Virus record (IMG/VR): IMGVR_UViG_3300031111_000026 | Location: 1 to 33,106 of that record | Strand: one strand, 5' to 3' | DNA length: 33,106 nt | Source: a virus | In this document: piece after piece, positions 1-33,106 of the stretch | Layout of the letters: each line of letters starts with the position of its first letter | Position numbering within the stretch: the first letter of the stretch is position 1 | Position numbers and translations under genes: made by a program | The notes under the pieces: model-generated | What the model saw: the letters and a program-made list of their open reading frames with translations, nothing else | Databases searched by the model: none | Told to the model about the DNA's origin: nothing

Positions 1-73
1 ATATTAAAGAATATTAAGAATCTATTGTCCTCTCGGATTCTCTAAGATTAACTTATCAAAAAGAAAAATCTTT

Positions 74-87
74 GTCAAGTCCTTGAC
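74..87. promoter_or_regulatory. Perfect palindrome overlapping the first -35 box (operator candidate)
   Basis: GTCAAG-TC-CTTGAC is a perfect 6+2+6 inverted repeat. Its right half is the -35 region of the promoter that reads into the tRNA and nucleotide genes, and its left half reads as TTGACA on the minus strand. It could be an operator for a repressor or activator, or simply two back-to-back -35 elements. The minus-strand -10 partner is poor (around 50-56), so a true divergent promoter is less likely. Confidence 0.4.
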
Positions 88-111
88 TCAAAAATAAAAT
101 CATGTTATCCT
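83..111 (+). promoter_or_regulatory. Sigma-70-like promoter with extended -10, start of left arm
   Basis: TTGACT (83-88), a 17-nt spacer, and TATCCT (106-111) preceded by TG at 103-104, which gives an extended -10. Transcription would start near 118, a few bases before the tRNA at 124. It is the only good promoter upstream of the ThyX-like and nrdJ genes, so it probably drives the tRNA and the first operon together. Confidence 0.6.
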
Positions 112-123
112 TTTTCTCACCAC

Positions 124-196
124 GCTGATGTAGCTCAATTGGCAGAGCAAATCTTTTGTAAAGATTAGGTTGGGAGTTCGAGTCTCTTCATCAGCT
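124..196 (+). tRNA. tRNA-Thr (anticodon UGU)
   Basis: A full cloverleaf can be folded by hand. The acceptor stem GCTGATG (124-130) pairs with CATCAGC (189-195); the D stem is GCTC/GAGC; the anticodon stem AATCT (150-154) pairs with AGATT (162-166) around the loop TTTGTAA; the T stem GGGAG/CTCTT (two G-U pairs) closes the loop TTCGAGT. The anticodon at 157-159 is TGT, which reads ACA. No CCA is encoded. It sits right behind the first promoter and upstream of the first protein gene, so it is probably processed from the leader of the early mRNA. It would supplement host decoding of ACA in this AT-rich genome. Confidence 0.93.
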
Positions 197-215
197 TCCT
201 AGAGAAGGGAGAAAA

Positions 216-746
216 ATGAAACTAAAAAAATTAAATGAATCAGGCTATGAAGAAGCTTTGTTGGGCATTTCCCTGAGTTATAATTCTACTCTAGAAAGAG
301 CAGAAGAAATAAGTGGGGTTTTGTCCTGTAAAGAGGGTGGACATAATAAGTTTTTAGAAAGTATGGTTGTGTGGTTAGACATAGTTGCTCCAAGATATTT
401 CTGGCAACAGTTTGATACCTACAGAGTAGGAATTACAAAACAATCTGAAAGTACCATGCACACAATTTTAAAAACTCGCCTTACAAAGAAACATTTTGCT
501 GGAGATGTTCCTTATGGTACAATCTCAGAACTCAATTTTTATATTGCGAATGGAGATTTAGAGAGAGTAAAACAAAACTTACCAGAAGCTTTTTTACAAC
601 GTAGAATTGTCATGGTAAGCTATAAAACTCTAAGAAATATATACCACCAAAGGAAAGAACATAGATTAACTGAGTGGAAAGATTTTTGTTCTTGGTTAGA
701 AAATAATTTAAGTTATCCTGATTTTGTTTCAGGCGAAAGGAAATAA
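216..746 (+). CDS. ThyX-like protein (flavin-dependent thymidylate synthase fold, eroded signature)
   Basis: 176 residues, start preceded by GAGAAGGGAGA. The order of conserved elements resembles ThyX, which methylates dUMP using FAD and methylenetetrahydrofolate. A GHNKFLE element near residues 42-48 matches the GHxSxLE motif; a stretch of about 17 residues later (FDTYRVGITKQSES) sits where ThyX has its RHRxxSxxxxSxR signature; and a C-terminal LPE...LRNIYHQRKEHR segment matches the ThyX helix that carries the final conserved arginines. The signature itself is not kept: the RHR triplet is TYR, and the distal serine and arginine are not in register. It may therefore be a divergent synthase or have another nucleotide-related role. 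It ends one base before nrdJ, which supports a job in dNTP supply. The family assignment is by eye and moderate. Confidence 0.55.
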   Translation: MKLKKLNESGYEEALLGISLSYNSTLERAEEISGVLSCKEGGHNKFLESMVVWLDIVAPRYFWQQFDTYRVGITKQSESTMHTILKTRLTKKHFAGDVPYGTISELNFYIANGDLERVKQNLPEAFLQRRIVMVSYKTLRNIYHQRKEHRLTEWKDFCSWLENNLSYPDFVSGERK

Positions 747-747
747 T

Positions 748-2577
748 ATGACCAATTGGTTTGTCAACAAGTTTGCTGAGGAGATTTGGAAGAAAAAGTA
801 TGCCGGAAAATATGAAAATATTGATGACTATTTGAAAGCAATTACTCTTATTTTTAGTTCAGACAAAAGACACGCTAAGAAAATTATACGAATGTTGCGA
901 GAAAAGAAGTTTTCCCCTGCTGGAAGAATTTTAGCTTATGCTGGAAATCCTGATAAACAAGTCAGTCTTATGAACTGTACTACTCACGCTATTGAGGATG
1001 ATTCTTTGGAAAGTATTTCTAATACTGCCTATAAAATTATGCGTGCCTCTTCTCGTGGACAAGGGATTGGAATTACACTGAATAAGCTACGTCCAAAAGA
1101 TGCTCCTGTGAACAATGCCGCAATTACCTCAACTGGAGCCATTTCGTTTATGGAGGTATTGAATTCTGTAGGGTCAGTAATTGGTCAACAGGGAAGACGT
1201 GGTGCTTTGTTGTTTGCTTTGAGTGTTGACCATCCAGATTTGTATAGACCAGAAGACCATTATGATTTTTTGCATATTAAAAGCAAAGAAGGAAAGATTG
1301 AATCTGCGAACATTTCAGTAATGGTAACAGAGAAGTTTATGAGGGCGGTTGAAAACGATGAGGATTGGACAATGCACTATGAGGGTTTGTCGGATGGAAA
1401 AAGGTTCGAAGTGAAAAGAACTCTTCCTGCTAAAGACCTTTTTATGACCCTTTCAAAATGTGCTTGGGAATCAGCAGAACCCGGTATTTTGTTTTGGGAT
1501 ACTGCAAAAGATAAATCAAACTCAGACCTTTTTGGTTATCCTATTGTTGGGGTTAATCCTTGTGCAGAACAGGTTCTAGAGCACGAAGGAGTTTGTAACT
1601 TGGGGTCTATGAATTTATATGCGTATGTCAAAAACCCCTTTACAAGTGTAGCAGAGTTTGATTTTAATAGTTTCTACAATGATGTTGGAGAAGCTATTGA
1701 ATTTCTTGACAATGCTCTGGAAGTAGAGTTACATAGAGGTTATTCTATGAGTGAAAGACAAAGGCAAGCTATTTGTGATTTACGGAGAGTTGGTTTGGGT
1801 GTTATGGGATATGCTGACGCCCTTGCCGCTTTAGGGATTTCCTATACTTGGGATAAACGCCTTTTTGAAATGACCCGAAGCATTATGATGACCTTTAGAA
1901 ATGCGGCTTATGTTAAATCAATTCAGTTGGGTTTGCGCAAAGGAGTAGCCCCTGTTTGGAAAACAAAATCTCCAGCAGAAATAGAAGACATTGTACTAAC
2001 TCGTGGCTATTTTGAGCATTTGCCTAAAGAACTGCAAGAATCCATTATACAGGCGGGAGGAACTAGAAATATCTCATTACTCAGCATTGCTCCAACGGGA
2101 ACAATCTCTAATCTTTATGGAGTGAGTTCTGGAATAGAACCTCTTTTTGCAAAACAGTATAAACGGCTTTATCGAATGAATGGACAAGATGAGTTTATTG
2201 ATTATATTCATCCTCAATATGGTGAGGCGGTTAATCATGGTGTCTCAGATGTTTACCTGACAGCATATGAAGTTCCACCAAAGGAGCATGTAAAAATACA
2301 GGCATGGGTACAGCGATTTATAGACCAGTCAATTTCTAAAACGGTAAATTTGCCTGCTGATGCTTCTGTTGAAGATGTAGCAGAAATTTATATGCAGGCA
2401 TGGAAAAGTAAGCTTAAAGGACTTTCAGTATATCGTGATGGTAGTAGAACACTTCAAGTTCTATATACGGAAAAAGAAGAAAGTCCAGAAGTATGTCCTG
2501 AATGTAAAGAACCAGTAGTCAATGAATCTGGTTGTATTTCTTGTCCATCTTGTGGTTGGTCTAAATGTGAACTGTAG
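748..2577 (+). CDS. nrdJ: Class II (adenosylcobalamin-dependent) ribonucleoside reductase
   Basis: 609 residues from the ATG at 748, which has GAAAGGA seven bases upstream; an in-frame TTG at 724 lacks such a site. The enzyme reduces ribonucleotides to deoxyribonucleotides using a B12-derived thiyl radical and needs no oxygen and no NrdB partner; no nrdB is nearby. Visible elements: an N-terminal MNC with the first redox cysteine, SRGQGIG, GRRGA with the following HPD, the finger-loop NPCAE (Asn, radical Cys, Glu) followed by VCNLGS, the APTGTISN phosphate-binding segment and a GLSVYRDGS element. The C-terminal tail has CPEC, then CISCPSCG and a last Cys, the cysteine-rich tail typical of class II enzymes, which relays electrons. 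It is shorter than many cellular NrdJ and has no ATP-cone at the N-terminus, so allosteric activity control is probably absent. It is coupled to the ThyX-like gene. Confidence 0.9.
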   Translation: MTNWFVNKFAEEIWKKKYAGKYENIDDYLKAITLIFSSDKRHAKKIIRMLREKKFSPAGRILAYAGNPDKQVSLMNCTTHAIEDDSLESISNTAYKIMRASSRGQGIGITLNKLRPKDAPVNNAAITSTGAISFMEVLNSVGSVIGQQGRRGALLFALSVDHPDLYRPEDHYDFLHIKSKEGKIESANISVMVTEKFMRAVENDEDWTMHYEGLSDGKRFEVKRTLPAKDLFMTLSKCAWESAEPGILFWDTAKDKSNSDLFGYPIVGVNPCAEQVLEHEGVCNLGSMNLYAYVKNPFTSVAEFDFNSFYNDVGEAIEFLDNALEVELHRGYSMSERQRQAICDLRRVGLGVMGYADALAALGISYTWDKRLFEMTRSIMMTFRNAAYVKSIQLGLRKGVAPVWKTKSPAEIEDIVLTRGYFEHLPKELQESIIQAGGTRNISLLSIAPTGTISNLYGVSSGIEPLFAKQYKRLYRMNGQDEFIDYIHPQYGEAVNHGVSDVYLTAYEVPPKEHVKIQAWVQRFIDQSISKTVNLPADASVEDVAEIYMQAWKSKLKGLSVYRDGSRTLQVLYTEKEESPEVCPECKEPVVNESGCISCPSCGWSKCEL

Positions 2578-2631
2578 ACAAGGTATTGGTGTTTTGATAA
2601 AATATGGTATCTTAATGTTGGAGTATAATTT

Positions 2632-2739
2632 ATGAGTGTTTGTTACTTAGATGCTATAGCAATTACCATGATTTTTCTGATAGGTTTTATATTAGGGATT
2701 TTCTTTGGTTTTTGCGTAAAATTTGGAAAGGACATATAA
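2632..2739 (+). CDS. Small single-span membrane protein
   Basis: 35 residues. After a short polar start there is one long hydrophobic stretch (about residues 7-29, rich in Ile, Phe, Gly) followed by KFGKD, which fits a single membrane span with a positive cytoplasmic end. The stop is one base before the next start, and TTGGAG lies upstream. The function is unknown; a small phage membrane peptide of this type may alter host envelope functions. The coding call rests on its tight packing between two genes and its clean membrane profile. Confidence 0.5.
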   Translation: MSVCYLDAIAITMIFLIGFILGIFFGFCVKFGKDI

Positions 2740-2740
2740 A

Positions 2741-3313
2741 ATGAGTCTAAAAACATGGATGCGAGATTGGCTTGGAATTGGGAATATTCCAGATTATTCT
2801 GTGGAGTTTGAAAGAGTTAATGACAGAATTACGGAAGTATCTAATTGTGTGGATGCGTTTGCAGAAGCGGCATTTGATACAATTCCCGTGGATGTGGATG
2901 TTTACCTTTATCCAGCTACTGAGGGTTCCAATGATGTTGAACCTCAAAATGTTGGAGCAATTGAGGTTAATTATGCGCACCTAACCCGTGGTGGTGTCTT
3001 TGAAATGGTTGCAACAGTTGTTGGATGGACGAAAGTAAATGACCCCGGCACAGTTATTTTGTTTGTTCCAAGCATTCAGCCTAACCCTTATGAAGCGGCT
3101 GGATGCTCAGGTCAAATGACTTTAGAAATCAACAACAAGAACGGCATTTTTACAGGGAAAGCTGAGTGGTGGAGATTCCCTGATGGAAGTGGTGTTTGGG
3201 GTGTTCGTGGAAAGCTTATGAATGATGTTGGTCAAACGAAGTTTTTTGGTAAGAGAATTCCAAAAACTTTAGGCAATGGTGATAAGTTTTCTCTTTCAAT
3301 TTCGTTGCCCTAA
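2741..3313 (+). CDS. Hypothetical protein, 190 aa
   Basis: The ATG at 2741 has GGAAAGGA upstream (2724-2731); an earlier in-frame TTG at 2723 would read through that site, so the ATG is preferred. The protein starts with a basic-aromatic segment (MSLKTWMRDWLG), a short helical stretch, then mostly beta-rich sequence with many Gly, Val and Trp. There is no signal peptide or recognisable motif. It is the last gene before a new promoter at 3318, so it probably closes the first transcription unit, although no clear hairpin follows it. I do not recognise the family. Confidence 0.75.
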   Translation: MSLKTWMRDWLGIGNIPDYSVEFERVNDRITEVSNCVDAFAEAAFDTIPVDVDVYLYPATEGSNDVEPQNVGAIEVNYAHLTRGGVFEMVATVVGWTKVNDPGTVILFVPSIQPNPYEAAGCSGQMTLEINNKNGIFTGKAEWWRFPDGSGVWGVRGKLMNDVGQTKFFGKRIPKTLGNGDKFSLSISLP

Positions 3314-3317
3314 ACCC

Positions 3318-3345
3318 TTGACTTTTGTAAAAAATCTGCTATACT
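3318..3345 (+). promoter_or_regulatory. Sigma-70-like promoter for the second left-arm operon
   Basis: TTGACT (3318-3323), a 16-nt spacer and TATACT (3340-3345), preceded by CC as in the promoter at 83 (shared CCTTGACT). The predicted start near 3351-3352 leaves a leader of about 48 nt with a GAGAGGAGGT ribosome binding site before the TTG start at 3399. Confidence 0.65.
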
Positions 3346-3398
3346 GAGCTTTGAACCGTTTAGGAGACCGCTATTTCAGAGAGAGGAGGTACCTATCG

Positions 3399-3752
3399 TT
3401 GAATAAAGAGGATAAGCTGAGAGTAGGGAATAAAGTCGCAGAACTTATGGACTTGCTCAGTTCAGAAGAAATGCTCGACGAGTCAAAGTCCATCGGTGAT
3501 GATAAGAACCTGACCGGCATTGTTGCCGCAATTTCTGCTTCTCTTGCCATTAATGAAGAGTTGTCAGAAGTTGCGGCATTACAAGTCATGTTCAACATTG
3601 CATGGTCATTAGGTAGACTTGAGTATGAAGGGAATAAAAAGGTTTTTTCTCTGACTAAAGAGTTTCCTTCTGCACAAGAGGTTCTTGATATAATCAACAC
3701 CGAATTAAAAGATGCCGCATTTCGTTTGAAAGGAGGTTCTTTAACAGAATAA
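3399..3752 (+). CDS. Hypothetical protein, 117 aa
   Basis: The TTG start at 3399 is chosen because GAGAGGAGGT (3381-3390) lies eight bases upstream and because an earlier in-frame TTG at 3351 coincides with the predicted transcription start. The protein is mostly helical and acidic, beginning with NKEDKLRVGNKVAELMDLL, with no membrane segment and no motif I recognise. Its stop overlaps the next start by one base (TAATG), so the two are translationally coupled. Being first behind the 3318 promoter suggests it is made early and abundantly. Confidence 0.75.
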   Translation: MNKEDKLRVGNKVAELMDLLSSEEMLDESKSIGDDKNLTGIVAAISASLAINEELSEVAALQVMFNIAWSLGRLEYEGNKKVFSLTKEFPSAQEVLDIINTELKDAAFRLKGGSLTE

Positions 3753-4015
3753 TGTATGTAAAAGTGTATATGAAGCTTTCAGAACTACGCACTGACCCAA
3801 TCCAGTATAAGCCAAACAGTCCAGTATTGACTATGGACGAGGCTCTTCCTGTCTATGTAGCTATCGAAGTAAAGAAGGAACTTGTTCATAAAGTTCCCTC
3901 CGTACTTCATGAGGAATCAGATTTACCAGAAAATGCTGTAGTATTGACTCCTCAAGGACTTGCTGATATGATGGGACAGATTGCCATGGCAATTCGAAAT
4001 CGCTTAAGCGAATAA
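3752..4015 (+). CDS. Hypothetical protein, 87 aa
   Basis: It starts in a TAATG overlap with the previous gene; AAGGAGGT (3730-3737) lies fourteen bases upstream. The N-terminal half is beta-like and the C-terminal half helical (LADMMGQIAMAIRNRL). No motif, signal or membrane segment is visible. It lies in the small-gene block that precedes the replication genes and has no assigned role. Confidence 0.7.
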   Translation: MYVKVYMKLSELRTDPIQYKPNSPVLTMDEALPVYVAIEVKKELVHKVPSVLHEESDLPENAVVLTPQGLADMMGQIAMAIRNRLSE

Positions 4016-4038
4016 TCAAAAGGAGGAACACACAGATT

Positions 4039-4737
4039 ATGCCTATTCCTAAGATGACGAAACGAAGTAATTCGGGTAGAGGTTTGAAAGCCAAAGCCCA
4101 CATGACAAAAGAAGGAGATACTCTTACTCTGACATTTGATTCTGGAGAAACTTTAACTTTTCATCGAGATGACAAAACTACGGAAGAGAAGAACATCTTC
4201 TGTGACATTTTTGATACAGAAATTAATAACGCTCACGTCTTTGCGTCTGTATCAAAAGACCGCAGTAAGTTGTTCTATGTACGACCGTTGGTTGGGTCTT
4301 TCTTTGTGAGGGTTGAAGGTTTTGCACATCCAGAAGGACAGCCCCCATCAGCAAAGCATTACGAAGGAATCGCTACTGACCGAAACGGTAAGCCGTTCAA
4401 GTATTCCTATGACGGATTTACAGTTTTGATGAAGGTACTTAATGGAGAATGGAAAGGTACAACGCTTACTGCGATGTTGCGATATTACTTCCATGATGCG
4501 GGAGATGGACAAACTACGGGAATTCGGACAGAAGGAAAGTATAGTCAACAGCTTGCTCAGTTTCTTGAATTTGCAGGAATTGATTTTGACAACGATACTA
4601 TTCCTCTGTCTGAGAATGTTCTACCGTGGCTTGAACGAACGCTTGTTGATAGGGAAAAACCGTTTATGATTGTTCTCAATAACGGCTTTGTAGACGCCTT
4701 TGCTCCAGCACCTGAAATCATGGTGACTGAGCTTTAA
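4039..4737 (+). CDS. Hypothetical protein, 232 aa, candidate single-strand DNA-binding or accessory replication protein
   Basis: The start has a good site (AAAAGGAGGAA). The N-terminal 25 residues are basic and Gly/Ser-rich (KRSNSGRGLKAKAH), then a beta-rich body follows, with a middle segment containing GKPFKYSYDGFTVLMKVLNGEWKG and a more acidic helical C-terminus. A basic flexible N-terminus with a beta body in a replication cluster would suit a DNA-binding accessory factor, but this is inference only; I do not recognise the family. It is followed by a strong hairpin (4744-4775), so it is probably the last gene of the 3318 transcript or read through with reduced efficiency. Confidence 0.7.
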   Translation: MPIPKMTKRSNSGRGLKAKAHMTKEGDTLTLTFDSGETLTFHRDDKTTEEKNIFCDIFDTEINNAHVFASVSKDRSKLFYVRPLVGSFFVRVEGFAHPEGQPPSAKHYEGIATDRNGKPFKYSYDGFTVLMKVLNGEWKGTTLTAMLRYYFHDAGDGQTTGIRTEGKYSQQLAQFLEFAGIDFDNDTIPLSENVLPWLERTLVDREKPFMIVLNNGFVDAFAPAPEIMVTEL

Positions 4738-4743
4738 TCTAAG

Positions 4744-4775
4744 AAAGGGGAGCAGGGTCATTCCTGCTCCTCTTT
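4744..4775 (+). terminator. Rho-independent-like hairpin
   Basis: AAAGGGGAGCAGG (4744-4756) pairs with CCTGCTCCTCTTT (4763-4775) around a 6-nt loop GTCATT, giving 13 pairs with one G-U. There is no long T tract after the stem beyond CTCTTT, so it may terminate only partly or protect the upstream mRNA 3' end. No convincing promoter was found between it and the next gene at 4814, so the replication genes probably depend on read-through. Confidence 0.7.
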
Positions 4776-4813
4776 ACTACACAACCTGTATTCTATAGTG
4801 AAGGGAGACTACT

Positions 4814-5077
4814 ATGTTTGATGTCAAAGTTCAACGTACACGCTATAATGTAAATTTCCGCCATGTAAAAACAGAAAGCGGTGAAATTGTAACTTTCTGT
4901 ACCATTACTAATAAGAACGGTCTTGAATCTACTGGTTATGCAATTTCAAGCCACAATTTTAATCGTAATAAAAACCGTAAGGAAGCTCTTGCGGATGCTT
5001 TGCAAGGTCGTGTTGACCGTTCTTATCGTAAGCAATTTTGGATGGAGTATTTCAACGCCAGACACGGAGCATACTAA
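4814..5077 (+). CDS. Hypothetical protein, 87 aa, basic
   Basis: The start has GAAGGGAGA upstream. The protein is basic and rich in Arg, Asn and aromatic residues (a segment NFNRNKNRKEALADAL, then DRSYRKQFWMEYF). It may bind nucleic acid, but no named domain is visible. It ends in a TAATG overlap with the primase gene, so translation of primase is coupled to it. Its position as leader of the replication block is the only functional hint. Confidence 0.75.
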   Translation: MFDVKVQRTRYNVNFRHVKTESGEIVTFCTITNKNGLESTGYAISSHNFNRNKNRKEALADALQGRVDRSYRKQFWMEYFNARHGAY

Positions 5078-5910
5078 TGGCGGCGGTGTCTCTCGATACA
5101 ATAAGAGAGGACACTGAATACAGGGATTTTGGTCATTACATCATGATTAAATGTCCATATCATGATGACCATAAACCCAGCATGATGGTTAGTGAGAAAA
5201 GATTTATCTGTTTTTCATGTGGTCAAAAAGGTTCCCTGCCGACTTTACATGCTAAGTTGGCAGGGATACCCCTTGAAAAGAAACAACTTTATTATGGGAA
5301 GGGAACTAGAATTTTCCCTAACTATGAAAACCTTGATGAAGTTGAATCATTCTGCTATCATGCTCATAAGCGTATTCTTGAGTACCCAATATACAAAACT
5401 TACCTGAAACAACGAAAAATTGAATCCGCAATAAAGCCGCTAAAATTAGGTTATCATGACGGTTGGTACACAATACCAATCTATAATAAAAACTCCAATT
5501 TTGTAGGGGCTGTGGGAAGAGCAGGAGCGGTTATTCAAAAGTCTATGAACGTTAGATTTACACAGCCAAGTAATCAGAAAGCGTTGTTCTATGTTCCTGA
5601 TTGGACTCGGTTTTTAGAAGCGGATAAAGTGTATATCACTTTTGGTATTATGGACGCAATTTCTCTATGGGTAGCTGGATATGCTTCTGCTACAGGTACG
5701 GTGGGAAAAGATAAGTTTGACCCTGATTGGGTTAGAGGCATAAGAAAACCAATTTACTTTGTTCCTGACAAGAATGAATATCAGACAGCCTTTAAACATG
5801 CAAGTAAATTAGGCTGGAGAGGAAAGGTGCTGAGATTAGACTATGGACAAACTGACAAAGACCCAAATGACCTTCTTCAAGCAGAAAGACTTTTCAAAAT
5901 GGAACTTTGA
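5077..5910 (+). CDS. DnaG-like primase: CHC2 zinc finger plus degenerate Toprim domain
   Basis: 277 residues from the ATG inside TAATG at 5077. An N-terminal zinc-binding site has C26, H29, C45 and C48 (CPYH...CFSC), the CHC2 finger used by primases to recognise template. A central segment resembles the Toprim core. Where Toprim normally has EGxxD, this protein has ITFGIMDAISL: the catalytic Glu is F189, while Gly190 and D193 are kept. The DxD motif reads D231-K-N233. A C-terminal KDPNDLL matches primase ends. It would make RNA primers for the polymerase at 7583 together with the helicase at 6141, but loss of metal ligands raises doubt about catalysis. It lacks a helicase domain, unlike fused T7-type proteins. 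The next gene overlaps its end by 68 bases. Confidence 0.8.
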   Translation: MAAVSLDTIREDTEYRDFGHYIMIKCPYHDDHKPSMMVSEKRFICFSCGQKGSLPTLHAKLAGIPLEKKQLYYGKGTRIFPNYENLDEVESFCYHAHKRILEYPIYKTYLKQRKIESAIKPLKLGYHDGWYTIPIYNKNSNFVGAVGRAGAVIQKSMNVRFTQPSNQKALFYVPDWTRFLEADKVYITFGIMDAISLWVAGYASATGTVGKDKFDPDWVRGIRKPIYFVPDKNEYQTAFKHASKLGWRGKVLRLDYGQTDKDPNDLLQAERLFKMEL

Positions 5911-6148
5911 TTGGTCTACAAACATTAAAGATATTGCTGACATTGAAAATTCTTTTAATCAAAACTATAAAAATCGCATTTGGAGTGCTCAGGGTACGGT
6001 TAATTTTAACCGTCCATTTATTTCAATTAACTTACCAGAAAATCTAACTAAAACAGAACGATACCTTATATGGGCTTTAGAAAAACTATTTAAAAATTCC
6101 AGAATAAAAGTGGATATTTATGGAATAGAAAAGGATAACTATGAATAG
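5843..6148 (+). CDS. Hypothetical protein, 101 aa, between primase and helicase
   Basis: It overlaps the 3' end of the primase gene by 68 bases and the helicase start by 8 bases. A GGAGAGGAAAGG run lies about 15 bases before the ATG at 5843, which is rather far; an internal ATG at 5867 is an alternative. The sequence is rich in Asn, Lys and aromatics, with no motif. Its place between primase and helicase suggests an accessory replication role, for instance helicase loading, but nothing in the sequence demonstrates that. Confidence 0.65.
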   Translation: MDKLTKTQMTFFKQKDFSKWNFDWSTNIKDIADIENSFNQNYKNRIWSAQGTVNFNRPFISINLPENLTKTERYLIWALEKLFKNSRIKVDIYGIEKDNYE

Positions 6149-7325
6149 AGAAGAACTTAGTGAGTTGGTTGTTGGGAAACTACTGGAAGGTAGTATTGGG
6201 GTTGCTTCTGTAAATGAACAAGACCTTTGTCCTCCCTATGATGAAATGGCAAGGATTATAAAAGAGGCTCCTGATACAAACAAGGGAGTGCGAGAAAAAA
6301 TTGTTCAACAGGTTGGTTATTTACCACTAGACGTTGCTACGACTGCGGCTAAGCATGTCAACGGTATGCCTATTGATTGGGCGTTGTTGTTGCATGAGGC
6401 GGCGGTAAAAGAAAACGTTGCTGACAACCTTGAACGGCATGTTATTAGTCTGAGACGAAATGAAGAAACAAGTGCCTCTGATATTATTTCTGTTGCTCAC
6501 AGACTACATACAAACAAGTTCACGGTTCAAACGGCAGATATGGTAAAACCAGAGATAGCCCCTTTTGTGAAGTCTAATTGGTTAGTCTTAGATACTTTGA
6601 CAGGGGGCTTTCCTAAATCTGGTCTAACAGTTGTTGGTGCTTCGCCCGGAACGGGTAAAACTACACTGATGATTCGTATAGCAATTGAGAACGCTAAAAG
6701 TAGAAAGAACAGCATGTTGTTTTCATTGGAAATGACCGCAGAACAGTTGTTGAATCGAATTACTTCTATGGAGCCTAACCTGACAAAAGAAGAGTTAGCA
6801 CGAATTTATATTTGTGATGAAATCCTAACACCCAACGAAATTCCAACGGTTGTTAGTACCTTGCCAGTTGCCGAAGATTTGGGATTTATTGGAGTAGATT
6901 TTGCTGAACTGTTGCTTGCTAGTAACCGTGACCAGACGGAAGCGGCGATGGCTAGTGTCTATCAGTCTATGGTGTATACGGCAAAGCTTCTCAGAACACC
7001 TGTCTTACTTCTATCGCAATTAAACCGCTCACATGATGGCGGCATTCCAAAGATTTCCAACCTGCGATATACTGGTATGGCAGAAGCCCTTGCATCTATG
7101 ATTCTTTTGCTGTATAATCCTAAAGCTACACGGGGAGGGAGTGATTCTTCTGGAGTTCTTCCCCCGCCAAAGCTAGGTCATGCTTATATTATTTTAGGAA
7201 AATCACGCTTTGGACACCTGTGGAATCAGAAAACAAACGGAACTCTTGCAGTAAGTATTCCTTGGGATGGGAAGAAAGGATGGTCAAAAACAATTATCAG
7301 CGATAAAGACATTTACGCTCTATAG
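6141..7325 (+). CDS. Replicative DNA helicase, DnaB-like (RecA fold)
   Basis: 394 residues. The C-terminal ATPase begins near residue 145: Walker A GASPGTGKTT (166-175), the DnaB SLEMTAEQLLNR element with its catalytic Glu near 197, a Walker B-like FIGVDF, and the LLLSQLNR sensor with the polar Gln. The first 130 residues are a helical N-terminal domain, smaller than in cellular DnaB. It unwinds the fork as a hexamer on the lagging strand, working with the primase encoded just upstream. The start at 6141 has AAGGA five bases upstream and overlaps the previous gene by 8 bases. The Walker B sequence (GVDFAELL) departs from the usual DYLQL form. Confidence 0.88.
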   Translation: MNREELSELVVGKLLEGSIGVASVNEQDLCPPYDEMARIIKEAPDTNKGVREKIVQQVGYLPLDVATTAAKHVNGMPIDWALLLHEAAVKENVADNLERHVISLRRNEETSASDIISVAHRLHTNKFTVQTADMVKPEIAPFVKSNWLVLDTLTGGFPKSGLTVVGASPGTGKTTLMIRIAIENAKSRKNSMLFSLEMTAEQLLNRITSMEPNLTKEELARIYICDEILTPNEIPTVVSTLPVAEDLGFIGVDFAELLLASNRDQTEAAMASVYQSMVYTAKLLRTPVLLLSQLNRSHDGGIPKISNLRYTGMAEALASMILLLYNPKATRGGSDSSGVLPPPKLGHAYIILGKSRFGHLWNQKTNGTLAVSIPWDGKKGWSKTIISDKDIYAL

Positions 7326-7333
7326 GAGGTTGT

Positions 7334-7582
7334 ATGCTAAAATCAAACGATAAGGTCACGATAAATTGGACGTTCGGATATGCTATAGCAGAAAATATGG
7401 CAACAAACAAAAAGCGATATATTGCTCTGACCCCTACAAAGGATGGAAAAGATTTTGAACTTGATGATAGGTCGTATGGGACAGCACGAGAAGCGTCACT
7501 TCGACATGCTGACCTTTTGAAAGAACAAAAAAAGCAACAGATGGCGGCTCTCAAGAAAGCTCAAAAGGAAGGAGATAAGTAG
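7334..7582 (+). CDS. Hypothetical protein, 82 aa, basic C-terminal helix
   Basis: It follows the helicase with an excellent site (AGGAGGTTGT). The N-terminal half is beta-like; the last 30 residues form a highly charged helix rich in Lys, Gln and Ala (KEQKKQQMAALKKAQKEG). It abuts the polymerase gene with no gap. It may act with helicase or polymerase, but no motif supports a specific role. Confidence 0.7.
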   Translation: MLKSNDKVTINWTFGYAIAENMATNKKRYIALTPTKDGKDFELDDRSYGTAREASLRHADLLKEQKKQQMAALKKAQKEGDK

Positions 7583-9259
7583 ATGGGATTTCCAGAACTA
7601 GAGATTCATGTTAATGAACTTCCTGTTATTCCAGACCATATTGATGCGGTAGCAATTGATACTGAAATGTTTGATATGGAAAAACGTCGTTTGCATAGAG
7701 AAACGGGGAAATTTGCTTGTATGACAATTGGTTATGAGAAGGTTGTTTATATCTATGAATATGAATCTCTAGTTCCTTTGGCATTAGAAAGAGTGAAGGA
7801 TAAAATATGGGTTTTCTATAATGCTACGTTTGACTTATTCCATTTACGGCGATGGGCTGATGTTCCTGAAAGAAACGCAAGAAATCTTTATGATGTAATG
7901 ATTATGGACAGGCTTTTGTGGAATGGTTATTACAATGACTTTTCTCTTGAGAACTCTGTAAGAAGAGAATTGTCATTACAGATGGACAAGAATGTGCGTA
8001 AGAAATTTGAAAAGGCAGGGCAGATGAACGCTGAGTTGCGCAAATATTCTTGTGAAGACGCTTACGCTACTTATGCGGTATATCAAAAACAACAAACCTA
8101 TCCACATTATCCAAAAGCTAGGGAGGTTTGGGATAAAATCGAAGGGGATATGATAGAAACAGTTCTAAACTTCAAGGGCTTTTCGCTTGATGTGGATAAA
8201 TGGACTGCTAACGCTGAGAAGTTTGATAAAATCAGTAGGAAGATTAGAGAGGAATTAGATTTTAATCCTGCCAGTCCGAAGCAAGTAAAAGAGGCATTAG
8301 CGAAAGAGAGGATTTTTATTTCCAGTACAGCGGCAAGTGTGCTAGAAAAATATCCTGAAAGCCCTACTGCACAAAGTGTTCTGGAGTTTAGAGGAGCCAA
8401 TAAATTAGCAAGTACCTATGGAATGAACTTTATCTATGACTTCCTAGAAAAGGACAATAAGATTTATGCTAATTATTGGACAATAGGAGCACAAACAGGG
8501 CGTATGGCATCGTCAAATCCCAATATGCAGAATATTCCTAAAACGGCTACTTTCCGCTCATGTTTTATTCCTGCTAAAGGACATAAGCTTGCTGTGGCAG
8601 ATTATTCTCAACAAGAACCAAGAATTACTGCCCATCTGTCTAAGGACTCTTCTCTCTTAGACGCTATCTGGAGAGGAGTTGACTTACATCTGTATGTAAC
8701 ACGGAAAATTTTTTCTGATGAAACAATTGAAAAGAGCGATGAACGGCGTTATATTGGAAAGCAGATTAATCTTGGTCTTACTTATGGTCTTACTCCGTGG
8801 GGTTTGAGGCGTAATACTGGTTTGGATTTATCGGAATGTGAGCGGTTGGTGAATGAATACTTTAATCAGTTTAGTGGTGTTCATAATTGGATAGAAAGAC
8901 AACATTGGTTTGGGGAAAACCAAAACTATGTGGAAACAGAAATTGGCAGACGCACATGGTTAAATCCGTGGTCACGGAGATTGTATAACATTTCTGTAAA
9001 TGCCCCTGTTCAGGGCGGTGCGGCAGACCAAACAAAACTTGCATTGGTTTTACTCAAGCAGGAATTCAACGCAAGAAACGAGCCTTATCCAGTTGTTGCT
9101 GTTGTACATGATGAAATTGTTTTGGAAGCCCCTGAAAATCTTATCACATGCTATGCTGGTTTAGCTAAAGATGCTATGCTTGAGGCTGGACATATGTTGT
9201 ATCCATCCGTTCCGTGGAAAGCAGACCCCGCTATTGGGGATAGTTGGGCGGTGAAATAG
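7583..9259 (+). CDS. Family A DNA polymerase with 3'-5' exonuclease
   Basis: 558 residues, no 5'-nuclease domain. The exonuclease motifs are intact: DTE (D26, E28), NATFD (N80, D84) and YSCED (Y155, D159). The polymerase motifs are motif A DYSQQEPR (D340, E345), the O-helix with R389, K393 and Y401, and motif C HDE (509-511). The O-helix residue equivalent to E. coli Phe762 is Leu397 (KQINLG), a variant known from viral family A enzymes and associated in the literature with altered speed and fidelity. Motif A has Gln and Pro where Ile and Leu are usual. It is the phage's own replicative polymerase, with proofreading, used together with the primase and helicase upstream. AAGGAGATAAG precedes the start. 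Confidence 0.95.
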   Translation: MGFPELEIHVNELPVIPDHIDAVAIDTEMFDMEKRRLHRETGKFACMTIGYEKVVYIYEYESLVPLALERVKDKIWVFYNATFDLFHLRRWADVPERNARNLYDVMIMDRLLWNGYYNDFSLENSVRRELSLQMDKNVRKKFEKAGQMNAELRKYSCEDAYATYAVYQKQQTYPHYPKAREVWDKIEGDMIETVLNFKGFSLDVDKWTANAEKFDKISRKIREELDFNPASPKQVKEALAKERIFISSTAASVLEKYPESPTAQSVLEFRGANKLASTYGMNFIYDFLEKDNKIYANYWTIGAQTGRMASSNPNMQNIPKTATFRSCFIPAKGHKLAVADYSQQEPRITAHLSKDSSLLDAIWRGVDLHLYVTRKIFSDETIEKSDERRYIGKQINLGLTYGLTPWGLRRNTGLDLSECERLVNEYFNQFSGVHNWIERQHWFGENQNYVETEIGRRTWLNPWSRRLYNISVNAPVQGGAADQTKLALVLLKQEFNARNEPYPVVAVVHDEIVLEAPENLITCYAGLAKDAMLEAGHMLYPSVPWKADPAIGDSWAVK

Positions 9260-9540
9260 TGCCTAACGAAGTTGGAAAAATCTATTTTATAGAGAAAGAG
9301 CTTACTAACGTTCCAGAAGATTTATTTTGTATTTTTGAAGTTGACAATAATGTTTTTGGTCTTTTTGTTACTGTGGAAAATCATGAACTTTTAGAGGAGG
9401 CTTTACTTAGAACTTACTCTGTATACAAGAATAGTCATAAAGAAGCTGGGCTTATTAATAATTCAAAGTTTTTTAGATTAAGAATAAAAGAAGCCCTAAA
9501 AAAACTGGCGTTATCGTGGGATGAAGATGACTTGTTTTAG
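9259..9540 (+). CDS. Hypothetical protein, 93 aa
   Basis: The GTG start at 9259 overlaps the polymerase stop by one base (TAGTG); GGCGGTGA just upstream can serve as the ribosome binding site. An in-frame TTG at 9244 is possible but less likely. The protein is acidic, with alternating beta-like and helical stretches and no known motif. Translational coupling to the polymerase suggests a role in replication or nucleotide metabolism. Confidence 0.65.
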   Translation: MPNEVGKIYFIEKELTNVPEDLFCIFEVDNNVFGLFVTVENHELLEEALLRTYSVYKNSHKEAGLINNSKFFRLRIKEALKKLALSWDEDDLF

Positions 9541-9554
9541 AAAGGAGAATGTAG

Positions 9555-10130
9555 ATGAACAATGATTCAATTCATAAATGGACGTTTTCAGGAGTAGAAA
9601 TGCCTTATAAAAAACCAAAGATTAGGAAGAAAATTGCTATTGATGTTGATGACACTTTAGCAGATTTTGCTATTCTTATGGAAGAGACCTTTGGTAAGCC
9701 AACAAATCCTAACGGAACCTGCCTCAAAGAACTTTATGCGGGGGTTGATTACGAATGGATTTATGAAGATGAAAAATTTACTACCTCGATGGAAGTGGTA
9801 GAAGGGGCTTTACAGGCGGTAAAGAAACTAAATGAAAAAGCGGACATTTATTATGTGAGTGCCAGAAGGCCTGTAGTGAGCTTTATCACGGCTGAATGGC
9901 TGAAAGCGCATGGCTTTCCCCCTGCTCCAGTTTTATGTTTGGGTAAGGATAGAAAGAAACAATTGATTATGAGCAGGTTTTTTGATATAATTATTGATGA
10001 CCTTGGAACCTATTTAGAAGTAGCACGGAAATATAATGTGGATTATTACTGCCACAAAAGACCGTGGAATATGGATAGGTTCAACATGACATGGGAGGAA
10101 ATTTGTGAGCACCTTATGCCCCGTTTGTAA
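9555..10130 (+). CDS. HAD-superfamily phosphatase, 5'(3')-deoxyribonucleotidase-like
   Basis: 191 residues. HAD motif I is DVDDTLADF (residues 34-42) with the nucleophile and acid/base aspartates; motif II is the Ser in YYVSARR; a Lys in GKDRKK fits motif III; motif IV is IIIDD. The small cap and the DVDDTL form resemble phage and cellular 5'(3')-deoxyribonucleotidases, which dephosphorylate dNMPs. The first 25 residues are an unrelated polar extension; an internal ATG at 9600 could be the real start, but the AAAGGAG site at 9541-9547 supports 9555. It may tune the dNTP pool together with NrdJ, or remove a particular dNMP. The UDG-like gene overlaps its 3' end by 26 bases. Confidence 0.75.
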   Translation: MNNDSIHKWTFSGVEMPYKKPKIRKKIAIDVDDTLADFAILMEETFGKPTNPNGTCLKELYAGVDYEWIYEDEKFTTSMEVVEGALQAVKKLNEKADIYYVSARRPVVSFITAEWLKAHGFPPAPVLCLGKDRKKQLIMSRFFDIIIDDLGTYLEVARKYNVDYYCHKRPWNMDRFNMTWEEICEHLMPRL

Positions 10131-10599
10131 TATCAAAACAATTGAGTCCATAGGTAATGTTGGGTCATCTATTCTAATTGCACGGGGAGAACCCTCTACT
10201 GACGACATTAAATATAACAAACTATTTTACGATTTAGAAGAAAAGATTTTGCGTGGTGAACTGTCAAGGGTAGGTATTGTTTTAGATTCATGCAGACTTA
10301 CAACTCTGTGGAATCACAAAGCACCTAAAAAACCCACGGATGAACAGTTTTCATGGCATCTAAGTCAGTTCATGGGAGAGCTAGAACAGGCAAAATATCT
10401 TTTGTTTATGGGAAACATCCTTTCTAATGCGTTTGTAGGTAGTAATATTTCTCATGTTGAGGGGCTTGAATTAGATATTCCTATCTTGGGAAGAACTGCT
10501 TCTTTTGCAAGTCTTCCAGACAATAAAATGAAGGGTAACATTGGGGAGTTTCGGCTTGCTATTGAAAAGTTTGGAGAAAGGATAAGATATAATGGCTAA
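10105..10599 (+). CDS. Uracil-DNA-glycosylase-like protein (family 4/5 fold), apparently lacking the catalytic motif
   Basis: 164 residues from a GTG with GGGAGGAAA upstream. It aligns by eye with iron-sulfur UDGs: C5xxC8 at the N-terminus, then GNVGSSILIARGEPS in place of the usual GEAPG loop, a third cysteine C63 (DSCR, like the KCRPP of the family), and EL...LLFMG matching the EL...VALG strand. The fourth cysteine position appears to be H85, and the usual late HPS/HPA catalytic motif is absent: the region reads TASFASLPDN. It could be a divergent glycosylase or a non-catalytic binder of nucleic acid. It overlaps the deoxynucleotidase gene, which fits a role in base or nucleotide quality. 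The fold assignment is moderate. Confidence 0.55.
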   Translation: MSTLCPVCNIKTIESIGNVGSSILIARGEPSTDDIKYNKLFYDLEEKILRGELSRVGIVLDSCRLTTLWNHKAPKKPTDEQFSWHLSQFMGELEQAKYLLFMGNILSNAFVGSNISHVEGLELDIPILGRTASFASLPDNKMKGNIGEFRLAIEKFGERIRYNG

Positions 10600-10819
10600 A
10601 AGAGGACGCCCTAAGAAAGAGCAAAAATCTGGAAATCCACGAGGGAGAACAACGTGGAACAAGGAATGTTATCTTTGCGATAGTACAGACACAAAATATT
10701 ACCATAGCGCACAGATATGCAAGCTATTAAACTTACTGCCTTCTCAGGGGATTTTCCTTTGTGAAGAACATTATGAAGAGCTTGAAAAGAAGTGGAAGGA
10801 GACCATTATAAAAGAATGA
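10592..10819 (+). CDS. Small zinc-finger-like protein with basic N-terminus
   Basis: 75 residues, overlapping the previous gene by 8 bases, with AAAGGA upstream. The N-terminus MAKRGRPKK looks like an AT-hook, and CYLC (27-30) with CEEH (58-61) gives a probable zinc site. A short DNA- or RNA-binding protein is the natural reading. It ends in an ATGA overlap with the next gene. The target is unknown. Confidence 0.7.
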   Translation: MAKRGRPKKEQKSGNPRGRTTWNKECYLCDSTDTKYYHSAQICKLLNLLPSQGIFLCEEHYEELEKKWKETIIKE

Positions 10820-11511
10820 AAGATTTAACGATTCATGGGGAGGGGCTAGACCAAAACCTTCCTCTTCAAACAACAGAATTAGTATCAGCACGTAAAAGTA
10901 TTAATGAGGTTATTGATACTTGCATTGTGCATGGAGACCCTCAAGAGGCTTTTGATTATGGTAAAAGTCTTATCAAAGACGTACAGATTAAAGGGGTAGA
11001 GTTAGCTCATCTTATTTATCGTCTTCATCAGGAATGGGAGCGGTTTGGGCTACAAGAAGCGTTAGTAGATAGGATTGTTATTGAATGGGGTTTGCATAAA
11101 GGAACCGTTCAGAAGTATCTCAGTATTGAACAAGAGGTGCTTGAAAACGAGTTAATTCCAGCCGAAGTTAGAGACCAGCTTGCAGAAAAGTCTACTAAGA
11201 TGCTCACCAAATTGGTACGACCAGCAAGAGCGGAAGCTTTTACAGAAGACGAATGGCATGAAGTTGCCATGCTTCCAGACGAAGCCAGCATCAGAAGTTA
11301 TGTAGATTCTAAGATTGGTAAATCTTCTAGAGGTAGACCAACCGCTTATAATCTTTCTTTGTATGAAGATGGAACATTGGTAGTTTTTGGAAAAAATAAT
11401 GAGCGGGTTATTTTGGGAGTGCTGAGAAACTCTAGCGAAGATATGAAAAACGAACTTAGGAGAAAAGCGATTAGTGACATTATAGAAAGGAATAGAGTGT
11501 ATTTAATATAA
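10816..11511 (+). CDS. Hypothetical protein, 231 aa, with helix-turn-helix-like segment
   Basis: The ATG at 10816 lies in an ATGA overlap with the upstream stop; a GTG at 10792 is an alternative start. The central part is helical, and a segment around DRIVIEWGLHKGTVQKYL reads like a helix-turn-helix. A later RGRPTAYNL and a beta-like C-terminus follow. It directly precedes and is coupled to the RecA-like gene by TAATG, so a role as recombination mediator or DNA-binding partner is plausible but unproven. I do not recognise the family. Confidence 0.75.
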   Translation: MKDLTIHGEGLDQNLPLQTTELVSARKSINEVIDTCIVHGDPQEAFDYGKSLIKDVQIKGVELAHLIYRLHQEWERFGLQEALVDRIVIEWGLHKGTVQKYLSIEQEVLENELIPAEVRDQLAEKSTKMLTKLVRPARAEAFTEDEWHEVAMLPDEASIRSYVDSKIGKSSRGRPTAYNLSLYEDGTLVVFGKNNERVILGVLRNSSEDMKNELRRKAISDIIERNRVYLI

Positions 11512-12395
11512 TGGGACTTGAACGAACTACTACGGGTTTATATTCTCTAGATAGTGCTTTTGGTGGTGGTCTTCCTTTGGGGAGCATCTACGAAATCTAT
11601 GGCTATACTCATGTTGGTAAGAGTAGCCTTGCCTACTATCTGGCGATGAAGATAGCAAAAGAGCGTAAAATATGTGTTGCAGACTTTGAGGGTTTTGATT
11701 CAGACTATATTTATTCTACGGCAGAAATGGCTGATTATAATCCTGACAACGTTACAATTGAATTGAATCCTACAGCAGAGGAAGGTCTTACCGCTCTCAG
11801 AGATTCGCTATTCAACGAAGAGTATGGTGCTGGTATTCTTGATACCGTTGGTGCAATGGTTCTAAATGAGGAATTGAAGAATGAAGTGAATCTTGAGGAA
11901 CGGCTTGGTCAGAAACCTAAGCTAATGGCAAAAGCGATGCGCCAATTTGTTTATGTTATAAAGCATAATCCTACTTCTGTGATGTTTGTGTTGAATCATT
12001 TGCATCCAATTATTACACTAGGAAGAGGTTCAACGACTACGGGGGGAGTAGCAATCCATAATCTGTCTGCGGCTAGAATGAAGCTTAGTGCTGATGAACG
12101 TAATGAAAGATATTCTATCGTGTCTGGGAAAATTGATAAGTTCCGCTATGGCGGAAAAGGTAAGACTTTTAAGTTTGGCATCATCAGCAATCGTGGAGTT
12201 CATCCCGGCTTTACAGCCCTCTTAGATTGTCTTTATTATGGATTGGCAGAAAAGAGCACAACAATCAAGATGGATGGAAACAGCCACGGCTATCTAAAGA
12301 CCATTACTGACAAGGCGTATGAGGGGGATGATAGTGTTTTTGACCCGTTCATTGAGCGCATTAGCCAGTTTAAGGAGGATAATTCCTATGTATGA
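11511..12395 (+). CDS. RecA/UvsX-like recombinase ATPase
   Basis: 294 residues. Walker A is GYTHVGKSS (residues 31-39); the Walker B region reads GILDTVGAM; and a long LNHLHP...GRGSTTTGG segment matches the loop in RecA (NQ...TTGG) that holds the glutamine switch and DNA-binding loop L2, here with Asn-His in place of Asn-Gln. It has a short N-terminus without the RecA oligomerisation helix, as in other phage versions. It would pair homologous strands for recombination-dependent replication or repair. The start lies in a TAATG overlap, and its end overlaps the resolvase gene by 8 bases, so recombinase and resolvase are made together. Confidence 0.8.
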   Translation: MGLERTTTGLYSLDSAFGGGLPLGSIYEIYGYTHVGKSSLAYYLAMKIAKERKICVADFEGFDSDYIYSTAEMADYNPDNVTIELNPTAEEGLTALRDSLFNEEYGAGILDTVGAMVLNEELKNEVNLEERLGQKPKLMAKAMRQFVYVIKHNPTSVMFVLNHLHPIITLGRGSTTTGGVAIHNLSAARMKLSADERNERYSIVSGKIDKFRYGGKGKTFKFGIISNRGVHPGFTALLDCLYYGLAEKSTTIKMDGNSHGYLKTITDKAYEGDDSVFDPFIERISQFKEDNSYV

Positions 12396-12999
12396 ACCCT
12401 TGCTAGGGGCGGGGCTTAAAAACGCTAAAATCTCCATTTTGGAGCCTTCTCATGCCAAACAGGTATGGAATGTAGATGATTATCTGAAAGTTGTTCCCAA
12501 AGCGTTTGTAAAAAGCTGGAGAGCACACCTTGTTCAATTCTATGAGCCGCTACTTCCAGAAGGGGGAATTGGTATAGATACAGGTGTCAATATGGGGTTG
12601 GCATTTATCATGTCTGAGGATGTCGCATTCACGTTGGGGCTTACGCTAAATCGCAAACCTTTTGATTCTGTACAAGTGATGCGGTTTATCAATAACATCC
12701 CTACTGTGTTTCCTGACCGACTTCCTAAGAAAACCCCTGTACTGGTTGAAGGAGCGGCGTATGGTGCGAAGGGGCAACAAGCCTTGCTCGGTCAAATTCG
12801 TGCCGCTTTGTTGTTAGGGTTCGACCAGAATGGATTTGAAACTGTAATTGAAATGCCGCCACTATCAATTCGCAAACGTTGTTTTGGTAGTGCTAAAATC
12901 AAAGCATTAGATTTTTGGGAAAATGACAGAAGCATGAGACCAGTTTGGAAGTCGCATGAAGCAGACGCCCTGAGCATGGCGATTGTGGCGGGTATATAA
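12388..12999 (+). CDS. RuvC-like Holliday-junction nuclease
   Basis: 203 residues from the ATG at 12388 with AAGGAGGA nine bases upstream; a longer reading from 12319 would sit inside the recA-like gene and is rejected. It shows the RNase H-fold acidic set: D64 in GIDTG, E121 in VLVEGAAYG followed by KGQ..LGQIR, and D193 in HEADALSMA. PPLSIRKRCFG before the last acid matches the RuvC segment PxxVK. It should cleave branched DNA in recombination or before packaging. The gene lies directly behind the RecA-like ATPase, and its stop is shared with the start of the homing endonuclease (TAATG). Confidence 0.75.
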   Translation: MYEPLLGAGLKNAKISILEPSHAKQVWNVDDYLKVVPKAFVKSWRAHLVQFYEPLLPEGGIGIDTGVNMGLAFIMSEDVAFTLGLTLNRKPFDSVQVMRFINNIPTVFPDRLPKKTPVLVEGAAYGAKGQQALLGQIRAALLLGFDQNGFETVIEMPPLSIRKRCFGSAKIKALDFWENDRSMRPVWKSHEADALSMAIVAGI

Positions 13000-13769
13000 T
13001 GGACTACGTTGCAGGCGTTTATGAAATTGTAGCCCCTAATGGGCATAGATATATTGGAAGTAGTGTGGATTTAGAAAGGCGGGAACAAGACCATTTTAGA
13101 GCCTTAAAAAAGCAAAAACATTACAATCCTGTTTTACAGAAAGCACATAACAAATACAAAAAAAGATTAAAATTCAAAGTCATTATGTATTGTGATAAAG
13201 ACATGACCCTTTTTTGGGAGCAAAAGTTTTTGGATAATTTAAGACCAGAATATAATCTTGTGCGGACTGCTAGTGGTGGTGGTATGTCTGGAGAAAAGTG
13301 TGGAACTTCAAAACTCACTTGGGATGACGTTTATGAGATTAGAGAAAAGTACACTACTGAGAATTATGGGCAACCACAATTAGCTGAGGAATATAATGTA
13401 TCCGATGTTAACATTTCGTGTATTGTTCGCAATGAAACATGGTTTGATGAAGACTATGAAGTTCCCGACACAAAAAAGATTCATGCTAAAAATTCTGGTA
13501 AAGCAAACAAGGGAGAAAATTGTGGAACTTCAAAACTGGTTTGGGATGATGTTTATAAGATTAGAGAAAAGTACACAGCTGGAAATTATACTCATGCACA
13601 ATTAGCTAAGAAATATAATGTAACTAAGGCTAATATTTCGTATATTGTTAGCAACGAAACATGGTTTGATGAAAATTATGAAATTCCAGACGTAAAAAAG
13701 ATTAAGGCTAAAAACGTTAGTAAGAGATGGAAAAAAAGAAAGGAGACTATTGACTTTGGAGAAAAGTAA
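12999..13769 (+). CDS. GIY-YIG homing endonuclease with two repeated DNA-binding modules
   Basis: 256 residues. The N-terminal catalytic domain has GVY (6-8), YIG (18-20), R27 and E74, which match the I-TevI residues Tyr, Arg and metal-binding Glu. Residues 98-161 and 172-235 are near-copies with a 74-residue period: each holds CGTSKL.WDDVY.IREKYT, then a QLA.KYNV....IS.IV helix-turn-helix, then NETWFDE, similar in kind to the IENR/NUMOD modules of homing enzymes. It is a free-standing gene, not in an intron. Its start overlaps the resolvase stop by one base, and the next gene starts within its 3' end. It probably cuts an allele lacking it at this locus and spreads by repair. Confidence 0.88.
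   Translation: MDYVAGVYEIVAPNGHRYIGSSVDLERREQDHFRALKKQKHYNPVLQKAHNKYKKRLKFKVIMYCDKDMTLFWEQKFLDNLRPEYNLVRTASGGGMSGEKCGTSKLTWDDVYEIREKYTTENYGQPQLAEEYNVSDVNISCIVRNETWFDEDYEVPDTKKIHAKNSGKANKGENCGTSKLVWDDVYKIREKYTAGNYTHAQLAKKYNVTKANISYIVSNETWFDENYEIPDVKKIKAKNVSKRWKKRKETIDFGEK
13291..13706 (+). repeat. Two diverged direct repeats inside the homing endonuclease gene, 222-bp period
   Basis: The unit starting at about 13291 recurs at about 13513. DNA identity is clear in blocks, for example GTGGAACTTCAAAACT and TTAGAGAAAAGTACAC occur in both copies at an offset of 222 bases. The copies encode the two 74-residue DNA-binding modules. The period is an exact multiple of three, so copy number can change without breaking the frame. 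Confidence 0.8.
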
Positions 13770-13968
13770 TGTTAGTATGTCGTTGGATGTAACACAGTTG
13801 GCGGCGAAAACCGCTAAGTATGAAAGAACACTGAAAAAACTTATGAAATTAGCACGGGGTTGCCCTGACCATCCACAATACAGGGGGCGGAGACGGTCAA
13901 AAACAGACTGTCCAATTTGTAATGAGCTTTATGACATTGCACATGAATTAGAGGTATGGGAGGACTAA
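13750..13968 (+). CDS. Small zinc-finger-like protein, 72 aa
   Basis: The TTG at 13750 has AAAGGAG six bases upstream and would overlap the endonuclease gene by 20 bases; an ATG at 13777 (63 residues) is the alternative with a more distant site. The protein is basic and has CPDH (near residues 38-41) and CPIC (near 55-58) separated by a run of arginines, a probable CCHC-type zinc site for nucleic acid. If the TTG is used, the ribosome binding site lies inside the homing endonuclease gene. It ends in TAATG with the next gene. Confidence 0.65.
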   Translation: MTLEKSNVSMSLDVTQLAAKTAKYERTLKKLMKLARGCPDHPQYRGRRRSKTDCPICNELYDIAHELEVWED

Positions 13969-14192
13969 TGGCAAGTTATAAGAATATGTACGAACAAGAG
14001 AAAAAGATTTCTGAACATCTTATGGAAATGTTATTCCAAACGGAAGCGATAGACACGGGTATGTGGAAGCTTGAAGCGGAAGGCGCAGACCAAACCTTCG
14101 AAGAGTATAAAGAGGAGTGGATGCAGTCGTTGAGAGTGTATGTTGAAGACGTTCTTTTTGGAGACGATGATTATGGCGAGACCGAATACTAG
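13968..14192 (+). CDS. Hypothetical acidic protein, 74 aa
   Basis: The start lies in a TAATG overlap with GGGAGGA upstream. The protein is strongly acidic, helical, and ends with an Asp/Glu/Tyr-rich tail (FGDDDYGETEY). Such small acidic proteins in phages often bind host enzymes, but no target is indicated. It overlaps the following basic gene by 20 bases. Confidence 0.65.
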   Translation: MASYKNMYEQEKKISEHLMEMLFQTEAIDTGMWKLEAEGADQTFEEYKEEWMQSLRVYVEDVLFGDDDYGETEY

Positions 14193-14313
14193 ATGGGAAA
14201 GACGTGATAAAAAGAGAGACAATCGACGCAAGATGGGCGTTGATGGGAAGTCTATTTTTACAATCGTAGAGGAACAAGTAAAGAGAAAGGAAAAATCTAA
14301 GAAGGAAAAATAA
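14173..14313 (+). CDS. Small very basic protein, 46 aa
   Basis: It starts with ATG at 14173 (GGAG eight bases upstream) and ends one base before the next start. About half of its residues are Lys or Arg, in RRDKKRDNRRK and KRKEKSKKEK, with a short GVDGKSIFTIVEE middle. It likely binds nucleic acid. It overlaps the acidic protein gene by 20 bases. The tight packing and the conserved-looking middle support a real gene. Confidence 0.55.
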   Translation: MARPNTRWERRDKKRDNRRKMGVDGKSIFTIVEEQVKRKEKSKKEK

Positions 14314-14314
14314 C

Positions 14315-14527
14315 ATGGCATTTGCTCATAAGTATAATCATCGAGTAACGTGGAAAGAGTTTGGCAAGAGGATTAGCCCCTATGCGAAGTGGCATGGTCG
14401 CTGGAACGAGGGGAATGGTCGCTTCTGGAAGCGCAGATTGTCTAAAGCTAGACGGAGAGCATGGAGAGACCCCCATCAGCGTGGCTTGATGTCAGCAGAG
14501 CAGGAATGTAGCTATAAAAACTGGTAA
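14315..14527 (+). CDS. Small basic Trp/Arg-rich protein, 70 aa
   Basis: The start has AAGGA upstream. The sequence is rich in Arg, Trp, Lys and His (KWHGRWNEG, WKRRLSKARRRAWR), which suggests RNA or DNA contact. No motif or membrane segment is visible. It belongs to the cluster of very small genes between the homing endonuclease and the glycosyltransferases. Confidence 0.6.
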   Translation: MAFAHKYNHRVTWKEFGKRISPYAKWHGRWNEGNGRFWKRRLSKARRRAWRDPHQRGLMSAEQECSYKNW

Positions 14528-14545
14528 CAACTAAAGGAGGGAGCT

Positions 14546-14764
14546 ATGTATCAAATCCAATTAGTAATAAAAGAAAACCTGCAAGAGGAACAATCTAGCA
14601 TCACTATAAAGGGATATGAAGATTTTGATGACGCCTGTGAAGTGTTGATGACATTGTGGAATAAGGTGCAACAACTAGACGCCGATGAAAATATTCTGTA
14701 CACATCTTCCCCTAAATTGCCCCATGGACAACATGCCAGAACTGGCATACAAAATGGGGGATAA
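14546..14764 (+). CDS. Hypothetical protein, 72 aa
   Basis: AAAGGAGGGAGC precedes the start. The N-terminal 50 residues read as a small alpha/beta fold (YQIQLVIKENL, then DDACEVLMTLWNKVQQL); the C-terminal 20 are polar and loop-like. No motif is recognised. It is followed by a 42-base gap with a weak 6-bp hairpin (14765-14781) before the next gene. Confidence 0.6.
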   Translation: MYQIQLVIKENLQEEQSSITIKGYEDFDDACEVLMTLWNKVQQLDADENILYTSSPKLPHGQHARTGIQNGG

Positions 14765-14806
14765 AACCTATATAGTAGGTTGTAAGTATATACAAGGAGG
14801 ACATCA

Positions 14807-15082
14807 ATGATAGAGCATGAGCATGTGTATGATTTTTTTGGGCTTGATTGGTCTCGTGCAGTCGATGAGGATTTTGATGCGCTTCCGCCAGTCATAACGC
14901 TGGAGTGTGCGTGTGGGCGGTTTCTATCCGAGCAGGAAATCATCCGCAGAGTAAATGCGTATGAGGAGATGGTGGATTTGATGAAGACGTCCGTAGAGCA
15001 GGAGCTTGATGGAAATGACTGGTGGGTTGACGAAGTGACGAAGTGGCTAAAAGAAAACGAGGACTGGACATTTCAATACTGA
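14807..15082 (+). CDS. Duplicated-family small protein A, 91 aa (HxH...CxC)
   Basis: AAGGAGGACATC precedes the start. It shares with the next gene an N-terminal EHEH, a CxCG followed by F..E..I.RRVN.YEEM.D, and even the DNA string CGCAGAGTAAATG. The HxH plus CxC arrangement could bind one zinc ion. The rest is acidic and rich in Trp (WWVDEVTKWLKENEDW). I recognise no family; it is the first of a tandem family with the genes at 15096 and 15348. Confidence 0.65.
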   Translation: MIEHEHVYDFFGLDWSRAVDEDFDALPPVITLECACGRFLSEQEIIRRVNAYEEMVDLMKTSVEQELDGNDWWVDEVTKWLKENEDWTFQY

Positions 15083-15107
15083 TGGAGGCTAACCAATGAC
15101 CGAGCAT
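15082..15107 (+). repeat. 26-bp direct repeat, copy 1 (leader and first codons)
   Basis: It begins ATGGAGGCTAACC and ends ATGACCGAGCAT, and is perfectly repeated at 15334-15359, 252 bases away. It carries the ribosome binding site GGAGG, the start codon and the first codons of the downstream gene. In this copy the leader part is untranslated. Confidence 0.9.
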
Positions 15108-15344
15108 GAGCATTATTATTGCGAGTTTGAAGAAGATGATGAGCTTGAAGGGAACATGCGCCTTATGTGTGATTGTGGCGCATTTATAGGCGAAGCGGCA
15201 ATCGTTCGCAGAGTAAATGAATATGAGGAGATGAGGGACAGATTGCTGTGGCTAGATTGTCTTGAGCAAGCGGGCGTCGATAATTGGCAGGGAACAGACC
15301 TTGCCACAGACTTCTACAACGAACTGATATCGAATGGAGGCTAA
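15096..15344 (+). CDS. Duplicated-family small protein B, 82 aa (HxH...CxC)
   Basis: It starts inside the first 26-bp repeat. The N-terminus MTEHEHYY, the CDCG and the RRVNEYEEMRD segment match protein A; the middle has fewer residues and the C-terminus differs. Its last codons (Asn-Gly-Gly-stop) are encoded by the leader of the second repeat copy, so the duplication supplied both the end of this gene and the start signals of the next. The function is unknown; a zinc-binding knuckle is possible. Confidence 0.65.
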   Translation: MTEHEHYYCEFEEDDELEGNMRLMCDCGAFIGEAAIVRRVNEYEEMRDRLLWLDCLEQAGVDNWQGTDLATDFYNELISNGG

Positions 15345-15359
15345 CCAATGACCGAGCAT
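15334..15359 (+). repeat. 26-bp direct repeat, copy 2
   Basis: Identical to 15082-15107. It provides the ribosome binding site and start of the 15348 gene and also encodes the C-terminal residues of the 15096 gene. It is the scar of a tandem duplication, or a recombination handle for gaining or losing gene copies. Confidence 0.9.
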
Positions 15360-15500
15360 ATTATTGAAATTGAAGGAACTATCGTGACAAATATTCCCGA
15401 AGAAGAATGGCGTAAGGCTTTTTTCAAGTGGTTGGAAAGTTATGGGTGGCATTTCTTCGGAATGCTAGTAGAGGAAACAAAGAAGCAAGAGGATATATAA
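15348..15500 (+). CDS. Hypothetical protein, 50 aa, third start of the repeat family
   Basis: It starts in repeat copy 2 with MTEH but then diverges: it lacks the CxC knuckle and continues with IIEIEG and an acidic/aromatic stretch (EEEWRKAFFKWLESYGW). It may be an unrelated gene that captured the duplicated start signals, or a decayed family member. It ends three bases before the next start. Confidence 0.55.
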   Translation: MTEHIIEIEGTIVTNIPEEEWRKAFFKWLESYGWHFFGMLVEETKKQEDI

Positions 15501-15503
15501 TAA

Positions 15504-15674
15504 ATGACCCTAATTAGACGTTATGTAGAAGAAATAATATTAGTTTCTTGGGGGGTTTTTTCATTTTTATTGATTGATGTGGCTGATGGTTATTTATCAC
15601 TGGGACTTGCTGTTTTCGGTTTAGGAGCCATCGTTGGAGCTATACTAATGGAACAACATCTAAGGGAGCACTAA
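15504..15674 (+). CDS. Small two-span membrane protein, 56 aa
   Basis: Two hydrophobic segments (about residues 11-27 and 31-49) are separated by a short DGY turn, with RR near the N-terminus and REH at the end, a hairpin membrane topology. Small two-span proteins include class II holins, but the gene lies far from the endolysin at 18330, so that role is only a possibility. It ends in TAATG with the glycosyltransferase gene. Confidence 0.55.
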   Translation: MTLIRRYVEEIILVSWGVFSFLLIDVADGYLSLGLAVFGLGAIVGAILMEQHLREH

Positions 15675-16402
15675 TGGGGAAAACAGCCGTAATTCTAACT
15701 AATTATAATATGCCAGAAAAAACAGATGCAATTGTCGGGGCTTTGAAGGCTCAGGGAAACAGTAACTATTATCCTGTTGTTATTGATAATGGTTCTGACC
15801 TTAGAGAACCTAGTAGACATACAGAACTGCGTCTTCCTAAAAACCGCCAAACTACGGCAGGCTGGTTAGCTGGTTGGGATATTGCCAGACACATGGGAAT
15901 CTTCGACAGCTACGTTTTCACAATTACTTCTATTGAAATTCCAGACAAGTATCCAAAAATTATTAGCCGTCTCAGACATACAAGGGCACATAAACCCAAT
16001 GCTGTCATTTTATCTCCCGCCCTTACAGCAAACAGCACTACAGCATGGAAACACATGCACCGACAGGGAGAAGGTCTTAGAAAGACGTGGATGGTAGATA
16101 ATTTATTTGCTTTTTATGATGCTTCATGGTTTGACCATATTGGTGGTTTTGATTATCGTTTTATATATGGTTGGGGAGTAGATTTAGAAACCTCTTATTT
16201 GGCAAGACGGTCTGGACATGATATTTATATTGATGATTCTATCCTTATAAAGAAGACTACAAACATTGGTTACGAAATGAATCGAATGAATATGAGTGCG
16301 GAAGACAGAGTGGCTTTAGCTTCTGCAAATATGGATGAAATTATGACTTTGAAATATGGGGAGAATTGGAGAGATTTGATGTATGAAAAGATTAATTTCT
16401 GA
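15674..16402 (+). CDS. Glycosyltransferase family 2-like protein
   Basis: 242 residues. The N-terminus VILTNYNMPEKTDAIV with VIDNGSD is the GT2 nucleotide-sugar binding start, and the C-terminal part FDHIGGFDYRFIYGWGVDLETSYLARRSG is the acceptor-side signature. Between them, where GT-A enzymes usually have a metal-binding DxD, the sequence reads FTITSIEIP, so the DxD looks absent. The protein is predicted to be soluble. It is coupled upstream by TAATG and overlaps the next gene by 20 bases. It may transfer a sugar to a virion or cell-surface acceptor; the substrate cannot be read. Confidence 0.78.
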   Translation: MGKTAVILTNYNMPEKTDAIVGALKAQGNSNYYPVVIDNGSDLREPSRHTELRLPKNRQTTAGWLAGWDIARHMGIFDSYVFTITSIEIPDKYPKIISRLRHTRAHKPNAVILSPALTANSTTAWKHMHRQGEGLRKTWMVDNLFAFYDASWFDHIGGFDYRFIYGWGVDLETSYLARRSGHDIYIDDSILIKKTTNIGYEMNRMNMSAEDRVALASANMDEIMTLKYGENWRDLMYEKINF

Positions 16403-17204
16403 ATGTCCACATTGTTACGGTAAGCTTGAGCTTGAAGTAACCCCAAAGTTTTATAGGTCGAAATATGACCAACATTTTTTATCTGATATGACCATTTTAT
16501 GTGTAAGTACCCTAGAAGATAGAGCCTTTCCTTTTTTCAAAAAGATGAGAGAACATGCAGACTATCTTGGAGCTGAGTTCTTTTTAGTAGGAGATTGTCC
16601 TACGGAAGAAGCTTACGAAAAGTTACTAGAAATTTCAAGTATGAATATTGCCCACAGACTAATGATGGTAAAGTCTAAAGGTTATATTGAAAGCGTTCTA
16701 ACTTCTGTTTATGAAGACGTCAAAACAACGTGGGCTATGCGGTTAGATGATGATGAAGAAATGAGTAGTGGATTAGTCCAATGGATAAAAGATAGAAAAC
16801 ACATGCAGAGTAAGAAATGGCAAGTTCCGACAATGAACCTTTATTCTCCACAAGAATATTTTGTAGAAAAGCCTCTTTTTCCTGATATACATCTGAGGCT
16901 TTCTACATGGAAAACCCATCCTAAAGTTAGTCGTGTTCATGATGGATTTGCTCTAGCCCCTCTATGCCCATATTCTATTCTACATCATAAATTTGTTATA
17001 AAGCCGTATGAGGAGCGGATTAAAATCGCTGAACGTTATGATTTAATTTCTGAGGGGGCTGGAACGGGAACGCATTTACCTTTTAATCTTCCAGAAGATT
17101 ATTTTACCGACGGAACCTATGTTGCTGATATTTTAGATGGTCGAGTAGTTGATAAACCTATGGATGGGGCTAGAAAAGTAAACTTGACGATTTTAGATAA
17201 ATGA
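16383..17204 (+). CDS. Glycosyltransferase-like protein with N-terminal Cys pair
   Basis: 273 residues. It starts with a short SECPHCYGKLEL zinc-ribbon-like piece, then a GT-A-like body: MTILCVSTLEDRAFPFF, VGDCP, and a WAMRLDDDEE element that fits the metal-binding DxD. Later HLRLSTWKTH and ILHHKF with a following KPYEERI resemble glycosyltransferases of small size. It overlaps the preceding GT2 gene by 20 bases, so the two probably act on the same glycan. The family is less clear than for its neighbour. Confidence 0.6.
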   Translation: MKRLISECPHCYGKLELEVTPKFYRSKYDQHFLSDMTILCVSTLEDRAFPFFKKMREHADYLGAEFFLVGDCPTEEAYEKLLEISSMNIAHRLMMVKSKGYIESVLTSVYEDVKTTWAMRLDDDEEMSSGLVQWIKDRKHMQSKKWQVPTMNLYSPQEYFVEKPLFPDIHLRLSTWKTHPKVSRVHDGFALAPLCPYSILHHKFVIKPYEERIKIAERYDLISEGAGTGTHLPFNLPEDYFTDGTYVADILDGRVVDKPMDGARKVNLTILDK

Positions 17205-17212
17205 GATAAAAA
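17184..17212 (+). promoter_or_regulatory. Possible weak promoter before the last plus-strand gene
   Basis: TTGACG (17184-17189), a 17-nt spacer and TAAAAA (17207-17212), with CTTGAC as in the other -35 boxes here. The -10 is poor. If used, it would start transcription near 17219, just before AAAGGAGAA and the membrane protein gene at 17243. Confidence 0.25.
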
Positions 17213-17242
17213 TAAACTATAACCTGAAAGGAGAACTTAAAC

Positions 17243-17542
17243 ATGGAAGGTATGCTTACATTGCAAGCCGCTACAGTTGCACTTGCTTTGCTTGAAGGAG
17301 TTAAATGGCTTTTGAGGAAGTTCGTTTTCAAGAACGATGAATTCAGTTTTCCCGCCGTTTACTACACACTTATGGTTCCATTTTTGACTGCTATTGCTGG
17401 TATCGGTCTAGCCGAAGTAGGTTGGGCTGACCCCATCGTTTATGAGTGGTCTTCCTTGCTACAATGGGGTGTTGCTGTTCTTTTTGAACTCATGTTTTAT
17501 CACATGGGCGTTGAACCTCTCAAAGAACACGCACGGTCTTAA
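17243..17542 (+). CDS. Membrane protein, 99 aa, three hydrophobic segments (holin candidate)
   Basis: GAAAGGAGAAC precedes the start. Hydrophobic segments occur at about residues 5-24, 40-60 and 73-89, separated by charged loops (LRKFVFKNDEF, EVGWADP), with a His/Arg-ending tail. Three spans and this size fit class I holins, and it is the last plus-strand gene next to the convergent lysis module. It is read from the opposite strand to the endolysin, which is unusual for a holin, so the role is inferred. Confidence 0.7.
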   Translation: MEGMLTLQAATVALALLEGVKWLLRKFVFKNDEFSFPAVYYTLMVPFLTAIAGIGLAEVGWADPIVYEWSSLLQWGVAVLFELMFYHMGVEPLKEHARS

Positions 17543-17566
17543 TCCCTTATTTTACAATTGACAGCG

Positions 17567-17600
17567 AACTCCCTTCTTTGAGAGGAAGAAGGGAGTTTTT
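17567..17600 (+). terminator. Terminator between the two convergent arms
   Basis: AACTCCCTTCTT (17567-17578) pairs perfectly with AAGAAGGGAGTT (17586-17597) around a 7-nt loop, followed by TTT. The T tract is on the plus side, so it mainly ends the left-arm transcript. On the minus strand the stem is followed by CGCTGTC, which is a weaker stop for the right arm. Confidence 0.85.
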
Positions 17601-17605
17601 AAGTT

Positions 17606-17989
17606 CTATTCATCTAGCAGGTCGCTACCTATTGGAATTTCGTCCAATGGGGGAAGTTCTTCTAATGTCCAAACAGGTTCGATGCCTAAATCTTCGACCT
17701 GATTTACAAGTTTCTTGACGCCAGCACGAAACAGCTTGATATAGTTTCTAAGCCGCTCGTGTTCCTCAGACAATTCTGTATATTTTTTATCTAATTCATC
17801 CACTTTTTCCATAAGATTATCTATCTGCCTATTCTGCATTTCTACCACCACTGTTGCCGCATTTGTAATTGATTCTGCCGCAGAAGCTTCGACTTTCGGC
17901 TCTTCCTTACGCATACGATAGATAACAGCAAAAGCTGAAAATCCAGCCGTAATGATGGAAGCGATGACCGCTATCCATTCTGTACTCAT
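17606..17989 (-). CDS. Membrane-anchored coiled-coil protein (spanin-like or lysis accessory candidate)
   Basis: 127 residues from the ATG at 17989, in TGATG overlap with the upstream gene and with GAGGAAAG upstream. One N-terminal membrane span (about residues 4-24) is followed by a long charged helix with heptad character (residues 45-100, NLMEKVDELDKKYTELSEEH), then a Pro- and acid-rich tail. This N-in anchor plus coiled coil resembles inner-membrane spanins and some phage lysis accessory proteins. No lipoprotein partner is visible. It is the last gene of the lysis module. Confidence 0.7.
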   Translation of the reverse strand: MSTEWIAVIASIITAGFSAFAVIYRMRKEEPKVEASAAESITNAATVVVEMQNRQIDNLMEKVDELDKKYTELSEEHERLRNYIKLFRAGVKKLVNQVEDLGIEPVWTLEELPPLDEIPIGSDLLDE

Positions 17990-18333
17990 CAAACTTTCCT
18001 CATTAGAGACTTCAAGTTTTTTTCGAATTGTTTTTCTAAATTCTTATCCTCAATAAACCTGATAACAAGAATCATGAGGATGGATAATTCAGTATGGATT
18101 CGCATAACAGGAGACCAGTCCTCAAAGGAGAAATTTACAAAAGGAACAATATCTGTAGAAAAACCCAAAATAGTCGAGTAAAAGAAAACACCCGAATAGA
18201 AAAGAAAATAGTGAAACCCTAAGATAACAAAGATTGGGTAAATTGAATACAGAGACCTACTTTTTCTAAGCTTGAGACTGCATATAATAGTGACAAGCCC
18301 TAAAATCCAGCTTGCAATTTGTGTAATACTCAT
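17989..18333 (-). CDS. Membrane protein, 114 aa (holin candidate)
   Basis: It overlaps the endolysin stop by 4 bases (ATGA). Hydrophobic segments occur at about residues 4-20, 28-60 and 80-93, and the C-terminus is strongly basic (KNLEKQFEKNLKSLMRKV), as in many holins. Its position between endolysin and spanin-like gene makes it the best holin candidate in this arm. No family motif was recognised. Confidence 0.65.
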   Translation of the reverse strand: MSITQIASWILGLVTIICSLKLRKSRSLYSIYPIFVILGFHYFLFYSGVFFYSTILGFSTDIVPFVNFSFEDWSPVMRIHTELSILMILVIRFIEDKNLEKQFEKNLKSLMRKV

Positions 18334-19115
18334 TGCTTTTTAGTCACCTTTACGTCGACGTTTGAAGGAACAACTACTTCGATTTCAATTTCGGGCTGTG
18401 GCTCTGGTTCAGTATTAGGCTGGTTGAACATTTTTTGATACAGCTCTTCTGAACCCAACCAACGATTATAGTCTAAGTCCGCACTTTCCGCCCCATAATA
18501 AGACCCCTGACCACGGGAACTTGTCTGATGAATAATGACCCTGCTAGACAAAATACCTACCTTGTTACAACTAGTTAGTAATCCTGTACCGTCATGTTCT
18601 TTTCCAAGATATGTATACATTGCCATCCACCAATAAGCGTCGTTATACCAAGATTGGTTGGACAACATATACCCGCTAACAAAACTTGGACGGGAATAGA
18701 TGATAGGGGTTCTTCCAACCTTTATTTTCAAATATTCAAAACATTCCTGTACTGTTTCTGTTACTCTAGCCTTAGAAAAGTTGTGGTGAAGTTCAACATC
18801 TAAAACAGGAGCACCTTCCCCTAAACCTTTTGAAAAGGCATCGAGAAAGTGGTTCATTTGTCGCTTTACGTCTTCTCCCGGATAAACAACATGATATGCC
18901 ATGCGGGGAATACCGACCCGCTTAGCTTCCGTCCAATTATAAGTCCATTTGTTATCAACGTATCCCCATGAAATCCCGTAACGGATTCCAACAAAATCAA
19001 CTGCTTTTGGTGTAGTTACAGACTTCATTTTATCAAAGTCTGACATACCTTGAAATTGACTGATGTCTAATCCAAAGCGTTTTTCATCTTCTGCGTTTGG
19101 CAACCAAATACCCAT
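18330..19115 (-). CDS. Endolysin, GH25 muramidase
   Basis: 261 residues. The GH25 barrel shows GLDISQFQG (D17), RYGISWGY, AYHVVYPGED, APVLDVELHH (D106, catalytic-pair E108), the IIYSRPSF strand and a late SADLDYNRW. GH25 enzymes cleave the N-acetylmuramic acid beta-1,4 bond of peptidoglycan. The last 35 residues are Pro/Glu- and Val-rich (EPEPQPEIEIEV) and look like a linker or short tail; no known cell-wall-binding repeat is seen. There is no signal peptide, so export needs a holin, and two small membrane proteins follow. The gene begins right after the fused glycosyltransferase gene. Confidence 0.9.
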   Translation of the reverse strand: MGIWLPNAEDEKRFGLDISQFQGMSDFDKMKSVTTPKAVDFVGIRYGISWGYVDNKWTYNWTEAKRVGIPRMAYHVVYPGEDVKRQMNHFLDAFSKGLGEGAPVLDVELHHNFSKARVTETVQECFEYLKIKVGRTPIIYSRPSFVSGYMLSNQSWYNDAYWWMAMYTYLGKEHDGTGLLTSCNKVGILSSRVIIHQTSSRGQGSYYGAESADLDYNRWLGSEELYQKMFNQPNTEPEPQPEIEIEVVVPSNVDVKVTKKQ

Positions 19116-20363
19116 TTAATTTTCCTTTACATAATTAGAATACTCTTCCCAATTTGCTAAGTCGTAATAATACCTTAGCGGGAAAGTTTCTAATCCAAAT
19201 TTTTGAATTGCTAGATTAATGGCGTCGGTGTAATTATCTATTTTTACGCTTTTCCAATAATCTACTACTTCTTTACTCCATATAAGAGTTCCCCAAGCCC
19301 TGTATGTTCCTTGCTCTAATTTTACTTTATTTACCACTTGTCTGTCCAATAACACCCCAAACCGTTCAGGTATTTTTGTTTCGAAAACTCCCAAATAAAA
19401 AGGGTTTGTAAGAACTTCTGGAAAGGCATTGACTGATGGGATAATTGTATCTGGCATGGAAAACAAGTTATATTCATAGCTATAGGGGAAAGAGGTTTTT
19501 ATAGCTCCCCAAATATCCTGCTCATGTTTTTGTAGGGAAAAGGCTATATTATAAGGAAGATGCTGTGTAGCCATAATGTGCTGAGAAATTTTTTCTGGGG
19601 ACGTTATAATAAGATTGGCGTCACAGTCGAGTGTTTTAATCGTTCTTTCTAATAGCCATTCTTTTTCTCCAATAGGAAGTAATTCTTTTGCAAATCCGCC
19701 CCATCTAGAGCCTTTGCCTGCGGCGGGAATAATGCCCATACGAGTAGTCTCAAGGGAGTGTTTCTTCTGTAAATATTGTTTGTTGTTTGTCCATGCTTCA
19801 AGCTGAGAATTTTTTATAGTTTTTCTATCTTTTTCTAGATGAGCTAATCCGAATAATTTTCTATCAATAAGATTTAGCGGAAAGCCCGCCGCTACTGCTC
19901 GTAAAGAATAATCAGCATCTTCATAATACATAGGTGCAAAGTGCTCATCAAAATTACCTACAGTTTTCCATAATTCAGGAGAGCCTACCAAAGCCCAACT
20001 ACTTAGAAAAGAATGCTCACTAATTCCCCTTATACAAAAACCGTTGAGACTGGAAGCTTTCAATAGGTCTTCGTTTAGTGGATGTTCTACAATAACGTCA
20101 TTATTGACAGGTAAAATCCATTCAATTCTTTCAAACCCAAGGGCGGTTTGTATTCCGATGTTTAGGGCTGATGGAAAGGGAATAATTTTTTCTGAACGCA
20201 CTTTTTTTGTTACTGTTGGGTGTTCGGGATAAGCTGGAATTGAGCCATTATCTACCAAAACAACTTTAGCTGTGGGTTCATGCTTTGCAATAGAAGAAAG
20301 AAAGGGAAGAGTAAATTCTTCCCATTCATTTATTCCAATAATTACAAAACACAAATTATTCAT
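19116..20363 (-). CDS. Fused GT2 glycosyltransferase and sugar-1-phosphate nucleotidyltransferase
   Basis: 415 residues in two parts. Residues 1-205 are a GT2 domain: LVDNGS (36-41), LPVNNDV (84-90) in the DxD position, and GNFDEHFAPMYYEDADYSLRA (the acceptor signature). Residues 208-415 begin MGIIPAAGKGSRWGGFAKELLPI, the nucleotidyltransferase signature with Gly-rich loop, R220 and K226, followed by FSMPDTII (D305) and a late WG motif. Such enzymes load NTP onto a sugar 1-phosphate. The fusion could make and use its own NDP-sugar. It overlaps the small upstream gene by 8 bases and abuts the endolysin, inside the tail/lysis region. The donor and acceptor are unknown. Confidence 0.82.
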   Translation of the reverse strand: MNNLCFVIIGINEWEEFTLPFLSSIAKHEPTAKVVLVDNGSIPAYPEHPTVTKKVRSEKIIPFPSALNIGIQTALGFERIEWILPVNNDVIVEHPLNEDLLKASSLNGFCIRGISEHSFLSSWALVGSPELWKTVGNFDEHFAPMYYEDADYSLRAVAAGFPLNLIDRKLFGLAHLEKDRKTIKNSQLEAWTNNKQYLQKKHSLETTRMGIIPAAGKGSRWGGFAKELLPIGEKEWLLERTIKTLDCDANLIITSPEKISQHIMATQHLPYNIAFSLQKHEQDIWGAIKTSFPYSYEYNLFSMPDTIIPSVNAFPEVLTNPFYLGVFETKIPERFGVLLDRQVVNKVKLEQGTYRAWGTLIWSKEVVDYWKSVKIDNYTDAINLAIQKFGLETFPLRYYYDLANWEEYSNYVKEN

Positions 20364-20583
20364 AGGCTAATAAAGCTTGTAGTTCAGGGTCATAAATACT
20401 AATAGCTACCCCAACATCAGGAGGAGCTTCTCGTTCGATAGAAGCGGAGGCATTAGCGTCAGGGTCATAATTAGCATTTGCCGCTCCACTTACTTCTGAA
20501 TAAGAATAAAGGTCATAAGCTGTCTTATCTACTGTATAACCGTTATCCATACTTGTTCCAACTGGAATATATCCTAAAATCAT
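20356..20583 (-). CDS. Small tail-region protein, 75 aa
   Basis: It starts in a TAATG overlap with the upstream gene. It is acidic and rich in Tyr, Asp, Ala and Pro (NYDPDANASASIEREAPP), mostly disordered in appearance, with no membrane segment. Position suggests a minor virion protein or tail accessory factor. The function is unknown. Confidence 0.6.
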   Translation of the reverse strand: MILGYIPVGTSMDNGYTVDKTAYDLYSYSEVSGAANANYDPDANASASIEREAPPDVGVAISIYDPELQALLAYE

Positions 20584-21539
20584 TATGCACTACTCCCACC
20601 AAGACGTTGAAATAGTCTTTCCAACATTGTTTCTTGACTTGTTTGTAAGTCTTGTTTGTCTTTTTGCTCATTTACAGATTCAATAAATCCAACGGAAGGC
20701 TCTTCGATTAGATTGGATTTTTTGTTCGCCTTCATAAGAAAGGCTCCTTCATTTCTGAACCATTCTCCTGCTGAGAGTAGCCCTTCTTTTACCGTCTTTC
20801 CCTGATTGTCTCTAATACGTTGTTTAGGGTCATAAGTATTTGCCCAATATTTTACAAGCCGTGAACGACCAGCACTAGGTGGATTAACTGGTACAGAAGT
20901 TAAAACTCTGCTTGCTGAGTAGCTTGCATTGGGTGCTTTCCAGCCAGTAGTAACCGACGCCGCTCCCGCTTTATCTGATGAACATATTTTGTACCGAGGT
21001 CCGGTACCCGGCCACCATGTTTGTATTAGTCTTGCTGTTTGTCCTATTTCTGTTGGTACGTTATCGTTTGAGCCGTCTCGTTCAGCTTCAAAATCTACTA
21101 CCAATTGAGTTTCTTCAGCACTAACAGTAATAGTTGATTTAACAATTTCATCAGGTTGAGTGTCTTCCGCTTCCGCAGGAGTTCCAAAAGGGTCATCCTG
21201 ACTAACGTCTTCATATAATAAAAGGCACATCATCCCCGCTAATACGCTGCCGCTCCAATTAAATGTAGTAACATAAGCCCCATCTGGAGGATTTAGTAAA
21301 TAAAACAATTCACCGTAAAAATCCCTGTCGGCGTTCTTGTTACGAGTTGTACCCGGAACACGAGTAAAGTCTAAAGCAAGCCCACCCGCATCGAAAACAA
21401 TGCTTGTAATTCTGTCCGTAGTATCCTCATAGCCTGTCCATGCAAATAAACATTTATTTTCTCCTGAAACTGTAATAGAACATGGTCGAGATGTGCCATA
21501 TCTATTAGTTTCGTATCCAGAACTAACGTATGAAGGCAT
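20583..21539 (-). CDS. Putative distal tail or host-binding protein, 318 aa
   Basis: Mostly beta sequence in two similar-sized parts: residues 15-125 contain SITVSGENKCLFAW, SIVFDAGGLALDF and YLLNPPDGAYVTTFNWSG, a beta-sandwich pattern seen in several phage structural proteins. The C-terminal 80 residues are charged and helical (KDKQDLQTSQETMLERLFQRL), a possible coiled coil. Its place at the distal end of the tail gene run favours an adhesin or baseplate-type role. The exact family is not recognised. Confidence 0.6.
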   Translation of the reverse strand: MPSYVSSGYETNRYGTSRPCSITVSGENKCLFAWTGYEDTTDRITSIVFDAGGLALDFTRVPGTTRNKNADRDFYGELFYLLNPPDGAYVTTFNWSGSVLAGMMCLLLYEDVSQDDPFGTPAEAEDTQPDEIVKSTITVSAEETQLVVDFEAERDGSNDNVPTEIGQTARLIQTWWPGTGPRYKICSSDKAGAASVTTGWKAPNASYSASRVLTSVPVNPPSAGRSRLVKYWANTYDPKQRIRDNQGKTVKEGLLSAGEWFRNEGAFLMKANKKSNLIEEPSVGFIESVNEQKDKQDLQTSQETMLERLFQRLGGSSA

Positions 21540-22393
21540 TATCCAATAACCTCTGACGGAGCAGATTCTTTGAAGTTCAAAACTCTGCCCTCAGTCATAT
21601 AAAGTAACCATCTAGTATTGTTTTGGTCTCCTAGCTTTGCGATGTCTTCTACAAGATTTAAAATTTTTCTGTCCGCATCCGTGTCTTTGTTAACTGTGGT
21701 AGCGTTTCCGTCATAAGAATAGCTTGCTACATATTGAGCATCATCTACAATGTCTTCAATCTGTGCTGAGGCTCCTTGTGTTCCACCACTAGTATAGTTA
21801 TAAAGTTCCCACCCCAAAGTATAAATATATCCACGAGAAAAAATTTCGATAGAAGGGTTGCCTGAGCCGCTTCCACGTTCAATAGAGGGAGTAGGAAAAG
21901 CAATTTGGTTCAAGGCTGTTTGAACTGCTTGGTCTGCAACTGCTAAGCTGGTTAGCTGACCACCGCCATAAACTCTCGCCTTCGTTCCATACCGTGCTAC
22001 ACTATTTGCATTGGTCAATTCTGTAGAACGCTCAACAGCATCATCGCCATCATAATCTGACCGCATAAGAATAGTGTTATACATGCTCTCTAAACTGATT
22101 GTTAGCTTATCTGGAGGAAGGTTCAATACCAGTTCATATACCATGCCTTCGTGCAATATTTGAGACCCATAACCGTATGCAATAAACTCTCTGCCTAACC
22201 CATTCTCAAAAAGGTCTAACATTTTATTCATTGTCATAGAAGTAGTGAAAGAAGCTGTCCAAAATCCTCCCATTGCTCTATTATCGTCTTGATAATCACT
22301 AATATCTCCACGGGCGTTGATAAAAGTTTTATTGAATCTTTCATATTCAGTAATTGGATTTTGCTTTATCACAATGGTTTCTGCAACTGACAT
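21539..22393 (-). CDS. Putative tail structural protein, 284 aa
   Basis: It starts in TAATG with the upstream gene. Alpha/beta sequence with polar Gly-, Ser- and Asn-rich loops, and no signal peptide or membrane span; a central YGTKARVYGGGQLTSLA stretch is typical of virion proteins. It lies between the tape measure block and the distal fibre-like gene, so a tail-tip component is likely. No specific family is recognised. Confidence 0.6.
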   Translation of the reverse strand: MSVAETIVIKQNPITEYERFNKTFINARGDISDYQDDNRAMGGFWTASFTTSMTMNKMLDLFENGLGREFIAYGYGSQILHEGMVYELVLNLPPDKLTISLESMYNTILMRSDYDGDDAVERSTELTNANSVARYGTKARVYGGGQLTSLAVADQAVQTALNQIAFPTPSIERGSGSGNPSIEIFSRGYIYTLGWELYNYTSGGTQGASAQIEDIVDDAQYVASYSYDGNATTVNKDTDADRKILNLVEDIAKLGDQNNTRWLLYMTEGRVLNFKESAPSEVIG

Positions 22394-22677
22394 TAAATTT
22401 CCTTTGTTTGACCGTCTAGTGCTTCTGCAATTGCTGTAGCTCTAGCTTGCAAGTCTGTTTTTTCAATTCTGTTTGCATCTACTTCTGCTAAAGTATTCGC
22501 CCGTTTTATAATGTGTTGTCGAATGGTAGCATCGTCCATTTCAACAATAAATTTATCAATAAAATTGGCAACTAGTGTCCATTCTTCCCCATCAGTAGAG
22601 CGTTCTACATCAGAACTGAAAATAAGCTTTTTATTATCTTTACTGACAGTTCCCATAATATTAATTCGGTATAACAT
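22393..22677 (-). CDS. Small tail-region protein, 94 aa
   Basis: It starts in TAATG with the large protein upstream. The N-terminal half is beta-like (LYRINIMGTVSKDNKKLIFSS), and the second half is a charged helix (IIKRANTLAEVDANRIEKTD). The function is unknown; the context suggests a minor tail or assembly component. Confidence 0.6.
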   Translation of the reverse strand: MLYRINIMGTVSKDNKKLIFSSDVERSTDGEEWTLVANFIDKFIVEMDDATIRQHIIKRANTLAEVDANRIEKTDLQARATAIAEALDGQTKEI

Positions 22678-24623
22678 TAGTCACTTCCTCTCAAAGCTGA
22701 ATAACATTTATGTGCAAATACCTCTACTGATAAATGTTGTGCCGCTGTACTCACCAGAGGAGCACTATCCCATGCTGTAGGATAATACTCTAGCAGGAAA
22801 TACAGCCGTGTATTAGCATTTAGATTTTCTAATTCGATGGGTTTTTGCATCAATACCCATGCCTCAGAAGGATGCAGAGTTCCGCCTGCATCTATAATTT
22901 GTTTTTGTGCTCTCCAATCAATCAAACCACTATCAATATCTAAAGCGGTTTTTCCTCTAAGGGCAGAAGAACCATAGTCAAGGTCTGACACAGGGTCATC
23001 TGCTCCTACTTGTGCCTCATCTACTGGCAATAAAATTAAATCCAGAACATCTAGATAGGAACTTCCAGAAGTACGTTCTGCCAATAGTTGAAAGATGACA
23101 TCAACATTTTCTAAGTCATCATCTGCATGTGTTTCTGTAAAAGGTAAGGAGAGAAGTCCTAAATCCAAAGTTTCATATCCTTCGTCTACACCATGTGTAT
23201 ATACTTCTGGAGTAGAAACGTGCGGGTCATATAATGAAGTTCCATACAGAAAGGTTCGTAATTGGACACCAATATCTCCAATACTCCCGCCTGACTGTTG
23301 ACAGCGTAAAAAGGCTAAATATTCACCCTCATAATCTGACAACATAGAAGTTCCTTGAAATTGAATTCTTGACGTTAGAGACGAAGTGCCTGCAAAGGTA
23401 ATAGTTGAACTATACCCGCCCGGTGCTTCTGGATTTGCTACTGCCGCCGCATCTGTAAGTTGAGCAACTTCCCAACCTGTTGGCATATCGTATCCACCAG
23501 CATTTAAATGCGATGAAAAGTTGTCCAGTCCTCTTGATTTTGTTCCGATTAAAATTCGAGAGATATTTCCAAATCCAACCGCCGTTCCTCCTCCCGAATC
23601 TGCTTTTAGGCGAAGCATCAGTTTCATGGGGCTGTCTCCACCAAAAACAGCAGACCCTAATGCCATGTAAGGTTCCTTTTGACAATAAACATCAGTAGAA
23701 TCATCTAAAACGGGTCTAGCAGAATAAGAAGGGGTAGCATCATTTTCTTGAACCCATACCCAATAAGCCTCTACAGAATCAACTGTTTCTACAACCCAAT
23801 CACTTGGAGGTTTGATTGTAATAGCAATGTCTTCATCCGTTTGTTCAAAACACTCTTCAACGGTTTCTTCTGGAAAACAAAGATAGTCCTCACCAAGAGT
23901 AAGAGTCCCATAAGAAGCGGCTGTTTTGTACTTTAAAACCCAATCTGTTGAAGTAAAATTTCCCGCCGTTTTTAGTGTTGGAAAAATAATAGCTTTAGGA
24001 TAACCAATTGTAGAACCAACAATAATAGCGTCTGACTGCGCTACGGTGGAAGGAAATAACGTTCCTCCTGTTAGACTTATATCTGAATAGCCCGTTCCAT
24101 TGTCGTATAATTTAATGTTGGTAATTTCTACATCATCACAATAATTTGCTATATGTCCACTAGCAATAGATGTACCAATATTGCCCGGACGAAAAGAACG
24201 CCAAGGATGTTCACGAATAATCCCTACTCTAAAGCCCAACAGAAGATTCTTTTCAGAAAAGACCATATCATATAGTTTGCCGTGCTCTACATCTTTCACG
24301 CCTTTTACGAGAGCATAGCGGGAATTAGTTTCACCAGAAGTCTTTGCTTCCAAATAAACGGGAGTAGTCTGCCAATTGGTATGAAAATAATCATAAGCCT
24401 TTTTCAAAAGCTTATTCAAAGTCTGCAATTGGGTTGCCGCATTATCATGACCAGAAGCGGTAAGTTTCAAAATCATGTCCTCAAGGACATCTCCAGACAT
24501 CCCAATGCCCATTTCATCCATGAGACTATAGTTGCCAGCACCATCTACAAGATATTGAAATCCTGACGAACTGGTGAGGTCTACTTCTGTTGTACCATCT
24601 GTTAGTTTGTATGTTATTGCCAT
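22677..24623 (-). CDS. Large tail protein, 648 aa (tail tip candidate)
   Basis: A big, beta-rich protein with many Thr, Ser, Gly and Asp residues. Residues 1-130 look like a distal-tail type domain with helical stretch (LQTLNKLLKKAYDYF), and the rest contains repeated beta-sandwich-like segments with LRL and YPT elements. It directly follows the tape measure gene with a TAATG overlap, the usual place of a distal tail or tail-tip protein. No carbohydrate-binding or enzymatic motif was seen. Confidence 0.7.
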   Translation of the reverse strand: MAITYKLTDGTTEVDLTSSSGFQYLVDGAGNYSLMDEMGIGMSGDVLEDMILKLTASGHDNAATQLQTLNKLLKKAYDYFHTNWQTTPVYLEAKTSGETNSRYALVKGVKDVEHGKLYDMVFSEKNLLLGFRVGIIREHPWRSFRPGNIGTSIASGHIANYCDDVEITNIKLYDNGTGYSDISLTGGTLFPSTVAQSDAIIVGSTIGYPKAIIFPTLKTAGNFTSTDWVLKYKTAASYGTLTLGEDYLCFPEETVEECFEQTDEDIAITIKPPSDWVVETVDSVEAYWVWVQENDATPSYSARPVLDDSTDVYCQKEPYMALGSAVFGGDSPMKLMLRLKADSGGGTAVGFGNISRILIGTKSRGLDNFSSHLNAGGYDMPTGWEVAQLTDAAAVANPEAPGGYSSTITFAGTSSLTSRIQFQGTSMLSDYEGEYLAFLRCQQSGGSIGDIGVQLRTFLYGTSLYDPHVSTPEVYTHGVDEGYETLDLGLLSLPFTETHADDDLENVDVIFQLLAERTSGSSYLDVLDLILLPVDEAQVGADDPVSDLDYGSSALRGKTALDIDSGLIDWRAQKQIIDAGGTLHPSEAWVLMQKPIELENLNANTRLYFLLEYYPTAWDSAPLVSTAAQHLSVEVFAHKCYSALRGSD

Positions 24624-26941
24624 TAAGTTCTCCTAAACGTTCTCAACAACCATTGTTTATCGGTTGGGTTTTGAATATTAATTGTAGCTCCGTCAAAAGT
24701 GCTGGAACTCTGTCGTTGTGTTTCATTAAACATGGAAGGTGAATCGGTCATTTGGCTTGCTCCAAAAGCGGAATTACCCAATCCTCTAGCCTCACGAGAA
24801 AAGGTAGAAAAGCCTCTATTCACTCTTCTAAGCTCTGTTCCGATATATCCAAAACCTTCTGCCAAAGGCGGGGGTGAGCCGGGAACAAGCCAACTAGGAA
24901 TACGGGCTACCAACTCCATAAAGTTTTCTGCCATCCTACCAAGCCAATCAACTACGCCCTCTAATGCGGGAATTAGAAAGTTATTTATAGCGTCTGCCAT
25001 GTTTCCAAAAAATGACGAACCAGTTAGTTCTGCAATTTCCGCAAGCTTTTCTCCTAAACCACTAAACCAACCTATAGCGGTTGAAAGAACACCAGATAAG
25101 GCGTCCGCACGGGCAGATAAACCAGAAAAGAATCCCATTAATCCTAAAGCTATAAGTTGTTGAAATGCGAGTAACGCTTCCTCACCAAACTCATCAATTA
25201 CTGTTTTAAGAATATTAAGTGCTATTCCAACTAACAACAAGCCGCTCATAGCTTGGGCAATTTGTAACAGGGAAAAGCCTAATCCCATAAAAACTCCAAT
25301 AACCCCAGACACAGCCTTGAAAGCGAGAAAAGCCGTTCCTAGAGAGAGAATAAATGTAGGAAGGTTAGGATGCTCATCAATAAAAGTTGCTATGCCCTCC
25401 ATGGCACTAGTTAAAAGCCCTATTATACTGACATTTTCAGGAGTTACTGCTTCAAAAAATCCTAACAAAGTATCTTTTAATAAAATCAAAGTATCCACAG
25501 CTAATCCTGATAAGGCATCTGCAAAATGTACAAAAGCATTTCCAAAATCCGCAAAAACCTCCGCTTGGTCTGAGTCTAGAAATCCCTTCATTTCAAGAAA
25601 ACCGCCTGCCGCATCAAAGCCTCCGAGTCCTAAAACGTCAAAAAAGCCCGTTAGCTCTGTCAAGGACGATGCAAGTCTTCCTAAAAATCCATCAGAATAA
25701 GAATCTCCCGCCTCTTCCCCATAAATTCCTAACCTGTGTTCCATTGTTCCAATCTCTGGAAGGTCTGTTGGCATTACAAAGCCAAAAGCCAAACCAAGAG
25801 CACCTTCCATGATGCCTGCAAGGTCTTCTCCAATATCACTAAGAAAACCACTTTCAAGGGTATCCAAAAACACACCAGCTAAGTCTTGAACCCATGCTCC
25901 AAATACTTCTGCGGCGGGCATAAATAAATCAGGCACGGTGAGGTTAAAAATATCTTGTATGGTGCTCATAATACCCGTAATAGAGTATGCCATCTTTTCT
26001 GCCGCACCAGCGAAGTCTTTTTCTGCCATTGAAGCAAAGGCTTCTGCGAATTGTTCCCATGTAATCGTTCCGTCTGCAATAAGACGGTTAAAATCAAGGT
26101 GGTCGTCAATAACTTGACCTGTGGTTTGAGAAAGTTCTTCCAACACAGCGTTGAGGTCAAAACCAGCCTTACCTAATTCCCAGAAGTCACGAGACATGAT
26201 TTTGCCCTGCATTCGAATCTGAGCAAAGTTAAACATCATGCGTTCTGTTTGCTCTGTTGTAGCACCAATACCAGCCGCAAGATTCAACATGCCCTCAGTC
26301 ATCATAAGAGATTCACGAGCGTTGAATCCATAAGCCTGTGCTAGTTTGAAAAGCTGGTTTGTTGCTTGAACTGTGTAGGGGGAGATAATAGCAATTCTAC
26401 GAAGTTCTGCTATCATTGTTGAGGCACGTTCTTGCGCAAACCCCATCATATCGGAAGCTGAATAAAGGCTTGCCGCTTGTTCATCTGTGATTGCTACAAA
26501 TTGCTGTCCGTCTCGATTAACAACCCTAAATCGGTCTCCGATTACATCTAATGAAATGCCCAAGGAATCTAATTGGGTTTGGAAAGCTTCAAGACCAACA
26601 AGAGTTTCTCCCGTAAGAGCATTATGATAGCCCTGTTCCTCTGCAAACTCCATCATGGCGTTGCCAGCATTTTTAAGTTCTCGTGCGGCAAGTGATTCCA
26701 TCTGGATTTGAAGGTTCTGCATTATTCTAGTGGCGTTGAGTGCTTCTGTGCCAAGAGTACGCAAAGCACGCACTCCACCGAGAATGACATCCCTCAATAA
26801 GAATCCACCAGCTATAGTAGCCATTTTTGAGAGAGCATTCCCGGTAGAATGTGATTGTGACCTAAGTCTGCCTAATTTATTTTCAGCGTCTTTTGTATCC
26901 GCTCTAACACGGAGTAAAAAGTCAGCAATACCTTGTGCCAT
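24623..26941 (-). CDS. Tail tape measure protein
   Basis: 772 residues. The N-terminus has charged helix with ADTKDAENKLGRL, then the tape-measure core: ISPYTVQATNQLFKLAQAYG, LNLAAGIGATTEQ and GKIMSRDFWELGKAG, followed by GTITWEQFAEAF, as in the TMP family. Hydrophobic helices at about residues 526-580 and 597-605 are the usual membrane-penetrating part. The C-terminus (SSSTFDGATINIQNPTDK) fits the tail-tip end. Its length would set a tail of roughly 100 nm by the usual rule of about 1.5 angstroms per residue. It starts two bases after the end of the frameshifted chaperone product. Confidence 0.9.
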   Translation of the reverse strand: MAQGIADFLLRVRADTKDAENKLGRLRSQSHSTGNALSKMATIAGGFLLRDVILGGVRALRTLGTEALNATRIMQNLQIQMESLAARELKNAGNAMMEFAEEQGYHNALTGETLVGLEAFQTQLDSLGISLDVIGDRFRVVNRDGQQFVAITDEQAASLYSASDMMGFAQERASTMIAELRRIAIISPYTVQATNQLFKLAQAYGFNARESLMMTEGMLNLAAGIGATTEQTERMMFNFAQIRMQGKIMSRDFWELGKAGFDLNAVLEELSQTTGQVIDDHLDFNRLIADGTITWEQFAEAFASMAEKDFAGAAEKMAYSITGIMSTIQDIFNLTVPDLFMPAAEVFGAWVQDLAGVFLDTLESGFLSDIGEDLAGIMEGALGLAFGFVMPTDLPEIGTMEHRLGIYGEEAGDSYSDGFLGRLASSLTELTGFFDVLGLGGFDAAGGFLEMKGFLDSDQAEVFADFGNAFVHFADALSGLAVDTLILLKDTLLGFFEAVTPENVSIIGLLTSAMEGIATFIDEHPNLPTFILSLGTAFLAFKAVSGVIGVFMGLGFSLLQIAQAMSGLLLVGIALNILKTVIDEFGEEALLAFQQLIALGLMGFFSGLSARADALSGVLSTAIGWFSGLGEKLAEIAELTGSSFFGNMADAINNFLIPALEGVVDWLGRMAENFMELVARIPSWLVPGSPPPLAEGFGYIGTELRRVNRGFSTFSREARGLGNSAFGASQMTDSPSMFNETQRQSSSTFDGATINIQNPTDKQWLLRTFRRT

Positions 26942-26943
26942 AG

Positions 26944-27392
26944 TTAGGAAGCTTTTCCTTTTCCGTCCAGAACTGCCATAATCTTAAACACGTCAGTAAC
27001 TGGAATTTTGTCTATCTCAGAAGGTAATGTACTTAACTCCACAGCGAGCAGAATTCTAATTGCTTCCCAAGACAGTCCGTCACCACCAAACTTTAAACTT
27101 TTGTAGACGGACTTTGAGAGTTTTTTGAATCTTCAACCAATGACGTCATTTCCTGTTCAAACGCTTTTTGCAAGTCAACATAGTCTAAAACACCAAGCTT
27201 ACCAAGATTTTCTGGGATTCTAAGGTCAAGGTCATCATTTGCTGTACCTTCCCATTTTACGATAATCTTAGCTAACATGCGTCTAGCTTCGTCTTCTGTC
27301 ATTGTTTTTTCACTTCCGTCTTTGTTCTCAGCATAAAACTCCTGAAACTCATCATAAGTAAGACGGTTGAAGTCAAGCTCATAAGAAGCCAT
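26944..27392 (-). CDS. gpGT-type tail assembly chaperone, -1 frameshift product
   Basis: The first 91 codons are those of gpG (27392 to 27120); at the slippery site AAAAAAC (27126-27120) a -1 shift opens a reading frame that runs to the TAA at 26946-26944, adding 58 residues that begin LSKSVYKSLKFGGDGLSW. The predicted product is 149 residues. The extension has no start or ribosome binding site of its own, ends two bases before the tape measure start, and is the part that recruits the tail tube protein in the lambda system. The position between major tail protein and tape measure is the standard one. Confidence 0.8.
27093..27392 (-). CDS. gpG-type tail assembly chaperone
   Basis: 99 residues with a strong site (AAAGGAGGTAATGT). 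It is acidic and helical (DFNRLTYDEFQEFYAENKDG, then ARRMLAKIIVKWEG). It is the short form that is made without frameshifting; it ends 27 bases beyond the slippery site in frame 0 (stop 27093-27095). It should coat the tape measure during tail assembly. The family is defined more by position and frameshift than by sequence. Confidence 0.8.
   Translation of the reverse strand: MASYELDFNRLTYDEFQEFYAENKDGSEKTMTEDEARRMLAKIIVKWEGTANDDLDLRIPENLGKLGVLDYVDLQKAFEQEMTSLVEDSKNSQSPSTKV
27120..27126 (-). other. Slippery heptamer for programmed -1 frameshift
   Basis: On the minus strand the sequence reads A-AAA-AAC with AAA and AAC as zero-frame codons 90 and 91 of gpG, the classical X-XXY-YYZ form. The -1 frame after it is open for 58 codons. 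It is the only such site at this locus. Confidence 0.85.
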
Positions 27393-27413
27393 ACATTACC
27401 TCCTTTATCTTAT

Positions 27414-27842
27414 TTAGTATTGTGCTGTTCCAGCATAAAGAAGCGTTCCACTCTTCTGGAAAGAAATTGTATATTCCACAACATCATCATACGGATATTC
27501 TGTTGAAATGGACTGTACAATTGCCGCAAACCCACGTTTGGGATTTCCAGCGGCAGTTCCTTGCGGGGCATAGAGAAGAGTACCACTAGTACCTTCTGGC
27601 ATAGCCGCCTCAAGACCTGTGGCGAGAACACTTCCTTGGTCAAGAACAGTTACTTCTGCCGTACCATCTTTTAGTCGAGATGTGTAACTTTTATCTGTCT
27701 CATCTCCTGCTGTAACATCAACCATATCTGCTTCTCTATCTACGGAAAGAGAGCGTTGGTCTCCCGTTAGAAGAATCGTGCCTGCGGGACAAATAAATTC
27801 AGCATAAAGGTTTTTACCTGTATAGCGGTTGGCTATCGTCAT
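27414..27842 (-). CDS. Major tail tube protein
   Basis: 142 residues with AAGGAGA upstream. It has the tail-tube pattern: an early strand AEFICPAGTILLTGDQRS, then VDREADMVDVTAGDET with a following LKDGTAEVTV, and a late EYTISFQKSGTLLY. The size is small but normal for siphovirus tube proteins of the lambda/TP901 fold. It should polymerise around the tape measure. It is placed just upstream of gpG/gpGT. Confidence 0.85.
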   Translation of the reverse strand: MTIANRYTGKNLYAEFICPAGTILLTGDQRSLSVDREADMVDVTAGDETDKSYTSRLKDGTAEVTVLDQGSVLATGLEAAMPEGTSGTLLYAPQGTAAGNPKRGFAAIVQSISTEYPYDDVVEYTISFQKSGTLLYAGTAQY

Positions 27843-27859
27843 TTAAAATCTCCTTAAAA

Positions 27860-28276
27860 TTATGCAGTACCTTCAACGTGGATACGATAAAGTCTACCCA
27901 CGTGGTACATGATACTTCCACCACCCAATGCTTCTGCAAAGTTCAAATGCCCCATTTCATAAGTGGCATAATCAGCATATCCATCAGAAACATTCAGGTT
28001 TGCGTCATCTAAAACGTCATGTACTGCCTCTGCAATGTCTAATCCAGTGAGCATAGAACCTGAGAGAGCTTTTACTGCGTAAGTAACAACGTGCTCTTCT
28101 CTTGGAGTTCCATGCGTATTACCTCCACCCTGTTTGTGAAAAATAACAACAGGGAGCGTACAATCCGGGGGAGCCACACTATTATAAATTCTAGGGTTTG
28201 CAGTTCCCCCCACTAAATTAGCTAATGTTGTATCTCCGCTCAGTGCGGAGTAAAGTGCAGTATCAATTGATTTCAT
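27860..28276 (-). CDS. Tail terminator/completion protein (DUF3168-like)
   Basis: 138 residues beginning MKSIDTALYSALSGDTTLANLVGG and then RIYNSVAPPDCTLPVVIF, the DUF3168 pattern of gpU-like proteins that cap the tail tube. No Shine-Dalgarno sequence precedes the ATG: the sequence is TAAAATAAAACTA-ATG. A consensus promoter lies just upstream, with the predicted transcript start at or next to the A of the ATG, so this gene may be translated from a leaderless mRNA. It heads the tail gene run. Confidence 0.85.
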   Translation of the reverse strand: MKSIDTALYSALSGDTTLANLVGGTANPRIYNSVAPPDCTLPVVIFHKQGGGNTHGTPREEHVVTYAVKALSGSMLTGLDIAEAVHDVLDDANLNVSDGYADYATYEMGHLNFAEALGGGSIMYHVGRLYRIHVEGTA

Positions 28277-28283
28277 TAGTTTT

Positions 28284-28311
28284 ATTTTACCGTTTCAACC
28301 AGTTATGTCAA
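28284..28311 (-). promoter_or_regulatory. Consensus sigma-70 promoter for tail genes (leaderless)
   Basis: On the minus strand: TTGACA (28311-28306, perfect), a 16-nt spacer and TAAAAT (28289-28284, five of six). Seven bases then separate it from the ATG at 28276, so transcription should begin at 28277-28276. The whole element fits in the gap between two structural genes. Confidence 0.75.
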
Positions 28312-28313
28312 GC

Positions 28314-28790
28314 TTATCTAACTCGTATAACTGTCCGTTCAAAAATTAGTTTGTCTTGATACTCTTTAATAAAAGAATCTTTCAAAGAACTTCGTTTTTC
28401 TTTTTCTAATGCAGGAATAGCAAAGGGTCTTGCAGGTTTTTTCATCGTTCCTAATTCAATATAAGTAGCGTAATGTGCTAACCAATGAATATGAACAGTG
28501 TTTTTGTCTGGAATTAACTTTCCTGCAAATCTGGCGTTTGGTCGTAATGCTTGTGCCTCTGTTCTGCGACGTTCAAAATCTCCATAATTTCCACGAGTAT
28601 AAACAGTGCCTGATGTTTCCAAAGCTCCAGTATCTATAGGGGGTTCGGCTGAATCTCTAACTTCTTTTCCAAAAGCATAGAGAGCGTCCTGAGTTTTGGT
28701 TCCAAACCTTTTTAAAAGGTAAGAAAATCCTTCTTCCAATTCAACATCTACCAAAAGCCATGTATCTTTAACTGAGGCTCCTCTAGACAT
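28314..28790 (-). CDS. HK97 gp10-like tail-completion or neck protein
   Basis: 158 residues from the ATG at 28790 (TAATG overlap with the upstream gene); an upstream in-frame start at 28835 is rejected. PPIDTGALETSGTVYT, WLAHYATYIELGTMKKPARPF and AIPALEKEK match the HK97 gp10 family (DTGALxxS and the EfGTxxxpArPf motif), which joins head and tail. It is the last gene before the internal promoter. Confidence 0.85.
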   Translation of the reverse strand: MSRGASVKDTWLLVDVELEEGFSYLLKRFGTKTQDALYAFGKEVRDSAEPPIDTGALETSGTVYTRGNYGDFERRRTEAQALRPNARFAGKLIPDKNTVHIHWLAHYATYIELGTMKKPARPFAIPALEKEKRSSLKDSFIKEYQDKLIFERTVIRVR

Positions 28791-29179
28791 TATGGAGACA
28801 CCTTTGAAAGCGTCGCTCTGGTAGACGCCTTCCATGATTTGCCGGGGTCTACTGCAACTACTTCATACGTTTCACCATTACAAACAACTCTATCTGTGAT
28901 TTCTACTGTCTGGTCATGGGCTACAGTAAGACGAAAACCACTATTGGCTTTTACAACATCAGAAAAACCACCAAGATACTCAAACGCATTTTGCATGACA
29001 ATTTCAGGGTCTATGCGGCAAGGAACATTTTCAGCCCTTGCGGAGTAAGTTCTTACGGGTTCTCCTACAGCGTTATTTGTAATAACAGACTGTTGAATGG
29101 TGCAAGTATCAGGAAGTAATTCTTCAACATCACTTCTAATTGTAGTTAGCTCAGTATCAGAAAGTCCAAGAGTATCCAT
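28790..29179 (-). CDS. Head-tail connector/stopper protein (head closure)
   Basis: 129 residues. An early LPDTCTIQQSV with GEPVRTYS, and a late FRLTVAHDQTVEITDRVVCNGETYEVVAVD, match the small beta-barrel stopper fold (SPP1 gp16/HK97 head-closure type). It sits in the standard position between the adaptor at 29182 and the gp10-like protein. Confidence 0.75.
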   Translation of the reverse strand: MDTLGLSDTELTTIRSDVEELLPDTCTIQQSVITNNAVGEPVRTYSARAENVPCRIDPEIVMQNAFEYLGGFSDVVKANSGFRLTVAHDQTVEITDRVVCNGETYEVVAVDPGKSWKASTRATLSKVSP

Positions 29180-29181
29180 AA

Positions 29182-29787
29182 TTAATTCCCGTCATCTAGG
29201 TCAGTGCGTGCAATTTTTGTAGAGCGTAATGCAGGAGACCAACCACCAAGCTCTTTCAGATTTTTAATTTGAGCTTGAATAGCTCCTACTCGCTGACTGC
29301 GCTTGACCTTCATATTATCTGTTTCCCAATCTGGCTGAAACGCTATTTGGGTATTCCATGAAACTAAAACATCCATTGCCGCCTGATATGGATTATGTAC
29401 CCAACCAGTTACAAAGACTTGAGACCCTTTTTGGTTTGAAGAAAAAGTCAGAAACCCATCTTCAGGAGAAAAAGTATAAGCGGCTGTTCCATAAATACTT
29501 CCAGAAGAGTTTGTAACGATAAAATTAGCTGTTCCTGTAGAGTCATCTTCTACCCAACCATAGCCAATTTTAGCATGACGATAAACAGCAGAACCAGACC
29601 CATCCGTAGACAGTTCAGGTTCAAAAACAACTTCATGTCTGGAAAGCCTTGCCCTGCGAGTATCCAAAATGCGCTCTATTGTATCATCAGAAAAGTAAGA
29701 AATTGTTCCTACTACAAATTCTGCCGTTCCCGCTCCAGAGAGACGCCGTACCTCATCAATAATGTAACTAACTCCACTTCGTGCCAT
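29182..29787 (-). CDS. Head-tail adaptor-like protein, 201 aa
   Basis: It starts with GGAGGA upstream. The N-terminus (YIIDEVRRLSGAGTAEF, then SDDTIERILDTRR) is the helical start seen in adaptor proteins; the middle is a beta-rich insertion (YGWVEDDSTGTANFIVTN...GTAAYTFSPEDGFLTF) and the C-terminus is helical (VKRSQRVGAIQAQIKNLKELGG). Position between major capsid block and stopper supports an adaptor; the beta insertion is larger than usual. Confidence 0.65.
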   Translation of the reverse strand: MARSGVSYIIDEVRRLSGAGTAEFVVGTISYFSDDTIERILDTRRARLSRHEVVFEPELSTDGSGSAVYRHAKIGYGWVEDDSTGTANFIVTNSSGSIYGTAAYTFSPEDGFLTFSSNQKGSQVFVTGWVHNPYQAAMDVLVSWNTQIAFQPDWETDNMKVKRSQRVGAIQAQIKNLKELGGWSPALRSTKIARTDLDDGN

Positions 29788-30951
29788 TTAATCCTCCAAA
29801 TAATTACGTCTCCCCTCAGTCCTTTCGTATGCTTTTTTAAGCGCAGGTTTCCAGTATTTATCTATAATTATATCAGGATGATAATTTTCTTCAACCCATT
29901 TTGAAGCCTCTTTGCCCTTCCTGATTCGTTCTGATTCAGACATACCATAGAAATAATTCATAGAGTTAATCAATTCATTAACATTAGGAATTTTTTGGTA
30001 TGAATCTTGATTTGTATAAACAAGTTGTCCATCTACAGCAAGTCCGTAATGACATAGTTCAGGCATAGCTGTCCAATCCGTGACAATCACAGGAAGTCCA
30101 CTTGCTTGCGCCTCGATGATTGGAACGCCAAAACCTTCTCCTCTTGCAGGGTTCATGAAAACATCAGACGCCGCATAAATACTATGAACTACATCAGTTG
30201 GTTGTCCTATAATGTAATCATATTTATCGGAAAATATGAGCTTATCATTAGGAATACCAATGTTTTTAGCCATTGTTCTGAGATTAATCCCCCAAGAAGC
30301 GTTATAGTCTGTGTGAATGTACAACAAAGCATCTGTGTGCTTTTTTTGAAACTGATTAAATGCTTTGAAAACTTCAGCAAAAGACTTTCTTGAAGGATAG
30401 CCTTTGTTAGCCGCTACCATTGTTACCACAAAACGGTCATCCCAACCAAACATTTTTCTCAGGTCTTTACGATTAACTGGCTTTAGATATTCTAATTCAA
30501 CTCCATGTGGGGCGTACAAGGGGTCAAAACCAGCTTCTAACAGTTTTTTCTCCCCAAACCTAGACATCGCTAGGGGTACTGGATTTCCGTTTGTTAGACT
30601 TTCAAATACGGGTTTTGGAATAGGGTCATGGTCAATAGGTATCCACGCTAACCAAGGTAGCTTTTTTACGATAGCAGGATTTAGTACCCAAATATCCAGT
30701 AGTGTAATGAGTAAGTCTGCTCTAGAAAACTTACAATGGGCGGAAATTACGTCATTTCCATAGCTGTCTGCGTAACCCGGTAAAACTAAAACGTCTCCTA
30801 GTTGAAGGCGGTTCCCATTCAACCCCCAAAAAGCGGATATTGTTACTTCATAATCTTCTAACTTACTGATACGCTCAGTAAAAAGCTTTGTCTGAACACC
30901 ATATCCAGTCAAAGCCCATGGAGCATTAGAATGCCATAAAATTCTTTTCAT
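29788..30951 (-). CDS. GT4-type glycosyltransferase inside the head-tail module
   Basis: 387 residues from the ATG at 30951 with AGGAGG upstream. The GT-B fold shows an N-terminal ILWHSNAPWALTGYGVQT with the glycine-rich loop, a central VVTMVAANKGYPSRKSF strand, and the C-terminal donor site ARGEGFGVPIIEAQASGLPVIV with the EX7E acids typical of GT4. It has no membrane segment. It lies after a terminator that follows the capsid and decoration genes and before the adaptor, so it is not a tail-fibre neighbour; it may glycosylate a virion protein or act on host or phage glycans. It is one of four sugar-transfer genes here. Confidence 0.85.
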   Translation of the reverse strand: MKRILWHSNAPWALTGYGVQTKLFTERISKLEDYEVTISAFWGLNGNRLQLGDVLVLPGYADSYGNDVISAHCKFSRADLLITLLDIWVLNPAIVKKLPWLAWIPIDHDPIPKPVFESLTNGNPVPLAMSRFGEKKLLEAGFDPLYAPHGVELEYLKPVNRKDLRKMFGWDDRFVVTMVAANKGYPSRKSFAEVFKAFNQFQKKHTDALLYIHTDYNASWGINLRTMAKNIGIPNDKLIFSDKYDYIIGQPTDVVHSIYAASDVFMNPARGEGFGVPIIEAQASGLPVIVTDWTAMPELCHYGLAVDGQLVYTNQDSYQKIPNVNELINSMNYFYGMSESERIRKGKEASKWVEENYHPDIIIDKYWKPALKKAYERTEGRRNYLED

Positions 30952-30981
30952 TTTCCTCCTTTCAAGTTCAGACAAAATAAA

Positions 30982-31000
30982 GGGGAGGACAAGCCTCCCC
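30982..31000 (-). terminator. Terminator after the capsid and decoration genes
   Basis: On the minus strand GGGGAGG-CTTGT-CCTCCCC is a 7-bp GC stem with a 5-nt loop followed by TTTATTTTG. It should reduce transcription from the capsid operon into the GT4 and connector genes, keeping capsid product high. Confidence 0.8.
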
Positions 31001-31016
31001 CATAATTTGTTATTTC

Positions 31017-31421
31017 TTAGGCGTTAGTTTTTGCGCCCAATCCGTCAACATACTCAATCATAACGGTAAGCATAGCAGGAGCAACTGCGCCAGTTTCATC
31101 ATAATTCAACACTAGATAATCACTAGCGTCAAGTCTGCCTGAACCAGCGGTGATTGCCATCTGCTTAGCAACATTGTCAGTCCAACCAGCCGTACCACCT
31201 GCTGTACCAGACATGACTGTAGTCGCTGTGCCAGCCGCCCCACCATCAATTAGGTTGATTTGAATGTAGTTTGCTGTACTGCCAGCAACATCGCCAGCAA
31301 TCGCAACATACGCATCTTCAATAGTAATGGGATGGTCTGACGGAGCTTTCATAATGACAAGTTTTTCGTCTGCGGTAGGGTCAGGAATAACGACTGAAAG
31401 AGTTTTCTTATGAACAATCAT
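31017..31421 (-). CDS. Decoration-like or minor capsid protein, 134 aa
   Basis: AGGAGA precedes the start. It is a beta-rich, Gly/Ala/Thr-rich protein (YVAIAGDVAGSTANYIQINL, MSGTAGGTAGWT), with a size and position right after the major capsid gene that fit a head decoration or stabilising protein. The family is not recognised with certainty. Confidence 0.65.
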   Translation of the reverse strand: MIVHKKTLSVVIPDPTADEKLVIMKAPSDHPITIEDAYVAIAGDVAGSTANYIQINLIDGGAAGTATTVMSGTAGGTAGWTDNVAKQMAITAGSGRLDASDYLVLNYDETGAVAPAMLTVMIEYVDGLGAKTNA

Positions 31422-31432
31422 TATATTCTCCT

Positions 31433-32278
31433 TTACGCAGGTGCGGTAGCGTCATGAGTAATAGACTGACCAAAAGCGTCACGTCTCACACCATGAGCGT
31501 ATCCCGCACTCATATTGAGTTCCCAAGCACGCAACGAAGCATCACGTTCCGGTTCCATAAGGGGAGCCTTGCGACTATCGAAAGCAAGAGCCTGAGGGTT
31601 GAAGATAGCTCCAACTGCGTCATCACTATCATCAACACTGATATTCGAAGAAGTGAACCACTGTACGTTGAGCCAACTGCCAACGAAGAACGAGCGGAGA
31701 GCCTCATTTGCCACTTCGCCCTGAAAAGCGTAGTGAGCGGCAGGAGTGCCTAGTTCGTTCCAAATGTCATGCCAACCGTAAGGATGGAGCACAACGTAGA
31801 TGGGGTTCGGTGCATTTGCATTGCGGAGCTTCGAAAGACCTGCCGCAACATTGTCCAAGGTCAGAGAGTTCCCAGCCGTTCCGACGCCTGCCGTAAAGCT
31901 AGAGAAGTTTCCAACCAAGTCCGTATCAATCTTTGTTCCAATAGCATTACCGAGTTCCAAAGAAGCGTCTCTTCGAGCGTCATCTGGGTCGGTTTCAATG
32001 CGTCTATCTGTCAACACAATCTGCGCCATAACCTCACCGGGGGTAAGGGTGGCTTCGGTCGTCTTATTGAAGGTCGTAGGATTTGAAAAATCCTCACCTT
32101 CAGCAACTGTTTCCGCAGAAACTTCAGGATAAATCGAGATGTAGCGACTCATCCAGCCACGGGCTGAATAGTTCGTTACAAGCTGAGTCATCAAGTTCTG
32201 TTCTCGTGCGACAAAAAGAGCATCTTCATAAATACTATTGAACAGACTGTTAAGGTCTGAAACTTTAGAATATGCCAT
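31433..32278 (-). CDS. Major capsid protein, HK97 fold
   Basis: 281 residues with AGGAGATAAA upstream. A helical N-terminus (FNSIYEDALFVAREQNLMTQLV), the ETVAEGEDF segment with following TLTPGEVMAQIVLTDR strand, and a late YVVLHPYGWHDIW with GAIFNPQALAF fit the HK97 E-loop, P-domain and A-domain. It has no obvious delta domain of its own because a separate scaffold gene precedes it. It is the most certain structural protein of the head. Confidence 0.88.
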   Translation of the reverse strand: MAYSKVSDLNSLFNSIYEDALFVAREQNLMTQLVTNYSARGWMSRYISIYPEVSAETVAEGEDFSNPTTFNKTTEATLTPGEVMAQIVLTDRRIETDPDDARRDASLELGNAIGTKIDTDLVGNFSSFTAGVGTAGNSLTLDNVAAGLSKLRNANAPNPIYVVLHPYGWHDIWNELGTPAAHYAFQGEVANEALRSFFVGSWLNVQWFTSSNISVDDSDDAVGAIFNPQALAFDSRKAPLMEPERDASLRAWELNMSAGYAHGVRRDAFGQSITHDATAPA

Positions 32279-32306
32279 TTTTATCTCCTATAAGTATAAG
32301 CATAAG

Positions 32307-33044
32307 TTATTCTTTATCACTTAGTACCTGTACGCCACGTCCTTCCCAAAAATCACTACCTGAGCGTCCAAAGTATTCCGCTTTGCGGTCTTCGTCCGAC
32401 TTACCAAGCTTCTTTGTAGGGGAAGCAGGATTCGTGGCACTCGTACTAGATACCTTCGATGGTTTCGAAATCATCCAAGGATGTTGTTCTTCAAGTGCCT
32501 CTAACGCCTCTGCTACGCCGGAAACTTGTCCTGCCTCCAAATCAACTTCGAAGTCATTATCAGAAACAAGCTTATAAACTACTTCCGGGTCAGCAAACTT
32601 ATTAGCGGCAAGCTTAACTACCTCTGCTTTGATAAGGGCTTTTTGCGCCCGTGTCTGTGACGATGTTGAGGTTTCTTTAAGCTGTACATTTTCTTCTTTG
32701 AGAGATTCAAGGTCTGCTTGAATTTTCTCAAGTTCAGTCATTTGTCCTCGTTTGAACTCAGCGTACTCAGCAAGAGACGCCTTGAGTTCTTCGGTAGATT
32801 CCACTCCAAGGTCTTTTAGAAAGTTTTTTGTTGCAACTTCTTTAGCCTCAGTTCGAACCTTACCAATTAGTTCATTAACTTTTTCTTGGCTAATGCCCTC
32901 TGCTTTACCGGAATTTTTACCCGCTTCCGTAGCGGTCTCATCAGGGGTATTTTTTGAAGTGGGGGTTTTAGACTGTTTGTTTTCCGCCATTTCAGGCGTT
33001 TTGCCCTCTACCTTCTCCACTTCATCTGTATTTGTTTTAGCCAT
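32307..33044 (-). CDS. Capsid scaffold protein
   Basis: 245 residues, highly charged, Lys/Glu- and Ser/Thr-rich. The N-terminal 50 residues look disordered (KTPTSKNTPDETATEAGKN); residues 50-160 form a long coiled coil (LEKIQADLESLKEENVQLKE); and the C-terminus (EDRKAEYFGRSGSDFWEG) is a basic-aromatic capsid-contact region as in scaffolds of the GP20/DUF4355 type. Placed just upstream of the capsid gene, where scaffolds sit. No protease domain was seen. Confidence 0.82.
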   Translation of the reverse strand: MAKTNTDEVEKVEGKTPEMAENKQSKTPTSKNTPDETATEAGKNSGKAEGISQEKVNELIGKVRTEAKEVATKNFLKDLGVESTEELKASLAEYAEFKRGQMTELEKIQADLESLKEENVQLKETSTSSQTRAQKALIKAEVVKLAANKFADPEVVYKLVSDNDFEVDLEAGQVSGVAEALEALEEQHPWMISKPSKVSSTSATNPASPTKKLGKSDEDRKAEYFGRSGSDFWEGRGVQVLSDKE

Positions 33045-33106
33045 TTTTCTCCATTTCTCTCTAGATTATTTAGTTTTTGTAGGGAATTATCCAGATAATT
33101 CAAACC
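33008..33106 (-). CDS. Possible 3' end of a further head gene, running off the window
   Basis: On the minus strand a frame is open from the right edge to a TAG at 33010-33008 (translation ends ...NLERNGEKWLKQIQMKWRR), overlapping the scaffold gene by 37 bases. It would be the tail of the next upstream head gene, which by order should be portal or protease. Only 32 residues are visible, so this may be a chance open frame. Confidence 0.25.
   Translation of the reverse strand, partial: GLNYLDNSLQKLNNLERNGEKWLKQIQMKWRR
33084..33101. promoter_or_regulatory. 18-bp palindrome upstream of the scaffold gene (operator candidate)
   Basis: GAATTATCCAGATAATTC is a perfect 8+2+8 inverted repeat, about 40 bases upstream of the scaffold start. 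It lies either in an intergenic space or in the end of the upstream gene. It could bind a dimeric regulator or be a weak hairpin; no -35/-10 pair of good quality overlaps it. Confidence 0.45.

What the first reader, a model, noticed from the sequence alone, without database searches (positions are those of the whole stretch)
19116..20363. Fusion of a GT2 glycosyltransferase with a sugar-1-phosphate nucleotidyltransferase, next to the endolysin
The N-terminal half has the GT2 start (VDNGS) and acceptor signature; the C-terminal half begins with the nucleotidyltransferase signature GIIPAAGKGSR..KELLPI. One polypeptide might activate a sugar and transfer it. I do not know of this pairing as a common phage protein. 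Its place among tail and lysis genes suggests a virion or host-envelope target.
Basis: partly seen in the sequence, partly recalled or inferred. Interest (0 to 1): 0.65.

Follow-up and report, generated by a model that had tools for sequence, protein, structure and literature searches.

The report
Phage sugar-activating and sugar-transferring fusion enzyme
A phage gene next to the lysis genes encodes one protein made of a sugar-transferring enzyme joined to a sugar-activating enzyme, two parts that related uncultured phages encode as neighbouring genes, so it probably makes an activated sugar and attaches it to the virion or the host surface.

Summary
Window 19116-20363(-) is one 415-aa ORF. 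Residues 1-208 are a small GT-A/GT2 glycosyltransferase. Residues 209-415 are a complete RmlA-like sugar-1-phosphate nucleotidyltransferase (NTase). AlphaFold2 gives pLDDT 92 and 95; the best PDB matches are GT-A glycosyltransferases and RmlA. The two domains exist as separate genes in other uncultured phages: I found 35 distinct NTases, none of them fused. In 27 of the 35 loci a GT2 of the same family lies on the same contig and strand, and in 11 it overlaps the NTase start, mostly by 4 or 8 nt. So the window protein is a fusion of a recurrent phage gene pair, seen once. The NTase family was not found in 50,697 phage GenBank records. A sequencing error cannot be excluded: one missed base upstream of residue 205 could join the genes. 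But the GT2 tail is in frame and of the same length as in two relatives, and no single edit after residue 205 separates the two. Most likely function: a bifunctional enzyme that makes an NDP-sugar and transfers it, probably to a virion protein. Sugar, nucleotide and acceptor are unknown. Verdict: new domain fusion of known enzyme families, moderate interest.

The parts
19116..20363 (-). 415-aa fused GT2 + sugar-1-phosphate nucleotidyltransferase gene
   Evidence: Single ORF. It is the only ORF among all loci fetched that matches both family profiles.
19740..20363 (-). GT2 (GT-A fold) domain, residues 1-208: VDNGS 37-41, NND 87-89 (DXD position), ED.D 148-151, His175
   Evidence: Profile A7, pLDDT 92.0. 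PDB matches GalNAc-T2, WrtF, 6p61. D89, D149 and H175 are invariant in 23 rows.
19119..19739 (-). RmlA-like nucleotidyltransferase domain, residues 209-415: GIIPAAGKGSR 210-220, KELLP 226-230, MPDT 303-306, PERFGV 332-337, VVNK 343-346, YYDLA 399-403
   Evidence: 42-50% identity to the first standalone phage NTases aligned. pLDDT 95.4. Foldseek best hit 3hl3 E=5.5e-13, TM 0.84. hhalign to E. coli RfbA prob 97%.
19737..19760 (-). Fusion junction HSLETTR|M209, with no added linker
   Evidence: GT2 tail length equals that of L017 (HGLERVK*) and L009 (HNLEWKK*); M209 sits at the standalone NTase start.
18330..19115 (-). GH25 endolysin, next gene downstream (context)
   Evidence: Pfam PF01183 E=6.2e-22.
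20356..20583 (-). 75-aa ORF upstream; its end overlaps the fusion start by 8 nt (context)
   Evidence: ORF coordinates; no family hit at a meaningful E-value.

Best explanation
The gene encodes a soluble bifunctional enzyme. The C-terminal RmlA-like domain condenses a sugar-1-phosphate with an NTP (probably UTP or dTTP; inferred) to an NDP-sugar plus pyrophosphate. The N-terminal GT2 domain transfers that sugar to an acceptor. The two correspond to separate, often overlapping neighbouring genes in the glycan cassettes of other phages, and became one ORF when the GT2 stop was lost and the NTase start came into frame. Made with the late genes, the enzyme most likely helps glycosylate a virion protein; a host-envelope glycan is the main alternative acceptor. 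Shown here: domain identity, predicted fold, conserved motif residues, recurrent gene pairing, single ORF. Inferred: catalysis, coupling of the two reactions, nucleotide and sugar identity, acceptor.
For: Single ORF. Both halves have full-length standalone homologues. NTase model pLDDT 95.4, best PDB matches RmlA. GT model pLDDT 92, best matches GT-A glycosyltransferases. RmlA motif positions G-G-R, K, D and PERFGV align with E. coli RfbA; R220, K226, D305, K346 and D401 are invariant across 25 rows. 27 of 35 distinct NTases have a GT2 of the same family on the same contig and strand; 11 overlap the NTase start (4 nt in four, 8 nt in five, 11 and 35 nt in one each). Separate NTase and GT2 scans of 2.9 million contigs returned 11 of the same contigs. 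Cassette neighbours in relatives include NeuB, CTP_transf_3, FkbM methyltransferase and MptE-like genes, and phage structural genes by inspection.
Against: The fusion is seen in one assembled contig only. A single missed base upstream of residue 205 could create it artificially. The trees place the two halves beside different relatives: GT2 with L020, NTase with L009/L013/L010 (AU p 0.002-0.03 against the alternatives, chosen after seeing the trees); so the pair was not inherited together from one sampled relative. No full-length model was made. A late-operon position does not identify the acceptor.
Confidence: 0.66

Rival explanations
1. Assembly or sequencing artefact: the phage has two genes, GT2 and NTase, and one missed base joined them. 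The function is the same, carried by two proteins.
For: Relatives have exactly this gene pair, often out of frame with a short overlap. An alternative frame has a stop 13 nt upstream of ATG209, and 132 of 180 tested single-base insertions in the last 45 nt would give two ORFs.
Against: The GT2 tail HSLETTR is in frame and of the same length as HGLERVK* and HNLEWKK* in relatives, with the LE shared. After residue 205, 0 of 72 single-base edits give a stop near ATG209. ATG209 falls in frame exactly at the junction.
Confidence: 0.15
2. The fusion is real, but the two domains act on different sugars. The NTase supplies an NDP-sugar to another glycosyltransferase of the phage, and the joining only sets stoichiometry.
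For: The window has further glycosyltransferase-like genes at 29788-30975(-) (GT4), and GT2-like ones at 15674-16402(+) and 16383-17204(+) (by motif; weak hits). In some relatives the pair is separated by 0.2-5 kb.
Against: Repeated direct adjacency of this GT2 family and this NTase family, and their fusion here.
Confidence: 0.12
3. The enzyme modifies phage DNA (glycosylated hypermodified bases) rather than protein or envelope.
For: Phage glycosyltransferases that glycosylate DNA are known (discussed in PMC12619734).
Against: I recognised no dCMP/dUMP hydroxymethylase or thymidylate-synthase-like gene in the ORF list (by eye only), and the gene lies among late structural and lysis genes, not replication genes.
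Confidence: 0.05

Closest known systems
RmlA / RfbA glucose-1-phosphate thymidylyltransferase (NTP_transferase superfamily)
   Same: Fold (3hl3 TM 0.84 by query length); G-G-R, K, D, PERFGV and following Lys positions align.
   Different: About 20% identity in the structural alignment. The family is about 207 aa against about 290 aa for RmlA. Substrate not tested.
GT2 family glycosyltransferases (e.g. Leptospira 6p61, WrtF 9om*, GalNAc-T catalytic domain)
   Same: GT-A fold, DNGS, DXD-like NND, ED.D and His motifs; other family members hit Glycos_transf_2 down to E=5.7e-11.
   Different: Very compact (about 205 aa); the window's own domain has no Pfam GT2 hit; fused to an NTase.
Separate GT2 + NTase gene pair in uncultured phages (e.g. 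L013, L016, L030)
   Same: Same two families, same order, both full length, overlapping by 4-8 nt.
   Different: Two ORFs instead of one.
NDP-sugar NTase + GTase clusters of jumbo cyanophages (PMC7824862)
   Same: Phage clusters combining NDP-sugar synthesis with glycosyltransferases.
   Different: Those NTases are of the HIGH superfamily, a different fold, in separate genes; interpreted there as capsular polysaccharide modification.
Virion glycosylation in mycobacteriophages (Freeman et al. 2023, as cited in PMC12619734 and PMC12691614)
   Same: Glycosylation of phage capsid or tail-tube subunits is the nearest precedent for the proposed acceptor class.
   Different: The enzymes there were not compared with this one, and no fused NTase is mentioned in the passages read.

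Membership tests
GT2 / GT-A glycosyltransferase | GT-A Rossmann-like fold | tested here: met
   AlphaFold2 pLDDT 92; top Foldseek matches are GT-A glycosyltransferases, E about 3e-8.
GT2 / GT-A glycosyltransferase | Nucleotide- and metal-binding motif (DXD-like) and ED.D acceptor-side acid | tested here: met
   D38 in 21/23, N87 22/23, D89 23/23, D149 23/23, D151 22/23, H175 23/23.
GT2 / GT-A glycosyltransferase | Match to the curated Pfam GT2 profile | tested here: inconclusive
   Window domain has no Pfam GT2 hit; 5 of 8 family members do, best E=5.7e-11.
GT2 / GT-A glycosyltransferase | Glycosyl transfer activity | not testable with these tools
   Needs an assay.
RmlA/GalU-like sugar-1-phosphate nucleotidyltransferase | Fold | tested here: met
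   pLDDT 95.4; Foldseek 3hl3 E=5.5e-13, prob 1.00.
RmlA/GalU-like sugar-1-phosphate nucleotidyltransferase | Catalytic motifs: GxGxR, Lys after it, metal Asp, PERFGV region, Lys, C-terminal Asp | tested here: met
   R220, K226, D305, K346, D401 invariant in 25 rows. The motifs up to the Lys after PERFGV align to E. coli RfbA and 3hl3; D401 as the second metal Asp is inferred from the motif only.
RmlA/GalU-like sugar-1-phosphate nucleotidyltransferase | Curated family cut-off (Pfam/NCBIfam) | tested here: not met
   PF12804 24.6 bits against a cut-off of 27; NCBIfam far below. So a superfamily member by fold and motifs, not a member of a named equivalog.
RmlA/GalU-like sugar-1-phosphate nucleotidyltransferase | NTP and sugar specificity | not testable with these tools
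   Needs an assay.

The most novel reading that the evidence does not exclude
A natural glycosyltransferase-pyrophosphorylase fusion in which NDP-sugar synthesis and transfer are coupled within one polypeptide, marking an undescribed phage enzyme pair that decorates virions with a phage-made sugar.
Probability: 0.4. Interest if true: 0.6.

Novelty: new variant of a known kind. Interest (0 to 1): 0.4.

Why it matters
The fusion links two families that recur as a gene pair in uncultured phages: if they act on the same sugar, the pair is a self-contained module for making and attaching a sugar. The NTase family had no match in 50,697 GenBank phage records at the thresholds used, and only weak hits in PHROGs. 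A single-protein module is convenient for identifying nucleotide, sugar and acceptor, and so for asking why phages carry such cassettes among their structural genes.

Tried and rejected
Single-sequence searches of PDB chains with either half gave only chance hits; profiles were needed. The first protein-based scan of viral contigs found nothing; a degenerate DNA pattern for the NTase signature gave the first relatives. Aligning the full protein with both sets of relatives failed, because MAFFT laid GT2 rows on the NTase half, so the domains were modelled separately and no full-length model exists. L022 (Anaerolineales MAG) first looked like a second fusion by length, but its first ~125 residues read as an out-of-frame translation before the NTase, so it is not counted. 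The genome search could not be used for relatives of a virus record or with a locus as centre. A scan for close relatives of the window phage through a 648-aa tail-region protein found none. Paper searches found no description of a natural fusion of this kind; the library is open-access only.

Full report
The ORF at window 19116-20363 on the minus strand is real and uninterrupted: 415 codons from ATG to stop. The next gene, starting directly after its stop codon, is a GH25 endolysin. Upstream on the same strand are tail, tape-measure, major tail, head-tail connector, capsid and scaffold genes, so the gene sits at the end of the late structural block and just before lysis. The window is a 33-kb viral record whose capsid protein is closest to Microcystis phage Mae-JY09 (44%) and Pelagibacter phages (33-36%).

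Single-sequence searches are weak: NTP_transf_3 at E=9e-5 for the C half, a PHROG galactosyl transferase at E=1.4e-11 for the N half, nothing meaningful in PDB chains, and no NTase relative in GenBank phages. A degenerate DNA pattern for the NTase signature found the first relatives in IMG/VR. These are full-length standalone proteins of about 200-235 aa; the first four distinct ones are 42-50% identical to the window's C half. Profiles from these found more and, separately, the relatives of the N half.

Structure prediction on the two domain alignments was confident. The NTase half gave mean pLDDT 95.4 and pTM 0.91. Its best PDB matches are glucose-1-phosphate thymidylyltransferases, 3hl3 at E=5.5e-13 and TM 0.84. 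The GT half gave pLDDT 92.0 and pTM 0.89, with GalNAc-T2, WrtF and other GT-A enzymes on top. The motif residues expected of both enzymes are conserved: R220, K226, D305, K346 and D401 are invariant in 25 NTases; D89, D149 and H175 are invariant in 23 GT2s. Profile comparison with E. coli RfbA aligns G-G-R, K, D and PERFGV. PERFGV with a following Lys is shared with RmlA, which is why I read the substrate as a sugar-1-phosphate; which sugar and which NTP remain open.

The gene context of the relatives explains the fusion. Among 35 distinct NTase ORFs (two of them probably pieces of one broken gene in L108), 27 have a GT2 of the N-half family on the same locus and strand, and in 11 the GT2 lies directly upstream and overlaps the NTase start by 4-35 nt, usually 4 or 8. 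Loci are cut at contig ends and flanks, so 27 is a lower bound. Two of the 35 came only from the GT2 search and are biased towards pairing. Scans with the NTase and GT2 alignments, run separately over 2.9 million contigs, returned 26 and 41 loci and shared 11 contigs. Only the window ORF matches both profiles. Cassette neighbours include NeuB, CTP_transf_3, FkbM methyltransferase and MptE-like genes; the cassettes lie among terminase, portal, capsid or tail genes in several loci (by inspection). No NTase relative was found in the GenBank phage set with four queries. One pattern-limited scan of bacterial and archaeal genomes returned two loci, one of which has a terminase-like ORF nearby and looks like phage sequence (by eye).

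Is the fusion an artefact? The join is at HSLETTR|M209. GT2 relatives L017 and L009 end HGLERVK* and HNLEWKK*, the same length with the same LE, and M209 is where standalone NTases start. No single-base edit after residue 205 would give two separate ORFs (0 of 72). Upstream, however, another frame has a stop 13 nt before ATG209, and 132 of 180 single-base insertions, 10 of 135 substitutions and 0 of 45 deletions in the last 45 nt would. One missed base is therefore possible, but it would make the in-frame HxLE match a coincidence. I put the artefact at about 15%.

The two halves have different nearest relatives: NTase with L009/L013/L010 and kin, GT2 with L020. AU tests disfavour the swapped placements (p 0.002, 0.019, 0.030), though the groups were chosen after seeing the trees and branches are long. 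This fits modular exchange before or after joining and is a caution against a simple 'neighbours fused in place' story.

Function. Recurrent adjacency plus one fusion is the classical sign of two proteins acting in one pathway (inference). The simplest mechanism is NDP-sugar synthesis by the C domain and transfer by the N domain. The acceptor is open. The late-gene position and the precedent of glycosylated capsid and tail-tube subunits in mycobacteriophages (Freeman et al. 2023 as cited in PMC12619734 and PMC12691614) favour a virion protein; modification of a host polysaccharide, as proposed for NTase/GT clusters of jumbo cyanophages (PMC7824862), is the main alternative. I did not run a transmembrane predictor; the models are globular.

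Verdict: observation confirmed; interpretation partly supported. Both parts belong to known enzyme superfamilies and the two-gene pair exists elsewhere, so the novelty is the domain architecture and the recognition of the pair.

Noticed in passing
window 29788-30975 (-): GT4-family glycosyltransferase (Glyco_trans_1_4 E=2.5e-14; PHROG glycosyltransferase E=2.9e-31) lying between capsid-region and head-tail connector genes.
   Followed up: partly
window 15674-16402 and 16383-17204 (+): Two overlapping ORFs that look GT2-like by eye (VIDNGSD and GGFDYRF; LDDDEEM) but have only weak library hits; they precede a small membrane-like ORF at 17243-17542.
   Followed up: no
L009:2237-8213: A relative's phage cassette holds NeuB, CTP_transf_3, MptE-like and FkbM methyltransferase genes around the NTase and GT2, suggesting phage-encoded synthesis of a nonulosonic-acid-like sugar.
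   Followed up: partly
window 12999-13769 (+): GIY-YIG-endonuclease-like ORF with an internally repeated segment, seen by eye in the translation.
   Followed up: no
L108:676-1201: NTase split over two overlapping ORFs (103 and 83 aa) with a short GT2 fragment upstream: a decayed or mis-assembled copy of the pair.
   Followed up: no

Follow-up and report, generated by a model that had tools for sequence, protein, structure and literature searches.

We analyzed a 33,106-base virus record (the window), in which a tail terminator (TT) gene without a Shine-Dalgarno (SD) sequence lies on the minus strand between the neck and major tail protein genes, the same gene order as in its relatives. The features that our argument draws on are the following:

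28314–28790, minus strand: neck or tail-completion gene (PHROG 5, E = 9e-11)
28277–28313, minus strand: neck–TT gap of 37 nt, with the entire candidate promoter inside it
28306–28311, minus strand: -35 hexamer TTGACA, 2 nt past the neck gene stop
28290–28305, minus strand: 16-nt spacer, without a TGn extended -10
28284–28289, minus strand: -10 hexamer TAAAAT, one base off TATAAT
28283–28277, minus strand: the 7 nt AAAACTA between the -10 and the ATG at 28276–28274
28276–28277, minus strand: predicted transcription start, placed from the spacing
27860–28276, minus strand: TT gene, 138 aa, without an SD (PHROG 123, E = 2e-5)
27414–27842, minus strand: major tail protein gene with SD TAAGGAG (PHROG 1407; SD energy -9.2)
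30981–31001, minus strand: GC-rich hairpin and then TTTATTTT, after the decoration-like gene at 31017–31421
83–111, plus strand: comparison site TTGACT-17-TATCCT, just upstream of tRNA-Thr(TGT) at 124–196

Read along the minus strand, the TT junction runs TTAGATAAGC TTGACA TAACTGGTTGAAACGG TAAAAT AAAACTA ATG, which bears out the layout given in the first-pass annotation (TTGACA, 16 nt, TAAAAT, 7 nt, ATG). That annotation had also called the promoter perfect, a description that needs amending: the hexamers match the sigma70 consensus at 11 of 12 positions, the -10 being one base off, and the spacer is 16 rather than 17 nt, within the 15–19 nt of sigma70-type promoters.

We identify the TT gene by its match to PHROG 123 together with its place between the neck and major tail protein genes. 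The neck ORF extends from 28835, with its likely start at ATG 28790, which has an AGGTG SD. Because M1 of TT aligns with relatives in both alignments (five-member and six-member), ATG 28276 is very probably the true TT start. Its anti-SD energy is -3.1, compared with a median of -7.6 over 51 gene starts, and it is one of 3 among the 51 that are weaker than -3.5; the others are 3752, where GGAGGT is present 14 nt away, and 20363, which overlaps its upstream gene. TT has the sole start of the 51 that lacks both a usable SD and an overlap with its upstream neighbor, and the absence of an SD noted earlier at this gene is confirmed by these values. A-rich sequence precedes the ATG. We found no folding signal beyond shuffles in the 100 nt around the TT start (z +0.4 to +1.3), and a hairpin at this start as a regulator was dropped, the folding energy there being within the shuffle range. 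Over its first 60 nt, the predicted message folds slightly more strongly than shuffles do (z -1.6).

The major tail protein gene that follows TT is probably the main beneficiary of the predicted promoter. Beyond it, the tail chaperone gene (27093–27392, minus strand) ends in a slippery A AAA AAC at 27126–27120, and a -1 shift at 27126 opens 58 codons that end at 26944, immediately ahead of the tape-measure start (26941); this site is likely a programmed frameshift of the G/GT type, and another frameshift candidate, at 27310, was discarded as wrong. The head-tail structural module also contains a glycosyltransferase-like gene (29788–30951, minus strand; PHROG 2170, E = 3e-31) that is common to many relatives and shifts position among them (L011, L015). 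Elsewhere in the window, two small neighboring genes at 15096 and 15348 share an identical leader and first codons (GGAGGCTAACCA ATGACCGAGCAT), which suggests a duplication.

Between 20000 and 33106, the TT-junction promoter is the sole site with 11 or 12 consensus matches, and it is the sole exact match in the window to the pattern that uses TAAAAT as the -10. Promoter-like sites in the same interval are not in excess (24, compared with 27.4 in shuffles), so that strength alone proves little and placement carries the argument. By a sigma70 weight matrix, whose frequencies are general background values, the TT-junction promoter ranks 6th in the window. Three of the top six sites lie wholly within gaps, as against 2.4% of 28-mers; the other two in gaps are at 83–111, before tRNA-Thr, and at 3318–3345, in the gap before a gene. 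Strong matrix sites also occur inside genes. The site before tRNA-Thr suggests that sigma70-type host promoters are in use. When the 37-nt neck–TT gap was shuffled, none of 5000 shuffles reached the real promoter score, and the 40 nt before the TT ATG, shuffled 20,000 times, matched it with start-adjacent spacing 5 times. For promoters at this spacing, TT scores 12.4 and the next best of the 51 curated gene starts 7.9, and among 1280 ATGs only one other has a better one (9997, plus strand), which is not a curated gene start.

To place the junction in a wider context, relatives were gathered from IMG/VR by capsid, tail-tube and TT searches. In the phage collection, there was no DNA-level similarity to the window and no tblastn match to TT, and tblastn of the neck protein gave one weak match, Oceanospirillum phage GJ44. 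The capsid alignment includes three MAG contigs (Eisenbacteria, Anaerolineae and Saccharibacteria), too scattered taxonomically to assign a host. We ruled out L001 as a TT relative, its match being 53 residues long with no other window gene matching. In L018, the capsid gene (443–1179) matches as two segments separated by about 735 nt, which suggests an inserted element such as an intron. Junction-by-junction scoring left out L031, where TT was not found, and L030 and L019, where the neck gene was not found. The sequences of L004 and L005, among the capsid relatives at 85–91%, stop short of the neck–TT junction.

Two sister lineages, L022/L025 (pairwise identity 99%) and L023/L024 (99.8%), have TT proteins 53–54% identical to that of the window. 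Their neck–TT gaps are 61 nt in L022/L025 and 47 nt in L023/L024, and both contain an extended -10, TGATAAAAT, whose end is 18 nt from the ATG and which has TTGAAA (L022/L025) or TTGGTT (L023/L024) 17 nt upstream of it. The predicted leader is about 12 nt. These TT starts are SD-less as well, with SD energies of -3.1 to -3.2 in all promoter-bearing lineages. The best promoter at a structural junction is the neck–TT one in the window (12.4) and in L022–L025 (13.5 or 10.1), compared with no more than 8.6 at the other structural junctions examined in these genomes and 3.0–6.0 for antisense scores in the same neck–TT gaps; in L023 and L024, a higher-scoring site (11.8) is found outside the gap. 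Shuffles of the L025 gap reach its promoter score in 4 of 5000 cases. For L023/L024, with their poor -35 (TTGGTT), shuffles of the AT-rich gap are as good in 111 of 5000. L023 and L025 share 24 of the 27 nt that begin with the extended -10 and run up to the ATG, compared with 63% at four-fold sites (266/422; P = 0.003 for a 27-nt stretch picked after inspection). The strictly shared core of the gap element is TAAAATA, near which lie the inverted repeats CAGTTAT/ATAACTG in the window and AATAGACC/GGTCTATT in L022/L025. As a recurrent phage motif, the conserved leader of L022–L025 was rejected, since it was found once each in four already known contigs. The candidate promoter lies in a gap upstream of a gene, is beyond chance there, and recurs in relatives, in two sister lineages only.

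In L006 with its near-copies, in L018 and in L030, the TT start comes 6 nt after the neck gene, overlaps it by 4 nt or directly follows a TAA, and the TT SD energy is -5.3 to -8.1. The neck–TT junction of L006, L018 and L030 has neither the promoter nor the gap that bears it elsewhere, which suggests that promoter presence goes with SD absence at this junction. Of 65 loci with a TT match, 54 distinct starts were left after dropping those with no start candidate in range or with repeated sequence, and at least 9 was scored by 4 of these 54, whose start codons were chosen by SD and homology and are therefore biased towards SD-bearing starts. Three of the four are the sisters. The fourth, L032 (9.9), has TAAAAT 3 nt before its ATG and counts neither for nor against the promoter, being too near the ATG and too distant a relative. 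In the tree, the grouping of L006, L018 and L030 is fully supported and that of the window and its sisters only at 50%, so that one group may have gained the promoter or the other lost it; at 50% support, a shared origin of the window and sister promoters is no more than a possibility. L006 also carries a 12/12 sigma70 consensus at 12473–12446 (minus strand), antisense and at the start of its major tail gene. It may be chance or an antisense promoter, and it indicates that strong matches can arise by chance.

Upstream of the neck–TT junction, the decoration-like gene lies downstream of the capsid gene, and the hairpin that follows it (31001–30981) is likely a terminator or a 3'-end hairpin. 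Such a hairpin comes after this gene in the window and in each of the 17 relatives scored (L004, L006–L011, L013–L016, L018, L019, L021 and L023–L025; one further relative was too short), with z from -1.7 to -6.9 and the weakest in L019, L008 and L016 (z -1.7 to -2.6). The stems are unrelated in sequence between lineages. Several relatives have no T-run, and in those the hairpin may serve as an mRNA 3'-end element instead of an intrinsic terminator. Conservation of a hairpin past the head genes suggests a reason for the tail genes needing a promoter of their own.

The first-pass annotation had proposed a separate start point for the tail genes, and the proposal gains from an equivalent promoter in two sister lineages and none in the SD-bearing relatives. 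By these comparisons, a separate start for tail transcription is well supported, and the promoter before the TT and major tail genes is probably real. Speaking against the promoter, late genes under an unregulated host promoter would be transcribed early. As for leaderless translation, the first T of the window's -10 lies 13 nt before the ATG, the start-adjacent spacing of leaderless genes, and TT has no SD. The seventh base after TAAAAT is an A (28277), with a T at -1, and the ATG opens at the eighth (28276), so the predicted 5' end is 28277, which gives a 1-nt leader, or 28276. This spacing is not conserved in relatives: the sisters' leaders of about 12 nt mean that leaderless spacing is under no visible selection. 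Strict leaderlessness of TT is plausible for this phage only. If anything, the slight folding of the first 60 nt speaks against efficient leaderless initiation, and the missing SD would also be compatible with deliberately weak translation of a low-copy protein.

Leaderless messages are a known kind, and so are sigma70 promoters within phage operons. The leaderless message of lambda cI comes from PRM. As predicted for TT, this is a phage gene with a promoter that places the 5' end at the AUG; cI, however, is a regulator, whereas TT is a late structural gene. PMC9031893 names cI as a leaderless mRNA. In bacterial leaderless genes, the first T of the -10 peaks about 12 nt before the start (PMC3160421), and leaderless genes with a start-adjacent -10 (TANNNT) are described in Deinococcus-Thermus, Actinobacteria and others in PMC3160421 and PMC12340547, the latter reporting that such a -10 drives leaderless genes in Deinococcus. 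TT resembles them in the position of its TAAAAT, its ATG start and its lack of an SD. It differs in being one phage gene amid strongly SD-led neighbors, in having a full -35, in a spacing that relatives do not share, and in being a candidate predicted from sequence. In Listeria phage CKA15, transcription start and termination sites flank the tail chaperone operon, and a termination site comes after the tail tube gene (PMC12282133). There, too, tail genes form a separately initiated unit in the structural module, measured in CKA15 and predicted in the window; the word 'leaderless' does not occur in the portion of the CKA15 text available. We found no leaderless tail gene described in the literature searched, as far as its accessible text goes, which is not proof of absence.

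We propose that transcription starts afresh at a working sigma70-type promoter within the late structural operon. TT, the major tail protein, the chaperone and genes beyond would thereby have a source of expression besides read-through from the head genes, whose transcription the conserved hairpin after the decoration-like gene would end. The proximity of the -10 would make the transcript begin 0–1 nt before the TT ATG. On such a transcript TT would be a leaderless message with a 5'-AAUG end, probably translated inefficiently, and the major tail gene would be read from its own strong SD. Tails contain few TT copies and many tail-tube copies. If the hairpin cuts read-through, the many-copy tube gene would gain from the new promoter while SD-less TT stayed low. 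We consider this whole, a tail-restart promoter with a leaderless TT and a strong-SD major tail gene, the best explanation and hold it with moderate confidence; its promoter activity, exact start, leaderless translation and copy-number reason are the parts that we infer.

Alternatively, the promoter may be real and serve the tail block while TT is made mainly from read-through mRNA, from a weak SD-less start that uses the A-rich region upstream or reinitiation after the neck gene, across 37 nt, and that keeps low-copy TT low. The sisters are SD-less with a leader of about 12 nt, so SD loss is independent of leaderlessness, and this, the strong SD retained by the major tail gene and the A-rich stretch before the ATG all fit such a reading; the window's spacing, however, fits known leaderless genes (PMC3160421), and 37–61 nt is long for reinitiation. 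We regard it as possible, though rather improbable.

It is unlikely that the site is a chance promoter-like sequence in an AT-rich gap and that the tail genes are transcribed by read-through alone. The number of sites at 20000–33106, no higher than in shuffles, the strong sites within genes of the window and the 12/12 antisense site in L006 are what chance would give, but the gap shuffles (0 of 5000 for the window, 4 of 5000 for L025), the promoter at the same junction in sister lineages and the conservation of the extended -10 and the bases up to the ATG speak against it. We give very little credence to an identity of the gap element other than a sigma70 promoter, for example a late promoter specific to the phage or an RNA element (an operator or processing site): the strictly shared TAAAATA core with inverted repeats nearby would suit this, yet a Pfam scan of 20 window proteins turned up no RNA polymerase, there is no folding signal in the 100-nt region at the start, and the -35 is well placed in the window and in L022/L025.

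Our favored explanation, the tail-restart promoter with a leaderless TT, can be extended only tentatively to the statement that this phage group has a promoter between head and tail genes which, in the window's lineage, lies so near the ATG that a late virion gene is leaderless. If this is true, the promoter and the SD-less start would together fix the ratio between tail terminator and tail tube copies. SD-led, roughly 12-nt-leader and leaderless versions of one gene would then exist within one phage family and offer a natural series for how leaderless initiation evolves. At this one junction, the comparison runs from an SD without a promoter-bearing gap (L006, L018 and L030) through a promoter with a short SD-less leader (L022–L025) to a promoter abutting the ATG (the window), and it makes leaderless initiation of a structural gene testable with synthetic fragments, for which the phage is not needed.
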